From: Richelia sinica FACHB-800
GTDB lineage: Bacteria; Cyanobacteriota; Cyanobacteriia; Cyanobacteriales; Nostocaceae
DNA length: 64,000 nt
NCBI RefSeq assembly: GCF_014698825.1
Contig: NZ_JACJTT010000003.1
Location: 62,001 to 126,000, forward strand
Direction of reading: 5' to 3'
A program made the translations under genes and the position numbers. How positions within the stretch are numbered: position 1 is the stretch's first letter; the number at the start of each line of letters is the position of its first letter. The notes below the pieces were generated by a model. That model was not told the origin of the DNA. It searched no databases and saw nothing but the letters and a program-made list of their open reading frames with translations. Positions 1-64,000 of this stretch are shown piece after piece.

Positions 1-51
1 GCAGAATTGACTGCTGGGTGGAAATTTGGTGAATCTATAGAAGGATTTTAA
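1..51 (+). CDS. 3' end of an unidentified gene (partial)
   Basis: The first 16 codons of the window form an open frame ending in TAA at 49-51 (last residues WKFGESIEGF). It is most simply the C-terminus of a gene that starts upstream of the window. The tail is too short to assign a family. The alternative, a chance open frame of 16 codons, cannot be excluded. Confidence 0.35.
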   Translation, partial: AELTAGWKFGESIEGF

Positions 52-223
52 TTATTGATAATATGCAAAAATTTCTGTCTAGAGATTGATTAAATTTTAG
101 TCTATTTTTTTAAATATAAAAACTAGGATAATACACTAATTCAAATGAAGGAGTTGTGTGGGTTATTAGTGGGTTATGAATTGATGACTTAGCCACAATC
201 GTTAAATATTTTGAGGATTGGCA

Positions 224-589
224 ATGAGAAATATCAATTTACTAATATCTTTATTGTTACGTCCGTTGCGGTTTTTAGTTTTGAGTTTGGTTTGTGCTTT
301 CATTATATCATCTGTGGTCTCGCCAGCTTTAGCAATTGGTAGTTATCAAACAGAACCTACAGAAGGAACTACACAATTATTAGAAACACAACGTAAAACT
401 GATGAAGTAGCTAAATCAGCACCTCCATCACTGCGACAAGTCCAAGAGAAATCCAATAAAGGACTAAATGAAGTACAAGGAGACGCAGATATTGATAAAA
501 TGAAGCGACCTGAAAATTCCCAAAGTGCAACAACTGTAGAAGAAGAAGTGGAAACTTTGTTGCAGAAAGTAACAGGCAATAAAAAATAA
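224..589 (+). CDS. small secreted protein of unknown function
   Basis: About 121 residues. The N-terminus has basic residues followed by a hydrophobic stretch (about residues 10-35) ending in SPALA, a credible signal peptide with Ala-X-Ala cleavage. The mature part is hydrophilic, rich in Glu, Lys and Gln, with no recognisable domain. I take ATG 224 as start because GAGG at 213-216 sits 7 bases upstream; an in-frame TTG at 218 lies too close to it. A hairpin at 634-666 follows. It precedes dps and is similar in general build (short, exported, acidic/basic low-complexity tail) to the gene at 47679-48092, which lies in the second stress island, so a stress-related periplasmic role is a guess from context only. 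Confidence 0.6.
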   Translation: MRNINLLISLLLRPLRFLVLSLVCAFIISSVVSPALAIGSYQTEPTEGTTQLLETQRKTDEVAKSAPPSLRQVQEKSNKGLNEVQGDADIDKMKRPENSQSATTVEEEVETLLQKVTGNKK

Positions 590-633
590 GCACAGTTTTA
601 AAAAATCGTTATTTTAGTCGAAATAGCCATAAA

Positions 634-666
634 GATGGTGTGTTTAACGTATGTTGACACACCATC
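634..666. terminator. hairpin downstream of the small secreted protein gene
   Basis: Perfect 10 bp inverted repeat GATGGTGTGT (634-643) and ACACACCATC (657-666) with a 13-base loop, 45 bases after the stop codon at 589 and followed by AAAA then TTTG. It is a likely transcript 3' end for the upstream gene, but without a clean T-run. Confidence 0.5.
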
Positions 667-795
667 AAAATTTGACGGTAAATAAAATCATGATTCAATA
701 GATATTTTGTTTATATTTCTTAGGGTTGATGTTGATTGAGTAGTGAATTTGGGAACTTAGAAGATAAGTAATTTCATAACATTAGGAATGGGAAA

Positions 796-1335
796 ATGCC
801 GAAAATTAATATTGGTTTGTCGGATGAGCAGAGGGAAGGTGTAATTAATTTTCTCAATCAAGATTTAGCAGACGCTTATGTGCTGTTAGTAAAAACTAAA
901 AAATACCATTGGGATGTAATTGGTCCCCAGTTTCGCACATTGCATGAATTGTGGGAAGAACACTATGAAGCCTTAACCGAAACTATTGATGAAATAGCTG
1001 AAAGAATCCGCACTTTAGGTGGTTATCCAGTCGGCACAATGGAAGGGTTTTTAGAAATTGCCACCCTACAAGAACATGCTGGAGAAATTCCCTCAGCTAC
1101 TGGTATGGTTGCCCAATTAGTAGAAGACCATGAAAAAGTTGTACGGAATTTAAGAGAGCACATTAATGGCTGTGCAGAAGAGTTTCATGACCAGGGTACG
1201 GCTGATTTTTTAACTGAATTAATGGAAGAACATGAAGAAATTGCTTGGATGTTGCGTTCCTTTATTGAAGGACAAGCGATAGAACCAAGCGGTCAGCAAA
1301 TAGAAACTCAAGGGAAAACACCCATTGGTGTGTAA
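796..1335 (+). CDS. dps: Dps-family ferritin-like DNA-binding protein
   Basis: 179 residues, the usual Dps length. Dps proteins form dodecamers that oxidise and store iron with peroxide and protect DNA in stress. The signature is visible: [10 protein letters not shown] with [10 protein letters not shown] and DEIAERI at about residues 35-75, carrying the His, Asp and Glu ferroxidase ligands shared between subunits, and a GGYP turn. The C-terminal quarter has a second Glu/His-rich helix ([14 protein letters not shown]). The start ATG 796 is preceded by AGGAATGGG. It is followed 62 bases later by the ChaB-fusion gene on the same strand, so co-transcription is likely. Cyanobacteria carry several Dps paralogues that differ in metal use; which one this is cannot be told from the sequence. 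Confidence 0.93.
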
Positions 1336-1397
1336 TTGCAGTTAGTAAAAACCGGGAAATTTTGCTTTGTGGAAATGTAAATATAAGGAGTCAGTCT

Positions 1398-2165
1398 GTG
1401 CCAGAAGTTTATCAAGCAGAGCGTACTATTTCAGCCATATTTAAAGAACAAAAACAAGTTGATGATGTGATTCGGCGTTTATTAGACCGGGGTGTTCCTA
1501 GAGACCATATTTCTGTGATGGGTCGCAATTTTCAATCAGAAACCCGCATCGCTGGTTTTATTAGCAAAAGAGATGTGATTTTAGGGGGTTTGAGAACAGG
1601 GGCAATTTTTGGTTCTCTGTTTGGTTCCTTCCTCAGTTTGTTAACTGGTGTGGGTGTTTTATTTATTCCCTTTGTAGGGCCAATTGTAGCCGCAGGGCCA
1701 ATTAGTGCATTATTATTAGGGGCTGCAAGTGGAGCGATCGCTGGTAGTGCGGGTGCTGGCTTAGTATCAGTGTTTACAGCCTTGGGAATGCCAGAAGATA
1801 AAGCCACGGTTTATCAAACTCGGTTGGAAGCAGGAGAATTTATCTTAATGGCTGAAGTGCCAAGTGATCGCGCTGGTGAGTTTCAGTTACTCTTAGAAAG
1901 TGCTGGTGCAGAAGAAATTAATACCCTTGACCAACCTCTAGCACATCCTTGTCCTGGGCCATGTAATAGTCCAGAGGATTTGTCTCCAGAAGTACGTTCT
2001 CATCTTTCACCAGAAGCCCAAACCACTTTTATTAATTGCTATAACACTGTACTGAATCAAACCAAAGATGAATTTACATCGGAGCAATCTGCATGGGATG
2101 CAGTACATCAACAATTTGATGAAGATGAAAATGGTGTGTGGTCAAAGGCTAAAGTCGGTGTTTAA
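1398..2165 (+). CDS. glycine-zipper membrane stress protein with C-terminal ChaB domain
   Basis: 255 residues from GTG 1398, which has AAGGAG at 1385-1390, 7 bases upstream; an in-frame TTG at 1362 lacks a site and would extend into the dps spacer. Residues 5-55 ([18 protein letters not shown]) resemble the heat-induced YflT/general stress 17M N-terminal domain. The middle (about 60-130) is a Gly/Ala-rich hydrophobic stretch able to insert in a membrane. The last ~65 residues (from [18 protein letters not shown] to the end) match the ChaB fold, named after a cation-transport regulator of uncertain function. The fusion and the position behind dps point to a general stress role. The molecular activity is unknown. 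Confidence 0.75.
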
Positions 2166-2189
2166 CTAATATTAACCAAGTGCTAGATT

Positions 2190-2229
2190 AACAGGCAGAT
2201 TATTTGTGACATCATCACATCTGCCTGTT
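2190..2229. terminator. bidirectional hairpin between convergent genes
   Basis: Perfect 11 bp inverted repeat AACAGGCAGAT (2190-2200) and ATCTGCCTGTT (2219-2229), with an inner TGTGA/TCACA pairing. It lies between the 3' ends of the ChaB-fusion gene (2165) and the GlsB-type gene (2266 on the minus strand), so it can end transcripts from both sides. Confidence 0.6.
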
Positions 2230-2265
2230 GTAATTATCAATTTTAATTACTTTTAATTGCTGATA

Positions 2266-2538
2266 TTAATAAGTTGTGCGTCCAGTAAATAGTCCCCACA
2301 GAAAAATAGCCACAATCGCGCCTATTATAGCCACAATTATCCCTGGAATGCTCAGTGCAGCGGCAGTTAGTTGTAATCTTCCTGTTTCTAAGAGAGTAAC
2401 TATAGTTCCACCGATGACAGCACCGATAATACCTAATACCATGGTACCAAGGATACCACCACCCTGACGACCAGGATAAATAGCTTTAGCGATCGCTCCA
2501 GCAATCAACCCCAAAATTATCCAAGCGATAATGTTCAT
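2266..2538 (-). CDS. GlsB/YeaQ/YmgE-type small stress membrane protein
   Basis: 90 residues with three hydrophobic segments (about 3-20, 30-50 and 62-85). The N-terminus NIIAWIILGLIAGAIAKAI followed by PGRQGGGILGTMVLGIIGA is typical of the transglycosylase-associated family, inner-membrane proteins induced in stationary phase and stress. Despite the family's name no enzymatic activity is established. It converges on the ChaB-fusion gene and extends the stress theme of this end of the window. Start ATG 2538 is the only reasonable one. Confidence 0.85.
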   Translation of the reverse strand: MNIIAWIILGLIAGAIAKAIYPGRQGGGILGTMVLGIIGAVIGGTIVTLLETGRLQLTAAALSIPGIIVAIIGAIVAIFLWGLFTGRTTY

Positions 2539-2680
2539 AATTTAATGCAGTAAACCTGATCACTAAATTAGTAATTGGGTTGCTGGATTCCGTCTATCGC
2601 AGGAAATAGTTATCAAAACTAAAAATTGCCAAAATACTATTTCATCAACCGTTTCAAGTGATTTTTATTCATCATTAATA

Positions 2681-3172
2681 TCAAATATTTAATTCTTGCA
2701 AAGCCAAGCGAATTTGTTCTATGCGTCTGCGGTTCACGCCCAAATCCCACTCGCCAATGCGGGAGGCAGAACGTATATGAATTACGGCTTCATCTGTAGG
2801 TAAATAAAACTCTACATCATCAACAAATTTGAAGATGCGACTTTTAGAAAGTGCATGGATATAGTTATCAGTTTTCTCGATGACTTGTGTCCGTGGCACA
2901 ACTGTGAGGACTTTAAGTAAAGTTTCCCATGCTGTATTGCGGTCTCCGTGATAAACAATAGGTTCAATGGTATGTATAACATCTGCATTTTGGCTCACTA
3001 CGCAGTTGTTTGTCGCTGGACAAGGAGCAAGCGCACCATTATTTACACCCAACCCAGAAGATTCCGCCCATGTGAGAGTAGGAAAGGCAAAACAGAGGCT
3101 TATAGTTAAAAATATAACTGTGAATAAATTTTGCGCTCGTAGGCGTGAAAAAGCTCGAAGTAAGCTGGACAT
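2681..3172 (-). CDS. DUF1499 domain protein, exported
   Basis: 163 residues. The N-terminal part (about 12-37) is a signal peptide ending near TWA. The rest matches DUF1499: a CPATNNCVVS start, then a Trp-containing YHGDRNTAWETLLKVL helix, FKFVDDVEFYLP and the ending IHIRSASRIGEWDLGVNRRRIEQIR, the most conserved part of the family. Function of DUF1499 is unknown; members are thylakoid-lumen or periplasmic in phototrophs. It is transcribed alone, with about 160 bases to the divergent phosphatase gene. Confidence 0.82.
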   Translation of the reverse strand: MSSLLRAFSRLRAQNLFTVIFLTISLCFAFPTLTWAESSGLGVNNGALAPCPATNNCVVSQNADVIHTIEPIVYHGDRNTAWETLLKVLTVVPRTQVIEKTDNYIHALSKSRIFKFVDDVEFYLPTDEAVIHIRSASRIGEWDLGVNRRRIEQIRLALQELNI

Positions 3173-3330
3173 GTAAATTTTTCCCTAATGTTACTGATTA
3201 ATAAATTATTTACAGTTATTCGATTAGTTGGTTACTGGTGCTGTCTTTACACTATACACTGAATGTCTATACTGCTGATTTGACAATTTGATTTTAGAAC
3301 CTTGTTTTAAGTTCATACAGGTTCAAACTG

Positions 3331-5649
3331 ATGATGACAAAGCTGGCTAGATTTCGCTTTAAAAGTATTACCCATCGCTTGATATTTGGTTGTGTGGTAG
3401 CAGCGATCGCTATTTATGGCACTTCCTATTTTCACGGTCGTTATCTGGTGCATAAAAGTGTGGGTATTTGGATGAGTGATTTAGCCAAATCCCGCATTGA
3501 TACGGCAGCTAGGGAAATTGAGGCGACACTGCAAGTTATGGAATGGAAGGTGTTGCTATCTATTCAGGATATGCAAAAATCAGCCGCTACTGCCAATGAC
3601 ATAGAAATTCAGCAATTTTTGCCGCTAGTTAACAGTTTATTTGCACAACAGCCCCAAGTCCAAGCGATCGCCCTCATTGATACCAACAGCATATCTGCAA
3701 CTGCATGGTACGCTGATCGTCAAACCAAAGCCACTACCCTAAGTCCAGCTAAAACTCAAGTTTGGCTCAATCGCTGTCAAATCCAGAGTCACACCCCAGC
3801 TAAGTCAGCATTTTGGACTCCAGCATACACATCCAATCATTCCCATATTGCTTATTGTGTTCCCCTGGAGGCTAGTAATCCAGCTAGTAAGGGTTGGTTA
3901 GTTATGGAGGTAAATTTAGATTGGGTATCTGCTGTCATGGTAAAAAAATTAGCCCAATTCCGTGAAGTAAATTACCTCAAACTAGGCGACCCCTTTGTAT
4001 TATCGTCATCCAATCAACAGTGGATTGTCAAACCACCAAACCCCCAACAAATTCAGTCTTGGTTATCGTCAACAAGTGATATTTCCGGCAACCGTCAAAA
4101 GCATCAAGGTATTTTGATGACCACTGATATCACTTCCACAAACTGGATTATCGGTATTGCTTTTCCTGGAACTAAATTAGAGCAGTTTTATCAGCAATAC
4201 ATCTGGTTGATGATAGCTTCCATGTCCAAGGATATGGTGTTGATGTGTGTCGTCATTGCTTTGATTTCTCAACTGACTACCCGACCACTGCGGCAACTTA
4301 ACGCCAGCACCCAAGAAATGGCTAAGGGCAACCTTGACACCATTTTACCTCCTGTAACTTCCGATGATGAGGTGGGGCGCTTAACCCAATCTTTTCGGCA
4401 AATGCGTGACTCTTTGCAACTGTATATAGTTAATCTGCAAGAGACAACTGCGGCTAAACAAAAACTAGAAAGTGAACTTTCCATTGCTGCCCAAATTCAG
4501 CGCACAATGGTGCCTCGCACCACGGTAGACAGTAGCCCTAATTCACCCTATCAAATATCTGCCCTGCTCAAACCTGCACGGATTGTCGGTGGAGACCTCT
4601 ACGACTTCTTTATGTTAGGAAGCGATCGCCTGTGCATAATTATTGGCGATGTTGCTGACAAAGGATTTCCCGCTGCCTTAATGATGGCACGTACAGTTAC
4701 CCTCATTCGTACCCTCACCCAACCTGACTATAGCCCCCAGAAAATCCTAGAAACGGTCAATCAGGAGTTATGCGCGGAAAATGAAGAATGTTTATTCGTA
4801 ACTGTCTTCTGTGGGGTAATTGAACTCAAACAAGGCAAATTTACCTACGCCAGTGGTGGTCATGATGCACCTTTACTCGTACAAAATCACCTGGTGCAAT
4901 ATCTGGAGTTGGAAACTGGCCCACCCCTGGGACTATACGACGACGCTGAATTTACACAAAGCGAGTCTGTACTTGCCCCTAATGATTTAATTCTCCTTTA
5001 TACTGATGGCATCACAGAAGCAATGAACTCTCAAGGTGAAATATTTTCTGATACCCGGTTAATAGAGATGATGACCTCCTATCCTCCCAATAACCCAGCC
5101 CGTGCAATTCGCACCATTGTGCATTTTTGCCAACAGTTTGTGGGAGATGCACCGCAGTCAGATGATATGACCTTGTTAGCTGTGCAGTATTTACCGTTAA
5201 GTCCTTTTTCTCAAGTAGCAAATGTTATGGAATGGAACCTGACCATCAACAGCGAGTTAACGGAGTTAGAGGCTGTGCGACAGAAGTTAGGGGAGATTTT
5301 GCAAGCTGCTAATTTGACAGTTGAGGTGATTGAAGATGCTCAATTGATAGTTGAAGAGGTGTTAGTCAACATTATTGAATATGGTTATGAAAACCACAGC
5401 GATGGTTTTATTGACTTGCGAATTGAGATGGACAAGCAACATCTGACCATGACCTTTAAAGATAGTGGTAAGCCCTTTAACCCGCTCACAGAGATTACCC
5501 CAGCAGATACCAGTATGGATGATGAAGAGCGATCGCTTGGGGGATTTGGCTTTTTCCTCGTGCAAAAATTGGCACAACAGGTAAACTATGCTTATCTCAA
5601 TGGTCAGAACGTTTTGACCGTCCAGCAAGTGATTACTACCGCAAATTAG
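3331..5649 (+). CDS. membrane SpoIIE/RsbU-type phosphatase fused to anti-sigma-type kinase domain
   Basis: 772 residues. Order: transmembrane helix (about 18-34), extracytoplasmic sensor of Cache type (35-288), second helix (290-313), HAMP (314-367), PP2C-like SpoIIE phosphatase (about 385-620) and a GHKL ATPase of RsbW type (635-770). Metal-binding Asp motifs of the phosphatase are present: GGDLYDFF (about 419), GDVADKG (about 438), YTDGITEA (about 556) and DDMTLL (about 611). The ATPase N-box reads VLVNIIEYGYENH. The STAS protein gene starts 55 bases downstream. Known partner-switching logic: the ATPase phosphorylates the STAS serine and the phosphatase removes it. Having both activities in one membrane receptor suggests a self-contained switch controlled by an external ligand; the output partner is not visible here. 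Confidence 0.9.
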   Translation: MMTKLARFRFKSITHRLIFGCVVAAIAIYGTSYFHGRYLVHKSVGIWMSDLAKSRIDTAAREIEATLQVMEWKVLLSIQDMQKSAATANDIEIQQFLPLVNSLFAQQPQVQAIALIDTNSISATAWYADRQTKATTLSPAKTQVWLNRCQIQSHTPAKSAFWTPAYTSNHSHIAYCVPLEASNPASKGWLVMEVNLDWVSAVMVKKLAQFREVNYLKLGDPFVLSSSNQQWIVKPPNPQQIQSWLSSTSDISGNRQKHQGILMTTDITSTNWIIGIAFPGTKLEQFYQQYIWLMIASMSKDMVLMCVVIALISQLTTRPLRQLNASTQEMAKGNLDTILPPVTSDDEVGRLTQSFRQMRDSLQLYIVNLQETTAAKQKLESELSIAAQIQRTMVPRTTVDSSPNSPYQISALLKPARIVGGDLYDFFMLGSDRLCIIIGDVADKGFPAALMMARTVTLIRTLTQPDYSPQKILETVNQELCAENEECLFVTVFCGVIELKQGKFTYASGGHDAPLLVQNHLVQYLELETGPPLGLYDDAEFTQSESVLAPNDLILLYTDGITEAMNSQGEIFSDTRLIEMMTSYPPNNPARAIRTIVHFCQQFVGDAPQSDDMTLLAVQYLPLSPFSQVANVMEWNLTINSELTELEAVRQKLGEILQAANLTVEVIEDAQLIVEEVLVNIIEYGYENHSDGFIDLRIEMDKQHLTMTFKDSGKPFNPLTEITPADTSMDDEERSLGGFGFFLVQKLAQQVNYAYLNGQNVLTVQQVITTAN

Positions 5650-5704
5650 AATCACCCAATTTCCGCTAAACTACAAATAAATACTTAGTTTTCAAATAAA
5701 ATCT

Positions 5705-6082
5705 ATGTCCTTACAAATTCACGTAGAAGATCATAACTCCAGTATCTTACGTTTATCCTTAGATGGTCGCCTTGATACCACCACAGCCAATGATTTAGAC
5801 AAGTCTATTCACAATAGCTTGACACCTGACACTCAGACAGTAATTTTAAATCTCCAAAACCTCAACTTTATCTCTAGTGCTGGACTCAGAGTCTTGGCTA
5901 AGGTGCGAAAAACCATGAAATCAAGAGAAGGTAAGGTATATTTCATCAATCTTACACCCCAAGTACAGAAAGTATTTGATATTGTCAAAGCTGTTCCCCT
6001 GTCTGAGGTGTTTGTTAGCACTCAAGAATTAGATGCCTACTTGACTGCCATGCAAGCGGAAGTAGGAGGAGAAAGTAATTAG
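5705..6082 (+). CDS. STAS-domain anti-sigma-factor antagonist
   Basis: 125 residues, one STAS domain (residues 3-110). The phosphorylation loop is intact: FISSAGLRVL (residues about 56-65), with SSAGLR containing the serine that RsbW/SpoIIAB-type kinases modify. The downstream helix and VFDIVKAVPLSEVF also fit the family. It lies 55 bases after the phosphatase/kinase fusion on the same strand, so it is the probable substrate of that protein. In other bacteria the unphosphorylated STAS protein binds the anti-sigma factor; in cyanobacteria the final target is often not sigma-related. Confidence 0.9.
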   Translation: MSLQIHVEDHNSSILRLSLDGRLDTTTANDLDKSIHNSLTPDTQTVILNLQNLNFISSAGLRVLAKVRKTMKSREGKVYFINLTPQVQKVFDIVKAVPLSEVFVSTQELDAYLTAMQAEVGGESN

Positions 6083-6189
6083 TAATAAAAGGAAATAAAA
6101 AGCAGTTTTAGCTAACTGATTAACCTGACTCATGATGGAGGGGAATATGGATAATTGATATTATTACCCCAAATTATGAGAATGCAATT

Positions 6190-7572
6190 ATGAATCAATC
6201 TAATTCTAATCATGGCCATCAACAGGGAAATGTCAAAGGAATTACCAGAATTTCTGTCAGTGGTTACAAGTCCCTTTATGATGAGTGCAGTATAGAAGTT
6301 CGGCCATTAACAATTTTGGCAGGTGCTAATAGTTCTGGTAAATCAAGTATCATGCAGCCTTTATTGTTAATGAAACAAACTCTAGAAGCTACTTATGATC
6401 CTGGAGCTTTGTTGTTGAATGGGCCGAATGTTAAGTTTACTTCAGCGGCACAATTATTTTCTAAGTTTCCCGGACTAAAATCTAATAATACATTTACTGT
6501 TGGTATTGAAATATCACGTAATCAGTTTATTAGCAATATATTTACAAATCATAAAAAAGAGGGAATAGATATTGTTAAAATGATCTACAAAGGGGAGGAG
6601 AAAGAGTTCTCTCTTTTGCCTAATATGTTATCAGAAGATATACTCAATATTTTGCCAAAACCTTATATAGAGATATATAACGCTATTCAAGATACAGAAA
6701 CATTAAAAGATAAAACAACATGGGTTGTAGATAGAAGTAGGTGCTTTTTAGAATTCTCATTATCTGCCAAAGAAAAATATAATATTATTTCTCAAAATCC
6801 ATTATTTAACTTATTATATTCCAGTCCTTCTGAAATCTTTGGAAATTATATTCGTGAAATAATCCATGTACCTGGATTAAGGGGTAATCCTGAACGTAAT
6901 TATAAAATTACAGCTATAGGTGATGAATTTCCAGGTACATTTGAAAACTATGTTGCTAGTGTTATTAATCATTGGCAAAAAGGTAAAAGTTCCAAAAATA
7001 TAAAAGAATTATGTTCAGCGCTAGAAACCCTGCGACTAACTTGTAAAGTTCATGCAAGGCAAGTTAATGACACACAAGTTGAGCTTAGAGTTGGTCGTCT
7101 GCCAACCCAGTCCAAATCCAAAGACGATATGGTCAATATAGCCGATGTTGGTTTTGGTGTTTCCCAAACCTTGCCTGTTTTAGTAGCTTTATTAGCAGCA
7201 GAACCGGGGCAATTAGTTTATATTGAACAACCGGAAATTCACCTTCATCCCCGCGCTCAAGTAGCTATGGCGGAAATATTAGCAAATGCGGCAAAACGGG
7301 GTGTAAAAGTAGTGATAGAAACTCATAGTGATAGGTTAATTTTAGCAATTCAATCCTTAGTAGCTGAAGGTAATTTATCGCCAGATTTAGTTAAATTGCA
7401 TTGGTTTACACGTCAAGAAGATGGTATAACAAGAGTCAATAGTGCTGATTTAGATGAAGCTGGTGCTTTTGGAGATTGGCCAGAAGATTTTGGTGATGTT
7501 TCTTTACAACTAGAAAATCGTTATTTAAGTGCTGCGGAAGCTCGTTTAATGCAAGGTATACATGGGGAATAA
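6190..7572 (+). CDS. AAA ATPase, DUF3696 (COG4938-like) type
   Basis: 460 residues. Single-chain ABC/SMC-like ATPase: Walker A GANSSGKS at 45-52, signature-like DVGFGVSQTLPVL at 319-331, Walker B LVYIEQPEIHLHP at 342-354 and switch ETHSDRLI at 377-384. Between Walker A and the signature lies an AT-rich, charged insertion of about 250 residues. The ending (residues 405-455, with FGDWPEDFGD) resembles the DUF3696 tail. The Walker B reads EQPE rather than DEPE, which I recall as usual in this family. The gene overlaps the downstream PIN-like gene by 11 bases, so the two are translationally coupled. Similar OLD/AAA ATPases drive several phage-defence systems (PARIS, Septu, Gabija), which is the basis for suspecting defence; no phage or plasmid genes are nearby. 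Confidence 0.85.
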   Translation: MNQSNSNHGHQQGNVKGITRISVSGYKSLYDECSIEVRPLTILAGANSSGKSSIMQPLLLMKQTLEATYDPGALLLNGPNVKFTSAAQLFSKFPGLKSNNTFTVGIEISRNQFISNIFTNHKKEGIDIVKMIYKGEEKEFSLLPNMLSEDILNILPKPYIEIYNAIQDTETLKDKTTWVVDRSRCFLEFSLSAKEKYNIISQNPLFNLLYSSPSEIFGNYIREIIHVPGLRGNPERNYKITAIGDEFPGTFENYVASVINHWQKGKSSKNIKELCSALETLRLTCKVHARQVNDTQVELRVGRLPTQSKSKDDMVNIADVGFGVSQTLPVLVALLAAEPGQLVYIEQPEIHLHPRAQVAMAEILANAAKRGVKVVIETHSDRLILAIQSLVAEGNLSPDLVKLHWFTRQEDGITRVNSADLDEAGAFGDWPEDFGDVSLQLENRYLSAAEARLMQGIHGE

Positions 7573-8125
7573 AGTAAATTCTAAGCTATTAGTAATTGAT
7601 GCTTCTGTCGCTCGTTCATGTGGTACTAAGGAAGCAACTTATCCAACTTCAGTAAACTGCCGGAATTTTCTTATGGCTGTTCTAGGAATTTGTCATCAAA
7701 TTGTAATGACATCAGACATTAAAAAAGAGTGGGATAAACATCAATCACCATTTGCTCGAAAATGGCTCACTCAAATGGTAGCAAAGAAAAAATTTAAATT
7801 TATATATATTTCTATTGATAATAAATTATGGAGCCAAGTAGAAACTATTGCTGCCAATATAAGTAATAAAAGAATTGAAGCAATGACGAAAGACTTATGT
7901 TTAATAGAAGCAGCATTAGCAACTGATAAAATAGTCATATCATTAGATGATAATACTGCTAGAAAATTTTTTAGTGCAGCATCAGTTCAAATTGATTGTC
8001 TCAAAAATATTGTCTGGGTCAATCCAGATAAAGTGGAAGAAGAAACACCTATTGAATGGTTAAAAAATGGTGCTGAAGTAGAAAGCGATCGCTTGCTCGG
8101 TAACTACAACACCAAAAATGAATGA
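7562..8125 (+). CDS. PIN-like domain protein, probable RNase partner of the AAA ATPase
   Basis: 187 residues. Acidic residues are placed as in PIN nucleases: D13 in LLVIDASVA, E56 in SDIKKEWDKH, D111 in TKDLCLIEAAL and D129/D130 in IVISLDDN. PIN enzymes cut RNA with two metal ions, so single-strand RNase activity is predicted. The start ATG 7562 lies inside the end of the ATPase gene, with AAGG at 7553-7556 five bases before it. The protein is longer than a typical VapC (about 130), with an extra C-terminal part from about 145. No antitoxin-like gene is next to it; the ATPase may hold it in check or deliver it. The PIN assignment rests on motif spacing only. Confidence 0.65.
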   Translation: MGNKVNSKLLVIDASVARSCGTKEATYPTSVNCRNFLMAVLGICHQIVMTSDIKKEWDKHQSPFARKWLTQMVAKKKFKFIYISIDNKLWSQVETIAANISNKRIEAMTKDLCLIEAALATDKIVISLDDNTARKFFSAASVQIDCLKNIVWVNPDKVEEETPIEWLKNGAEVESDRLLGNYNTKNE

Positions 8126-8126
8126 A

Positions 8127-9152
8127 TTAATACCTGATTCTGGGGTCTACATAAGCATTGAGAATATCAATCAAAATACTTGCACTCACCACAATTGCCC
8201 CAAAAAATACTAATACTCCCTGTACAGTAGGATAATCTCGGTCAGAAATGGCTTGATAAAGTCGATTGGCTAATCCTGGCCAGGAAAATGTGACCTCGGT
8301 TAAAATCGCTCCACCTAACAAAGATGCGAAGGTTAAACCTAAAACTGTAATTACTGGAATTAAGGCATTTTTCAAGGCATGGGAAACTAAAATCTTTTGT
8401 TCAGCAATTCCTCTTGCTCTTGCTGCTTCTACATAATCAGATTTGAGAGTTTGTTTTAAATTCACCCGCACAATGCGCTCAAAGATACCGCTGAGTAATA
8501 CGCCCAAGGTGAGACTAGGCAAGGCTAAATGATGAATGGAAGTAAAAAATTGACTGAAATTACCACTTAATAAACTATCTATTGTGTATAAGCCAGTGAT
8601 ATGTGTGGGTGCGGAGAGATTAGGGGGAAAACGGTTAGAGTTGGGAAACCAACCCAGTTGGACTGAGAAAATTAATTGTAATAACATCCCTGCCCAAAAC
8701 ATAGGTAAAGCATAGGTGATAATTCCAAATAAGCGCCCACCTAAATCAAAGGATGTACCGGGACGAGATGCTGATAGTGTACCTACTAAAATCCCGACAA
8801 CTAAAGCCACCAACATACTAAATACCGCTAATTCCACAGTAGCGGGAAAATGTTGTCCAATTATTTCCCAAACTTGTTGTCCACGACTGGTGATAGAAGT
8901 TCCTAAATCGAAACGCAGTAAGTTACCTAAGTAATTGAGATATTGCAACCAAATCGGTAAATCTAAACCTAATTGTTTTCTTAATTCAGCTTTGGCACTT
9001 TCTGGCGCACGTCCACCCAGGATGGCATCGGCGGGGTCTCCTGGGGTAGCTCTGAGTAGAAGAAAAACAATAGTAATAATGGTTAATAATTGCAGTGGTG
9101 CTAATAGTAATCGAGAAGCGACGTAATACTGTAAAGCTTTAGAACGAGACAT
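8127..9152 (-). CDS. peptide/nickel-type ABC transporter permease (DppB family)
   Basis: 341 residues from ATG 9152 (an upstream in-frame TTG at 9161 is less likely). The N-terminus has the first membrane helix followed by LRATPGDPADAILGGRAPE, typical of the DppB/OppB branch, and the permease EAA loop is visible as EAARARGIAEQKILVSHALKNA. About six membrane helices. It forms one half of the inner-membrane channel of an oligopeptide or related importer. The binding protein gene lies upstream on the same strand with a 90-base gap containing a hairpin. No second permease (DppC) or ATPase gene is in this locus; in cyanobacteria these are often elsewhere. Confidence 0.9.
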   Translation of the reverse strand: MSRSKALQYYVASRLLLAPLQLLTIITIVFLLLRATPGDPADAILGGRAPESAKAELRKQLGLDLPIWLQYLNYLGNLLRFDLGTSITSRGQQVWEIIGQHFPATVELAVFSMLVALVVGILVGTLSASRPGTSFDLGGRLFGIITYALPMFWAGMLLQLIFSVQLGWFPNSNRFPPNLSAPTHITGLYTIDSLLSGNFSQFFTSIHHLALPSLTLGVLLSGIFERIVRVNLKQTLKSDYVEAARARGIAEQKILVSHALKNALIPVITVLGLTFASLLGGAILTEVTFSWPGLANRLYQAISDRDYPTVQGVLVFFGAIVVSASILIDILNAYVDPRIRY

Positions 9153-9213
9153 AGTTATCAATTAGTTATCAATTAAACATTGAAAATTAAAAATTAAACA
9201 TGATTTAATAAAT

Positions 9214-9230
9214 ATGGGCGGGGAGTCCCC
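9214..9230. terminator. GC-rich hairpin between binding-protein and permease genes
   Basis: GGCGGGGA at 9214-9221 pairs with TCCCCGCC at 9223-9230 in an AT-rich spacer. It lies directly after the stop of the binding-protein gene (9242, minus strand). No T-tract follows closely, so it may be an mRNA-stabilising or attenuating hairpin, or one of the GC-rich dispersed repeats (compare the GCGGGCAAGATGCCCGC hairpin at 40916-40932). Confidence 0.45.
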
Positions 9231-9241
9231 GCCACAACAGG

Positions 9242-10903
9242 CTATTTCTTGATGTTTCTGTAAATTAGGTTTTGGGTGGGGTCAAGTTTAACGCCACTCA
9301 CACTTTTCTGAGCAAAGACGAAATCTTTGTTTTGCCAGAGGGGAACGTAGGGAACATCATTAACAACTTGCGCCTGAATTTTAGCAAATATTTGTTTACG
9401 TGCTTCAGGATTTTGCTCTTTACGCTGCTGATCAATTAGCTGATTCATAGCTGTGCTGTAGTAAAAAGCACCTTGAGTTTGACTGCCACCTTCTTCACAT
9501 CCTTTAGCATCTGAGCCTTTGGGACAATCTAGGAATGGTTGAATGTAGTTGTCTGGGTCTAAAAAGTCGGGGTACCAATCCAGTAAGGCGATGGGATAGG
9601 AACCTTTGGAAATATCTTTAAAGAAGGTTGCACCTTCTACGGTCTTTACTTCTAGCTGTAAAATCCCTTCTAATTTGGTGTCTACCAGGGATTTTAGAGT
9701 TTGTGCCACTAAACTACGGGTGGGTGAACTAGCAGGATACCACACTTGAACCTTGGCGGGATTAGCTGTGGAAAAACCGGCCTTAGTTAATAATTGTTTG
9801 GCTTGGTCAAAGTTGGCATCACCATATTTCTCTTTAAACAGAGGTTGAGAAACATTAAAGGTGGTGGGAATCATGCTGTATAGAGGATCGGCTTGACCTA
9901 ATAAAACACGCTCGTTTAATAGTGGACGGTCAATTAATGCAGCGATCGCTTGTCTGACTTCTAGTTTATCTAAAGGTGTTTGATTTCGGTTTAACACCAT
10001 GTAACTAACTACGCTACCTTGAGCGCTAATTGCTTGCCAATCTCCTTTTTTCGAGCCTTCCTCTAAGCTGCGAATTTGGTCAGGTTGCAGTGATAGGTAA
10101 GCTACATCCACTGCACCAGTGCGAAAGGCATTAAACAAGTTAACGGGACTGGTTTGAATTTGGACGTTAATACCTTGATTGGTGGGTTTTTCTCCCCAGT
10201 ATTTGTCAAAAACTTCCAAAGAAAGGGAATCAGGGCCATACTTGGCTAATTTATAGGGGCCTGTACCGACAAAAGTATTCGGTTGAAATTTCCCTGCACC
10301 AATTTCATAAGCTTTGGGAGAAACTGGACATACCCCAGAAAAAGCTAATAAGGAAGGGAAAGCGGCAAAGGGTTTTTTTAATTTGATTGTTAACTCATAC
10401 TCTCCACGAGCTTTGACGGAATCAACAATATCGGAGAGTAAGAAGGATGGTTTACCTTTATTTTCAATAAAGCGTTGGAGACTAAATTCCATGGCTTTAG
10501 CATTGAAAGGTGTACCGTCGTGAAACACTACTCCCTGACGTAAGGGGATAGTGTAGGTTAAACCGTCGGCGCTCACTTTTGGCAAGGCTGTAGCTAATTG
10601 AGGCTTAATTTCTGTACTGCCTGGCTCATAGGTATAGAGGCGATCGCTCATATTAAATACTAAACCCAACGATGCCAATTCGTAAGCATCTGCTGGGTCA
10701 AGAGTTCTGGGCTTGCCTGTTGTGCCTACGGTAATCTTGCCATCACTAGCAACAGTATTGGTTGGACTAGTGGATGGAGTGGATGTTTGTTGTCTAGGAG
10801 TACAACTTACAGCCAATAATAAACATAGACAGAATAAGGATAGGAATTTTGTAACCCTACCTAACTTTCCTCTCGATGAAAAAAACCAAATGTTCACAAT
10901 CAA
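9242..10903 (-). CDS. ABC transporter substrate-binding lipoprotein, peptide family (SBP_bac_5)
   Basis: 553 residues. A type II signal peptide ends in the lipobox LLAVSC (Cys34), so the protein is lipid-anchored on the periplasmic face. The family's features follow: GTTGKPRTLDPADAYE near the mature N-terminus, VVFHDGTPFNAKAMEFSLQR, FVGTGPYKL, and LLDWYPDFLDPDNYIQPF towards the C-terminus. It would bind oligopeptides or similar ligands and pass them to the DppB-type permease encoded downstream. The start is uncertain: the long frame begins with TTG 10903, and GTG 10897 is two codons on; both give a complete lipoprotein signal. No ribosome site of note. Confidence 0.88.
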   Translation of the reverse strand: MIVNIWFFSSRGKLGRVTKFLSLFCLCLLLAVSCTPRQQTSTPSTSPTNTVASDGKITVGTTGKPRTLDPADAYELASLGLVFNMSDRLYTYEPGSTEIKPQLATALPKVSADGLTYTIPLRQGVVFHDGTPFNAKAMEFSLQRFIENKGKPSFLLSDIVDSVKARGEYELTIKLKKPFAAFPSLLAFSGVCPVSPKAYEIGAGKFQPNTFVGTGPYKLAKYGPDSLSLEVFDKYWGEKPTNQGINVQIQTSPVNLFNAFRTGAVDVAYLSLQPDQIRSLEEGSKKGDWQAISAQGSVVSYMVLNRNQTPLDKLEVRQAIAALIDRPLLNERVLLGQADPLYSMIPTTFNVSQPLFKEKYGDANFDQAKQLLTKAGFSTANPAKVQVWYPASSPTRSLVAQTLKSLVDTKLEGILQLEVKTVEGATFFKDISKGSYPIALLDWYPDFLDPDNYIQPFLDCPKGSDAKGCEEGGSQTQGAFYYSTAMNQLIDQQRKEQNPEARKQIFAKIQAQVVNDVPYVPLWQNKDFVFAQKSVSGVKLDPTQNLIYRNIKK

Positions 10904-11219
10904 TCTTTATTTAAATCGGCGGTCAGATATCTTACTACATATGCAACAATTTCGCCGACTTTTTTACAATTCTATCTATCTACTACCACAAATCAGCAAT
11001 TCCAGTATTTTGTTATTATTTGCTTGATTCCCTTGAAAAGTAGCTGTGGTATGGGGATGAGTATTGACAATAACTAGATGATAAGCCTCTAAACTAATGC
11101 CGAATTGGCTCTTACAAATAAATAAATGATAGACGCACATTTTTCCTCACTGTTTCACAGCAGGGCTATGTTGATGATGATAAAATGTGCATCTTTCAGA
11201 GTCGAGTTTCCAACATAAA
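10904..11219. other. gene-free stretch upstream of the binding-protein gene
   Basis: 316 bases, AT-rich. An open frame on the plus strand (10713-11027) mostly shadows the binding-protein gene and has no protein-like features. The stretch should hold the promoter of the binding-protein gene (minus strand). I see no convincing hairpin or operator. Confidence 0.5.
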
Positions 11220-11609
11220 TTAAGCCAGTGTTTCGGGACAATATCCCAACCCCTGAACAAACTGTTGCCGGAATGCTTCAATTTCTTCTTTCTCTGGACT
11301 ACCGTGGGAGACTATTGCCACTTGATAGCGACGCATTACATCTACAGGACTCTGTCCTGCTTCCAAACTCCAAAGTGCCATTTGCACTCTCATTGGCGGC
11401 TCGTAGCTAATTCCTAATTCATTGAGGAAAGCTCGGAAATCGCCATCTTCTTGAGATGAGACCTGCTCTCTAAGTTTAATCCTGATTACCCAACCATCAA
11501 TTTGGTGAATTACAGTGATGAAGGCAACAGGGGTTTGTGGTCTGCCGTGGAGGTATTGAACAACCCTGAGAGTTAAACTGGCGTTAGCCAGGTAATACAA
11601 GTATTCCAT
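11220..11609 (-). CDS. conserved cyanobacterial hypothetical protein
   Basis: 129 residues, soluble, no signal peptide. It has a mixed pattern consistent with a small alpha/beta protein: MEYLYYLANASLTLRVVQYL helix, then strands VAFITVIHQIDGWVIRIKL, then helices with MALWSLEAGQSPVDVMRRY. I cannot assign a named domain. Codon use and the clear ATG at 11609 support a real gene, and it stands alone between two gene-free spacers of about 320 bases. It has no obvious functional partner. Confidence 0.6.
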   Translation of the reverse strand: MEYLYYLANASLTLRVVQYLHGRPQTPVAFITVIHQIDGWVIRIKLREQVSSQEDGDFRAFLNELGISYEPPMRVQMALWSLEAGQSPVDVMRRYQVAIVSHGSPEKEEIEAFRQQFVQGLGYCPETLA

Positions 11610-11934
11610 GATGGTGTTTTTGGGATCAAAGCTAATCCTACGTCTTTATCTTCGTAAACAAGCAGAGTTCCCGGTAGGGTAAAAGCCCCCGTTTTCCCAT
11701 GGGGAAAATTACCCAATTTTGAGTTTGGAGGTTACGTGTATGTTAACTAATAGTATCAATACTTAAGCTGAAACCTGAATTTTTTCAGTAATATCTTAAA
11801 GTTCGGTTATTTTGTTAAGAGTAGCTCACAAGGGCCAAGTCAAAAGTCAAAATCCTCAAACATTTTCATCCTTCATGAGCAATGACACAACTGCCTCTTA
11901 ATTTTTAATCATTTACTGGTATCCCAAATTATAT
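11610..11934. other. divergent intergenic region
   Basis: 325 bases between divergently transcribed genes at 11609 (minus) and 11935 (plus), so it must hold both promoters. The only structure I note is a short palindrome TTTTCCC/GGGGAAAA around 11693-11709. No small gene is convincing. Confidence 0.5.
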
Positions 11935-12429
11935 ATGAGTGTATCACCACAATTAAAAAAATTACAATCTGCATGGATTACCGCAGAAAATTTTCGACCC
12001 TATGGGCAAGTCATATTTCCCAGTCAAGATGGTAAGTCCTTTGATCAGGACGATGCTCAGTTAAGTCTGCACAATGGCATTCCCCGCTTCTATATCATGC
12101 GATTGTATAACCAGGGTTTGGAATTTCATCACCTGACCCGACATACACAATGCACTCAATGTTTAGGTGCATTAGAAGGGAAGGATTGGTTTATTGCCGT
12201 TTGTCCACCTTGTAATGATGTGTCAGAACCAATTTTAGATAAAATAGCAGCTTTTCATGTGCCTGGTAATTGTTTTATTAAGTTGGAAGTGGGGACTTGG
12301 CACGCTGGGCCATTTTTCCAGCATGAATTTGTAGATTTTTATAATTTGGAATTAAGTGATACAAATTTGGTAGATCATTTTACACATAACTTCCATAAAA
12401 CTCATCAACTCGGTTTTGAAATAGTTTGA
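11935..12429 (+). CDS. ureidoglycolate lyase-like (AllA-type) cupin
   Basis: 164 residues. The layout fits the ureidoglycolate lyase fold: AWITAENFRPYGQVIFPSQ at the start, RFYIMRLYNQGLEFHHLTRH with a His pair, and VPGNCFIKLEVGTWHAGPFF near the end, corresponding to the family's G-WH segment. Ureidoglycolate lyase releases urea and glyoxylate in purine breakdown. No other allantoin-pathway gene is nearby, and cyanobacterial homologues are generally annotated only by similarity, so the substrate is open. It is a single-gene transcript ended by the terminator at 12448-12465. Confidence 0.7.
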   Translation: MSVSPQLKKLQSAWITAENFRPYGQVIFPSQDGKSFDQDDAQLSLHNGIPRFYIMRLYNQGLEFHHLTRHTQCTQCLGALEGKDWFIAVCPPCNDVSEPILDKIAAFHVPGNCFIKLEVGTWHAGPFFQHEFVDFYNLELSDTNLVDHFTHNFHKTHQLGFEIV

Positions 12430-12436
12430 ACTAAAT

Positions 12437-12526
12437 ATAGACCTCTTGCAGGAACCCTGCTTTTTCAATTCTTCTCTTCTTTGCTACTAGGTGCTAAATA
12501 TCAAAACATTGATGCAAGAAGTCTAT
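12437..12526. repeat. 90 bp miniature element with 14 bp terminal inverted repeats
   Basis: ATAGACCTCTTGCA at 12437-12450 and TGCAAGAAGTCTAT at 12513-12526 are inverted copies with one mismatch. The element starts 7 bases after a stop codon, contains an intrinsic terminator (12448-12465) in its left end and has no coding capacity. It looks like a non-autonomous mobile element or a remnant of one. No target duplication is obvious. Confidence 0.55.
12448..12465 (+). terminator. intrinsic terminator after the AllA-like gene
   Basis: GCAGG (12448-12452), three-base loop, CCTGC (12456-12460), then five T residues. It is 19 bases after the stop codon at 12429 and lies within the left end of the 90 bp repeat element. 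Confidence 0.6.
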
Positions 12527-12618
12527 TTAACAAGTTACAAAAAAGATAAAGTCTGTGGAAATCGCTGGAAATTTTCACCAGAGACTGTAGACACCAAAAT
12601 CAGTATGAAAAAGTGCTG

Positions 12619-13395
12619 TTAACAATTGCCGATTTTTCTGGTTTTAGAGCCTATCATTCCCAGACCCAAAATACTAACAGCTAATATTGTGCTGGGTTCA
12701 GGAATTAATGTCCGTCTAATGCTCAAGAAATTAATGCCTAGAGCGCGATTAGGTTCAGTGCTGCTAATAGTAATTTTAGCAATGTTCGCAGTTTCGCTAC
12801 GGATTCCCAAGAAAAGTGCTGAGTTATCAATGCCATTAAGAGGTGGAATCCCAGGCAGAGAAAATGACCCTAAAAGATTATTTTGGCTATCAAAAGCCGA
12901 AATAAAAGCATCGTATTGAAATGAATCGTCTACGCCGATTTGTGTTCCCACTGCAAATACAGGGGAATCAAAGTTAATAGTGATGGGGCCAGGATTTCCT
13001 ACTGCGGGGAAATTGCTAGGAATAAATCCAGTAAATAAAACAGCATCACCCAGAGAAAAATTAACTGGGACGAAGGGATTGACAGAAAAGATAAAAGGCG
13101 GGGTATATCGGCTATTTTGAGGATTAGGAATATTGACACTATATGCAAATCCTTTCTCTGTGTTGCTGGTGAAAGAGTATGGTAATAATTTGGCAGTAGT
13201 TGCTGGTGCAATGGGAATAGAGATGCCAAAATCCAAACTACCCCAATCAACTTGATCATCTGCTTGCACATCTTCTCTTTGAGTAATTAAAGATACAGCT
13301 TGAGCAGGGCAATTAGTCAAAATTCCGGTAAGAGTCACCCCAATCGCCATAGCACACAGCTTGGTAAAACAGGGGTTTGGTAGTGATAATTTCAT
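12619..13395 (-). CDS. exported PEP-CTERM protein
   Basis: 258 residues. It has an N-terminal signal peptide (residues 1-34, ending PAQA), a Ser/Thr/Asn-rich beta-type middle, and a C-terminal sorting signal: IPEPSTILAVSILGLGMIGS followed by a basic tail (KTRK). PEP-CTERM tails are recognised and removed by exosortases, which place proteins in the exopolysaccharide layer or on the cell surface. The middle has repeated phrases such as FVPVNFSLGDAVLFTGFIP and FDSPVFAVGTQIGVDDSF, as in lectin-like PEP-CTERM proteins. No exosortase gene is in the window. Ligand unknown. Confidence 0.85.
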   Translation of the reverse strand: MKLSLPNPCFTKLCAMAIGVTLTGILTNCPAQAVSLITQREDVQADDQVDWGSLDFGISIPIAPATTAKLLPYSFTSNTEKGFAYSVNIPNPQNSRYTPPFIFSVNPFVPVNFSLGDAVLFTGFIPSNFPAVGNPGPITINFDSPVFAVGTQIGVDDSFQYDAFISAFDSQNNLLGSFSLPGIPPLNGIDNSALFLGIRSETANIAKITISSTEPNRALGINFLSIRRTLIPEPSTILAVSILGLGMIGSKTRKIGNC

Positions 13396-13621
13396 AAAAA
13401 TCGGTGAAATATCTGTTTTTTGTCAACTCTACATATATTACAATGAGTCATATATCTAAAATTCGTCAAAATTTATTGAGTTGCTAGCATAGAAAAACAC
13501 AATTTTTAGTAAATTTACGAAGAAAAAAGGTACTATCTTTTATTGTGACTTTTGGAAACTAGTGGATTCAGGATGATCGCATCTTCTATGGGATAAATAG
13601 TATAATTGGATACAAAAAATC

Positions 13622-14101
13622 ATGAATAAACTACAGAACAGCGATCTTGAGTTTGAAGAACTGTTCGCGCAAATTTCACCAGAGGTAGCAGCAACATTTA
13701 GTAGTGAACAAATAGATACAATCAAATGGAGTTTTAACTATCGTCGTTGGACTCGTCATCCAATAGATTGGCGAATTTCTCTACCTATTCTTGGTTGGAG
13801 ATTCTATATAATTTTTTTAGCAGGTGAAGAACGTCGTTCATTACAGAGATTAATGTCTGAAAGAAGCAAATATTTATTGTGGACTCCTGGCAATATCCTC
13901 TTTATGACAGGGTTTTTAGGGTCACTGATAGTTTTTATGATCAACTTTTGTGCGCTGATATTTCCGTTATTTTCTAATTCCCCAACATTGATCTATCCTA
14001 CTTCCATCCCTTGGCTCGAAAGTAAAATAGAATGTGAAAATACAGGCAGATATTGGTATAGAGATAAATGTTGGGATCAGGAACACAGCCCAAACTTTTA
14101 G
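13622..14101 (+). CDS. small membrane protein, cyanobacterial hypothetical family
   Basis: 159 residues. The first half (FAQISPEVAATFSSEQIDTIKWSF, then DWRISLPILGWRFYIIFLAGEERR) is related to the gene directly downstream. A transmembrane helix follows at about 92-118 (FMTGFLGSLIVFMINFCALIF), and the tail after it holds two Cys (ECENTGRYWYRDKCWDQ) that could form a disulfide outside the cytoplasm. I do not recognise a function. It is 35 bases from its relative at 14137, so the two are probably one transcript. Confidence 0.6.
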   Translation: MNKLQNSDLEFEELFAQISPEVAATFSSEQIDTIKWSFNYRRWTRHPIDWRISLPILGWRFYIIFLAGEERRSLQRLMSERSKYLLWTPGNILFMTGFLGSLIVFMINFCALIFPLFSNSPTLIYPTSIPWLESKIECENTGRYWYRDKCWDQEHSPNF

Positions 14102-14136
14102 TTTAAAAAAACAGGTAAAATTTAACTCAAGGGATA

Positions 14137-14391
14137 ATGAATAACCAAAATTTAACACACAAAGATTATCAGTCAGACCCTTTCATTGCTAAATTTTTTG
14201 CGCGAGTGCCACCGCAAACATTAGCTCAATTCACAGATGAGCAATTAGCAGAGATAAAACGAGTCTTCAACGATACCATCAAAGCCAAGCCAGTGGTGGA
14301 TATTAGGTTATCATTTCCTTTTTTGTGGAAACGATTTTATACAGTTTTTTTAATGGGTAAAGAAACCAAAAAACACAGGACTAAAAACTAA
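14137..14391 (+). CDS. short paralogue of the upstream gene, without the membrane part
   Basis: 84 residues aligning to the first half of the 13622-14101 product: FFARVPPQTLAQFTDEQLAEIKRVF then DIRLSFPFLWKRFYTVFLMGKE. It stops just after the shared GKE/GEE segment and lacks the transmembrane helix and Cys-containing tail. AAGGGA precedes the ATG. The last 11 bases overlap the end of the convergent porin gene. It could be a natural soluble form of the domain or a truncated duplicate. Confidence 0.55.
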   Translation: MNNQNLTHKDYQSDPFIAKFFARVPPQTLAQFTDEQLAEIKRVFNDTIKAKPVVDIRLSFPFLWKRFYTVFLMGKETKKHRTKN

Positions 14392-15940
14392 ATGTGGTGC
14401 GAATTGTGCCGATAAAGATATCATTATTTCTGGATATATGACCAGGATCAGTGACAATGAAAAAGCCAGGAGTAATGGCGATGTGATCGTTGACTAAGTA
14501 ACGATAAAAAACTTCATAATGTGTAGAATTGCCTCTGTCTAAGTTAGCGATTAAATCACCGTCGTTTAACTTTGGTGGTTGACCAATAATTAATCCTAGT
14601 AAGTCTCCTTTGCGGCCAAAGGGGTCGTAAAAGCCTAGAGATGCTTGGTAGGTAGTGCTGAATGCAGAGGCATTTGATTTGAGGAAATCAGTGACTACTG
14701 CACCTCCCCAGAGACTCAAGACTAAATTATTGGTCATTTGCCATTTGATGCTGGCATTAACAGCATTAATTTGCGCTGGTTCATTTAATCCTCCAGAGGT
14801 GTCAGCATTTGCGCTACCTGTACCAGTATCTAATTGACCGTCTTTTGCATAGGCATTAACATAAGCTAAACCAGTAATCAGGGACGCATTAGGTTTGTAG
14901 AGTAGTTGTACACCTAAAGCACTATGGTCTGCACCAAATAAACCTTGATTACTACTGCTGCTAGTTCTGGTTCCGTAGGCAAATTGCAGACGTATTTTAT
15001 CGGACATCAACCAATCAAAACCTAAACCCCCATCGAGTGCACCAATTTTCAGGAGAGGTGTGGAACCTGCGAATAAAGATATGGCACCTTGTCCAGCATC
15101 AGCATAGGGTGAGTTGACACTGAGAACGCTACTTAAGCTAAAACCTACAGGTTTAAAAGTGAAAACCATGCGATCGCCTAATCCAGCTATGCGATACTCT
15201 AAAGAATCTAGTTTCAGCTGATTGTCATAGTCTGCTTGCCAAGCTAACCTGGCCATATTGGTGTTAAAAGCTGTCACATTCCCAAAACTATCATTAATGC
15301 TGTTTCCTGAGACCAAAGCTAAACGCAGACGGTCTTTTCCAGTGAAAGAAGATACTAATTGTAGTTGGGTTAATTGGGTCAGAATTGTATTTGCTTCCCC
15401 TTTTCCCGGTGGTTTACCACCTGCACCCGTGCTTAAGCCTAAAATTACTTGTCCACCTAAGCGGACGGTAGTGGAAAATTGTTGAGCAGTTAACTCAGAG
15501 GTTTTTGCTTCTAGGCTATCAATTCTACCTTTTAATGTAGTTAATTCAGCAGCGAATTCTGTTTGCAGTTTTTGTAATATTTCTAAATCGGCTTGACTAA
15601 TTTTTTCTTGTAACCCAGTTGCTACTAATTGATTAATTTTATCCAGTGCTGCTTGTAAACCTGCGGCAAATTCATAACGAGTGAGGGGACGATTACCCTT
15701 AAAGGTGCCATCAGGATAACCAGCGATGATTCCATAACGTTCTATTAAAGATTGTAGAGCAGTAAAAGCCCAATCATTGGGTTGAATATCTGATAATTGA
15801 GATACTGATGTGACTGGTTCAGCATTTACAGCTATGTCAGATTCAGACGGTGTAGGTTCAGCATTAACTTTGATGTTGGGAAAAGTCAACCACAATGTGA
15901 CTACACTGACTAAGAAAATTAACTTTTGATAAATGCTCAT
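14381..15940 (-). CDS. outer-membrane iron uptake porin with SLH domain
   Basis: 519 residues. Signal peptide (1-27), then one S-layer homology domain (about residues 45-110: VSQLSDIQPNDWAFTALQSL, RYGIIAGYPDGTFKGNRPLTRYEFAAGL), a coiled-coil segment (115-155, KLQTEFAAELTTLKGRIDSLEAK) and a C-terminal beta-barrel ending in aromatic FSF. This is the cyanobacterial SomA/SomB/OprB-like porin plan: the SLH domain holds peptidoglycan and the barrel forms the pore. Members are linked to inorganic iron and small-solute uptake. Its 3' end overlaps the gene at 14137-14391 by 11 bases. Confidence 0.88.
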   Translation of the reverse strand: MSIYQKLIFLVSVVTLWLTFPNIKVNAEPTPSESDIAVNAEPVTSVSQLSDIQPNDWAFTALQSLIERYGIIAGYPDGTFKGNRPLTRYEFAAGLQAALDKINQLVATGLQEKISQADLEILQKLQTEFAAELTTLKGRIDSLEAKTSELTAQQFSTTVRLGGQVILGLSTGAGGKPPGKGEANTILTQLTQLQLVSSFTGKDRLRLALVSGNSINDSFGNVTAFNTNMARLAWQADYDNQLKLDSLEYRIAGLGDRMVFTFKPVGFSLSSVLSVNSPYADAGQGAISLFAGSTPLLKIGALDGGLGFDWLMSDKIRLQFAYGTRTSSSSNQGLFGADHSALGVQLLYKPNASLITGLAYVNAYAKDGQLDTGTGSANADTSGGLNEPAQINAVNASIKWQMTNNLVLSLWGGAVVTDFLKSNASAFSTTYQASLGFYDPFGRKGDLLGLIIGQPPKLNDGDLIANLDRGNSTHYEVFYRYLVNDHIAITPGFFIVTDPGHISRNNDIFIGTIRTTFSF

Positions 15941-16003
15941 CTACCTACACCCGATATTCAAACTGATATTTAAACTGATATTTAAAAATGAATGTTATTA
16001 TGA

Positions 16004-17323
16004 TTAGCGATCGCGTGCGATGCCAGTTGTTAAACTGCCACGGTAAGGAGTCCCTTCCTTTGGTTGTTCACCATTGACTGCAAACACATCAATTTGGGTA
16101 ATTTGTCCATCGCTATTAATTACGGAAACAGTGGCATTATTTCCATTTAAACCTGCTTGATTGGCTATTCCTGTATTTCCATCAACATTGGCAGTACCTG
16201 CTTGAAAATCTACCTGCATTCTTCTAATTCCCTGCTGATTATTATTGGTAAAATTTGCATTATCGGGAATAAAAACTGCTGTATTGCCCCTGCGACGAAT
16301 AAAAGTTCCAGTAGTAACTTGAGGATTAATAATTCTCACTGTAGCTTGGGGACGGGGATTTAAATCCCCTTCTGTTCCGTCTAAAGCATCACTTAAAAAA
16401 GTTCTGGTAAACCCTTCAAATCGCTTGGTTTGATTTTTCAAAGCGGCTAAGGTTTGAATGCGAATTGCATTGATAGTTTCTTGGACTGGTTGTGCTTCTT
16501 GAGCCACTAAATTTTCTTGACCTGGACCTAAACCACTGGCTAAAGAAATTAATTTATAAAATCCTTGCAAATCAAATTCTTGAACTGTTCCTACCAAACC
16601 ATTTTGTACTGCTACTGTTTGACCACCTTTTAAAGCCACAGTCTTTTTTTCCTGCTGGTCGGAAATTTTAATATCTCCATCTGTAAGTGCAAATATTTGT
16701 GTATTATGGCTGGCAGCATCATGAATTACCATAACTGCACTGGCTTTATTAGCAGGGGATAATAAATCATTAGATGACAATTTTAGCTGATTATTTTTAT
16801 TAGCTGCTATCAGTAATTCTGGAGATTTGGAAGATACTTGACTTGGTGCTAAAATCCTAATTTTGCTTTCTGGTGTTTCCACTGCTGTCCCCACGCTTCC
16901 TGGTGGACTTAAAATTAAAGCTGTACCATTTTCGAGGGTAAAAATCATTTCATTTAAGGCTAATCGGTTAGGCAGTTGAAAACGACGTAACCCTGGTGCA
17001 AATCTGAAAATACTGCTTTGGTCTACACGAATTAAAGATTTATCATTAAAGAATAATTGAGCTTCAGAACTTGCTCCTGTTTTCACTGCATCGCGAGGTA
17101 TAACCACATCTTTAAGTTTTGCCAAGCGTGTAGTTTGGTTTGGTAAGAGTAATTCTACGACTTTAATCAGCTTGTAAACTTCAGCCTTAGTGAGGACTGG
17201 ATCTGGTGCAGCGAAAACCCCTATATTGACAGCAAAAAAATCTAAATTAACAATTAATAAACCGATAATTAAATGCAGAAGCCGTAAATTATCAGACTTC
17301 TTCCTGACTTGGGGATGTTTCAT
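16004..17323 (-). CDS. secreted FecR-domain protein
   Basis: 439 residues from ATG 17323, whose product starts MKHPQVRKK and leads into a signal peptide ending FAAPDP. An upstream TTG (17407) would add 28 residues in front of the signal peptide and lacks a ribosome site. Residues about 60-150 match a FecR domain: VIPRDAVKTGASSEAQLFFN, LIRVDQSSIFRF, MIFTLENGTALILSPPGSVG. Unlike true FecR it has no membrane anchor or sigma-factor neighbour. Cyanobacteria carry many such secreted FecR-domain proteins of unknown role. Lies upstream of the porin on the same strand (63-base gap). Confidence 0.72.
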   Translation of the reverse strand: MKHPQVRKKSDNLRLLHLIIGLLIVNLDFFAVNIGVFAAPDPVLTKAEVYKLIKVVELLLPNQTTRLAKLKDVVIPRDAVKTGASSEAQLFFNDKSLIRVDQSSIFRFAPGLRRFQLPNRLALNEMIFTLENGTALILSPPGSVGTAVETPESKIRILAPSQVSSKSPELLIAANKNNQLKLSSNDLLSPANKASAVMVIHDAASHNTQIFALTDGDIKISDQQEKKTVALKGGQTVAVQNGLVGTVQEFDLQGFYKLISLASGLGPGQENLVAQEAQPVQETINAIRIQTLAALKNQTKRFEGFTRTFLSDALDGTEGDLNPRPQATVRIINPQVTTGTFIRRRGNTAVFIPDNANFTNNNQQGIRRMQVDFQAGTANVDGNTGIANQAGLNGNNATVSVINSDGQITQIDVFAVNGEQPKEGTPYRGSLTTGIARDR

Positions 17324-17419
17324 AGCAGGTACAAAACAAATGGTAGATAATAAATTTGTAAAAATTAATGTTTGAGTTGGCAGAAAATATTGAGCTTGGG
17401 TTTTCAAAGATATAGCCTA

Positions 17420-17499
17420 GACAAGACAGTTAGGACATTAACTACAACTAAAACTTAGACACAAAAAGGCTTTTAGCACTGTCACCAGTCACCTGTCAC
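17420..17499. repeat. dispersed repeat, copy A
   Basis: About 80 bases starting GACAAGACAGTTAGGACATT and containing CTTTTAGCACTGTCACC. It is shared with 47525-47600 (same strand) and, inverted, with 19370-19430. It ends in a TGTCACCT-type tract. Non-coding, between the FecR-domain and trpC genes. Confidence 0.65.
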
Positions 17500-17565
17500 T
17501 TGTCCCCTACTATACTTTCTACATATAACATTAAGATTATATTTTTTAAACCTTTGTGCCAACAC

Positions 17566-17595
17566 AAAAACCCACCCTGGTGAAGGATGGGGTGG
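17566..17595 (-). terminator. intrinsic terminator of trpC
   Basis: On the minus strand CCACCCC (17595-17589) pairs with GGGTGGG (17577-17571) and is followed by TTTTTG. It lies 19 bases after the trpC stop at 17614. Confidence 0.8.
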
Positions 17596-17613
17596 AAGTT
17601 TTATGAAATGCAA

Positions 17614-18498
17614 CTAAATTGTCTTGATTCCCTTAGTTAGTAAATCTTTGTAAACAGGAAAATTGGATTTTAATAAATTCCGCACTGCTAACTCAACATC
17701 TTGATGTTTGAGGAAAGATTCCCCCATGATCACCCCATTAGCACCAGCATCAGTGACTACAGATATGTCTGCCGAAGTTTCTATGCCTGAATCACTGAAA
17801 ACTAGAATACCCATATTTTCGAGTTGCGATCGCTTGGTTGCCAATAAGGTCTCAGTTACACTGGTATCTACACTCAAATCTTCTAAACTGCGATTATTCA
17901 TGGAGATAATGCGGATATCTTCTAAGCGTAGCACCCGTTCCAATTCTCCAAAGTTATGAACTTCCACTACTGCATTCATCCCCAAGTAGTGAATGACACG
18001 CAAGAAGTTTTGGATCTCCCGGTCGGTCAGAATTGCCGCAATTAATAAGACAGCATCTGCACCAGCTGCCCTAGCTAAATAAATTTGGCAAGGGTCGATG
18101 ATAAAATCCTTGCAGAGCAGAGGTAAAGCCACACAATAGCGAATAGACCGTAATTGCTCAAAACTGCCTTGAAAGAACTTGTGGTCAGTGACGACAGATA
18201 TACAAGAAACACCAGCCCGTTCATAAGCCTGAGCGATCGCCACTGGTTGAAAATCTGGTCTAATTAAACCTTGATAAGGTGAGGCTTTTTTGACCTCTGC
18301 AATTAAGCTAGGTTTTAAAACACTTTGCTGTATAGCCGTGACAAAATCTCTGACCGTTGGTGCAGCTGATAATTGACGCTGCAAAGAAGCCAAAGACATC
18401 TCTTGCTGTATGTGTGATACTTCTAGCTTTTTATGCCACAAAATTTCTTTGAAAATCGGTTGTAATTGATAGTTGGGGATAGCTGCATGGTAAATCAT
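17614..18498 (-). CDS. trpC: indole-3-glycerol-phosphate synthase, divergent paralogue
   Basis: 294 residues, a complete beta/alpha barrel of the TrpC family, which closes carboxyphenylamino-deoxyribulose phosphate to indole-glycerol phosphate in tryptophan synthesis. Matches: IAEVKKASP (E68, K70), TDHKFFQGSFEQL, LCKDFIIDPCQI (K130), VVEVHN (E179), NNRSLEDLSVD and GVIMGESFL. Three usually conserved spots differ from what I know of the family: SPYQG for SPSKG (73-77), SMNNR for GINNR (199-203), and SDSGI for SESGI (235-239), the last touching a catalytic Glu position. Many heterocystous cyanobacteria have more than one trpC, so this may be a specialised or weakened copy. No other trp genes are adjacent; a terminator follows. 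Confidence 0.85.
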   Translation of the reverse strand: MIYHAAIPNYQLQPIFKEILWHKKLEVSHIQQEMSLASLQRQLSAAPTVRDFVTAIQQSVLKPSLIAEVKKASPYQGLIRPDFQPVAIAQAYERAGVSCISVVTDHKFFQGSFEQLRSIRYCVALPLLCKDFIIDPCQIYLARAAGADAVLLIAAILTDREIQNFLRVIHYLGMNAVVEVHNFGELERVLRLEDIRIISMNNRSLEDLSVDTSVTETLLATKRSQLENMGILVFSDSGIETSADISVVTDAGANGVIMGESFLKHQDVELAVRNLLKSNFPVYKDLLTKGIKTI

Positions 18499-18690
18499 AA
18501 GGAGGAGTTGAGGAGTTCGGACAATGTTGAGTGTTTAGTCTGGAGTGACATCCTGTCCTGGTTTTTGCCTATTGTTAGGATATGAAATGGGCAATTACAG
18601 ATGATCAATCGTTCACCAGACATAATATCAATCCATCAATTGCCATCATTTTTTCTATTGGTATTAGTAGGTAAAAAGTGCCTCCTGACT

Positions 18691-18900
18691 TCAGTTCTCT
18701 TGAGCCAGGCAATTATTTTTAAGTAATCTGATATAAGTACGGTAGGGTATATAGTCTATAGGGTCATAGCCAGCGAAACGTAGAATTAACACACAGGCCC
18801 AAGAATACTTCCCTACTATTATGGCTTTAATAATTTGTTCGATTTGCTCAGTATTGATTTTTGGATTTAGTGTATTCTGCCCATTTAAGTTTTGACTCAT
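18691..18900 (-). CDS. HetP-family protein (heterocyst commitment)
   Basis: 69 residues from ATG 18900, chosen because AGGAG lies 7 bases upstream; an extended frame to 18996 has no ribosome site. The core [20 protein letters not shown] continuing into [21 protein letters not shown] is the conserved HetP block. HetP of Anabaena 7120 and its homologues control commitment to heterocyst formation, with the small homologues modulating its timing. As a short form it resembles the small homologues more than full-length HetP. It supports a heterocystous host. Upstream lies a 516-base gene-free region that should carry its control sites. Confidence 0.85.
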
Positions 18901-19416
18901 AGGTGCACTCCTGTGTGTACTGAGAACTAATCCTGATGTTGTAGACTCTTGCTCCGTAAACTGACAATTCCCAGCGTAGTTTTTCCAAGTAACCACAAAA
19001 CTGAGATTTTCATCTGTGGATAATGTAGATGAACTTGATTACCTGTCTAATCTGACAAGCAAAGGTAGATTTAACTTAGTTAGATAGTTAAACCTCTAAA
19101 TCCAGATGAACAGTATTCACAAGCAGCTTCTTCGTTAAGACTACTCAATGTTCAACACTGACTGCATGAACTATTTTTAGATCCACCTGTCTATTTTTTC
19201 GCTCTTCTCAAAATAGGCGTTCAGAAGTGAGGGAATTTACAGAAATCTTGTAGCAGTTGACAGGTGACAGGTTACAGGCTTGCCGTGAGTTTCGACTACC
19301 GCGCTGGCTTATCAAAGACAGCGTACCTCTTCCAGAGGAGCTACGCTAACGCCCAGCGTGCCGGAGGAAAGTGCTAAAAGCTTTTGGTTGTCTTAGTTTT
19401 CCTTTTCTTTCATGTC
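18901..19416. other. gene-free upstream region of the HetP-like gene
   Basis: 516 bases. It should contain the promoter and leader of the HetP-like gene (minus strand). Towards the far end it carries a GC-rich hairpin (19320-19347) and the inverted copy of the dispersed repeat (19370-19430). I looked for a HetR-type inverted repeat and found none that is convincing. Confidence 0.5.
19320..19347. repeat. GC-rich hairpin repeat
   Basis: AGCGTA (19320-19325) pairs with TACGCT (19342-19347), and inside it CCTCT (19326-19330) pairs with AGAGG (19334-19338). It belongs to the GC-rich mini-repeats that dot Nostoc genomes; related GCTACGC-type pieces occur near 36384, 36435 and 37825. Confidence 0.5.
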
Positions 19417-19430
19417 CTAACTGCCTTGTC
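19370..19430. repeat. dispersed repeat, inverted copy C
   Basis: The reverse complement reads GACAAGGCAGTTAGGACAT ... CTTTTAGCACT, matching copies at 17420-17499 and 47525-47600, with a different middle. Its outer end overlaps the end of the molybdopterin oxidoreductase gene: the last codons and the TAG stop (19417-19419) fall within the repeat. Confidence 0.6.
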
Positions 19431-21681
19431 TATGGCTATCCACAAATACGCAAACAGCAACTCTTTTATATGCTGGTGTGCCACTTTTAGGGTCAGTAGA
19501 GGCTGTGAATAAAACATTGGCTTCAGGATAGAACATAAAAGCTACACCTTCCCGAATAGCACCTGCAATAATTTCAATATTTTTTAATTCTCCCGCATCT
19601 CCTCTGACAGTAACTTGCTGATGTGGTTTTAATCCTGCTGTTTTGATATCTGTAGGATTCATCAAAATACAATGGCGATGGGGCATTCCTCGATATTTAT
19701 CTGCACTCCGATAAACTACTGTATTATGTTGTCCATAACTGCGACCTGTTCCTAAGATGACAACAATTCCCTGCTGATTTTCTGCCAGACCAAAGGCTGT
19801 TGGATGGGGTAAAGTTAATTGGGGTATGGGTGTAACAAAAATCTGGGCTTTACCATCAGCTGTAGGAAATTTAGGCTCATTAAAAATTCTTCCTGCAATG
19901 ATAAATTCCTGTTTTGTTTGGTCGATTGTGGCTAGTTGTTGATAACCAGGTATGGTTTTCGCAATTACTTCTCTCACATAGGTAGTATCTTGCAGCTTGC
20001 GCCAATTGATAGGAGTTTCACCGTGTAGACAGTGAGCAATTTCAGTGATTAATTCCACTTCGGAGATCAGATCAGCTTCTGGTGGTTGTAAATGACTTTT
20101 ACCCTCGTCATTTAATCTGACGAAATTATTACCAGATTCCGTTGTTGTTTTGTGAGGATTTTCAAATCGATTGAAGACAGGTAAAAGCAGAGTTTGCTGT
20201 TTAGCTAAACCGTGAAAATGTCCTAGATTGGGTTTAGTCGAGACATAGAAAATCGTTTCTATTTGTGATAGTGCCTGTTTTGCTTGCTGTAAGTTAGGAT
20301 TGGCTGCATATAAATTTCCACCCAAGCAGAAAAGAGTATCTACTTTTCCTTGTTGTGCTGCTTCTATAAGGTCACGAGTATGATAACCAGGGGTTTCACT
20401 CAAAGATTTTCCTAATAGTTGAGAGAGTGCTTGTTTGATTTCCTGACGCAAATTTATGGTGACACCCATGGAACCAAAACCTTGCACATTGGAATGTCCC
20501 CGAATTGGCATTGTCCCTGCACCTAATTTGCCTGCATTACCTGTTATTAGGGCTGTATTTGCAATACTGAAAACATTATCCACACCATTGCTATGTTGAG
20601 TAATACCCATTGCCCAGGCAAACACTACGCGCTGGGATGTACCAATCAAATAAGCGGCAGCTGTAATTTCCTCTTGGGACAATCCACAGGTGGTGGTGAT
20701 GGTGTGCCACGATATATGGCGAGCGTAGTCTAAAACTGCTTCCCAGCCTTGAGTATATGCAGAAAGATACTTATTTTTAATTAAGTTCTGTTCCAGAAGG
20801 GATTTTTGCAAACCGACAAATAGGGCAACATCACTGCCAGGAATCAGTTGTAAATAGAGGGATGAGATATCTGAACCACCAGTGAGTAAGGATTTGATGG
20901 GAAATGCAGGAGAGGCAAATTTAACTAAACCAATTTCAATTTGGGGGTTGATGACAATAACTTTACCGCCTCGTTCCCGCAACTGAATTAATTCGTTCAT
21001 CAGTCGGGGATGATTTGCAGGTGCATTTGAGCCTATTAACACCACACAATCACTATGCTTGAGGCTTTCTAGACAGACCATTGATGTACCTGAACCGAAG
21101 ACTTGTTTTAAGCCGACGGTTGAGGGAGCGTGACACAAGTCTGAACAGTCTGCTAGGTTATTGCTACCGAGCGATCGCATCAACAGTTGTAGTAAATAAG
21201 CCGCTTCATTGGATGAACGTCCAGAACTATAGGTAGCGATGCGTTCTGGTGCAATGCTAAAGGCTTTGGTCGCAATTTGGAAAACTTCTTCCCAGCTAAT
21301 AGGTTCGTAGTGAGATGCACCAGGTCTGAGAATAAGCGGATAACTCAGTCTACCCAAGCGATCGCATTCTTGGGAAGTGAGTTGTTGCAACTGATGAAGA
21401 CAATATTGCTGGAAAAAACCTGGCTTAATCCCTGGTTGCAATTCTGCGGCGATCGCTTCTACACTTTTGGCACAGCGTTGTAAATATTCTCCCGCTTCAT
21501 TAACAAATCCGCCTTTTTGTCCCCCCGTCCCCCAGGCACAGGATAGACAAGCACTGTGATGATTCAGGGTTTGCCACAGTCGCAACCCTTGGGGAGTTAG
21601 AGTTTGTTCTACCCAATATTGAATGACAGGTAAACCTCCCCCTGCTTCTGAACCAGACTGGCTGTGGGGTAAATTATCCAT
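19417..21681 (-). CDS. FdhF/YdeP-family molybdopterin oxidoreductase
   Basis: 754 residues. The N-terminal HSACLSCAWGTGGQKGGFVNEAGEYLQRCAKS (C45, C48, C70) and ATYSSGRSSNEAAYLLQLL with ADCSDLCHAPSTVGL fit the FdhF/YdeP group of the DMSO-reductase superfamily; a molybdopterin-dinucleotide-binding domain ends the protein (from about residue 630, GTGRSYGQHNTVVYRSADKYRG). The family resembles formate dehydrogenase alpha chains, but its substrate is not established. No partner subunits or cofactor genes are adjacent, and no export signal is seen, so it is probably cytoplasmic. Its last residues (DSHRQGS) are encoded by a dispersed repeat. glgA lies upstream on the same strand, 185 bases away. Confidence 0.85.
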   Translation of the reverse strand: MDNLPHSQSGSEAGGGLPVIQYWVEQTLTPQGLRLWQTLNHHSACLSCAWGTGGQKGGFVNEAGEYLQRCAKSVEAIAAELQPGIKPGFFQQYCLHQLQQLTSQECDRLGRLSYPLILRPGASHYEPISWEEVFQIATKAFSIAPERIATYSSGRSSNEAAYLLQLLMRSLGSNNLADCSDLCHAPSTVGLKQVFGSGTSMVCLESLKHSDCVVLIGSNAPANHPRLMNELIQLRERGGKVIVINPQIEIGLVKFASPAFPIKSLLTGGSDISSLYLQLIPGSDVALFVGLQKSLLEQNLIKNKYLSAYTQGWEAVLDYARHISWHTITTTCGLSQEEITAAAYLIGTSQRVVFAWAMGITQHSNGVDNVFSIANTALITGNAGKLGAGTMPIRGHSNVQGFGSMGVTINLRQEIKQALSQLLGKSLSETPGYHTRDLIEAAQQGKVDTLFCLGGNLYAANPNLQQAKQALSQIETIFYVSTKPNLGHFHGLAKQQTLLLPVFNRFENPHKTTTESGNNFVRLNDEGKSHLQPPEADLISEVELITEIAHCLHGETPINWRKLQDTTYVREVIAKTIPGYQQLATIDQTKQEFIIAGRIFNEPKFPTADGKAQIFVTPIPQLTLPHPTAFGLAENQQGIVVILGTGRSYGQHNTVVYRSADKYRGMPHRHCILMNPTDIKTAGLKPHQQVTVRGDAGELKNIEIIAGAIREGVAFMFYPEANVLFTASTDPKSGTPAYKRVAVCVFVDSHRQGS

Positions 21682-21756
21682 AGTCAGCTAAATATTAATG
21701 CGCTTAAACTAAATTATGAAGCAGAAATATTTTTTTGGCACATGATTTTGGGTATA

Positions 21757-21850
21757 GGGGAGGAAACGGAGGACAAGGGGGACAAGGAGGAATAGGAATA
21801 TCTTCTTTTTCCTCCCCCTCTCCCCCTCTCCCCATCTCTTCCTCTCTTTC
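21757..21850. repeat. purine-rich block facing pyrimidine-rich block
   Basis: About 43 bases of nearly pure purine on the plus strand (21757-21799) are followed directly by about 50 bases of pyrimidine (21801-21850), with GGAGG/CCTCC and GGGGGA/TCCCCC segments able to pair. It sits between glgA and the oxidoreductase gene and may form an extended hairpin in RNA. It ends in TGTCACCTGTCACC, also found at the other dispersed repeats. Confidence 0.5.
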
Positions 21851-21866
21851 TGTCACCTGTCACCTG

Positions 21867-23291
21867 TTAACTTTCACCTACCAACACTAACTCTGGTGCT
21901 ACTGCTTCTTCCTGTGGTGGCAAACCGTACATTGACCGATAGAGGTTGTCGTACTGTTTAGCGGAACGATACCAGCTAAAGTCTTGACTCATACCCCGTT
22001 GCTGTAATTCTTGCCATTGGGGTTTGAAACGGAAGCCTTCCCAAGCGCGAATCATACAGGTAAATAGGTCTAGGGGTTCATAGCGGTCGAAGCAATAACC
22101 TGTCCCTGCGGTGTTGATGGGGTCGTGGTGCGATACGGTGTCAACTAATCCCCCTGTACGACGAACAATGGGAACAGAACCATAGCGCAAGGCTAACATT
22201 TGGCTAATTCCACAAGGTTCAAAGCGGCTAGGCATTAAAAATGCGTCACTTCCTGCATAAATGCGGCGAGATAAAGCGTCGTTATACAGCAGGTAGGTGG
22301 CCATACGTCCAGGATAGCGGGATGCTAACTGCCACATTTGGGTTTCGTAGTAGCGATCGCCTGTTCCCAATAAAACAAACTGAGCATCTGTATAGGCCAT
22401 GAATCGGTCTAAAATTTGCAACACCAAATCTAGACCTTTTTGTTCTACCAACCTTGTCACCATGCCAATTAAAAAGGCATTGGCGTTAACTTCTAATCCC
22501 ACTTCTTCCTGCAAAGCAATTTTGTTAGCTTTACGTTTGTCAAGGGTATCGGCAGTAAAGGTTTGGGCTATGTATTTATCATCGGCGGGATTATAAAGTT
22601 CCGTATCTATGCCATTAATAATCCCAGATAACTTACCACTAATAAAGGAAAGCAAACCTTCTATTTGTTCACCATAGGCCGGTGTCTTAATTTGCTCGGC
22701 ATAGGTGGGAGAAACCGTATTTACCCTATCTGCAAATTGCACCGCAGCGGCCATGGTGTTGTGTCCTTGCATATACCAGGGACACCAAGTAATTTTCTCT
22801 AGATACCAGCGCCAAGGCCCTTGATAGGCTAGGTTGTGGATGGTGAATACGCTGGTGATATCTGGAGATTGGTGGAGCCAGACAGGTAACATGCCTGTGT
22901 GCCAGTCGTGACAGTGGACAATTTCTGGTTTCCAGTAGTTCCAGCAAAATTCCGCCGCACCATTGGCAAACAAGGTGAACCGCCAATCTTCATCTTCTCC
23001 AGAATAGATGCGGCGGGGCATGAAGGATGGATGACCAAATAAATACAAGGGAACATCAGTACCAGGCAGGACTGTTTCGTAAACGGCAAAGTCCTGGAAC
23101 ATGGCATATCCCCGCCAAATTGGCTCTTTGGGAATTTCCATTTTATCTGGCAGAAAGCCATAGTAAGGCATGAAAATCCGTACATCATGCCCCATTTGTC
23201 TCAAGACCTTGGGTAATGCACCTACAACATCACCCATTCCTCCTACTTTCGCAATAGGAGCAGCTTCGGCTGCTACAAATAAAATCCGCAT
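21867..23291 (-). CDS. glgA: glycogen synthase (ADP-glucose type)
   Basis: 474 residues from ATG 23291 ([12 protein letters not shown]), the usual length; the frame extends 8 codons further but homologues start here. GT5 family: [15 protein letters not shown] near the N-terminus is the ADP-glucose-binding KXGG motif, [13 protein letters not shown] and [10 protein letters not shown] are conserved, and [30 protein letters not shown] is the acceptor-side signature. It lengthens alpha-1,4-glucan from ADP-glucose for carbon storage in the cytoplasm. Lies 66 bases after hemC on the same strand. Cyanobacteria usually have two synthases; this short form resembles GlgA1 but I cannot be sure. Confidence 0.95.
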
Positions 23292-23357
23292 GGTAGTTTT
23301 TGTTTCCCTGGTCAATGGTTAGTTGTCAGTGGTCAATGGTGAATTTTCACCTGTTCC

Positions 23358-24326
23358 TTAAGAACCCCGTTGAATTTCCGCAAAGATGGCATTTAAGATT
23401 TCTTGTGCGCCTTGTTGCCGCAAGCGATTAGCTAGTTCTGTGCCTAAGGCTTCGGCATTAGCAGCTGGCCCAGATACGGTATCTTGGACTAACTTTTGAC
23501 CATCCACACTAGCAACTATACCTGAGAGTGTTAAATTGCCATTCTCAATTTCTGTATTCACACCGATGGGTACTTGACAACCGCCTTCTAAGTCACGTAG
23601 GAAGGCACGTTCTGCCAAACAGCGATCGCGTGTTTCGGGGTGTTCAATGGCTTTTAATAGGGAAATGAGTTCCTGATCATCAGCACGGCATTCAATCCCC
23701 AAAGCACCTTGACCAACGGCATGAAGGGAAACTTCTTTAGGTAAAATTTGGTGAACGCGATCGCCCATTCCCAATCTTTCTAAACCAGCAACCGCTAAAA
23801 TTAGCGCATCATACTCGCCAGCATCGAGTTTTGCCATGCGTGTATTCAAATTTCCCCGGATATCTTTAAAGGTAAAATGGGGGAACTTATGGCGTAACTG
23901 TGCTAGTCTTCGCAGTGAAGAAGTACCAATCACTGCACCAGCAGGGAGATTCTCAATCGTCAAACCTTTGTGCTTTTCATGCAGCACCAGGGCATCAGCA
24001 GGATTTTCTCTTTCTGTAATCGCTGCTAAAGTCAACCCTTCTGGTAAGTTAGTCGGCAAATCTTTCAGGGAATGGACAGCAAAATCAATTTCTTGATTGA
24101 GCATTCCCACCTCAAGCTCTTTAGTAAACAGTCCTTTATCGCCAATTTTGGCTAATGCTACATCCAGGATTTTGTCGCCTTGGGTAGACATGGTGTGGAC
24201 TTCAAAATTGATCTCAGGAAAGCTTTTCTGAAGTTGCTCTCTTACCCAGTAAGTTTGAACTAGTGCTAGTTGACTTTTACGTGAACCAATACGAATTGTG
24301 CGCGGAGGACTAGAAACTGAAGTCAT
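23358..24326 (-). CDS. hemC: hydroxymethylbilane synthase (porphobilinogen deaminase)
   Basis: 322 residues from ATG 24326; a longer frame to 24365 adds 13 residues not expected in the family. It joins four porphobilinogens into hydroxymethylbilane on the way to haem, chlorophyll and bilins. Visible motifs: [55 protein letters not shown], and the cofactor-binding Cys in [10 protein letters not shown]. All are intact. It probably leads a transcript that runs into glgA. Confidence 0.96.
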
Positions 24327-24433
24327 AAAATAATATGTCAAACCAGGCGATAAATTCACTCTCATCTAGACTACCGCAGTGAGGGACTTACCGGATTGAC
24401 ACGGGCATATTTACATTTATTAACATCCACTGG

Positions 24434-24460
24434 GGTGGGAGGAAAAATGGTTTTCCCACC
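24434..24460. other. hairpin in the hemC / hybrid kinase divergent spacer
   Basis: GGTGGGA (24434-24440) pairs with TCCCACC (24454-24460); inner AAAA/TTTT can extend it. It lies in the 211-base region between the divergent hemC and hybrid-kinase genes, so a role in either leader or promoter is possible. Confidence 0.4.
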
Positions 24461-24485
24461 ATTTGCTGGTGATCTAGCTTACAGT

Positions 24486-24528
24486 GGTAATAAGTAATAG
24501 GTAATTGCTAATAGGCAAAAGGTAAAAG
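24486..24528. repeat. short GGTAATA-type tandem repeat (STRR)
   Basis: Degenerate repeats of GGTAATA/AGTAATA/GGTAATT, ending at GGTAAAAG, just upstream of the kinase start. Such short tandemly repeated repetitive sequences are typical of filamentous cyanobacteria; similar runs are at 62441-62490 and around 36200. Confidence 0.6.
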
Positions 24529-24537
24529 ACTAGACCA

Positions 24538-27500
24538 ATGTTCCCTCAACTGCCAAAATCTCGACAAATACCTTTGAGATTAGTGTTAATTATCCCCTTT
24601 GTTTTACAAATTGTGGGAGCAGTAGGACTAGTGGGTTACTTGTCTTACCGAAGTGGAGAGAAAGCGGTAGAAGAGACGACTAATAGCTTGATGGTAGAAA
24701 TAGGCGATCGCATCAAGCAACATTTGGATAGCTATTTACAAAATCCGCAAAAAGTCAATCAAATCAATCTGCAATTAATTGAATCGGGATTAATTAGCTC
24801 CAAAGACTTCAAAACTTTAGGTAAATATTTTTGGCAACAACTAAAAAATTACAATTTTACTTATATCAATTATGGCACTCAACAAAATGAGTTTATTGGT
24901 ACAGGCTATTTTCAAGGCAGTATAGAAATAGCTGAAGTAACTATGTCCGATATTGGTACTCTTTACAGCTATCGTACCAACAGTCAGGGCGATCGCATCT
25001 ATCCACCCACAATTCTCAAAAATGAAAATCCTAATAATGCCCCATGGTATTCAAAAGCCATAGAAGCAAATAAACCTATTTGGAGTCCCATTTATAATTG
25101 GGCCAATGTCCCCGATGAAATCGCCATTTCCGCCAGTGCCCCGGTTCATGACAAATCGGGTCAAGTTTTAGGTGTAGTCGGTATTGATTTAAGCTTATCT
25201 CATATTAGCAAGTTTCTCAAATCTTTGAAAGTTGGCAAATCTGGTGAAGTTCTAATTATTGAACCTTCTGGATTATTAGTGGCAACTTCAACAGATAATC
25301 TGCCATATAAATTAGTAAATGGCACAGCAGAAAGGGTACAAATCAAGGAAATTCAAACACCCTTGATTAAAGCCACAGTGCAGACAATTCTCCAAAATCA
25401 TATTGATTTCCAAAATATTCAAAATACTGGTAACAAACCTTTAAGTTTAACAGATAAACACAATTTTATTCAGATTATTCCCTATCAAGATAATTATGGC
25501 ATCGATTGGTTAATAGTTTTAACATTACCCAAAGCAGATTTTACAGCAGCAATTACCGCTAATAATCACCAGACAATTGTTTTATGCCTGTTGACTTTGT
25601 TAACAGCCACAGGTATGAGCATCATGACAGCAAGATGGATTATCCAGCCAATTTTACAATTAAATCAAGCCAGTCAATATCTCGCTCAAGGAAAATTAAC
25701 TCAACCATTATCAGAAAATCACATAATTACAGAAATTAAGACCTTGGCTACATCTTTTAATTGGATGTTATACCATGTTAAACAATCATTATCACAAAGT
25801 GAAACCCGTTATCGGCAATTAGTTGAACAGCAAACAGACTTTGTTTTACGCTCAGAACCAGATACAACTATTACCTTTGCCAACAATTCTTTGTGTGCTG
25901 CTTTAGGCTGTACTCTTGAGCAAGTGGTGGGACTTAAATGGATCGATTTTGCCGATCCTAACGACTTGCAGCCTACACTGATTAATTTATCTAAACTAAG
26001 TCCAGAAAATCCCAGCTTTATCACAGAAAATCGAGATAAACGCGCTGATGGCAAAATTGGCTGGACACAATGGATTAATCAAGGTATTTTTAATCAACAA
26101 GGAGAATTAGTAGAAATTCAATCTGTCGGAAGAGATATTACGGAACAGAAGAAATTGACAGATGATTTACTGAATAAAACTGAGGAATTAGAGAGGTTTT
26201 TTAACACTACCTTAGACTTACTCTGTATTGCCGATACCGATGGATATTTTCGTAAATTAAGTGCATTATGGGAATCAACCCTTGGTTATTCCCTAGCCGA
26301 ATTAAATGGATGTAAATTTCTCGATTTTGTCCATCCTGACGACCTGCAAGCAACACTTGATGCTATCAACATCCTGGATACAGGACAAGATATCTTAAAT
26401 TTTACTAATCGTTATAGAAAAAAAGATGGTTCATATATTTATTTAGAATGGCGTTCCAAACCTAAAAATGGACTTATTTATGCAGCAGCTAGAGATATTA
26501 CTGATCGTAAACAAGCAGAAATCACTTTAGCAAAAGCGAAAGAGACCGCAGAAGCAGCAACTAAAGCTAAAAGCCAATTTTTAGCTAATATGAGCCATGA
26601 AATTCGTACTCCCATGAATGGTGTGTTGGGTATGGCTCAGTTACTAGCAAATACCCATTTATCTGAGGAGCAAAAAGAGATTGTTCAAACCATCAAAGAT
26701 AGTGGTGATACTCTGTTGGTAATTATTAATGACATTCTCGATTTCTCGAAAATGGAATCGGGAATGCTCCAACTAGAAGCAAGTCCTGTCATTTTGAATG
26801 AGGTCATTGCTTCTGTGTGCAACTTGATGAAAGAACAAGCTTTAGCTAAAAATATTCATCTTAAGTATGAAATTTCTGCTGATATTCCCGTGAGAGTTTT
26901 AGGAGATATTTCCCGGTTGCGGCAAATCTTGCTGAATTTAGTTGGCAATGCGATTAAGTTCACTAATGCAGGAGAAATTCATATATCAGTGCTGAAAACT
27001 AGGCTAAAAGAAAACCAACAATTAGAGTTAATATTTGCTATTCGAGATACAGGTATTGGGATTGACAAAGAACGTCTCCATCAACTATTTCAACCATTTA
27101 CCCAAGCAGATGCTTCCATTAGCCGCAAATATGGTGGTACAGGTTTAGGTTTAGCTATTAGTAAAAGCTTAGTTAGTTTAATGGGTGGTACGATTTGGGT
27201 AGAAAGTGGTGGTTATATCGGTGGTACACCTCCTGAAAATTGGGTAGTTAATCAAGAAAAATTACACAATCAAGGCTCAATTTTTTATTTTACTATTGTG
27301 ACCGAAGCAGTTGTAGATAATAATATCAACACAAAAGATAATACAGAAATTTATCCATTTGAATTCACAAATCATCAATCTCACTTAAAGATACTTTTAG
27401 CAGAAGATAATAAAGTCAACCAAAAAGTCGCGATATTAACACTCAAAAAGCTAAATTATGATGTTGATACTGCTAACAATGGCTTAGAAGTTTTAGCCAG

Positions 27501-27750
27501 GTTAGAACAAAATTTTTATGACATTATTTTCATGGATATTCAAATGCCAGAAATGGACGGTATCACAGCTACACAAATCATCCGTCAATTAGATATACCT
27601 CAACCCTATATTATTGCCTTAACAGCTAATGCTTTGGAGGAAGACCGAAAAATTTGTTTAGATGCAGGAATGAATGATTTTATTAGTAAGCCCATCTCTA
27701 TCACAGATATGAATAGGGCTTTATCAAGCTATTGTAGGATACAATGCTAA
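24538..27750 (+). CDS. hybrid sensor histidine kinase (Cache-HAMP-PAS-PAS-HK-REC)
   Basis: 1070 residues. Order: first membrane helix (about 12-32), periplasmic double Cache sensor (35-335, with the [20 protein letters not shown] region), second helix (346-368), HAMP (366-420), two PAS domains (about 425-540 and 545-660), dimerisation/phosphoacceptor domain with H687 in [11 protein letters not shown], ATPase domain (about 790-910, [25 protein letters not shown]), and receiver domain (950-1068) with D1000 in [11 protein letters not shown]. The signal would pass from His to the C-terminal Asp and then to an unknown Hpt or regulator. No partner is nearby. Double Cache domains usually bind small metabolites. 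Confidence 0.93.
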
Positions 27751-27922
27751 AAGGCTTTTATGGTCTAAGTTTTATTGGTTGGAAATGTCCTAATACCGTT
27801 TCCTAATAAAAAAATCAAGGAATTGAGCAATCATAGGGAAAAATGCTCAATCCTTAATTTAAAAATAATGATAAATTCTCTACTTGTATTTGATGAAAAG
27901 GCAATCTGCTATCAATTCTCAG

Positions 27923-28294
27923 CTACAACCAATCGCGATAAGCGGAGATTTCATTGACACTAATTTCAAAGGGTGCTCCTTTGCCGAAAGGTGGATAAAC
28001 GCGAATTTTTGATTCCTTGCTAAATCTCTCTAGTCTATTGCCTAATTGGGGAATGTTGCTGACTATATGCCAGTAAGATACTATATCAGGAGCATCAATG
28101 ATCAGCATCAAAGTCGTGCCATTATTGGTCATGTACCAGTGACAACTAGACAGCAGCATTTGGGTGATGCGATCGCATGTGTAATAAAAGCACCTACCAA
28201 TAGACTGTTCTAGTTCCAGATGTAGCATTCCATCCTGTTTTGTCACCTGATTAGGAGGCAAATCGTCGGGAGGAAGCAATGGGAGTTTAGACAT
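27923..28294 (-). CDS. conserved cyanobacterial hypothetical protein
   Basis: 123 residues, soluble, no recognisable domain. Features: an N-terminal Pro-rich stretch (LPLLPPDDLPPNQ), then CFYYTCDRITQMLLSSCHWYMTNNGTTLMLIIDAP, with alternating hydrophobics that suggest an alpha/beta fold. The start ATG 28294 is clear and the protein-like composition supports a real gene. It converges on the hybrid kinase transcript and has no evident partner. Confidence 0.6.
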   Translation of the reverse strand: MSKLPLLPPDDLPPNQVTKQDGMLHLELEQSIGRCFYYTCDRITQMLLSSCHWYMTNNGTTLMLIIDAPDIVSYWHIVSNIPQLGNRLERFSKESKIRVYPPFGKGAPFEISVNEISAYRDWL

Positions 28295-28484
28295 AATTTC
28301 GCGCCTCTTGATTTTAGCGCCGCTAACTCTCTGGATTTTTTTGCAGAGACAAAGATGAGGTTTTCAGCGCCAGTTTATCAATATTCAATTCGTCATGAAA
28401 TCTCTGGAGTTTGTCGCGGCTAGTGTTACCTGAGTGATGATGTTCATCATCGCCAACAGTCCTGTTTTGATTAGTATCTCCTCT

Positions 28485-28820
28485 TCAGACTGACACTAAC
28501 TGCAACTCCAACCATAGGCGTGGATCGGCGTGTTTTAGCTTTGAGAGAGGATCTCTCAATAATCGCTTGGCATTCATCAACACAACTTGAATTAACCCCA
28601 TATTTTCGGCAATCTCTCGCAAAATTTCTTTGTGAGTTTGCAAATGAGGCATGATTTCTTCAGAACAATAAATCCCTATGTATTGAAAACGTTTAGCAGG
28701 CCGCCCCCAAAAGCCTGTAATCACTTTCACGTGACATCCTTCTAGGATTTCTCCCACTTGGGGATAATACTGTTTCACTAATCTTGTGAATTCTTGGGCT
28801 AAGATATCTTCAGTAAGCAT
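28485..28820 (-). CDS. hypothetical protein
   Basis: 111 residues from ATG 28820; the open frame continues to 28868, so the product could be 16 residues longer. Neither start has a strong ribosome site. Visible: AQEFTRLVKQYYPQVGEILEG, HVKVITGFWGRPAKRFQYIGIYC and a helical C-terminus with AKRLLRDPLSKLKHADPRLWL. No domain is recognised. It lies 190 bases downstream of the next minus-strand gene and 190 bases before the following one, so it is probably transcribed alone. Confidence 0.55.
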   Translation of the reverse strand: MLTEDILAQEFTRLVKQYYPQVGEILEGCHVKVITGFWGRPAKRFQYIGIYCSEEIMPHLQTHKEILREIAENMGLIQVVLMNAKRLLRDPLSKLKHADPRLWLELQLVSV

Positions 28821-29010
28821 TTGACTGATGTTTCTGTAGCTTCGATCACGATATTTAGCATAACACAAAATTGTCAGATAAAGCTAACAAATACAGCAAA
28901 AATTAAAAATTAAATATTAAAAATTAGACAAAAAAATAGGTGGATATTTACCACCTAAAACAAGTATTTAATTCAGATTTGCACCCAAAAATTTAAAAAT
29001 TCAAAACTTT

Positions 29011-29322
29011 TTATCTCGAATTGCGTTCAGATACTAAAACCTCAGCGAGGATTTCCGGGAGATGTTTTAAATCTGTATATCCTTCCTGTCCAGAAATCGG
29101 TGAAATAAATGTATAGCAAGGGTCACAGCCGCCAGTATCATACACCTGAACCACCCATTTATCAGGAAATCCTTCAATTCCTAACTCAACTATGTACCAA
29201 CTCTCTCCAGTCAACCTAGCATTGAGAATAGTAAACCAATCTCGATATTGTTCAGGAATATTCCAGTCAGCGACTAAAAACTCTAACGCTATTTGTCCTG
29301 CATCTGTTGAAGTCAATAGCAT
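29011..29322 (-). CDS. hypothetical protein coupled to a CHAT-associated helical module
   Basis: 103 residues. I choose ATG 29322 because AGGAG lies five bases upstream; an overlapping GTG at 29325 is possible. The sequence ALEFLVADWNIPEQYRDWFTILN, then ESWYIVELGIEGFPDKWVVQVYDTGG, and DPCYTFISP resembles small immunity-type or Imm35-like folds with a central sheet, but this is a weak impression. Its start is almost on the stop of the gene at 29325-29603, so both are made from one message and probably act together. Confidence 0.5.
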   Translation of the reverse strand: MLLTSTDAGQIALEFLVADWNIPEQYRDWFTILNARLTGESWYIVELGIEGFPDKWVVQVYDTGGCDPCYTFISPISGQEGYTDLKHLPEILAEVLVSERNSR

Positions 29323-29324
29323 CA

Positions 29325-29603
29325 CTACTCCTGATTAGCAACTTGTTGTTGAGAAAAATCAGGATATAATCCTAGTTGCTTTGATAATTCTCGCGCGATA
29401 AAAAACAAAAACTGCGCCCCATCTTGATTACCTTCATGGGCAAACATCGTTGCCACTTGTAGCATGGTGTGAATTAAACCAGAGTCGATTAATTCTGGTT
29501 GAGCATCTAAAATCTCTGGTTCTTGACCATTAGGGCATTTCAGCAATTCATCAATTAAATTACAATACAATGTGTGACGTTCTTCGCGTTCTGCTTCTGT
29601 CAT
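29325..29603 (-). CDS. stand-alone N-terminal module of CHAT/TPR-type proteins
   Basis: 92 residues. The pattern LYCNLIDELLKCPNGQEPEIL, then AQPELIDSGLIHTMLQVATMF and GAQFLFFIARELSKQLGL is, as I recall it, the helical opening of many cyanobacterial CHAT-domain proteins, which have TPR repeats and a caspase-like C-terminus. Here the protein stops after that opening. It is followed directly by the 103-residue gene. It may be a real small adaptor or the remainder of a larger gene; no TPR or CHAT coding sequence follows in any frame that I can see. Confidence 0.5.
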   Translation of the reverse strand: MTEAEREERHTLYCNLIDELLKCPNGQEPEILDAQPELIDSGLIHTMLQVATMFAHEGNQDGAQFLFFIARELSKQLGLYPDFSQQQVANQE

Positions 29604-29627
29604 GGTTAATTAATATTTAGAAAATAC

Positions 29628-30041
29628 TTATTGCTCGATACTGTGCTGCCACATTCTCTCTAACATTTCCACCTGTTCTCTCAATACAGCAGCACGATAT
29701 ACCAAATATCTGTCATAACCAATAATTCCTACACCAATACCAATAGGTGTGACTATAAACAACCATTGCAAAATAGTCAGTATTTTGTATTGGTTCACTA
29801 ATGTCAGCAGATGCGGGAAAAAATGATGGTTAGATGATGTAGTGCTAGCTAGAGCTTGATTTGATGGGGGAGTTAATGATTGAGCATTAACGTTTATTTT
29901 GTTAAATTCACAGGTTAAATTCTGTGCTTTAACTAACTCTATATGATTTCCCCAAACCACACTAAACACAATAAAACCGGGAGTAAGCAATGCTAAAGCA
30001 ACTAACCCAACCGTAAGCACATTTAAAAGTTTTAATTTCAT
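29628..30041 (-). CDS. small protein with two membrane segments
   Basis: 137 residues. First hydrophobic segment at about 6-30 (LNVLTVGLVALALLTPGFIVFSVVW), a 50-residue polar loop with Ser/Thr/Asn (AQSLTPPSNQALASTTSSNHH), a second segment at about 88-112 (ILQWLFIVTPIGIGVGIIGYD), and a charged C-terminal helix (REQVEMLERMWQHSIEQ). Good ribosome site GGGAGAG before ATG 30041. It is the first gene of a likely three-gene minus-strand transcript (29628, 29325, 29011). Function unknown. Confidence 0.6.
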   Translation of the reverse strand: MKLKLLNVLTVGLVALALLTPGFIVFSVVWGNHIELVKAQNLTCEFNKINVNAQSLTPPSNQALASTTSSNHHFFPHLLTLVNQYKILTILQWLFIVTPIGIGVGIIGYDRYLVYRAAVLREQVEMLERMWQHSIEQ

Positions 30042-30918
30042 GTTGGCTCTCCCTTGCTAGGTATAAGTTACCTAGTAAGAAACTTTGTTTTGGTTGATTG
30101 CTGTACCTGCCTAGATCAACTCCAATCAAATCAAACTTGTTGAAAGTAGCGGAATTAAAAATTAAAAAATCCAAATTCAAAATGATTTTCAGTTAGTATT
30201 GGGTAATACTGACAGAATCAATTCCATTTTGAATTGCCAAATGAATTTATCCAGAGTTAAGAAGTCCCCCCTCATTCGTCAGACTTGCGTCTGGGAACTT
30301 CGGGGGGTAGAGGGGAATCTCTGCGTAAATCCTATAAGGTTTATATCAGTTCCCTTTTTCGACTCTGGATTTGTCGTCCAAAATTAAGATTATTAAATTC
30401 ATTAAAAAACTACTCAAAGCTGTTTTGCCTTGTGTAGTCAGGATTTTGAAAATATTTTGGGTGAGGGGTACTAGTATTTTCGGGATGGGGTACTAGTATT
30501 TTTGAGGGAGGGAACGGGAGGCTTTGTACTCAATTTCAAATCCTTTGATGATGCTAATTCCAGCTTTTTTTCCCATCATCTCAATCACCACTATCTGTAC
30601 TCAAATCACATCATCCTCTGACAAAGATAGCCTCAAGATAACTTGAATAACCTAAAACAACAATTAAATTTTTCCAAACAAGTTAGTTTTTAATGACGTA
30701 ACCAAAATCTAAAAGTTAATCTCAAAAAAATACCCTGAGCAGCCTTTTATTTATAAAATTCCTAAACTACTTCTAGTCATTGACTGGGAAATGCCAATTC
30801 TCAATCGAGAAAATCCAATACAGAAAGTACAAGACAACAGATGATAAAATGACTGATGGTGATTTAATGATGAATGTAAATACTTAGAATTAATATTTTA
30901 TATTTTAGAGGCTAATCA
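30042..30918. other. 877-base gene-free region upstream of cysK
   Basis: No convincing gene on either strand; a 62-codon frame at 30199-30387 lies across a hairpin and is not protein-like. It contains a hairpin with CAGAC-TTGC-GTCTG as its core and flanking C/G-runs (about 30268-30307), and two 16 bp direct repeats (30465-30480, 30487-30502). The last part must include the cysK promoter, and the left end the promoter of the minus-strand genes. Confidence 0.5.
30465..30502. repeat. tandem 16 bp direct repeat with palindromic core
   Basis: GGGGTACTAGTATTTT occurs at 30465-30480 and again at 30487-30502, a 22-base period, each containing the palindrome TACTAGTA. Two helical turns between identical palindromes is the spacing expected for cooperative protein binding. 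Lies about 420 bases upstream of cysK. Confidence 0.5.
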
Positions 30919-31878
30919 ATGCGAATTGCTAAAGACGTAACAGAACTTATTGGCAGAACTCCATTGGTACAACTGAATAAAATTCCGCAAACGGAAGGAG
31001 TTGTCGCCACAATTGTGGTGAAATTAGAAAGTATGAATCCTGCGGCTTCAGTCAAAGACCGAATTGGGGTCAGTATGATCATGTGTGCTGAAGCTGAAGG
31101 GACAATTGCTCCTGGTAAAACAATTTTAGTAGAACCAACTTCTGGCAATACAGGCATAGCTTTGGCAATGGTAGCCGCTGCTCGTGGCTACAAGTTAATT
31201 TTAACTATGCCAGAAACCATGAGCCAAGAAAGAAGATCCATGCTACGTGCTTATGGTGCAAATTTGGTGTTAACACCTGGTGGGGAAGGAATGCGGGGTG
31301 CTATTCGCAAAGCGGAAGAAATTGTAGCGAATACTCCCAATGCTTTAATGTTGCAACAATTTCGCAACCCAGCTAACCCCAAAATCCACCGCGAAACGAC
31401 TGCTGAGGAAATTTGGTCAGATACTGATGGGAAAGTAGATATTTTAATTGCTGGTGTGGGGACTGGGGGAACAATTACAGGTATTGCCGAAGTGATTAAA
31501 CAACGCAAACCGAGTTTTCAGGTGATTGCAGTGGAACCTAGTAACAGTCCTATTTTGTCTGGTGGACAGCCGGGCCCCCATAAAATTCAAGGGATTGGGG
31601 CAGGATTTGTACCTGATGTGCTCAAACGGGATTTAATTGATGAGGTGGTTTGTGTCCATGATGAGCAAGCAATGGTTTATGGACGCAGATTAGCTAGGGA
31701 AGAGGGTTTACTGTCTGGTATTTCTTCTGGTGCGGCTTTGTGTGCTGCTATTGAGGTAGGTAAGCGAAAGGAAAATGCTGGTAAGTTAATTGTGATGATT
31801 CAGCCTTCCTTTGGCGAAAGATATCTGACTACGGCAATGTTCCAAGATTTAATGAGTGAAGGTGCAGTTAAAAGTTGA
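30919..31878 (+). CDS. cysK: cysteine synthase (O-acetylserine sulfhydrylase)
   Basis: 319 residues. PLP enzyme that makes cysteine from O-acetylserine and sulfide. The PLP lysine is in [11 protein letters not shown] (about residue 44), the substrate loop [10 protein letters not shown] follows at about 74-83, and the phosphate cup is [11 protein letters not shown] (about 178-188); the C-terminal SSGAALCAA is also typical. The start [19 protein letters not shown] is the usual one. A 63-residue gene begins 3 bases after the stop and is probably co-translated. Confidence 0.95.
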
Positions 31879-31881
31879 GTT

Positions 31882-32073
31882 ATGTCTACAGATAGTACAC
31901 AAAGTTGGTATATTGTCAAAAAAAAATCAGATCATTGTGAAATAGTCCCCGCAGCAACATTGACAGAAAGTAAATCAGAAATCATCGAGCAATGGGGACC
32001 CTTTGGGTCGATGGAGGAAGCGATCGCTCGTCGCATAGGATTAATTAGGGCTGGCAAGTGCCAACCCCAGTAA
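31882..32073 (+). CDS. small conserved protein coupled to cysK
   Basis: 63 residues. It starts 3 bases after the cysK stop, which implies translational coupling. Sequence SWYIVKKKSDHCEIVPAATL and IEQWGPFGSMEEAIARRIGLIRAGKC shows a small alpha/beta domain: two strands, then a helix. No family is assigned, but the WGPF-S-EEAIARRIGLIRAGKC ending looks like one of the short cyanobacterial domains of unknown role. It might modulate cysteine synthase, purely from position. Confidence 0.65.
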   Translation: MSTDSTQSWYIVKKKSDHCEIVPAATLTESKSEIIEQWGPFGSMEEAIARRIGLIRAGKCQPQ

Positions 32074-32101
32074 AATCAACTCTTCCTACCCCAGAAGCAG
32101 C

Positions 32102-33385
32102 TTAATTCTTGTTGGAAGTGGTTGTATTTTGAGCAGCTTGCTTACCTAAAATTTCCACCCCTTTAGCAAATTGAGGATCGGCTAGAGTACCAAGTTTTTC
32201 TCGCTCATGTAGCCACAAGTCCTGACGCTGCTTATCGCTTAATTCCACCTTCACATCTGGGTCGATGCCGTGTTTATTGATATCTTTACCACTGGGGGTA
32301 TGATATCGGGCAATAGTCACAGCCAAGCCTGACCCACCTTCCAGCGGTCGCACTGACTGCACCAAACCCTTACCAAAGGTTTGAGTACCAACAATCACCC
32401 CCCGGTTGTTATCTTGTATCGCCCCAGATAAAATTTCGCTGGCACTGGCTGAACCTTTATCGACCAACACCACTAATGGTTTATCAGTCAAAGCACGTCC
32501 CGTAGCTACCTCCCGGTCTTGCTCGCCTTGACGGTCAATGGTCGAGACAATCGTGCCCTTATCTAGCCACATCCGGGCAATTTCCACACTGGATTGCAGT
32601 AAACCCCCAGGATTGCCCCGTAAATCTAGAACATAGCCGGAAACTTGTTTATTTTCCAACTTTCTAATGGCATCCTGCATTTCCCTAGCGGCGTTAGCGC
32701 TAAACTGATTCAGGCGGATGTAACCAACCTTGCCGATTGATGTTTGTCGCTCAGAATAGCGTACAGGATGAATTTCTATACGCGCCCTAGTAATTTCAAA
32801 GCGTTTGGTTTGTCCATTCCGGAGAATCTTTAAGCGGACCTTGGTTCCAGGTTCACCCCGAATCAAAGCTACAGCATCGTTAGTGTTCATGCCTTTGGTG
32901 CTTTTACCATCGATTTCTAGCACCACATCCTTAGCCAAAATCCCGGCTTTGAAGGCAGGAGTATCATCAATAGGCGCAATGACAACTAACTGCTTGGTCT
33001 TTTCATCTTGACCGATGGTGATACCAATACCTGTTAATTCTCCAGAGGTATCAACCTGCATATTCTTAAATTCCTCTGGGTCCATAAACCGGGTGTATGG
33101 GTCTTCCAGCTTTTTCAGCATTTCCCGGATGGACTTATACGCTTCCTGGGGATTACTGTAGGACTTATTTAGGTACTCCTTGCGAACAGCAGGCCAATCT
33201 ACTTGGTTGAATGTACCATCTACATATTGACGGTAGATGATTTGCCAAACTTCGTCTACTAACTCCTTGGGGCTGGCTTTAAATAAAGCTTGACCACGGG
33301 AGTGATTAATCAGGCTAGTAATAGCGATCGTAGAGAGTGTCACTACCGTAGCACCTAAAACAAGCCTACTTTTTGTAATCACCAT
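32102..33385 (-). CDS. carboxyl-terminal processing protease (S41 family)
   Basis: 427 residues. N-terminal membrane anchor or signal (about 6-25), PDZ domain (about 95-190, ELTGIGITIG then DDTPAFKAGILAKDVVLEIDG) and S41 peptidase domain. The Ser-Lys pair is in place: S314 in GSASASEIL and K339 in QTFGKG. Cyanobacterial CtpA cuts the C-terminus of the D1 precursor in the lumen; CtpB and CtpC are related and I cannot separate them here. The length equals what I recall for Synechocystis CtpA. It is exported across the thylakoid or plasma membrane. Convergent with cysK and its partner. Confidence 0.9.
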   Translation of the reverse strand: MVITKSRLVLGATVVTLSTIAITSLINHSRGQALFKASPKELVDEVWQIIYRQYVDGTFNQVDWPAVRKEYLNKSYSNPQEAYKSIREMLKKLEDPYTRFMDPEEFKNMQVDTSGELTGIGITIGQDEKTKQLVVIAPIDDTPAFKAGILAKDVVLEIDGKSTKGMNTNDAVALIRGEPGTKVRLKILRNGQTKRFEITRARIEIHPVRYSERQTSIGKVGYIRLNQFSANAAREMQDAIRKLENKQVSGYVLDLRGNPGGLLQSSVEIARMWLDKGTIVSTIDRQGEQDREVATGRALTDKPLVVLVDKGSASASEILSGAIQDNNRGVIVGTQTFGKGLVQSVRPLEGGSGLAVTIARYHTPSGKDINKHGIDPDVKVELSDKQRQDLWLHEREKLGTLADPQFAKGVEILGKQAAQNTTTSNKN

Positions 33386-33493
33386 AATGACAGCTGTGTC
33401 AGAGGGGAAAATTTATCTTTAGTATGCCCTATGTGACTTAATTTCCACACTTAGGCTCTAGTTACAATCAATGGCATTGGATTAACTCCAACT

Positions 33494-33707
33494 ATGACTA
33501 CGGTTCATGAAATTCTACTGAGACCAAGAACAAACAAGTCCGTAGGATAGAAATTTGTGCCGATTTAATTCTTCAAGTATATCAACAACATTCAGGAATT
33601 TGGCTAGATGTCCAAGACGCTATCCACCGGATTTTGCTGGTCATATCCAGTATATGAAGGTCAGTAATTGCGTAATAACCCTATCTATCAGCAAGCCCCA
33701 CACCTAA
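33494..33707 (+). pseudogene. remnant of a small gene with two frame changes
   Basis: ATG 33494 opens MTTVHEILLRPRTNK then stops. A second frame continues from about 33523 as TKNKQVRRIEICADLILQVYQQHSGIWLDVQDAIHRI, and a third continues as PDFAGHIQYMKVSN. Together they read like one protein broken by two single-base shifts, because each frame looks protein-like only where the previous one ends. Alternatively this is chance. It fills most of the gap between the protease and ispG genes. Confidence 0.4.
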
Positions 33708-33749
33708 AACTCTACTCAAGATGTGGGGCTACTGTGGCCTGTGTCAGTT

Positions 33750-34970
33750 TTAAGGATCTACCCAACGCCCATCTGCCTTAATGAGGTTGATTAATTCCTC
33801 TACACCCTGATCTTCTGGCACTTTTTTGATTTCTTCCCGACCACGGTATAAAGAAATGTAACCAGGGGTTTTACCAACATAACCATAGTCAGCATCTGCC
33901 ATTTCTCCAGGGCCATTCACAATACAACCCATCACGGCAATATCTAAACCAGTCAGGTGTTTAGTTGCTTCTCTCACTTTGTGCAGCACTTCTTCCAGGT
34001 TAAATAAAGTGCGTCCGCAGGAAGGGCAAGCGACATACTCCACCATGGTTTTCCGCAAACCCAAAGCTTGGAGAATGCTATAACACACAGGAATTTCTTT
34101 TTCTGGTGCTTCTGTTAAGGAAACGCGAATTGTATCACCTATGCCATCAGCCAGTAAGGTAGCGATACCAGCAGTAGACTTAATCCTTCCATATTCCCCA
34201 TCACCAGCTTCAGTGACTCCCAGATGTAAGGGATAGTCCATCCCCAAGTCATCCATACGCTTGGCCATTAAGCGGTAAGCAGCCACCATCACAGGAACCC
34301 GTGAGGCTTTCATGGAAATGACGATATTGCGGAAATCTAGAGATTCACAAATGCGGATGAATTCTAAAGCTGATTCCACCATCCCTTCGGGAGTGTCACC
34401 GTAGGTAAATAACATTCTTTCCGCCAAAGAACCGTGATTAACTCCGATTCGCATGGCTTTACCTTGGTCACGTAAGGAAACTACCAGAGGTTCTAGAGTT
34501 TCCGCGATTTTCTCACCGATTTCCTTAAATTCTGCTTCGGTGTATTCTGTCCGGTTGGGATTGGGTTTTTCAAATACATACAAACCTGGATTAATGCGGA
34601 CTTTTTCGATATGTTTAGCAACTTCCAGGGCAATTTTCATCCCATTGTGATGTACGTCAGCCACAATAGGTACATCACGGTAAGTTTGGACTAATTTCTG
34701 CTTAATTTCCGCCAACGCTTTGGCATGAGCCATACTAGGAACTGTGACACGCACGATTTCGCAGCCAATTTCATGCAAGCGACGAATAGCGGCTACAGAA
34801 CCGTCAATATCAAGGGTATCTTCGTTAATCATGGACTGCACCACTACGGGATAACCACCGCCAATGGTGACATTTCCGACTTTAACGGGACGGGTTTTCC
34901 GGCGTTTGATTGTGGTATCAAAAGTCGGTTGATTGGTATTGGAATTATTGAGCGTGGGCAGAGTTTGCAT
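33750..34970 (-). CDS. ispG: 4-hydroxy-3-methylbut-2-enyl diphosphate synthase (IspG/GcpE)
   Basis: 406 residues. It converts methylerythritol cyclodiphosphate to HMBDP in the MEP isoprenoid pathway, with electrons from ferredoxin in cyanobacteria. N-terminal TIM barrel ([49 protein letters not shown]-like [10 protein letters not shown]) and C-terminal 4Fe-4S domain with [11 protein letters not shown] and [11 protein letters not shown] supplying the three Cys ligands and conserved Glu. Length and start are standard. Single gene between a pseudogene remnant and a divergent membrane protein. Confidence 0.97.
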
Positions 34971-35164
34971 AACCTCAACAGGTAGATTTGCTGTAGCTAA
35001 AATATCAGATTGTCAGGGCTTATGCTTCTCAGATTGCCATATGTGTGGCTTTTTTGGGCGATAACAGAGAAAAGTATTTGCTGTTGGTGCAAAATGATAA
35101 GCTACTGATTAGATTCTTCTGGGGACAAAAAGAAGAGGAATTCTATTTTTTGATTAAGCTGGTA

Positions 35165-35545
35165 ATGCTTCCCTTAACGACCACCATGTTTTTGAAGTCA
35201 TTTTTGTTAACTTGGTTAGGTACAGCAGTTGCTTTATTAATTACTGCCCAAATTGTACCTGGTTTCATTATCAAGACTTTTGTGGCTGCTTTGTTGGCAG
35301 CAATTGTGATTGGTTTGGTAAATGCCACTATCCGTCCAGTGTTGCGGGTTTTAACTTTTCCTGCCACTTTGCTGACTTTTGGCTTATTTACATTCGTTGT
35401 CAATGCCTTAACTTTGTGGTTGGCTAGCGCCATTACCCCTGGCTATGGTTTTATTATCCGGGGGTTTATTCCCGCTTTTTTCGGTTCAATTGTACTATCA
35501 ATCGTTTCGAGTATTATTAACTATTTTCTCCGGGCTGTTGAGTAA
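35165..35545 (+). CDS. phage-holin-4 superfamily membrane protein
   Basis: 126 residues from ATG 35165; ATG 35186 is also possible, while the longer frame from 35045 would add a polar stretch not expected in the family. Four hydrophobic segments: SFLLTWLGTAVALLITAQIV, ALLAAIVIGLVNA, TLLTFGLFTFVVNALTLWLASA and FGSIVLSIVSSIINYF. The pattern AAIVIGLVNATIRPVLRVLTFP TLLTFGLF is the PF04020 (Phage_holin_4_2) signature; despite the name these are common chromosomal proteins of unknown role. Its 3' end overlaps the convergent cobalamin-type gene by 29 bases. Confidence 0.8.
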   Translation: MLPLTTTMFLKSFLLTWLGTAVALLITAQIVPGFIIKTFVAALLAAIVIGLVNATIRPVLRVLTFPATLLTFGLFTFVVNALTLWLASAITPGYGFIIRGFIPAFFGSIVLSIVSSIINYFLRAVE

Positions 35546-35981
35546 AAAAAGGTTGGCATTGAGCAATTGCCATAGTGAGTGCTTTTTTTTCACCTAATTG
35601 GTGAAAGATGTGTTTGGGAACTAATAGTGCCACATTCTCATGGTTGTTTTCAGAAGCTGCGAGGATAGCAGCAGCCTCTGCCACGCTGGGCGTGTCCACA
35701 ACTTGTTGCGTAATGAGGGATGGATGGGGGACGCAGATGCAACTCAGCACAGATGCTGTAAAAGTTTTTAAAGGTAAATTGTGTAATTGACAAAACTCAA
35801 CTAGGGCAGGTTCTGAGGATTTTGTGTCTATAGTTGCAATACCCAGGATTTGATTTTTTTCTAATTGGAATTTATGTAATATTGTTTCAATTGCTGTGTT
35901 GATTAATTGCAGTGAAATTCCTTTGTTGCATCCAACACCAATCCACAAATTTTGTCGATATAATTTCTTTAATTGCATCAT
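35517..35981 (-). CDS. CbiG C-terminal-domain protein (CobE-like)
   Basis: 154 residues. It matches the C-terminal domain of CbiG: WIGVGCNKGISLQLINTAIE at the start, ILGIATIDTKSSEPALVEF, LPLKTFTASVL, and DTPSVAEAAAILAAS with a Gly/Ser-poor end. CbiG opens the C20 delta-lactone in anaerobic cobalamin synthesis; the free C-terminal domain (CobE) has no settled activity. Here the domain stands alone without a CbiG N-terminal half. No other cobalamin gene is in the window. Confidence 0.8.
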   Translation of the reverse strand: MMQLKKLYRQNLWIGVGCNKGISLQLINTAIETILHKFQLEKNQILGIATIDTKSSEPALVEFCQLHNLPLKTFTASVLSCICVPHPSLITQQVVDTPSVAEAAAILAASENNHENVALLVPKHIFHQLGEKKALTMAIAQCQPFFTQQPGENS

Positions 35982-36522
35982 AAATCATTAGAGTTTAGCT
36001 TCATCATAAATTTATTTTTGTGTAGGATTAATGTACAAAGGCTAGAAATATTAGCCAGTAAAAGATATAAGTTACTGATATAAATTCAAGTGCATAATAA
36101 TACCAAAAAATTGATATTTTTAATACCGTTTTGTAAATTCAATTCTTCTATATTTACCACATCTAGCACAGTAGGAAACATCAAGGGAGAGACAAGGCAA
36201 AGGTAAAAGGTAGAAGGTAAATATTCTTCTTCATTTTTACTTTCTTTCTACCCTTGTGGCACAAGTATTTCATCTTGGTGTTTCAATTTTTTACACCTCC
36301 GGCGTAACAAGCTCAACAGTTGCGACGGAGTTTTGCTATTAATAATTAGGGTTTGCTAAAAAATTTATCTGTGAGGGCTAGAAGTATGGCTACGCCACGC
36401 TGCACGAACAGAAGTTCAGAACGGGTGCGTTGCGCTACGCGACAACACACCCTACAGGAATATTTCTTGATGAAATTTAGCTCTACTAATTTCAAATTAT
36501 TAATTTTCAACTGTGATGAAAT
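35982..36522. other. repeat-rich gene-free region
   Basis: 541 bases between two minus-strand genes. It holds GGTAAAAGG-type short repeats (about 36200-36225), a GC-rich mini-repeat near 36380 and one half of the nested palindrome found complete at 46739-46815 (36424-36455). A 71-codon frame (36353-36568) runs through the repeats and is not protein-like. Confidence 0.55.
36424..36455. repeat. half copy of the nested palindromic repeat
   Basis: GGTGCGTTGCGCTACGCGAC followed by AACACACCCTAC, identical to 46784-46815 except for one base (TACGC versus TGCGC). The left arm of the palindrome is missing here. Confidence 0.65.
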
Positions 36523-37806
36523 TTATTCTTCTGCCCCTGCTTGCCGCAAAATTTTGGCTATGTTTTGATAACCATTAAATTCAGCAATCATTAATGCTGT
36601 GTAACCGCCTTGATTTCGCAAATTCACATTTGCCCCTGCTTGCAATAATAATTGTACGGCTTGAGTAAAACCTTCCGCAGCAGCCCACATTAAGGCCGTC
36701 ACTCCTGCGAAGTCTTGAAAATTCACATCTATTCCTTTATTCAACAATAATTTAAATACTTCTGGATGATTTGCACTGATGGCTTTAAAAAGTGAGTTTT
36801 TACCATCATCTGCTGCTTGGTTAATATCTGCACCACCTGCGAGTAAAGTCATTACTGTTTGGGTATGTCCTTGGGTGACTGCGAGTGTGAGGGGTATTTC
36901 ACCAAAGTTTTTCTTGTTGGTGTCGGCTTTAGCTAGGAGTAAGGCTTTGGTAATTTCGCTGTGTCCTTGAAATGCGGCGATGAGGAGAGGTGTATCACCT
37001 AGATGGTTTCTAATTTCTATATCTGCACCTTGTTGTAACAACAGTTCGACTATATCTAGATAACCTTCGACTACGGCTATGTGTAAGGCTGTTTCCCCTT
37101 CTTTATCTTGGTGATTAATATGGGCACCTGCATCTAACAGGAGTTTGACTATTTCTATGTTGCCATTGGCTGCGGCTGCTAATAGGGGTGTGTTGCCGTC
37201 GGCGGTTGTGGCGTTGACTGCTACCCCATTTGATAATAGTGTTTTGACTATCTCTATGTTTTCCAAGTCTACAGCGAGAATGAGGGGAAGTTCTCCTTCT
37301 GAGTCTGGTGTATTAATGTTGGTGTGATTTGGCAGTAAGGCTTGAACTACGGCTGCATGGCTGTTTTTAATGGCGACTTTTAAGGCGGTGTCGTTGTCTT
37401 TGTCTGTAATATCTATTTGGGCGTTGGCTGCTAATAAGGGTTTGACTATATCTACATGACCTTTGAGGGCTGCTGCCATGAGGGCGGTGCTACCATCTTC
37501 GTTAATGGCGTTAACTTCTGCACCTCTGGAAATTAAAAGCTGGACAATATCAAGTTGATTGGCAATTGCTGCCAACATTAAGGCTGTTAAGCCATAGGTT
37601 TTTCTGGAGAGGTTAATATTTGCACCTGCGTCTAATAGCGATCGCACTATTTCTGTATAACCTAAGTTAGCTGCAAACATCAGGGCTGTGGTGCCGTGGC
37701 GATCGCACACATCTACATTAGCACCTGCTGCTAAAACTTCAGCTAATCTCTTCATATCGCCATTTTTCGCAGCCTTGAGTAGCAAAGCATCATTATTCTC
37801 TGTCAT
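36523..37806 (-). CDS. ankyrin-repeat protein
   Basis: 427 residues, almost entirely about twelve 33-residue ankyrin repeats (for example DRHGTTALMFAANLGYTEIV, EDGSTALMAAALKGHVDIV, KEGETALHIAVVEGYLDIV). The repeats form a curved stack of helix pairs that binds protein partners. No enzymatic domain, signal or membrane segment. The partner is unknown. Repeats are well preserved with no frame break, so the protein is likely functional. Upstream DNA contains a GC-rich mini-repeat at about 37822-37845. Confidence 0.93.
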   Translation of the reverse strand: MTENNDALLLKAAKNGDMKRLAEVLAAGANVDVCDRHGTTALMFAANLGYTEIVRSLLDAGANINLSRKTYGLTALMLAAIANQLDIVQLLISRGAEVNAINEDGSTALMAAALKGHVDIVKPLLAANAQIDITDKDNDTALKVAIKNSHAAVVQALLPNHTNINTPDSEGELPLILAVDLENIEIVKTLLSNGVAVNATTADGNTPLLAAAANGNIEIVKLLLDAGAHINHQDKEGETALHIAVVEGYLDIVELLLQQGADIEIRNHLGDTPLLIAAFQGHSEITKALLLAKADTNKKNFGEIPLTLAVTQGHTQTVMTLLAGGADINQAADDGKNSLFKAISANHPEVFKLLLNKGIDVNFQDFAGVTALMWAAAEGFTQAVQLLLQAGANVNLRNQGGYTALMIAEFNGYQNIAKILRQAGAEE

Positions 37807-37988
37807 ATGAAAATGCCCCTGGTAACGCTACGCTTCGCGGAATTTCAACATGAAAATGCACAGTCAACCATTAGATTACACAAGTGTTCTGGTCTTTGGT
37901 GATGTATTAGAACTCCTAACCACCGGAAAGCCTGAACTCCTGTTATGCTAATTTTTATGAAGATTTAATAATTTGGGAAGAACACAAC

Positions 37989-38459
37989 ATGAGTCTGGAA
38001 CTTGCACCAACAGTTAAATATTGGTTAAACTTCGCTCACCCAGTGCTGATGTGGGTACTCCTAGCACTCTCCTTATATGCCGCTTACTTAGGTTTGCAAG
38101 TACAGCGTACCAGAAATGCTCAAGGTGAAGAAAAGAAAGAATTAATCAAAGGCCGTTATAACGTCAGACATTATCAAATTGGGTCTATCATCTTAGCTGT
38201 GATGGTAGCCGGTGCAATTGGTGGGATGGCTGTCACCTATATCAATAATGGAAAATTGTTTGTTGGCCCCCATTTATTGGCAGGACTGGGGATGACTGGT
38301 TTAATCGCTGTTTCTGCTGCCTTGTCTCCTTTTATGCAAAAAGGCGCAAATTGGGCCAGAGTCAGTCATATCTTATTAAATTTTGCCATATTAGGTCTGT
38401 TTGTTTGGCAAGCTCTCTCTGGTGTGGAAATAATCCAAAAAATTCTCTCTCAAGCTTAG
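37989..38459 (+). CDS. DUF4079 four-helix membrane protein
   Basis: 156 residues. Four hydrophobic helices: FAHPVLMWVLLALSLYAAYLG (about 15-36), IGSIILAVMVAGAIGGMAV (about 62-80), LLAGLGMTGLIAVSAALSP and ILLNFAILGLFVWQALSG. RHYQIGSI and an FAHP-type His suggest a cytochrome b561-like arrangement, which DUF4079 resembles. Common in cyanobacteria and plastid-bearing plants, role unknown. Clear ATG 37989 and a stand-alone unit, divergent from the ankyrin gene. Confidence 0.8.
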   Translation: MSLELAPTVKYWLNFAHPVLMWVLLALSLYAAYLGLQVQRTRNAQGEEKKELIKGRYNVRHYQIGSIILAVMVAGAIGGMAVTYINNGKLFVGPHLLAGLGMTGLIAVSAALSPFMQKGANWARVSHILLNFAILGLFVWQALSGVEIIQKILSQA

Positions 38460-38526
38460 TCATTAGTAGTCAGTTGTCGGTTGTAGTCCCGCACTCATCA
38501 CAGACAACTGACTCTCACCTGACCAA

Positions 38527-39183
38527 TCATTTCTTTTTCTTACCTTTCATCGGAAAAGGTAAACCCAAAGATTGATGGAAGTCTTCTTGGACTGTACGGG
38601 TGAGACGACGGGAGACTTGACGGACGATTTGATTCAACAAGCGATCGCCTGTAGATTGGATGAGAGAATGGGGTAATCGCTGAATAAATTTAGGAAAATG
38701 CAATTCCACTACTAAATCTAATTCCCACTCCACCCTAGTCATTTCACCTCTATCATCAACCAACTGTAAAGAGGCTTGATAATCCACATCGTAACCAGGT
38801 GCTTGATAATCGGGAATAGGAATAGTACGGATGCAATATTGACCATCTTGTGGTGGTAACAACTCTAAACCAATCTTTGGTTCTACTTCATAACCAAAAG
38901 AACCAAATTTACCAATGACCAAAGCATAACCATTTTCACCTAATGGATGCACCTTCATTGGTTCCGCACAACGAGCAAACCAACTAGAGTGGGTATTAAG
39001 ATATGTCGCTACCTGATCTACAGGTGCGTACATTTCCATACAGTCTTGATAATGTCCATAAAACTTTGTCAGTCCCGTATGAATTTCTACTAACTGAGGC
39101 TTATCTTCAATTACGCTAGATCCCATAGGTAAAACTGATTCTGTCACTTCCAGAGATTGATATTCCCAGTTGTTTGTCACCAT
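38527..39183 (-). CDS. DUF1997 domain protein
   Basis: 218 residues. It has the DUF1997 pattern: HYQDCMEMYAPVDQVATYL, WFARCAEPMKVHPLGENGYALVIGKFGSFGYEVEPKIGLELLPP and an ending RLTRTVQEDFHQSLGLPFP with a basic tail (KGKKKK). The fold is predicted to be START/SRPBCC-like, a hydrophobic-ligand-binding cup. Function in cyanobacteria and chloroplasts is not established. No signal peptide. Converges on the DUF4079 gene. Confidence 0.82.
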   Translation of the reverse strand: MVTNNWEYQSLEVTESVLPMGSSVIEDKPQLVEIHTGLTKFYGHYQDCMEMYAPVDQVATYLNTHSSWFARCAEPMKVHPLGENGYALVIGKFGSFGYEVEPKIGLELLPPQDGQYCIRTIPIPDYQAPGYDVDYQASLQLVDDRGEMTRVEWELDLVVELHFPKFIQRLPHSLIQSTGDRLLNQIVRQVSRRLTRTVQEDFHQSLGLPFPMKGKKKK

Positions 39184-39361
39184 AAATGCTTTTTTCTATA
39201 CTTGAAAATTTGTCTATACTAATGATTCCCATTCCATGATGATTTTTTCACATCGAAATTATATTTTTACGAAAATCATCCTCATCTGTCATGAACTTCA
39301 GACAATCATTAAAATAAATAACGGCAATAACACACATTAGTTTTCCAGGATAGCAATAATC

Positions 39362-40021
39362 ATGAGAGCATTTGTAGCGGGTGCAACAGGTGAAACAGGT
39401 CGTCGCATAGTTCAAGAACTGATCACAAGGAATATTCCTGTCCGTGCTTTAGTCAGAGACCCAGAAAAAGCCCAAGCAATTCTTTCTCCTCAAGTAGAAT
39501 TAGTCATTGGTGATGTGCTACAACCAGAAAGCCTGGAAGCAGCATTAGGTGATAGTAGCATTGTTTTTTGTGCCACTGGTGCAAGACCCAGTTTTGACCC
39601 CACAGGCCCCTATCAAGTTGATTTTGCTGGAACTAAAAATTTAGTTGATGCTGCCAAAGCCAAAAACATCGAACATTTTGTCTTAGTCTCCTCTATGTGT
39701 GTCTCCCAATTTTTCCATCCCCTCAATCTTTTTTGGTTGATATTATTTTGGAAAAAGCAAGCAGAAGAATATATTCAAAAAAGTGGTTTAACTTACACCA
39801 TTGTCCGGCCTGGTGGCTTAAAAAACGAAGATAATTCTGATTCTATCGTCATGCAAGGTGCCGATACTTTATTTGAAGGTAGTATTCCCAGACAAAAAGT
39901 AGCACAGGTTTGTGTAGAGTCTATATTTACACCTGCGGCCAAGAATAAAGTTGTGGAAATTATTGCTAAACCAGAAATCCCGTCCAAAACTTTTACGGAA
40001 TTATTTCAACAAGTTGGGTAA
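39362..40021 (+). CDS. NAD(P)-binding atypical SDR (Ycf39/HCF173-like group)
   Basis: 219 residues. Rossmann start AFVAGATGETGRRIVQELI with the glycine-rich GATGETG, then ALVRDPEKA, VIGDVLQPESL, IVFCATGA, and TYTIVRPGGLKNED. This is the atypical SDR layout used by Ycf39-type assembly factors and flavin reductases. The active-site YxxxK is not clear (EEYIQKSG), as usual for this group. Likely soluble or peripheral. It precedes the muramidase gene with a 72-base gap. Confidence 0.85.
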   Translation: MRAFVAGATGETGRRIVQELITRNIPVRALVRDPEKAQAILSPQVELVIGDVLQPESLEAALGDSSIVFCATGARPSFDPTGPYQVDFAGTKNLVDAAKAKNIEHFVLVSSMCVSQFFHPLNLFWLILFWKKQAEEYIQKSGLTYTIVRPGGLKNEDNSDSIVMQGADTLFEGSIPRQKVAQVCVESIFTPAAKNKVVEIIAKPEIPSKTFTELFQQVG

Positions 40022-40079
40022 TGAATAATTGGTAATCGATAATTAGTTAAGATTACCAATCATAACTGGCAACAACAAT

Positions 40080-40096
40080 AAAGGAGTCCAATTCTG
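40080..40096 (+). promoter_or_regulatory. ribosome site deciding a CTG start
   Basis: AAGGAG at 40081-40086 is the strongest ribosome site in this spacer, and the only start-like codons at normal distance are ATT 40091 and CTG 40094. There is no ATG, GTG or TTG within reach in the muramidase frame until GTG 40142. Confidence 0.55.
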
Positions 40097-40813
40097 AAAA
40101 AGTTTGAACTCAAAGGGGTAGAAAAATTTATTGGGCCCATTGTGGCACTGCTGGGATTTGTCTATATGTTCCAGTGGTATATCACTGGGGAAATTCCCTC
40201 TTCTACTGAGCCTTTTTTTCAAAATTTGGTAGGGAAACAACCACCGTTAGTGATGAAAGAGGGAGACCCCTATATTCGGGCATTAATGCGGACTATTTCT
40301 GCTAGTGAAGCTAGTGGAAAGCGTCCCTATTCTTTGTTATATGGAGGTCAGCAAGTCAGTGACCTCAGCCGTCATCCTGAAGTTTGTGTTACCATTGTCA
40401 ATGGCCCGAATACAGGTAATTGTTCCACTGCTGCGGGTAGATATCAAATTATCAATACTACTTGGAAACAAATAGCCCCCCGTTATCATCCTAAGCCATC
40501 ACAGTTTATGTTTTGGTCGAATTATAGTTTTGAACCAGAATATCAAGATGTGGTGGTTTACCGTTGGTTAAATGACTCTAAGGTTTGGGGAATAGATATT
40601 AGTCAACAATTGCGTCAAGGTAAAATCGAAAATGTTTTACGTACTCTTTCTCCCACTTGGACAAGTTTAGGATATGGGATAGAAACTAATTCTGTAAGTA
40701 GTTCTTTGCCGAGAATTTATAAGCAAGTATTAAAGGAAGAATTAAAAGCCGCAAATCAAGTCGAATCTGGTAATGTAAATTCTTCTCCTGGTGGTAGTTC
40801 TCAGAGAAATTGA
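40094..40813 (+). CDS. membrane-anchored muramidase (lysozyme-like), probable CTG start
   Basis: 239 residues if started at CTG 40094. AAGGAG (40081-40086) lies 7 bases before that CTG, and the frame from there gives a plausible anchor: KKFELKGVEKFIGPIVALLG then FVYMFQWY. The alternatives are GTG 40142, without any ribosome site and inside the helix, or ATT 40091. The rest fits a lambda-lysozyme/glycoside hydrolase 104 type domain: YIRALMRTISASEASGKRPYS with the catalytic Glu, STAAGRYQIINTTWKQIA and a C-terminal helical part. It would cleave peptidoglycan in the periplasm. C-terminus is Ser/Asn rich. Confidence 0.75.
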   Translation: MKKFELKGVEKFIGPIVALLGFVYMFQWYITGEIPSSTEPFFQNLVGKQPPLVMKEGDPYIRALMRTISASEASGKRPYSLLYGGQQVSDLSRHPEVCVTIVNGPNTGNCSTAAGRYQIINTTWKQIAPRYHPKPSQFMFWSNYSFEPEYQDVVVYRWLNDSKVWGIDISQQLRQGKIENVLRTLSPTWTSLGYGIETNSVSSSLPRIYKQVLKEELKAANQVESGNVNSSPGGSSQRN

Positions 40814-40915
40814 GGATTAAACACAGATGCACGCAGATAAACGCGGATAGATATTTGTCAATTAATGGATTGGAGAATGATAGCCAATTTCATTTAAGTG
40901 CAGGACGCTTATAGC

Positions 40916-40932
40916 GGGCAAGATGCCCGCAC
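40916..40932. repeat. GC-rich hairpin GCGGGC-AAGAT-GCCCGC
   Basis: A perfect six-base stem in AT-rich DNA between the convergent muramidase and menH genes. It is similar in type to the hairpin at 9214-9230 and is likely a dispersed repeat or transcript end. Confidence 0.5.
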
Positions 40933-40993
40933 CACAAGAGTTTGATTATTTATGGTTTTACTTTATGTACTTGCAATCTACTGCATGTACGGG

Positions 40994-41812
40994 TTAACAG
41001 AGAATTGTGAAAAATTGCTGTATAATTTGCACAAATTTCTCTGTTTGTTCTAAGTGGATATTATGCCCAGCTTTTTTAATCATTTTTAATTGAGCTACTG
41101 AACATTGATGCAGCATTTGTGTATTAATATCAACAAATTTTTGGTCAATTTCTCCAGCTATTAGCATTAAGGGAATGTGATTATTTTGAAGTTTTTCCCA
41201 TAAAGAAGGTTGGTAGCCTGTCCCCATATATTGTAGAGATTTAGTCAATTCTATGGGGTTATTTTCTAATCGACTTTCTAGCATAGTTTCATAGTCAGGA
41301 TGGTTTTTGATATTCCCGAAAATCGGCTGACTATACCAATAATTGAGAAAAATTTCAAAATCTTTTCTTTCTGTAATTCTGGTTAATTTACTGGCAATTT
41401 GAAAATCACTTTTAATTCTTTTCAATCTATCTGCTTCCTTTGCTAAACCAGGTGAGGCAGATTCTAAGATGACTTTGATAAATCTTTCAGGAAAATGCAG
41501 GGACAGATATAATGCTAATCTTCCTCCCATTGAATAACCGACTAAAAAGCATTTATCGATTTTTAAGTCATCTAATAACTCAATTAATCCTTGGGCTGTA
41601 GATTCCATTTGATAATATTTATCTTCACCCAATACTTGAGTTGTGCCATGTCCTGGTAAGTCGAGGGTGAGGTAGGAGAAATCATCAGCTAATAATTTAA
41701 TCACTGGGTCAAATTCGTCGATTTTTCCCATGAAGCCATGAAGGAAGAGAATTAGGGGTTTGTTGGTGTGATTAATTAAGGAATAGTTGAATTGATAGTT
41801 TTTAAATATCAT
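40994..41812 (-). CDS. menH: alpha/beta hydrolase, SHCHC synthase (MenH-like)
   Basis: 272 residues. Alpha/beta hydrolase with LFLHGFMG at the oxyanion turn, nucleophile S94 in GYSMGGRLAL, acid Asp near 222 in AGEIDQKF and H250 in AGHNIHLE. MenH removes pyruvate to form succinyl-cyclohexadiene carboxylate in phylloquinone synthesis, which cyanobacteria need for photosystem I. The GYSMGGRLAL and PGHG phrases fit MenH well. No other men gene is adjacent. A generic hydrolase cannot be fully excluded. Confidence 0.82.
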   Translation of the reverse strand: MIFKNYQFNYSLINHTNKPLILFLHGFMGKIDEFDPVIKLLADDFSYLTLDLPGHGTTQVLGEDKYYQMESTAQGLIELLDDLKIDKCFLVGYSMGGRLALYLSLHFPERFIKVILESASPGLAKEADRLKRIKSDFQIASKLTRITERKDFEIFLNYWYSQPIFGNIKNHPDYETMLESRLENNPIELTKSLQYMGTGYQPSLWEKLQNNHIPLMLIAGEIDQKFVDINTQMLHQCSVAQLKMIKKAGHNIHLEQTEKFVQIIQQFFTILC

Positions 41813-41917
41813 TTATTCTATATTTTTGAAGAGAATCTATAATTTTACTTATCATATCAATTGAATGAACCACATTTGACTACAATTCTGTTAAAGTCAA
41901 AAACATCAATTATGTAG

Positions 41918-41943
41918 GTTGGGTTGACGCAAGGAAACCCAAC
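41918..41943. repeat. GTTGGGTT/AACCCAAC palindrome
   Basis: GTTGGGTT (41918-41925) pairs with AACCCAAC (41936-41943). A near copy is at 47421-47445 and a half at about 60402-60410, so this is a dispersed palindromic mini-repeat. Confidence 0.6.
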
Positions 41944-41977
41944 ATGAAGAAATAACTGTATTGAATTATCAGCAGGA

Positions 41978-42100
41978 ATGAAGGTAAAAGGCAAACCAAA
42001 AAATGCTTCACCAGGGCAAATGCGTTTACCTTGGGATAGTCATAATGCGCTAGAAAATACCGAAGTGGAAGAGGTAGCAGAAAAAATTTATTTGCGCTAA
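41978..42100 (+). CDS. 40-codon open frame, possible gene remnant
   Basis: ATG 41978 to TAA 42098-42100 encodes MKVKGKPKNASPGQMRLPWD then SHNALENTEVEEVAEKIYLR. The composition is protein-like, and the frame is open for ten codons upstream too, but the ATG has no properly spaced ribosome site. It may be the C-terminal remnant of a longer gene. Low confidence. Confidence 0.25.
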   Translation: MKVKGKPKNASPGQMRLPWDSHNALENTEVEEVAEKIYLR

Positions 42101-42211
42101 TTCCTATAATTCCACAGTGCCAGGTAACGAATCGCTACAGTGTTGATTCTGGCGTACATAATCTTGTTGTTACAATTATTTACATTATGTGCAAGCCCTT
42201 ATGTGTCTCTT

Positions 42212-43549
42212 TTACAAGCTTCGATGCGAAAGGATAACCCAATTAAACTTCAAAAATCCCCCAAGCACCACCAAACCAACCCCATAAACTAAATTAGGCA
42301 AGTACCCTTTGGGATATGATTTAGTGCTTAAAATGAATTCATCATACGACGATATCCACACTGCTTCTTTTCTCCATCCCACAAGATCAGCAAATTTTTC
42401 CCAGGCTTCTTTGTCATATTTACCGTCTGGTTTACCACCAGATTCCAAATAAATTTGCTTCTGGACACTAAAGCCAAATTTACCATTGCTATATTTTACC
42501 CACAGTCTGTCAAGTGTGCGAAGGTCTGTACAGGGAAAATTTAAAAATTCTTCCTCCCTTATCCAATCACCTTTTTCCCTACCTATAGCTTGCAGCATCA
42601 CTACATAGGTTTTATAGTCTGCATCTTTCCAGTTTCCTGCTGCTAATAAATCTCGCAATTTACGATAATCTATGCCTTTCTCGGAACTTAAATCATCTAT
42701 ATCTTGAATATCTGTCTCACCATTTAATAAATTGAGCCATGCTTGGATTGTTTGGGGACGGTCTTGTGCTTCTAATTCCATTCCTGCCAAAATAGCTTGG
42801 TTTAAATTATCGCTAATATTAGGGTTATGTTGTTTTGGTGCAATTAATTTCGCATCATGATACTTACGATCCCAAGAAGTTGTAGGATATTCCCCTGTAA
42901 CTGCATAGTAAAGTGTCGCTGCAAAACCATAGATATCTACTGTGATTTCTTTACTACCCTTCATCTGCTCATAAGGAGCGAAATTTTCATTACCAAACTT
43001 TTTAGAGAAAGACTTTGCTGGTGCGATACCTCCAGCTAAACCAAAGTCAATTAAAATTGGTTGATTACCTCCTCGTAACATAATATTACCGGGGTGAATA
43101 TCACGATGAACTATGGAATTTTGGTGGATAGATTTTAGTGCATCACCAATTTGATAAAGACAATTTACAGCGTCTTTTTCAGGTAATAGTTTTGCTGGTT
43201 GTCCTGCATTTTCAATTAAGTCAAATAAACTTGTTCCATCAATAAATTCCATGACCAAGCATGGTGTATTACTATCACCTTCTTCAAAATAATCAAGCAC
43301 ACGTACAATATTCTGATGAGGAACTTGACAAAGTTTCCCCAATAACTTAGCTTCTTGAATAAATTTCTCTACATAACGGGAGTATTGCCTATCCCGTTTT
43401 AGCTGCATATTAGGGGTTTTGATGACTACAGGTAGTTGCAGAGGTGTATCTTGAATAGCTTGATAGGTTATACCAAAAGCACCCTGTCCTAGTATTTCTT
43501 GAATAATGTATTTATCGTTATGTAGTCGATGACCTGTATTCCAGTACAT
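42212..43549 (-). CDS. Ser/Thr kinase fused to a GUN4 domain, membrane-tailed
   Basis: 445 residues. Kinase domain about 14-275: GQGAFGITY loop (21-29), K44 in VVIK, HRD 148-150, DFG 168-170. The catalytic loop reads HRDIHPGN, so the lysine two after the Asp is His152. GUN4 domain about 293-416 (IDYRKLRDLLAAGNWKDADY, WIREEEFLNFPCTDLRTLDR, FGFSVQKQIYLESGG). A transmembrane helix follows (418-434). GUN4 binds Mg-protoporphyrin and stimulates Mg-chelatase, so the fusion suggests a kinase that senses tetrapyrroles; this link is inference. It lies 8 bases after the second kinase gene on the same strand. Confidence 0.9.
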   Translation of the reverse strand: MYWNTGHRLHNDKYIIQEILGQGAFGITYQAIQDTPLQLPVVIKTPNMQLKRDRQYSRYVEKFIQEAKLLGKLCQVPHQNIVRVLDYFEEGDSNTPCLVMEFIDGTSLFDLIENAGQPAKLLPEKDAVNCLYQIGDALKSIHQNSIVHRDIHPGNIMLRGGNQPILIDFGLAGGIAPAKSFSKKFGNENFAPYEQMKGSKEITVDIYGFAATLYYAVTGEYPTTSWDRKYHDAKLIAPKQHNPNISDNLNQAILAGMELEAQDRPQTIQAWLNLLNGETDIQDIDDLSSEKGIDYRKLRDLLAAGNWKDADYKTYVVMLQAIGREKGDWIREEEFLNFPCTDLRTLDRLWVKYSNGKFGFSVQKQIYLESGGKPDGKYDKEAWEKFADLVGWRKEAVWISSYDEFILSTKSYPKGYLPNLVYGVGLVVLGGFLKFNWVILSHRSL

Positions 43550-43557
43550 AATAAGTT

Positions 43558-44574
43558 TTAGTTTATAGATTTTTCAGGTGATGCAGTTGTGTTTGGTTGT
43601 GGTGATGAAAATTGCTTGAGCATAAATTCTCTAATATCACTTTGAAAAATACCCGTAAATATTGCTATAACTGCCACAATAAAACCCGCTACTGTCAACC
43701 AAAAACTTATTTTTTCTCGCCGATTTTCTGGTGTGTCTGGTGGTGTGGTTTGAGGGTTTAGTTGGGGAAATTCTATATCATTAAACCATTCATCAATAGA
43801 TTGAGGACGGTTCTTAGGAGATAAATCCATTGCTTGAATTATGGCCCGATTGGTTTTAGGTCTAATTGAATCATTTAATGTTTTTGGTGATGGTAAAGGA
43901 GAATTGTTTTCAATTCGGTCTTTAGCTGTGGTGGGAAATTGACCAGTCAATAGATTATAAAGTGTTGCTGCTAGAGAGTAAATGTCTGTATATGCGCCTA
44001 ATTCCATTGTCTGTGAATACAATTCTGGCGCTGTAAAACCTTTTTCTGCTAATGTTTCTATGTAATTAAAGCTCAATTTTTTATTGTTAAAATCTCTTGC
44101 TAGTCCAAAGTCAATGAGAATGGCTGAGCCATTTCTAATCATAATATTGGCTGGTTTGACATCTCGATGAACTAAGTTATTTTGATGGACTACTTTTAAG
44201 GCTTCACCAATTTGTTGAATGTATGTTAGAGCTTCTGATTCTGGTACAATGTTTTTAGCTCTATGGGCTAAATTAATTCCATCCACATATTCCATTGCGA
44301 TGCACCACAAACCATCTTCTTGAAATGGATCTTCAAGAAGACGAACTATATGAGGATGCTTACATTTAACTAGTTTGAAAGCCTCTTGCACAAATTTTTG
44401 CTGCCACCGTTCTAACTCGTCTGGAGATAGAGAGTCAGCATCTGGGGTTTTGATGACAATGCGATCGCTTTTTTGGTCTGTGGCAAGATAGGTAATACCA
44501 AAGCGTCCCTGTCCTAATACCCTCTCTATAGTGTATTTCCCACCCTGCAATTGTTTACCAGCTGCCCAAACCAT
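43558..44574 (-). CDS. Ser/Thr protein kinase with C-terminal membrane helix
   Basis: 338 residues. Hanks-type kinase domain about 14-265 with GQGRFGITY (21-29), K42, HRDVKPAN (136-143) and DFGLAR (155-160), all catalytic residues present. A linker rich in Pro/Thr follows, then a membrane helix at about 292-312 and a short polar tail. Its kinase is related to that of the GUN4-fused gene 8 bases downstream, so this looks like a tandem duplication in one transcript. Substrates unknown. Confidence 0.92.
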   Translation of the reverse strand: MVWAAGKQLQGGKYTIERVLGQGRFGITYLATDQKSDRIVIKTPDADSLSPDELERWQQKFVQEAFKLVKCKHPHIVRLLEDPFQEDGLWCIAMEYVDGINLAHRAKNIVPESEALTYIQQIGEALKVVHQNNLVHRDVKPANIMIRNGSAILIDFGLARDFNNKKLSFNYIETLAEKGFTAPELYSQTMELGAYTDIYSLAATLYNLLTGQFPTTAKDRIENNSPLPSPKTLNDSIRPKTNRAIIQAMDLSPKNRPQSIDEWFNDIEFPQLNPQTTPPDTPENRREKISFWLTVAGFIVAVIAIFTGIFQSDIREFMLKQFSSPQPNTTASPEKSIN

Positions 44575-44634
44575 CCCCTACACTCCCAAGCTTCTCTATT
44601 CAAAATAACCTGTTGTAGCAGCTAATATGGTGAT

Positions 44635-45030
44635 TTAAGACAAAAATCGGTCTAAGGCAGCTTTAAGTTGTTGAATTTCTACGTCTATATTGCCCTGTTG
44701 TGATGCTCTGGCAATACACTCATTTAAGTGCTCATCTAAGACAATGCGAGCAACTTTGTCTAATGCACCTCTTACGGCAGCAATCTGTAGTAATACATCA
44801 GGACAAGGGCTATTTTGCTGTACCATGGTTTTAATACCACGAATGTGTCCTTCTATCCGTGAAAGTCTGTTAACTATGCGACGTAAGGACTCTTCACTAT
44901 GGATATGAGAATGAACAGATTCGTCCTGCCCCAGGCTATGATTTTCTGTGTCGTGATGATGTGGGTGTGGGTGTTCTGCTGGCTGTGATGTGGGCAAAGA
45001 GTCTTTTGCTAATCGATCTGATCCATTCAT
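44635..45030 (-). CDS. CsoR/RcnR/InrS-type metal-sensing repressor
   Basis: 131 residues. The all-helical repressor core starts near 48: SLRRIVNRLSRIEGHIRGIK, then C76, H101 and C105 (SPCPDV, LDEHLNECI), the Cys-His-Cys metal site of CsoR-like proteins. Before it is a 45-residue His-rich segment (AEHPHPHHHDTENH and VHSHIHSEES), more than most relatives have. InrS of Synechocystis senses nickel and represses an exporter; CsoR senses copper. The nearby genes give no metal target, so the metal is undecided. Start ATG 45030. Confidence 0.85.
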   Translation of the reverse strand: MNGSDRLAKDSLPTSQPAEHPHPHHHDTENHSLGQDESVHSHIHSEESLRRIVNRLSRIEGHIRGIKTMVQQNSPCPDVLLQIAAVRGALDKVARIVLDEHLNECIARASQQGNIDVEIQQLKAALDRFLS

Positions 45031-45397
45031 GGGTAATCACAGTGTTGGTATTAATTCAGATCCTAGCCTAGTCAAGCAGTGTGTAACTGAAAAGTCCAGT
45101 TTAATGTTCATCTCATTACCTACCCAAACCTTTTTTTCTCTCTGACCCTTCCCACCTTCATTGGGTAAAATCCGAACCTTACAGGTGTAAATTACCGGAA
45201 TAGCATTACTTTGCAATATTCAGTTAACTTGATGAAAAGACGGCTGCACAGGATTTATTCGGTAAACATTCACTAGAGAAACCTAAACTCCGATGAAAAC
45301 GTCATAAAACGCGGATTTTTAAACCATCTGTAAAAATAACTTTAGATAGATGTGTCACGACTAACCAAAAATTAAACTTCTAGATTAGGTTGTGATT
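45031..45397. other. divergent spacer between the metal sensor and the protease
   Basis: 367 bases separating a minus-strand and a plus-strand gene, thus both promoters are here. I noted no hairpin or inverted repeat strong enough to call an operator. Confidence 0.45.
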
Positions 45398-46615
45398 ATG
45401 AAACTTTCCAGATTACCCCGGTCAATCAGGCAATTTAGCACCCATGTATTTGCAATCTTTCTAGGAGTGGTGCTAACTTTTACGTCCTTACGGGTATTGC
45501 CTTCGGAAGCAGAACCCGCACCCACTGCTAATGTAGCACCAGCAGCTGCTACACAAATTGCTCAAAGACCATCTCCAGCCACAGCGGCTGTTGGTTCTAG
45601 CAGTTTTGTCACCTCTGCGGTGAACCGTGTGGGCCCAGCAGTAGTAAGAATTGATACAGAAAAAACTATTACTCGCCGTGCTGACCCCTTTTTTGAAGAC
45701 CCATTTTTTCGGCGGTTCTTTGGTGATAGTCTGCCACAAATGTCCCCTACAGAACAATTGCGTGGTTTAGGTTCTGGTTTTATTCTCGATAAGAGTGGGG
45801 TAATTCTCACTAATGCCCATGTGGTAGATAATGCAGATAAGGTGACAGTCCGTCTCAAAGATGGTCGCACCTTTGAGGGTAAAGTGCGGGGCATCGATGA
45901 AGTTACGGATTTAGCGGTAGTAAAAATCAACGCTGGCAGCGACTTACCGGTGGCAACTCTCGGTTCTTCTAGTAATGTACAAGTAGGAGATTGGGCGATC
46001 GCTGTAGGTAATCCCTTGGGCTTTGATAATACTGTAACATTGGGGATTGTCAGCACCCTCAAACGTTCCAGCGCTCAAGTGGGTATTAGTGATAAGCGGT
46101 TAGATTTCATTCAAACTGACGCAGCAATTAACCCTGGTAACTCTGGTGGGCCGTTGTTGAATGCCCAAGGTGAAGTGATTGGTATTAATACCGCCATTCG
46201 TGCTGATGCCATGGGAATTGGTTTCGCTATTCCTATTGATAAAGCTAAAGCGATCGCTGGGCAACTGCAACGAGATGGTAAAGTTGCTCACCCCTATTTA
46301 GGTGTGCAAATGGTAACTTTAACACCCCAGTTAGCCAAGCAAAATAACAACGACCCCAACTCATCTATTGAAATACCAGAAGTTAACGGCGTTTTGGTCA
46401 TGCGAGTTATGCAAAACTCCCCTGCTGCTAGTGCAGGTATCCGACGCGGTGACGTAATAGTACAAGTTGACGGTCAACCCATCACCAGCGCAGAACAATT
46501 ACAAAGCGTCGTTGAAGACAGCCGTCTTGGTCAAGTTTTACAAGTGAAAATCCGACGGGGTAATCAAACACAAGTCCTTTCAGTTCGCACTGCTGAACTA
46601 CAAGATATTTCTTAA
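45398..46615 (+). CDS. Deg/HtrA-family serine protease with PDZ domain
   Basis: 405 residues from ATG 45398; an in-frame GTG at 45392 is possible but TAGG is better spaced to the ATG. Signal anchor (about 17-33), trypsin-like domain with H141 (LTNAHVVD), D171 (VTDLAVVKI) and S249 (NPGNSGGPL), then one PDZ domain (about 290-395, [29 protein letters not shown]). One PDZ and this build match the cyanobacterial HtrA/HhoA/HhoB group that degrades damaged proteins in periplasm or lumen; which one is open. Followed by a textbook terminator at 46640-46665. Confidence 0.93.
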
Positions 46616-46639
46616 GGACTTGCAATCACAAAGCCACAG

Positions 46640-46665
46640 AAAGGTGCGTTAGTAAACGCACCTTT
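46640..46665 (+). terminator. intrinsic terminator of the Deg protease gene
   Basis: AAAGGTGCGTT (46640-46650) and AACGCACCTTT (46655-46665) form an 11 bp stem with a 4-base loop, followed by TGTAG. It is 24 bases after the stop codon at 46615. The stem sequence GGTGCGTT is also used by the nested palindrome downstream. Confidence 0.75.
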
Positions 46666-46738
46666 TGTAGTTGTAAAAAAAGCAGTTAAGTAAGTCGTCG
46701 AGAAAAATTCAATGTATATGAATAAATATAAATTGTGC

Positions 46739-46815
46739 GTAGGGTGTGTTATGCCGTAGGCTAACGCACCTTAAATTATTGATGGTGCGTTGCGCTGCGC
46801 GACAACACACCCTAC
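46739..46815. repeat. 77 bp nested palindromic repeat
   Basis: Outer arms GTAGGGTGTGTT (46739-46750) and AACACACCCTAC (46804-46815), inner arms AACGCACC (46763-46770) and GGTGCGTT (46784-46791). It is non-coding and shares its right half with 36424-36455. It resembles the palindromic repeats dispersed in Nostoc-type genomes. Confidence 0.7.
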
Positions 46816-46887
46816 ATTTGAGTTTCTTAATATAGCTTGAAATATTAGCCTCGACTTACTTAGACACTCAATTGAATCAATTCACAA

Positions 46888-46924
46888 CAAAAAAGTAGCG
46901 ATAGATTCATGAATCATCGCTACT
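46888..46924 (-). terminator. intrinsic terminator of the cupin gene
   Basis: On the minus strand AGTAGCGAT and ATCGCTACT (46894-46902 / 46916-46924) pair over 9 bp and are followed by TTTTTTG. It lies about 90 bases after the cupin stop (47012). Confidence 0.65.
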
Positions 46925-47011
46925 AAATAATAATTTGACCTATGGCAAAATTATGAATTTTTAGGTGACGATTAAAATTACACAAAACCAGGAAATATTC
47001 ATATCCTCTTA

Positions 47012-47356
47012 TCAATTAGATTCATCTCTAGCATGAACTTGAGCCGGTGGACTCGTGGCTTCCACCGCTGTAAATGGTTCAATAATTTTATAGAAATGAC
47101 TTGCACCCTTAGGAACTACCCAAGAACTTCCAGGTTCTAGTAAAATCATTTGCCCTTCTAAATGTAATTCCGCTTTACCATTAATCACATAACCAACCGT
47201 TTCATAATCTCTTTGACTAGACTCTTTATCATCTACTGGTTCCTCATTTTCCCATAGCCTCATCGAGACTGTTTTCCCAGAAGCCAGATACTTTTGACCA
47301 AGCTTACCCTTAGGTGAATAGGTAGAATCTACTTTTTTTACACTTGTATCACTCAT
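47012..47356 (-). CDS. single-domain cupin protein
   Basis: 114 residues from ATG 47356 (an in-frame TTG sits two codons upstream). Cupin core: ETVGYVINGKAELHLEGQMILLEPGSSWVVPKGASHFYKI. Of the usual metal ligands, one His (ASHFYK) and a Glu are visible, so it may be a reduced or non-metal cupin. Could be a small sensor or sugar-binding protein. It opens the second stress island but is separated from the next gene by about 315 bases. Confidence 0.78.
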   Translation of the reverse strand: MSDTSVKKVDSTYSPKGKLGQKYLASGKTVSMRLWENEEPVDDKESSQRDYETVGYVINGKAELHLEGQMILLEPGSSWVVPKGASHFYKIIEPFTAVEATSPPAQVHARDESN

Positions 47357-47420
47357 AATCAATCACTGAGTTAAACTAAAATAATTAGACATTTTCAGCA
47401 ATGAAACTGAAATACTGTAG

Positions 47421-47445
47421 ATTGGGTTGAGGAAGGCAACCCAAC
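47421..47445. repeat. palindromic mini-repeat, second copy
   Basis: TTGGGTT (47422-47428) pairs with AACCCAA (47438-47444); near copy of 41918-41943, with a slightly different loop. Confidence 0.55.
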
Positions 47446-47524
47446 ATTATTAATACTTTTTGGTTTGCACTATCCCTTACCCCAACCTAATTTCTTCTTA
47501 TGTAATTGTATTAGAATAGCAATG

Positions 47525-47600
47525 GACAGAGCAGTTAGGACATTAACTAACACTAAAACTTAGACAGCCAAAGGCTTTTAGAACTGTCACCTGTCACCTG
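47525..47600. repeat. dispersed repeat, copy B
   Basis: Begins GACAGAGCAGTTAGGACATT and includes CTTTTAGAACTGTCACC; it matches 17420-17499 in order and orientation, with several mismatches, and the inverted copy at 19370-19430. Confidence 0.65.
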
Positions 47601-47678
47601 CTATAGTGAGGTTGCATATCACGTTTCTCCACAATAAATTTTAAACAACCTCACATCTATCAGCACTGTTTACTAAGA

Positions 47679-48092
47679 TTAAATATTATCTCTTAGCCTT
47701 CTGCTTTCAGGAAAATTCTCTTGATAATAACCACGTTGACCCTTAGTCAGTGGTTCTAATCCTTCTTTTAATTTAGATTGAGTAGAGTCAAGAAATTCCT
47801 TCGTTGCCTCAGGAATATCCTCATCAAGGTTTAGCTTCTCCCGCAGGTTATCAGCAGTATCTTTAAGACTTTTTTGAACATTATCTAACCCCTGATTATT
47901 TCTCAACTCCCTACTATCAGGAGTACCTTTATAATAAATACCTTCGGGAGTTTTCACAGTATCAGCAGTGGCTAATAAAAATGCACTACCTTGATTTACT
48001 ACTTGGAAACTAAAAAATGTTAGTCCCACCAGAAATAAAACGAAAATTTGACGCAAAATTAAACGTTGAATCACATCCAGAAAACGATTCAT
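47679..48092 (-). CDS. small exported protein of unknown function
   Basis: 137 residues. N-terminal hydrophobic segment at about 11-40 (ILRQIFVLFLVGLTFFSFQVV) is a signal peptide or anchor. The rest is polar and helical: TPEGIYYKGTPDSRELRNN, DNVQKSLKDTADNLREKLNL and KEFLDSTQSKLKEGLEPL. It lies 56 bases downstream of the DJ-1/ferritin gene on the same strand, so it is probably part of the stress transcript. It resembles the 224-589 gene only in general type. No domain is recognised. Confidence 0.65.
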   Translation of the reverse strand: MNRFLDVIQRLILRQIFVLFLVGLTFFSFQVVNQGSAFLLATADTVKTPEGIYYKGTPDSRELRNNQGLDNVQKSLKDTADNLREKLNLDEDIPEATKEFLDSTQSKLKEGLEPLTKGQRGYYQENFPESRRLRDNI

Positions 48093-48148
48093 AATCTACC
48101 TCATAGTTTTTAGAAACAACAGCACAGAGAGAAATTTTCTCTAAATCA

Positions 48149-49246
48149 TCACATCGTTACAGCTACTCCTGAAGTTGGTTGAGGTGGCTTAACACCAGCA
48201 GCTATCCGCACTTTATATAGCTGTATTAATTCCTGTTCATATTTGCCCAAATCATGGTAAATTTCTTTGAAAATTGCCGTTGCTACTGGGTCAGTATACA
48301 TAGCACACAAATTAGCAATATCACCGATACCTGTTTGCACATCTCCCAAAGCACAGCGCAATTGATATATATCATCACTGCCAGTCAATGCAGTTTTTAC
48401 CTTGGCATATTGATTAGCAATGTTGGCAGAAAATGAGGATTTTTCACTCAATCTTTGTAAATAATTCTCTAGTCTATTAATATGTAGCCTTTTATTATCC
48501 ATCATGGCTGCAAATAGAGTCTTAGCTTCCATATCTGACTCTTTTTCAGCATATTTTTCTAACGCTTCTAAAGAATATCTTTCACCAGCTAAAGCCGTAT
48601 TTAAACCTTTGACAATTTCACCCTTTGTGGAACCACCCCAAGCATCAGCTAATTTCCACCATTCAGCAGATGTATCTTTCTCATTAGGTAAACCAACTTC
48701 TTGACCTCCGTAACCTAAGCGAGATAAGAAAGCTGTAGTAAAAATCGCTAAATCTCCAGGTTCACGAGATGTAATCAAATTACCATCGATAACTACTGGT
48801 TCATCCAGATAAATAGCACCTGCATTGGTAATATCTTTGCGAATAGAAGTAAAACCAGTGGCTTTTCTACCTTTGAGTAAATCACCTTCTATTAAAACTT
48901 GCGGCCCATGACACACCGCTGCTATCACCTTACCTTTGGTCATGGCATCACGCACAAAGCTGACTGTATGACAATTGCGTCGCATTCTATCAGGTGCCAT
49001 ACCCCCAGGAATCACTACACCAGCAAATTCATCAGCGATAGCTTCTGTGGTTGTTCCATCAGCATGTATACTCAATTTTCCACGTTTACCTTTATATTTT
49101 TCATTCATACGTGAACCAAGAACTATTACCTCCATTCCTGCTTGTTTAATACCGTTATAAGGGATTAAGAATTCTAAATCTTCCACAGCCTGCTCAATCA
49201 GAATGGCTATTTTTTGTTTATTACGAGAATGATTATTAACTGTCAT
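48149..49246 (-). CDS. DJ-1/PfpI domain fused to a ferritin-like helical domain
   Basis: 365 residues. Residues 11-185 are a DJ-1/PfpI domain: IAILIEQAVEDLEFLIP with E24, PGGMAPDRMRR, and the nucleophile C112 in VIAAVCHGPQVL. Residues about 195-345 are helical and ferritin-like (EIVKGLNTALAGERYSLEAL, LHINRLENYLQRLSE, IFKEIYHDLGKYEQEL), near DUF2383-type domains. DJ-1 proteins remove glyoxal adducts or act as proteases/chaperones; ferritin-like domains handle metals or oxidants. The fusion, together with neighbouring DUF2267 and cupin genes, suggests oxidative or electrophile defence (inference). Confidence 0.8.
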   Translation of the reverse strand: MTVNNHSRNKQKIAILIEQAVEDLEFLIPYNGIKQAGMEVIVLGSRMNEKYKGKRGKLSIHADGTTTEAIADEFAGVVIPGGMAPDRMRRNCHTVSFVRDAMTKGKVIAAVCHGPQVLIEGDLLKGRKATGFTSIRKDITNAGAIYLDEPVVIDGNLITSREPGDLAIFTTAFLSRLGYGGQEVGLPNEKDTSAEWWKLADAWGGSTKGEIVKGLNTALAGERYSLEALEKYAEKESDMEAKTLFAAMMDNKRLHINRLENYLQRLSEKSSFSANIANQYAKVKTALTGSDDIYQLRCALGDVQTGIGDIANLCAMYTDPVATAIFKEIYHDLGKYEQELIQLYKVRIAAGVKPPQPTSGVAVTM

Positions 49247-49325
49247 ACGTTTATCCTAATTTTCTCAAAATTTAATTTGATTAATTTTGTATTTGATTAG
49301 CATGAATTACATGAATTAAATCTAA

Positions 49326-49703
49326 TTAAATAGTGAATAATTCTTCGTAATCATGGGGAAAGTAATGATGAAAGTTACTAAAATTGCCTGAAGAAATAGC
49401 AGTTGGTAAGACAGCAAACACAGCTCTCACATGGATTGCTGCTGTAGTCGGTTCAATGTTTTCTTTTTGGCTAGCACGTTCAATAAATTCTTGTAAGTGA
49501 AAGTCCAAAGACCTTACTGTATTTTGACCACGTAAAAATTCACCCAATTCTGCTGGTAGTTCTGATGCTAATATTTCCGCTTGATCAGCAGGAATAAGCT
49601 CTTGAATAGTTTTTAATGTGGCACGAGTTGCCATTTCTGCTTCTTCAAAAGAGCTAGATTGTGCCATTGTTTGCACCAAGCTAATAAATTCTTGATAATT
49701 CAT
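49326..49703 (-). CDS. DUF2267 protein
   Basis: 125 residues. DUF2267 pattern: FISLVQTMAQSSSFEEAEMATRATLKTIQELIP then LASELPAELGEFLRGQ, and AAIHVRAVFAVLPTAISSG towards the end. Members are small helical proteins of unknown activity, found repeatedly with stress genes in cyanobacteria. Lies 79 bases upstream of the DJ-1/ferritin gene on the same strand, so they probably share a transcript. Confidence 0.85.
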   Translation of the reverse strand: MNYQEFISLVQTMAQSSSFEEAEMATRATLKTIQELIPADQAEILASELPAELGEFLRGQNTVRSLDFHLQEFIERASQKENIEPTTAAIHVRAVFAVLPTAISSGNFSNFHHYFPHDYEELFTI

Positions 49704-49911
49704 CTGATTAATTCCTTTATCTTAATTTACATAGCCTGTAATTTATAAAAGCCATTTTAGTCATTACTAACAACTCAGATTAACCCTCAGATAAATAATT
49801 AACTTCGTTCTCAAGAGATAGATTTTTTATGACTATAGTTATACCTCTCTAGTTACATAAATTAGCGGTGATAAAAGGATAAATTAAAAATATTATTTAC
49901 TGGAGTTAGTA

Positions 49912-50403
49912 ATGACATTCACACAAACTAGTGATCCAACTATTCGTGAATATGTAGAAAATTGGCAGAGATTAGATGTTGATGAACAACTGGCATTATT
50001 TTGGTTTATTTACGAAGAAATGGGAGGTGCAGTTACGCCTGCTGCCCCAGGAGCAAGCACCGTTTCTCCAGAAATTGCTCAAGGCTTATTTCAACAAGTT
50101 GAACAATTATCATTAGATGAGCAATTACAAGTCCAAAGAGATTTAATTAATAGGAGGGACACCTTAATCTGTCGTCAATATGGCTCTTTAAGTGAGACTA
50201 CTAAACTACTTTTTTGGTATCTACTCGCGGAAGGAATGAATAATTCAACTATCATTCCTTTTCCGGAAGATTATCAACTTTCTTCTAACGCTGAAAACTT
50301 GTTCAACCAAATTACAGAGTTAAATTTTGAACAACAAATCACCTTATTCCGTGATTATGTTGCTCCCATGGGTGCTGAACCTAGACCTGGGGCTGAAATT
50401 TAA
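49912..50403 (+). CDS. helical carotenoid protein (HCP, OCP N-terminal-domain type)
   Basis: 163 residues, one OCP N-terminal domain. Typical pieces: LALFWFIYEEMGGAVTPAAPG, with W31 and Y34 in the places of OCP W41 and Y44, RRDTLICRQYGSLSETTKLLFWYLLAEGM with W102 in place of W110, and IIPFPEDYQLSSNA. Such proteins bind one carotenoid and quench singlet oxygen; they lack the OCP C-terminal light-sensing domain. GGAG precedes the ATG. Two hairpins follow. Divergent from the DUF2267 gene. Which HCP clade it belongs to is not decided here. Confidence 0.88.
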   Translation: MTFTQTSDPTIREYVENWQRLDVDEQLALFWFIYEEMGGAVTPAAPGASTVSPEIAQGLFQQVEQLSLDEQLQVQRDLINRRDTLICRQYGSLSETTKLLFWYLLAEGMNNSTIIPFPEDYQLSSNAENLFNQITELNFEQQITLFRDYVAPMGAEPRPGAEI

Positions 50404-50446
50404 CAAGCTTTGAATGTTTCTTCACGATCATTACAACAAAAATTTT

Positions 50447-50489
50447 GATATTTTTGGGGGTATAAGTGTAAACTATATCCCCAAATATC
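50447..50489 (+). terminator. hairpin after the first carotenoid-protein gene
   Basis: GATATTT...GGGGG..TATA (50447-50464) pairs with TATA.CCCC.AAATATC (50474-50489), with minor bulges. It lies 44 bases after the stop at 50403 and is a likely 3' end. Confidence 0.5.
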
Positions 50490-50539
50490 GTAATAAATTA
50501 AAGCATATTATCATAGCTTTAATCAAAAAAATATAAATA

Positions 50540-50575
50540 AACACAGAGTAAACACTATGCTTTTTACTCTGTGTT
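50540..50575. terminator. 13 bp perfect hairpin between the two carotenoid-protein-like genes
   Basis: AACACAGAGTAAA (50540-50552) and TTTACTCTGTGTT (50563-50575) with a 10-base loop. Second strong hairpin in the 499-base gap 50404-50902, which otherwise holds no gene. It separates the two related genes into different transcripts or forms part of a leader. Confidence 0.55.
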
Positions 50576-50902
50576 ACTAGGGTTTGGTTGTGGTCAAGAA
50601 TGCACCCTGACAAGATAACGCTCTTTGCTTCTTAATTAATTTAATTTTCCCTTTTTAGAGCCTCATCTGTCTTCCGACTGGTTTAAATGTATTCTATTCT
50701 CATTTATGTTCTGTCTTTTTACAGTGTTTGATAATATTAATAATATTTTATCTTAAACAGGATAACTAAAATAATTTCCGCTAGTTATCGCTAACCATAA
50801 AACAGTATTTAAAATCAAACTCACAAATTTGAAAATTAGTTTTCAAAAAACAACACTTTATTTCTTTACATATAAAAGCAAAAATTACTGCAAGGATATT
50901 TT
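50576..50902. other. leader region of the second carotenoid-protein-like gene
   Basis: 327 bases, AT-rich, no gene on either strand. It must carry the promoter of the 50903-51412 gene. AAGGAT precedes the ATG of that gene. Nothing else stands out. Confidence 0.45.
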
Positions 50903-51412
50903 ATGCCCAGAATCAAGATTGATACTGTAACTGAAGCTCTTGCAGCTTTCCAACAATTGAACATTGATGAAAGATTAGCTACTTTAGCATCGGTATACAC
51001 TAATTTAATTGATGAAATTAATGGTGATGAAATAGAGGCATTACCAACCGATAAGGCGCAAAATTTAGTAGCACAAATTCAATCATTATCAGATGAGGAG
51101 CAGTTATTCGCTCTGCGGGATTTACTACCAGCAACTCGTAATGATCAAGATGAAGTGATGTTAGATCCACATCCTAGTAAAGCTATGGTAGAACTAGCGA
51201 GAGGAGGCACAAAAATGCCCACTGGTGAATATGGTGCTATGAGTACTGAAGGCAAATTAGCTTTTTGGTATCTTCTAGCAGAAAGATTAGGTAGCACTAT
51301 CATTCCCATCCCTCAAGACTATCATCCTTCTGAGGAAGCAATTACATTATTAAACTTTCTCGATTCATTAGATACTGATGATTTAGTGGCATTTGTACAA
51401 AGGGTCATGTAA
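50903..51412 (+). CDS. divergent OCP N-terminal-domain paralogue
   Basis: 169 residues, related to the gene at 49912: LNIDERLATLASVYTNLIDEI, LSDEEQLFALRDLLPATRN, EYGAMSTEGKLAFWYLLAERLGSTIIPIP. It keeps the second tryptophan (FWYLLAE) and a Tyr equivalent to Y44, but the first carotenoid-contact tryptophan is missing (ALFWFIY becomes ATLASVY), as is the TPAAPG loop. A 20-residue insertion (NDQDEVMLDPHPSKAMVELA) sits in the middle. It is likely an old duplicate with a changed or lost pigment-binding role. Confidence 0.75.
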   Translation: MPRIKIDTVTEALAAFQQLNIDERLATLASVYTNLIDEINGDEIEALPTDKAQNLVAQIQSLSDEEQLFALRDLLPATRNDQDEVMLDPHPSKAMVELARGGTKMPTGEYGAMSTEGKLAFWYLLAERLGSTIIPIPQDYHPSEEAITLLNFLDSLDTDDLVAFVQRVM

Positions 51413-51851
51413 TTGTGGAGTTTTTCCTATTCCCAGTCTTTGGGTGGGAATACTATTTTCAACTAACTGAGGAAATCGATGTTAAATACTTAATCTAGGT
51501 TGAGAAATATTGATGGGTGGTGTGTTGTCTAATAGTGCAATACACCATCTCTTATTGCAGCATTGAAACAGACAAACCCGATAAAGATGGATAAAACCAT
51601 TGATTTCATGATTATTGTTAGCCTCATTCCAAATTGGGATAAGAGCTTGACTTGACACTTTATTAATACTGATGTACTATAGATATAGTTAGCAATCAAT
51701 ATAATTTTTTCTGACTACTAAATATCGCTATCTTTGATTAATCTAATCAACGTGGTGTGTTATGGGTTTAATCTAATACATCTTGCTGTCATAAAGTTTT
51801 TATCAATATCCTGTCCAGGCAACTATCCATTTACATTCATAGGGGTTTACT
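51413..51851. other. gene-free stretch with hairpins
   Basis: 439 bases. A hairpin TATTCCCA/TGGGAATA (51428-51435 / 51445-51452) follows the carotenoid-protein-like gene and may end its transcript. A GGTGT.GTTG/CAAT.ACACC stem lies near 51515-51551. No gene is evident; promoter of the 51852 gene must be at the right end. Confidence 0.5.
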
Positions 51852-53219
51852 ATGTCACAAGTAAATCACAAAATTTCTTTGCTAGAACTGATTCAAATCT
51901 TTACTGAATTTCGGCAAAATATCATTATTAATATTAAACACTTGGAAGAAAATTATCAAAGGACTGGTATTAAGCGAGTTAAGGGTGTACGTGACGAAAA
52001 TGGCAGAATTATTCAGCCTTGTTTACGAACAGAATCTGTATATCCAGGTGATTATGTGGGGATGGGCATATTTGCTTTTAATCGTAACCAGGCTACTATT
52101 AATCTGTTGGTAAAGCGGAAGGTAAAGTTAGTCAAAACTGAAGATAATACACCAATACTTGAAGTAGCAGGTTTACTGACTAATGATTTAGATGCCTACA
52201 ATAATTATACTATTGTTTGGGATGGAAAAATCCATGTTAAATGGTTGCAAATTAAAATAAGTAGTAAAAATTTATTTAATTTGTTGAAATCATCTGGTGT
52301 GATTGATGATGATAATTTTGACTTTCATCATGAATACATTATCAATCTAGACCAGTTGCCATTGGTACCGGAAAAATTTAGCTTTACTAGCATTGATAGT
52401 TTGTTCAATGAATTAGCTGAGGTGAAGGTTTTAACTAGTATTTTATCTGCTTGCTTGCGAAACGAATCTAATGTCTTTATCTCTGAGCAGTTAGATGAGC
52501 TAAGAAAACATTACTTATCTAAAAACTTGTTCTTGAATTTTCCTACTACTGATTTAAAAAGTAGTGAGTTTGATTACCACGTCAGTTACAAAATTGATAT
52601 TGGTAACCTGGATATCCTCAATTTATATAAGCTTTATTCTGCAAATAAGTTTTTAGCGAGAAGATATCAAGCTTATGATCAAGATACTGGGGAAATTTTC
52701 CTCAAACCAAACCTAGAAATGCTGCTGTCAGAGAATATCATATTTCAACCAAAGGCTATTTCTTCTCGAATGAAGATTACTAAAGTTGATGATTTAATGA
52801 AACCTATTTTTGATGATTTTTTAGGAATAGAGCATAATGGTAAAATTAAGGTAATTCTTGACAAGGTTGGTGCTAATAGTTTAGCTAATATGTTGCCAGT
52901 TAAACATGTTGAACACTTAGTTGATAAATCAGAAATAATTGCTATTATGGTGACTGCAATTAGCAAGTTAGAGCAATTCGCAGACAAAATTTATCAGGAA
53001 AATATTTCTCCCTTGGTATTTTACATTGGAGCGACTGGTTTGTTGCCTGATGAAATTTCTTCAACAGCAATTTCATCTGAGGAACTGATGGCTAATTATC
53101 CCAATTTGCAGGTGTCTAAATATGAGCAGAATGGTGTATTTTTTCTAGTTGGTAATAGCATTATCAGTGTTTATGGGAAACAGAAAAAATACAGCAAACA
53201 ACTTGTGATGGCTGCGTGA
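51852..53219 (+). CDS. unrecognised 455-residue protein
   Basis: 455 residues; I do not recognise the family. No signal peptide or membrane helix. The N-terminal part is mostly beta-like (TESVYPGDYVGMGIFAFNRN, INLLVKRKVKLVKTEDNTPIL, NYTIVWDGKIHVKWLQIKI). The middle has long helical stretches (SIDSLFNELAEVKVLTSILS, ISEQLDELRKHYL), and a helical C-terminal part (VEHLVDKSEIIAIMVTAISKLEQF) ends in strands and a basic tail. Good ribosome site AGGGG before the ATG. Lys/Asn/Ile-rich, in the same AT range as neighbours, so no strong sign of transfer. It stands alone, next to the carotenoid-protein-like genes and a HAD gene. Confidence 0.7.
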   Translation: MSQVNHKISLLELIQIFTEFRQNIIINIKHLEENYQRTGIKRVKGVRDENGRIIQPCLRTESVYPGDYVGMGIFAFNRNQATINLLVKRKVKLVKTEDNTPILEVAGLLTNDLDAYNNYTIVWDGKIHVKWLQIKISSKNLFNLLKSSGVIDDDNFDFHHEYIINLDQLPLVPEKFSFTSIDSLFNELAEVKVLTSILSACLRNESNVFISEQLDELRKHYLSKNLFLNFPTTDLKSSEFDYHVSYKIDIGNLDILNLYKLYSANKFLARRYQAYDQDTGEIFLKPNLEMLLSENIIFQPKAISSRMKITKVDDLMKPIFDDFLGIEHNGKIKVILDKVGANSLANMLPVKHVEHLVDKSEIIAIMVTAISKLEQFADKIYQENISPLVFYIGATGLLPDEISSTAISSEELMANYPNLQVSKYEQNGVFFLVGNSIISVYGKQKKYSKQLVMAA

Positions 53220-53264
53220 GAATACAAAATAGCCATAAATTCATTTCTCCCCCTACTCCCTGCC

Positions 53265-53999
53265 TTACGCCTGAATTACTTGAATTTCATCCAATTGATT
53301 AATAATCACATCTGCACCTTGCACATTTTCCGGTTGATTAATCCAAGTAATCCCAATGCAACCTGCCGCTTTAGCATTGCGGGCCATTTGCATATCCCCA
53401 ACGGAGTCACCAACCATTAATGTAGCCTCTGGTTCTACACCTAAAGCTTGACAAGCCTGCAAAAATAATACAGGGTCTGGTTTACTAAGACCTTCATCAA
53501 CTCCCATTTGTAGTTGCAGATAACTACCTAACTGATGAGTAGACACAAACTGACGCACATCTGCTGTTGTTGCTGCTGATAAAATCCCTAATTTTAGCCC
53601 AGCAGAGGCCAGAGTCTGTAAAATTTCCCAACTCCCTGGAAATAGAGGTGATGGAGTTTGTCTAACTTGTTGGTCTGCTTCTTCTAACCATTGCTGGGAG
53701 AGTTTTAATGATTCAAACCATCCCCGTCCAGTTTCGGCAATATATGCTGCAACTGCAACTTCTGTCTCCCTTCGACTAGCAACAGCCATTAAACCTGCTG
53801 GATTAATTTGATTTCCCTCAATTCCAAAGGCCATTAACAATGGTTCTCCTATCCCAGGAATTTGCGCGTCAATAAGCCGTGCAGCTTTTTGTCCCAAAGT
53901 CCTTAGATAAGCTTCCGAATCTTCTAAGGTCCCATTTTTATCAAATAAAACGGCTTGAATCTTCGGAAAAACCATGTTTCCACATTTAATACTAATCAT
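53265..53999 (-). CDS. HAD-superfamily hydrolase
   Basis: 244 residues from ATG 53999; ATG 53975 (MVFPKIQ) and GTG 54026 are alternatives. HAD phosphatase of subclass I: nucleophile Asp in AVLFDKNGTLEDSE, cap domain (about 35-95), LGILSAAT, GLSKPDPVLFLQACQALG and VGDSVGDMQMARNAKAAG. The second acidic residue of motif I (DxD) is Asn here (DKN), which would lower general acid/base catalysis. Phosphoglycolate phosphatase-like; substrate unknown. Its 5' end lies within the terminator of the upstream ribosomal gene. Confidence 0.85.
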   Translation of the reverse strand: MISIKCGNMVFPKIQAVLFDKNGTLEDSEAYLRTLGQKAARLIDAQIPGIGEPLLMAFGIEGNQINPAGLMAVASRRETEVAVAAYIAETGRGWFESLKLSQQWLEEADQQVRQTPSPLFPGSWEILQTLASAGLKLGILSAATTADVRQFVSTHQLGSYLQLQMGVDEGLSKPDPVLFLQACQALGVEPEATLMVGDSVGDMQMARNAKAAGCIGITWINQPENVQGADVIINQLDEIQVIQA

Positions 54000-54031
54000 C
54001 TGCAATTTTTCATTGATTATTGACACAAAAA

Positions 54032-54050
54032 AAGAGGGTTATTCCCTCTT
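54032..54050 (-). terminator. intrinsic terminator of the S1 gene
   Basis: On the minus strand AAGAGGG (54050-54044) pairs with CCCTCTT (54038-54032) and is followed by TTTTTTTG. It lies about 50 bases after the ribosomal protein S1 stop (54102) and just upstream of the HAD gene. Confidence 0.8.
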
Positions 54051-54101
54051 CTCCATATGCTTTGATACTCTGATTTGTAGATAATGACAAATACAAATGT
54101 A

Positions 54102-55109
54102 CTATTCTTCAATAGCTGAGGGGATCTCTTCTTCAACTTCAGTTGCGCTGGGGATCTCTTCTTCAACTATGGCATCGACAGCGTCCACAGGTGCAGCAGT
54201 GATACCTTGCTGTTTAGCTAGCAGTTGTTCCCGATACTTAGCAGCCATTTCTTCGGCCTTATCATAAACTAAATCACGGTTCTTAATCATGTCACCGGGT
54301 TCGGGTTCTAGCTGTTTGGTAGACAGAGAAATCCGGCCCCTTTCTGCATCCAAGTCAATGATCATTACTTTCACTTCATCATTGACGTTGAAAACACTGT
54401 GAGGTGTGTCGATATGTTCGTGGGAAATTTCTGAAATGTGTAGTAGTCCGCTGACACCACCGATATCAATGAAAGCACCGTAGGGCTTGATACCACGTAC
54501 AGTACCAATTACCACTTCGCCAACTTCTAAGCGGTTCATCTTGCGCTCAACTAACGCCCGACGATGGGATAGAACTAAGCGGTTACGTTCTTCATCTACT
54601 TCTAAGAACTTCAAAGGCAATTCTTCGCCTACTAATTCTTCTTTAGGCTTACGAGTGCTGATGTGAGAACCAGGGATAAAACCACGTAGTCCTTCAATTC
54701 GCACTAATGCACCACCGCGATTAGTAGCAAAAACACCAGAACGGACGGTTGCATCTTCCGCTTGTAACTGGCGCACACGTTCCCACGCCCGCATATATTC
54801 AATCCGACGAATCGAAAGGGTCAATTGACCATCTTCGTTTTCATCGGTCAGAATGAAAAATTCCCGTGTTTCGTTTGATTGTAAGACTTCTTCCGGGGCA
54901 TCGACCCGGTTAATAGACATTTCTTGTATGGGTATATATGCTGCTGTTTTAGCACCTATGTCAATCAGAGCGCCGCGCGGCTCTATACTAAAAACTGTAC
55001 CTGGTACTATATCACCAGGGCTGAAGTGATAATCGTACTTATCAAGTAGAGCAGCGAAATCTTCGTGAGTAAATCCAATTTCTGTAGCGGTTAAGTTCTG
55101 ATTGACCAT
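54102..55109 (-). CDS. rpsA: 30S ribosomal protein S1
   Basis: 335 residues. Three S1 RNA-binding domains: about 31-100 (GDIVPGTVFSIEPRGALIDIG), 118-182 (GVFATNRGGALVRIEG) and 197-268 (GEVVIGTVRGIKPYGAFIDIG), the length of cyanobacterial Rps1A rather than the six-domain enterobacterial form. It helps mRNA bind the small subunit. The acidic tail carries a duplicated ten-residue piece (VEEEIPSA twice; 19 bp direct repeat at 54120-54138 and 54150-54168). Lies downstream of psbT on the same strand after a 485-base gap; a terminator follows. Confidence 0.95.
   Translation of the reverse strand: MVNQNLTATEIGFTHEDFAALLDKYDYHFSPGDIVPGTVFSIEPRGALIDIGAKTAAYIPIQEMSINRVDAPEEVLQSNETREFFILTDENEDGQLTLSIRRIEYMRAWERVRQLQAEDATVRSGVFATNRGGALVRIEGLRGFIPGSHISTRKPKEELVGEELPLKFLEVDEERNRLVLSHRRALVERKMNRLEVGEVVIGTVRGIKPYGAFIDIGGVSGLLHISEISHEHIDTPHSVFNVNDEVKVMIIDLDAERGRISLSTKQLEPEPGDMIKNRDLVYDKAEEMAAKYREQLLAKQQGITAAPVDAVDAIVEEEIPSATEVEEEIPSAIEE
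54120..54168. repeat. 19 bp direct repeat in the S1 gene tail
   Basis: GGGGATCTCTTCTTCAACT at 54120-54138 and again at 54150-54168, 30 bases apart, so the frame is kept and the encoded acidic tail repeats every ten residues. A recent in-frame duplication. Confidence 0.7.
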
Positions 55110-55594
55110 GCTAATTTGTTCCTGGTTTTATTCTCCGTAAAGTTTGTGCCATAAGTGCCTGTTTATGTAAGTGATAGGACTTGTCCTTACACCCACATTC
55201 CTTCTCATCCTAGCGTAGAAAAGCTAGTCTTCACACATATTAACTTCCAGATAGAAAATTATATCGCATATTCAGTTATTAGTCAGTAGTCGCGGAGAAT
55301 CTACCCTGAGAAGTAGCCACAGAGTCAAGGAAAGAAATGATACCAATTAAAAATTCAAACTAAAAACTGAAAATTTAAACCTGGGCAAGAGGTGATTCAT
55401 CATGGTTTTCAGCTTTTGTTTGTTTTAGCTTCTTGATGCAAATAGGTATTATTTTTATCTATGATTATTTTGTTAATAGTCATAGAAGTCGAAATTGCAA
55501 TTCTAAAATCTAGACATAGAATTGTCCGTTGCCACTCAAATAAGCAGCAACGGACAGTTGGATGAAACTACCTTAAAATGCTGGTAATAACAAC
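55110..55594. other. gene-free region between psbT and rpsA
   Basis: 485 bases with no convincing gene on either strand. It contains the psbT hairpin (55523-55556) and must include the promoter and leader of rpsA on its left side. I looked for nrdR, which neighbours these genes in some genomes, and did not find it. Confidence 0.5.
55523..55556 (-). terminator. strong hairpin downstream of psbT
   Basis: TGTCCGTTGC (55523-55532) and GCAACGGACA (55547-55556), a perfect 10 bp stem with a 14-base loop, about 40 bases after the psbT stop. It has no long T-run on the minus strand, so it could stabilise the psbB-psbT mRNA as well as end it. Confidence 0.6.
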
Positions 55595-55702
55595 CTAGTT
55601 TTTCTCTTTTCTTTCAAAACGGGGAGGTTCGCGAAAGGCGATCGCAAAAAAGAGAACACCTATTGATAGGGTCAAAATCAAAATGTAAGCTACGCTTTCC
55701 AT
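55595..55702 (-). CDS. psbT: photosystem II protein T
   Basis: 35 residues, too short for ordinary gene finding: ATG 55702, TAG 55597-55595. The product begins MESVAYILILTLSIGVLFFA and continues AFREPPRFERKEKN, the classic PsbT: one membrane helix with a stromal basic tail. PsbT sits at the photosystem II dimer interface and helps D1 repair after light damage. It follows psbB on the same strand by about 117 bases, the usual psbB-psbT order. Confidence 0.96.
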   Translation of the reverse strand: MESVAYILILTLSIGVLFFAIAFREPPRFERKEKN

Positions 55703-55819
55703 ATTCCTAGTTCCTGCCAATTAAGCAAGTATTTTTAGTTTATCAAGCCGGAGAAAAAGTATGAAGTAATAAAGCTTTAACATTTGTTTAATACTTCACT
55801 CTTCATACTTCATCTGTGT

Positions 55820-57346
55820 TTAAGCTTCCTTACGAATCCGAGTTGTTACGTCACCCACTTTCTGGAACAGACCCCATTCCACTTGTTCTTCTTCAATCTC
55901 AACCCCAGCAAATACGTCGCGGTAGATTGTCCGAGAACCATGCCAGAGGTGTCCAAAGAAGAATAGCAGTGCAAATACTGCATGACCAAAGGTAAACCAA
56001 CCTCTAGGAGATGTACGGAATACACCATCAGAGTTCAATGTTTCCCGGTCAAATTCAAATATTTCTCCACCTTGAGCCTTACGAGCAAATCTCTTCACAT
56101 CAGCAGGATCTGTAAAGGTTTTGCCGTTGAGATCACCACCGTAGAAGCTAACTTTTACGCCAGTTTGCTCAAAGCTGTATTTGGATTCTGCCCGACGGAA
56201 GGGAATGTCAGCGCGGACAACACCATCTTTATCAGTCAGAATTACAGGGAAGGTTTCAAAGAAGTTGGGCAAACGACGTACAGTCAATTCGCGACCTTCT
56301 GAATCAGTAAATACTGCGTGACCTTGCCAAGATTGAGCGATACCATCACCCTTGACCATTGGCCCGGTACGGAATAAACCGCCTTTTGCAGGGCTGTTAC
56401 CAACGTAATCGTAGAAGGCTAGTTTTTCAGGAATTTGTGACCAAGCTTCGGACAGACTAGCACCTTGAGCAACGCTAGTTTGCACACGACGATCAATTTC
56501 TTGACGGAAGTAGCCTTGATCCCATTGATAACGGGTTGGTCCAAACAGTTCAATAGGTGTAGCAGCGTTACCGTACCACATGGTTCCAGCTACTACGAAA
56601 GCAGCAAAGAAAACTGCCGCGATACTGCTAGAAAGAACGGTTTCGATATTACCCATCCGCAGGGCTTTGTAAAGCCTTTCAGGAGGTCTAACTGTGAGGT
56701 GGAATAAACCAGCGATAATACCAACTACACCTGCGGCAATATGGTGAGCAACAATACCACCAGGGTTATAGGGGTTAAATCCATCAGGGCCCCATTCTGG
56801 TGCTACAGGTAAGATGTTACCTGTCAAACCATAGGCATCGGAGACCCACATACCAGGGCCATATAAGCCGGTGAGGTGGAAAGCACCAAAGCCAAAACAG
56901 AGTAAACCAGATAAAAATAGGTGAATGCCAAACATTTTTGGCAAGTCGAGAGCAGGTTCACCGGTACGGGGGTCTCTGAAGAGTTCCAAATCCCAGTAAA
57001 CCCAGTGCCATACAGCAGCTAGGAACAACAGACCAGAAAGGACAATGTGAGCAGCTGCAACACCTTCAAATGACCAGAATCCAGGGTCAGTAGCTGGGCC
57101 ACCAGTAACGCTCCAACCACCCCAAGATTGGGTAACGCCTAAACGTGCCATGAAGGGCAGTACGAACATACCTTGCCGCCACATGGGGTTGAGAACTGGA
57201 TCACTGGGGTCATAAACTGCCAGTTCGTAGAGTGCCATCGAACCGGCCCAGCCTGCTACCAAGGCTGTGTGCATTAAGTGTACAGAAATCAGCCGCCCTG
57301 GATCATTCAGAACAACTGTGTGTACTCGGTACCAGGGTAGTCCCAT
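55820..57346 (-). CDS. psbB: photosystem II core antenna CP47
   Basis: 508 residues, the standard length. It starts [20 protein letters not shown] and has six membrane helices, chlorophyll-ligand His residues such as [35 protein letters not shown] and [21 protein letters not shown], the large lumenal loop (about 255-450) and [29 protein letters not shown] near the C-terminus. It carries about 16 chlorophylls and passes energy to the reaction centre. A strong GAGGAGGA site (about 57358-57366) precedes the ATG. psbT follows, so they form an operon. Confidence 0.99.
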
Positions 57347-57880
57347 CGACTACGCTCCTCCTCGAAGATTTATGTTTACAAAGCAATTTTTTTACTGAGG
57401 TGCTGATTTACGTAAAACGTATTTCAAACAACTCTCTAAGTTTTTGTTATTGCTAGTGTCTTGCCTTTAACCTCAGATAAACCTGGGGTTGAGCAATGCT
57501 AATGCGCTACTGTGATTTGACTTCTTGAAGTTACTTTAACCCGTACTAATGCCGAATTGTGTTCGGTGTTAAAACGCCCAAAAGACGTTTTTAGGGTGAC
57601 GGTAACTTTTGGGAAGCAGCTTTTTGAGCGCCAGTGCGATCGCCAAGCAAAAATGAGAATGTTTTAAAAAGTGTAACTATTGATGGAACGCTTTGCAAGG
57701 GTGTCAATCGATGGGATCACGTAGTTTTTTCTGGGAATTTGGTGAGCGATCGCTTCTAAAGTTCTAATTTACAGCAGAATTCAGGTCATAGGTGGCAGAA
57801 GGAGGGAAAGCCAGACGAAAGTATCCACCTGTGTTCTGATTGTCTGCTGCTCACCGTAACTCCTCTCCTACCACAAAAAT
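57347..57880. other. psbB upstream region
   Basis: 534 bases without a gene. It holds the psbB ribosome site and promoter (minus strand). Palindromic pieces such as TTTACGTAAA near 57408, and AAAACG/CGTTTT around 57572-57592, are visible. I cannot place -35/-10 boxes with confidence. Confidence 0.5.
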
Positions 57881-58204
57881 TTACACTACCAACTGGATAT
57901 TTTCTAATTGACATTTGGTATGGGCTGTTGCTAGACGTTCAATTACCTGTTCAGCACTCATTAATCGCTTTAGAACCACTTGACCAATTACTTGATGGGC
58001 AAATTCTGGTGTCATTGGCTTGACCTCAATTGTTAATATGGCATCTTCGACTCGATACAGCCACAGTAATTCATTATTTTCAACCAGGCAGATATTTAAT
58101 TGCTGAATCTCAGGTTGTCTGCGCCATGCTGTTACTTGCCAAAGTCCATCCGCTGCCCAGACTCTACCAACTATCCAGCCTTCGGAAAGAAAAAAGTATT
58201 TCAC
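57881..58204 (-). CDS. conserved cyanobacterial hypothetical protein
   Basis: 107 residues, soluble. It begins KYFFLSEGWIVGRVWAADGLW, followed by a strand-rich stretch (QQLNICLVENNELLWLYRVED, ILTIEVKPMTPEF) and a C-terminal helix (QVIGQVVLKRLMSAEQVIERL). The composition is protein-like, with ATG 58204. No domain recognised. It lies upstream of psbB on the same strand but over 500 bases away, so it is separate. Confidence 0.62.
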   Translation of the reverse strand: MKYFFLSEGWIVGRVWAADGLWQVTAWRRQPEIQQLNICLVENNELLWLYRVEDAILTIEVKPMTPEFAHQVIGQVVLKRLMSAEQVIERLATAHTKCQLENIQLVV

Positions 58205-58577
58205 AGTTTTATCGCCATCCTAAATTATTGACGAAAAACTAACATATTTATAGATAAGAAAAAAGTGAAGCATTTGACAATATATTGCTCCATTCTATGA
58301 ATGTTTGATGAATTATAACAAGGATTTACATAATGAATTCCGAATGAATTTTTGTAAACATTTTCCACCAAAATACTAAATGATTTCTACAAATTTTCTC
58401 TTTTATTCCTTGAGCCAAATAAATTAATGAAAACTTCAACAAATATCAATTAAATTGATAAATTATTAACAATTACTAATACTATTTAACTATCGTCAGG
58501 GTTAAGCAATGCTCAACCCTGACTCAAGTATTTTTATCATCATTCTCAGTGGAGAGGCATCAGCACCCAGTAGATTC
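58205..58577. other. gene-free region with a terminal hairpin
   Basis: 373 AT-rich bases. Contains a perfect 9 bp hairpin (58495-58523) downstream of the first PBP2 gene and the promoter region of the 57881-58204 gene. No gene seen. Confidence 0.5.
58495..58523 (-). terminator. hairpin downstream of the first PBP2 gene
   Basis: GTCAGGGTT (58495-58503) and AACCCTGAC (58515-58523) form a perfect 9 bp stem with an 11-base loop, about 55 bases after the stop at 58578. No T-run, so its termination strength is uncertain. Confidence 0.5.
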
Positions 58578-60359
58578 TCACTTTTTCAACCCAGCACTTT
58601 TAATCACTTCCAAAACCATTGGTGCTGCCACACTACCACCACCACCACCAGAATGTTCCGCAAAGGCGACAACAAGAATTTCTGGCTTATCAGCAGGTGC
58701 ATAACCACCAAACCAAGCATGATTTGCTTTAATTCCTCGCTTCCAAGCTTCCGCAGTTCCAGTTTTGCCAGCAATAGGAGGAATATCTGGTTGATTCAAC
58801 GCTTTAGCTGTACCTTCAGAAACAACCTTTCGTAAACCCTCCCGCAAAATTTTGATAGTTTCTGGTTTCATATTTAAAGATGTACGCCATTTTTGTGCAT
58901 CTCCGTTATCTTTGAGCAAATGTGGTTTGATACGATAACCACCATTAGCAGGAACAGCAAACATCACTCCTACTTGTAAAGGAGTAGTTTGTAAAGCACC
59001 TTGACCGATAGACATATTAATGGAGTCACCCACAGTCCAAGGTATCTTCCAGGCTTTACGTTTCCAATTATCATCAGGAACTAAACCCCTAGCTTCCTCT
59101 GTAGTGAACTCAAAGCCAGTTTTTTGACCAAATCCATATTTGCGAGTCCATTCAATCAAAGTTGGGCCACCAATAGCCTTAGCAATTTGATAAAAGAATG
59201 TATCGCTACTCCACTGCATAGCACCAACAAAACCCAATGGGCCAAAACCAGCATGATTCCATTCGCCAAAAGTAGTACCACCCACTGTTAAGGAACCATA
59301 GGTTTGTAGGATGGTATTAGGAGAGAATTTCCCTGATTCCAATGCAGCAGTTGTAGTAACGATTTTAAAGGTACTAGCGGGAGGAAAGGCGCTTAAAGCA
59401 CGATTGACTAAGGGATGATCATCACTTTGGAGATTGTCCCAATCTTTTTGTGATAGTTTTTGTTTAGAAAAGATATTGGGATCAAAGCCAGGATGAGATA
59501 CTAGAGCTAGCACTTCGCCGTTGTTGGGATTAAGGGCAACGATCGCTCCATTTCGATTACCCAAGGCTTTTTCTGCGGCTATTTGCAACTTTAAATCTAT
59601 GGTTAAATGCAAATCTTGACCAGCTTTTGCCTGTTTATTTCCTAACACTCGCAGTGGTCTACCAGCACCATCCACTTCTACCTGTTGACCACCCCATTCT
59701 CCCCGCAGTAATTTCTCATAGGCTTTTTCTACTCCCATTTGACCAATTACATCACCTAGTCTGTAGCCTTCAGATTTCTTCTTTTCTAATTGTTCGGCGG
59801 TTAATTCACGGGTGTAGCCTAAGATGTGGGCTAATTCTTTACCATGGGGATAATAACGCACAGCTTCAGTGTTGATTTCTACCCCAGGCAGTTCGTTAGC
59901 ATATTCTTTTAAAACTGTGATTTGTGCCTCATTTAAATTACGGGCAATACGAATCAAGGTTGAGGAGTTAGCACCAGCTTTTTCTAATTTTTCTTCTATA
60001 TCAGCAAGGGGAATATCTAAAATCTGTGATAATCTCTGACCAATCACAGACCAACCAGGTTTTGTATGGGCCATAGGCCATAAATATACTGAACGAGGAT
60101 AACGAGTGCTGGCTAATAATTTGCCATGGCGATCAAAAATATTCCCCCGTTCTGGTTGTTTAGGAATCATGCGGATGCGGTTAGACTCTGCTCTTTTGCG
60201 ATGGCTAGCTCCATCAACAATTTGCAAATAAGCTAAACGAGCACCGATTCCCGATGTCATCAATAAAGTAAATATAATTAAAAATATTGGTTGCAAATTT
60301 CTCCCCACGGTGCGTTTATTTGGATAACCACCCAGGGATAATTTTTGTAAAAGTGTCAT
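58578..60359 (-). CDS. mrdA: penicillin-binding protein 2 (elongation transpeptidase), copy 1
   Basis: 593 residues. Single membrane helix (about 24-46), PBP dimerisation domain (about 60-240) and transpeptidase domain (about 265-585). Active-site motifs: S329-T-F-K332 (PPASTFK), S384-S-D (in place of SxN, as in PBP2 enzymes) and K532-T-G (GKTGTAE). PBP2 crosslinks peptidoglycan for side-wall growth with RodA and MreB. The whole protein is closely similar to the gene at 60538-62373; they are tandem paralogues with a terminator between them. Confidence 0.93.
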   Translation of the reverse strand: MTLLQKLSLGGYPNKRTVGRNLQPIFLIIFTLLMTSGIGARLAYLQIVDGASHRKRAESNRIRMIPKQPERGNIFDRHGKLLASTRYPRSVYLWPMAHTKPGWSVIGQRLSQILDIPLADIEEKLEKAGANSSTLIRIARNLNEAQITVLKEYANELPGVEINTEAVRYYPHGKELAHILGYTRELTAEQLEKKKSEGYRLGDVIGQMGVEKAYEKLLRGEWGGQQVEVDGAGRPLRVLGNKQAKAGQDLHLTIDLKLQIAAEKALGNRNGAIVALNPNNGEVLALVSHPGFDPNIFSKQKLSQKDWDNLQSDDHPLVNRALSAFPPASTFKIVTTTAALESGKFSPNTILQTYGSLTVGGTTFGEWNHAGFGPLGFVGAMQWSSDTFFYQIAKAIGGPTLIEWTRKYGFGQKTGFEFTTEEARGLVPDDNWKRKAWKIPWTVGDSINMSIGQGALQTTPLQVGVMFAVPANGGYRIKPHLLKDNGDAQKWRTSLNMKPETIKILREGLRKVVSEGTAKALNQPDIPPIAGKTGTAEAWKRGIKANHAWFGGYAPADKPEILVVAFAEHSGGGGGSVAAPMVLEVIKSAGLKK

Positions 60360-60478
60360 ATTAACTCAGAGCATCACAATTGCAGCTAAGAATTATTGTA
60401 AGTTGGGTTGAGCCTGAGTGTGACTCAAAAAAATTATGAAATTGTTTACCGCATATGTTTTGTTTCATTTGAAGATGC

Positions 60479-60510
60479 AAAAAAAAGATGCGTTCTCTGA
60501 CGCATCCTTG
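60479..60510 (-). terminator. intrinsic terminator between tandem PBP2 genes
   Basis: On the minus strand GATGCGT (60506-60500) pairs with ACGCATC (60493-60487) and is followed by eight T residues (60486-60479). It lies about 30 bases after the stop of the 60538-62373 gene, so the two paralogues are separate transcripts. Confidence 0.9.
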
Positions 60511-60537
60511 CTGTAGAGTTTGTCACATCTAATGGAA

Positions 60538-62373
60538 TTAATCTCCAGATTGTGATTCGGTAGCTGAATTTTCAGATTGAGGTTTTGTGTATTTACCAGG
60601 ATATTTATGGTGGAAATAGGCTTCTAGGACTTGTAAAACCATGGGCCCACAAACAGTACCACCATGATCACCACTGTTTTCCCCAAAGGCTACCACTGCA
60701 ATTTCCGGGCGATCGCTTGGGGCATAGGCTCCAAACCAGGTATGATTAGGACGACCAATCCCCGCCTCGGCTGTACCACTCTTGCCTGAAGTTGGAGGAA
60801 TAGAGGGCAGATTTAACCGTTTACCTGTCCCTTCCGTCACCACTTTTCTTAATCCTTCCCGCAGCACTTTAATCGTCTCTGCCTTCATATTTAAAGATTC
60901 TCGCCAATTCTTTGCTTCTTCATGGTCTTTGAGAAAATGGGGCTTGACTCGATCACCACCATTAGCAGGAACAGAAAACATAATCGCTGATTGCAGTGGT
61001 GTTACTTGCAGCGCACCTTGACCAATGGACATGTTAATGGTGTCACCCACAGTCCAGGGGATTTTCCAGGTCTTCTGCTTCCAGTTCTCATCGGGGACTA
61101 AGCCCTTAGATTCTTCATTGGCAAATTCAATGCCGGTTTTTTGACCAAACCCATATTTGCGACTCCATTCAATCAAGGAGGGTCCACCAACTCTTCTCCC
61201 TACCTGATAAAAGAAGGTATCACTACTCATAGCCATAGCCCCAGGAAAGCCTAGTGGGCCAAAACCAGCGTGATTCCATTCTCCGAAGGTCACACCACCA
61301 ATGGTCAAGGAACCAAAGGTTTGTAGGACTGTATCTGGGCTAAATTTCCCTGATTCCAACCCCGCAGTCGTGGTGACAATTTTAAAGGTACTAGCAGGAG
61401 GAAAGGCACTCAGAGCACGATTTACTAGGGGATAGGCTTTCCCCTGAACACTTTGCCAGTCTTTCTGTGAAAGTTTCTGTTTAGAAAAAATGTTGGGATC
61501 ATAGCTAGGATGGGATACCATCGCTAAGACAGCACCATTGCGCGGGTCAATAGCAATGATCGCACCTTGGTATTTACCTAATGCTTGATCTGCGGCTTTC
61601 TGCACATCTAAATCAATAGTTAAATGCAGGTCATTACCAGCCTTGGCTTGTTTTTCACCTAATACTCGCAGTGGTCTACCAGCACCATCCACTTCTACCT
61701 GTTGACCACCCCATTCTCCCCGGAGAGTTTGTTCATAGGCTTTTTCGATGCCCATTTGGCCAATCACATCACCCAATCGGTAGCCTTCAGATTTTTTCTT
61801 TTCTAACTGTTCGGCTGTCAGTTCACGGGTGTACCCTAATACATGAGCCAACTCTTGACCTTGGGGATAATAACGCACAGCTTCGGTGTTGATTTCTACT
61901 TCTGGTAGTTCACTAGCATATTCTTTTAAAGCGGTGATTTGTGCTTCATTCACATCTCTAGCTATACGAATTAGTGAGGAGGAGTTAGCACCAGCTTGTT
62001 GCAGTTTCTTTTCCATTTCCCCTTGGGGAAAATTGAGAATTTTGGCTAATCTAGGGCCAGCTATAGACCAGGAGGGTTTGGTATGGGCCATAGGCCACAA
62101 ATAGACTGAGCGGGGATACTTGGTAGTGGCGAGTAGTTTACCATTGCGGTCAAAAATATTGCCCCGTTCTGGTTGTTTAGCAATCATCCGAATGCGGTTA
62201 GATTCGGCTCTAGCTCGGAGTTTTGTCCCTTTGACAATTTGCAAATAAGCTAACCGAGCATCAATGCCAATCATCATCAATAAAGTAAACAAAATTAAAA
62301 ATATTGACTGGAAACCTCGCCCAACGGTACGTGTATCTTTTTTACTAGCATTTAGTGATGGTAATATAGCCAT
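60538..62373 (-). CDS. mrdA: penicillin-binding protein 2, copy 2
   Basis: 611 residues, similar over its full length to copy 1 (58578-60359), same domain order and membrane helix (about 23-45). Motifs: S328-T-F-K331, SSDTFF, and a KSG (GKSGTAE, about 531-533) in place of the KTG of copy 1. The C-terminus is extended by a polar, Ser/Gly/Lys-rich tail ending in ATESQSGD. A transpeptidase of the cell elongation machinery. Which copy is the ancestral one is not obvious. Confidence 0.93.
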   Translation of the reverse strand: MAILPSLNASKKDTRTVGRGFQSIFLILFTLLMMIGIDARLAYLQIVKGTKLRARAESNRIRMIAKQPERGNIFDRNGKLLATTKYPRSVYLWPMAHTKPSWSIAGPRLAKILNFPQGEMEKKLQQAGANSSSLIRIARDVNEAQITALKEYASELPEVEINTEAVRYYPQGQELAHVLGYTRELTAEQLEKKKSEGYRLGDVIGQMGIEKAYEQTLRGEWGGQQVEVDGAGRPLRVLGEKQAKAGNDLHLTIDLDVQKAADQALGKYQGAIIAIDPRNGAVLAMVSHPSYDPNIFSKQKLSQKDWQSVQGKAYPLVNRALSAFPPASTFKIVTTTAGLESGKFSPDTVLQTFGSLTIGGVTFGEWNHAGFGPLGFPGAMAMSSDTFFYQVGRRVGGPSLIEWSRKYGFGQKTGIEFANEESKGLVPDENWKQKTWKIPWTVGDTINMSIGQGALQVTPLQSAIMFSVPANGGDRVKPHFLKDHEEAKNWRESLNMKAETIKVLREGLRKVVTEGTGKRLNLPSIPPTSGKSGTAEAGIGRPNHTWFGAYAPSDRPEIAVVAFGENSGDHGGTVCGPMVLQVLEAYFHHKYPGKYTKPQSENSATESQSGD

Positions 62374-62440
62374 GAGACTAACAGCGAGTTGAGGATCAGG
62401 ATTACCTTATACACAATGGCCCAATTGGTCATTGAGTATG

Positions 62441-62490
62441 GGTAATGAGTAATCGATATTTGGTAATTGGTAATGGGTAATCAATAATCA
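62441..62490. repeat. GGTAATN tandem short repeats (STRR)
   Basis: Seven-base repeats of the GGTAATG/AGTAATC/GGTAATT kind over 50 bases, between the PBP2 and potA genes. Same class as 24486-24528. Typical of heterocystous cyanobacteria. Confidence 0.65.
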
Positions 62491-62578
62491 GACATCGGAC
62501 AGGTTTTTCCCACTCTCCAGTTCCTCATCCCCTTCTTTGCTCGACGTTTCTCAATATCACGGCATTCTACTGAAGATT

Positions 62579-63724
62579 ATGGCTCAAACTGTAATGCACA
62601 ATCAGAGGGGCATTAAAACTTTCCAGCCGCTAGATGTGGAACTGCGTAATGTATTCAAGTTTTTTAACCAAGAACCAGCAGTACATGGGGTGGACTTGGA
62701 TATCAGAAGGGGAGAATTTTTTAGTATTTTAGGACCTTCTGGATGTGGGAAAACTACTACTTTGCGCTTAATAGCTGGGTTTGAACAGGTTGATGGTGGT
62801 AAGTTGCTGATTCAAGGTCAACCCATGACCAATGTGCCACCATATCGCCGGCCCGTCAACACTGTATTTCAGAGCTACGCGCTGTTTAATCATTTAAATG
62901 TGTGGGATAACATAGCATTTGGATTAAGGTTAAAAAAATTAGCCAAATCCGAAATAGATTCTAGGGTGACAGAAGCCTTAAAGTTGGTGAAAATGGAAAG
63001 TTTGCGATCGCGCTTTCCCCATCAATTATCTGGAGGTCAGCAGCAACGAGTGGCTTTAGCTAGAGCTTTAGTCAACCGTCCTGCGGTGTTGCTCTTAGAT
63101 GAGCCTTTGGGAGCCTTAGATTTAAAACTCCGCAAAGAAATGCAAGTAGAATTATCCAATCTCCATAAAGATTTGGGTCTGACATTTATTATGGTGACAC
63201 ACGATCAAGAAGAAGCACTGTCTTTATCTGATCGTATTGCTGTGATGAATCAAGGCAAAATTGAACAAATTGGTACTCCCAGCGAAGTTTACGAACATCC
63301 CACTACATCTTTTGTCGCTGATTTTATTGGTGATACTAATTTATTTAGTGGTGAGATTGCCGAAGTTGATGCCCTCAATATTAAAGTTACAACCAAAACA
63401 GGATTGACCATTGTTGTCAGTCGAGGAGAACAAACACCAACAGAATCATTACAACCTGTAGTTGTGAGTATCCGTCCCGAAAAAATCCAACTATCTCTAT
63501 ATCAACCTAATTTCCCTAGTAATTGTTTTGAGGGAAGACTAATTAATGTGATGTATTTGGGCACTCATGTTAATTATGTTGTGGAATTAACTAATGGTGT
63601 GGCAATTACGGCCATGCAGCCTAACACCTTCGGTAGTCTACCAGACCGGGATACTCCTATTTATGCTTGGTGGTCAGAAACAGACTGTTTAGCGATTAGT
63701 CAAAGTGTGGGAGGAAAGAATTGA
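62579..63724 (+). CDS. potA: spermidine/putrescine-type ABC transporter ATPase
   Basis: 381 residues from ATG 62579 ([11 protein letters not shown]); the frame continues upstream but without a good site. ABC ATPase: Walker [11 protein letters not shown]-loop [12 protein letters not shown], signature [14 protein letters not shown], Walker [12 protein letters not shown] and H-loop VTHDQEEAL. The C-terminal part (about 245-380) is the regulatory TOBE domain typical of PotA. It drives polyamine import with PotB/C and PotD. The PotD-like gene starts 37 bases downstream. Confidence 0.92.
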
Positions 63725-63761
63725 AAATTAACGATTAACTATTCACCCTTAACCCTAACTA

Positions 63762-64000
63762 ATGATTAAGAGAAGAACATTTTTAACAGGAATGTCCGCA
63801 TTGTCTGCCTTGTCTCTTAGTAGTTGTGGCTGGAGACTAGCTAATATCAATGTGAAAGATAACAACACGGCTCAACGCGATCGCCTTTATATATATACTT
63901 GGACTCAGTATACAGATAAAGAATTACTCAATACCTTTACCACCCAGACAGGGATGAAGGTAATTGCTGATGTTTATGAATCCAATGATGTGATGCTGGC
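63762..64000 (+). CDS. potD: PotD-like polyamine-binding lipoprotein (5' part)
   Basis: 79 codons before the window edge; the gene continues beyond it. Starts MIKRRTFLTGMSALSALSLS then SSCGWRLA: a twin-arginine-type RR near the N-terminus and a lipobox-like LSSC, so a Tat/lipoprotein signal. The mature start LYIYTWTQYTDKELLNTFTT and GMKVIADVYESND matches polyamine/iron-type periplasmic binding proteins. It follows potA after 37 bases on the same strand, so it is the binding protein of that importer. Confidence 0.85.
   Translation, partial: MIKRRTFLTGMSALSALSLSSCGWRLANINVKDNNTAQRDRLYIYTWTQYTDKELLNTFTTQTGMKVIADVYESNDVML

Follow-up and report, generated by a model that had tools for sequence, protein, structure and literature searches.

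A widespread, phage-carried OLD-type ABC ATPase and PIN-fold gene pair of cyanobacteria as a candidate anti-phage module

Within a 64,000-nucleotide stretch of the Richelia sinica FACHB-800 genome (the window), two genes on the same strand encode an ABC-type ATPase and a smaller protein with a predicted PIN fold (Table 1). An earlier note, made from the sequence alone, had described the two frames as overlapping by 11 bases; both open reading frames and the overlap are indeed present, and the overlap suggests translational coupling of the ATPase and PIN genes. The neighbours of the pair in the window are RsbU-like and STAS genes and a peptide transporter, none of which are defence genes. The RsbU-like phosphatase and STAS genes, to the left of the pair (3331-6082), are absent beside the peptide transporter in 24 relatives; hence, the segment comprising these two genes and the pair appears specific to the window genome among those compared. 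An empty insertion site beside the transporter gene was not found, the left side (RsbU-like, STAS and pair) being missing there in the relatives.

Table 1. Features of the ATPase-PIN gene pair, in positions of the window
Feature	Positions	Strand	Basis
ABC/OLD-type ATPase, 460 aa, proposed sensor	6190..7572	+	ORF; AAA_15, AAA_21 and NsnB models; structural neighbours
Walker A, GANSSGKS, ATPase residues 45-52	6322..6345	+	G45, N47, G50, K51 and S52 invariant in 26 homologues
Hypervariable block, ATPase residues 110-220, beta-rich insert, proposed trigger-recognition region	6517..6849	+	identity; sister-genome divergence; AlphaFold strands
ABC-like signature, GFGVSQ, ATPase residues 321-326	7150..7167	+	G321, G323 and Q326 invariant in 26 homologues
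Walker B, VYIEQPEIHLHP, ATPase residues 343-354	7216..7251	+	Y344, E346, P348, E349 and H351-P354 invariant in 26 homologues
H-loop, ETHS, ATPase residues 377-380	7318..7329	+	invariant in 26 homologues
Overlap of both reading frames, 11 bases	7562..7572	+	same 11-base overlap in many homologous loci
PIN-fold protein, 187 aa, proposed RNase effector	7562..8125	+	ORF; family alignment; AlphaFold; Foldseek
D13, first acidic residue of PIN tetrad	7598..7600	+	kept in 21/22 homologues; Y in L010
E56, acidic residue of PIN tetrad	7727..7729	+	invariant in 22/22 homologues
D111, acidic residue of PIN tetrad	7892..7894	+	invariant in 22/22 homologues
D129, acidic residue of PIN tetrad	7946..7948	+	invariant in 22/22 homologues; retained in phage homologues

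The ATPase matches the Pfam models AAA_15 (4.9e-27, aligned over residues 18-384) and AAA_21 (1.5e-24). Its best PADLOC model is NsnB of Menshen (2.2e-60, residues 18-437), followed at lower scores by HEC-03B, PDC-M55A and AriA, the AriA models (1.3e-29) covering the generic AAA_15/AAA_21 region. The Walker A and Walker B motifs that the earlier note had read in this protein are conserved across the homologues, whereas its assignment to the DUF3696 group stands only as a clear relation to the DUF3696-type NsnB, the match to DUF3696 itself being sub-threshold (18.3 bits, the cut-off being 22). Searched against PDB sequences, a profile built from 26 homologues retrieved the OLD-family nuclease 6p74 as the sole match below 1e-5, and the AlphaFold model (pLDDT 82.9), which has strands in the hypervariable block, is matched in structure comparison by Rad50 and SMC heads, Septu PtuA and retron ATPases. 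Hence, we place the protein in the OLD/SMC-like group of ABC-type ATPases; on its predicted structure, it is a member of the PtuA/Rad50-like class. An insertion of about 250 residues between Walker A and the signature had been put forward as a possible trigger sensor. Most of this span is the normal distance between these motifs in the class, as the extent of the AAA_15 alignment indicates, and the extra, variable part lies at about residues 90-220; a sensing role is thus better placed in that hypervariable part than in the whole 250 residues.

Conservation of the ATPase is about 0.9 at the motifs and falls to 0.25-0.42 over residues 100-220, with a mean pairwise identity of 21% in residues 110-220 against 63% in the rest. 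The sister pair L013/L014 is 33-50% identical in the block and mostly more than 90% identical outside it; block identity likewise drops to 38% in L022/L024 and 57% in L015/L016, and the prophage pair L180/L182 also dips there (0.47 against about 0.7-1.0). Two Menshen NsnB control pairs from the same order display no such hypervariable block. In L013/L014, dS is 1.08 in the block against 0.15 outside, a contrast suggesting that recombination has replaced the segment; no donor of the replaced block was found. In four sister pairs dN is 0.20-0.45 in the block against 0.02-0.03 elsewhere, and dN/dS is 0.7-0.9 in the block against about 0.14 outside in L015/L016, L022/L023 and L022/L024, the corresponding values for L023/L024 being 0.23 and 0.11. 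Positive selection is not significant, the block of no sister pair having a dN/dS significantly greater than 1, and the variability may accordingly reflect relaxed constraint. To judge by its pattern of divergence, the block is what a recognition surface caught up in an arms race would look like. More tentatively, and at somewhat less than even odds, we entertain a defence family with an exchangeable recognition block, in which the beta-rich segment at about residues 90-220 would, as a whole, be exchanged or diversified among close relatives, thereby resetting the trigger, with the ATP-driven core and the PIN RNase remaining fixed.

The small protein gave no match at a useful score in Pfam, NCBIfam, PADLOC or PHROGs; the Pfam PIN model matched two family members weakly (0.012), and the family profile found nothing significant among PDB sequences. 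Its AlphaFold model, built from 22 sequences, has a pLDDT of 90.5, and the top Foldseek matches belong to the PIN superfamily, namely VapC, HARP RNase P and Nob1 (probability 0.9-1.0, best E-value 2.9e-3, TM about 0.5). We regard the assignment of the predicted structure to the PIN fold as good, with moderate numbers; it comes from AlphaFold and Foldseek together, and the four acidic residues from which the earlier note had first suspected this fold follow the PIN pattern across the homologues, which also share the motifs LVIDAS, EWxKH, KDxxLxEAA and SxD. One otherwise intact homologue (L010:1492-2043) has a tyrosine for the first active-site aspartate (LVIYAS) and is either a naturally inactive variant or the product of a sequencing error. 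With RNases as its nearest folds, the small protein would most likely act on RNA. PIN-like folds also include DNA nucleases, and the resemblance of the ATPase model to Rad50, SMC and PtuA heads would suit a mechanism like that of Septu, with the Rad50/PtuA-related ATPase recognizing DNA ends or structures and a PIN/FEN-like nuclease cutting phage DNA. Against this, the structural neighbours VapC, HARP and Nob1 are RNases, and the 33 neighbourhoods compared share neither a DNA-binding domain nor a methyltransferase as partner of the pair; DNA targeting thus seems to us quite improbable.

The PIN protein was found in 33 of the 293 genomes of the window genome's order, as a fragment only in G127, G168, G230 and G290 and as a truncated copy in G155. 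The ATPase, counted as present at E < 1e-80, occurs in 31 of 286 genomes of the order, 29 of which also have the PIN gene adjoining it; in the other two the ATPase is broken (G194) or has its C-terminus replaced (G247). In the latter (L115:6234-8390), the C-terminus is a copy of part of a neighbouring small gene, the PIN partner has been lost and an unrelated 205-aa gene follows the ATPase. Wherever the PIN gene is intact, the two genes are adjacent, in the same order and on the same strand, either overlapping or separated by a few bases, and the exact 11-base overlap recurs. The pairing is near-obligate, divergence of one protein tracks that of the other (Mantel r 0.83, p 0.0002) and purifying selection acts on both genes (dN/dS 0.07-0.46). 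Given this selection and the recurrence of the pair in dozens of genomes, its association is not due to chance. Within the order the distribution is patchy, including decayed copies and varied genomic places. A scan of genome contigs with the PIN protein returned one relative only.

Beyond the order, planctomycete genomes carry the pair too (five matches, with G649 having a partial PIN match and no ATPase found beside it). In IMG/VR, the ATPase is present in 10 loci and is directly followed by the PIN gene in nine, the tenth (L183) stopping at the ATPase where the contig ends; two of the loci, L047 and L179, are one and the same contig, and L180 differs little from L181. In L047, an integrase, both terminase subunits and replication genes surround the pair. 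Carriage by phages is thus clear, and conservation outside the window genome, which the earlier note had left for checking, extends from the order to planctomycetes and phage loci. INPHARED phages, PLSDB plasmids and E. coli genomes gave no match.

The ATPase and PIN genes are the only elements common to all 33 neighbourhoods, and the lack of an antitoxin next to the PIN gene, noticed in the window, holds throughout them: no third gene or antitoxin is conserved with the pair. The ATPase itself might serve in that capacity, with the PIN protein as the toxin that it neutralizes and the two maintained mainly by selfish stabilization, as in addiction modules, rather than by phage sensing. The PIN fold is typical of VapC toxins, loss of the ATPase tends to accompany loss or decay of the PIN gene (G230, G585) and AAA ATPases that neutralize TOPRIM toxins are known (PMC10440598). 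We nevertheless consider such a toxin-antitoxin role unlikely. The ATPase persists intact beside the truncated PIN gene in G155 and without a PIN gene in G247, and may therefore be more than an antitoxin; further, a hypervariable block would not be expected in a plain antitoxin, and plasmids yielded no match.

Most cyanobacterial loci have housekeeping neighbours. Among the 25 families listed for 118 neighbours compared with PADLOC, only kinase-type models appear, and no BREX genes were recognized among the scanned neighbours; thus, location in defence islands, which the earlier note had proposed to check, is unsupported for most loci. It does apply to the closest relatives (G155 and G253, the g5 genomes), the only ones for which defence-gene neighbours were seen: there, DarT, DarG, PD-T4-2_A/NsnA-like, PDC-S32-like and PtuA/AriA-like ATPase genes make the surroundings a defence-rich region. 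The pair in these genomes lies in a variable region beside a large gene, which from reading its sequence we take to be leuS; no empty site was seen in this region, one flanking gene being confined to its own genome. In G155, where the pair is decayed, the DarT-DarG toxin-antitoxin genes lie close by (L072:13571-15390). Also near the pair, a PtuA/AriA-like ATPase gene is followed by a 318-aa gene with the motif KIVILCEG (L052:7221-9385, L072:10116-12229), which has no PADLOC match; the two are possibly another two-gene defence module.

As to the other settings, the pair adjoins an oppositely oriented Hsp70-like gene (about 532 aa) in six genomes (L058, L059, L060, L064, L065, L077), marking a possible recurrent insertion place, and in several families it is found upstream of rpsB-tsf-recG (L054, L056, L057, L062, L076), where a mobile defence module would not usually be expected. 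Housekeeping neighbours of this kind in many cyanobacteria, together with the purifying selection on the pair, would be in keeping with a host RNA-processing or stress-regulation role unconnected with defence. This strikes us as very improbable for genes confined to 33 of 293 genomes of the order, with some copies decayed and places that differ, that are carried by phages and include a hypervariable ATPase block.

Hence, with a probability of about 0.6, we propose that the pair is a two-gene anti-phage module of the abortive-infection type, with the ATPase as sensor and the PIN RNase as effector. In its favour we count the pairing, co-divergence, patchiness, phage carriage, defence neighbours in the g5 genomes, the PIN tetrad, the ATPase class and the block; against it we count the housekeeping neighbours of most cyanobacterial loci, the non-defence neighbours in the window, the modest Foldseek values, a block dN/dS not significantly above 1 and the lack of INPHARED or PLSDB matches. 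From these genomic data we infer the defence role, and likewise a physical complex, trigger sensing, an RNA target and protection from phage. The most likely mechanism can be modelled by analogy on PARIS, in which the AriA ATPase, on sensing a phage protein, sets free the AriB nuclease, which cuts tRNA (PMC12409363). Briefly, the ABC ATPase would form an oligomeric sensor that keeps the PIN nuclease inactive. A phage product bound through the hypervariable beta-rich block (residues ~90-220) might then change the ATPase, which would release or activate the PIN protein. The latter would cut RNA, with tRNA or some other RNA of translation as the likeliest substrate, and thereby halt growth of the phage, at some expense to the cell itself.

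Among known systems, PARIS shares with the pair a two-gene layout with the ABC ATPase first and the nuclease second, as likely sensor and effector (PMC12409363); it differs in that AriB is a TOPRIM nuclease and the window effector a PIN protein, and the window ATPase fits NsnB far better than AriA. With no AriB match and a PIN protein in its stead, PARIS was rejected by effector fold. Septu likewise combines an ATPase and a nuclease in two genes, and the ATPase model resembles PtuA, but its effector is the HNH protein PtuB, for which neither Pfam nor PADLOC gave a match in the pair; it too was rejected in favour of the PIN fold. Gabija, with a C-terminal TOPRIM in GajA and the helicase GajB, was rejected as the 460-aa ATPase has no TOPRIM match and the pair no helicase. 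Thus, the earlier note was right to separate the pair from all three by its effector. VapBC shares the PIN-fold RNase; however, the window PIN protein is, as that note had observed, longer than VapC (187 aa) and its partner is a 460-aa ATPase, and neither a small DNA-binding VapB-like antitoxin nor any other common gene is found beside the PIN gene across the loci.

The window ATPase is closest to NsnB of Menshen among the PADLOC models, but at half the score of a true cyanobacterial NsnB, which reaches 417 bits and lies between the NsnA and NsnC genes. The pair has a PIN protein and neither of these: in place of NsnA (GmrSD_N/DUF262) the upstream gene encodes the STAS protein, with no gene common to this position in homologous loci, and in place of NsnC there is a downstream protein that, like its homologues, matches no PADLOC model. 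Membership in Menshen was rejected, as NsnA and NsnC are missing. Menshen-type loci proper (NsnA-NsnB, mostly with NsnC) were observed in twelve cyanobacterial genomes (L117-L128), with the NsnC position apparently shortened or absent in L120, L127 and L128.

Elsewhere, a defence function of PIN nucleases has been validated, in DS-3 and DS-5 of DefensePredictor (PMC13092281). The nearest precedent is a survey of OLD-ABC ATPases paired with HNH, PD-(D/E)XK or PIN nucleases near BREX in 594 taxa, whose authors propose such dyads as phage-sensing backup suicidal effectors (Rakesh and Krishnan, NAR 2026, PMC12839542). In the window pair, too, a gene for an OLD-type ABC ATPase adjoins a PIN gene, the same combination as in the survey's OLD-ABC plus PIN category. 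Hence, the claim of the earlier note to an undescribed module does not hold for the kind of system and may hold at the level of the family alone. In the survey's dyads PIN is one of several alternative nucleases near BREX, whereas the window pair stands alone, and the parts of the survey available to us give no family, motif, structure, phage carriage or variable sensor for that category. In the literature searched, we found no description of the family, its phage carriage or its variable block. What emerges is a defined ATPase-PIN pair, widespread and carried by phages, which none of the family libraries searched recognizes as a system. It extends the effectors available to this branch of ABC ATPases to PIN RNases, and it singles out one ATPase block as the likely phage detector, making phage recognition by such ATPases directly testable.
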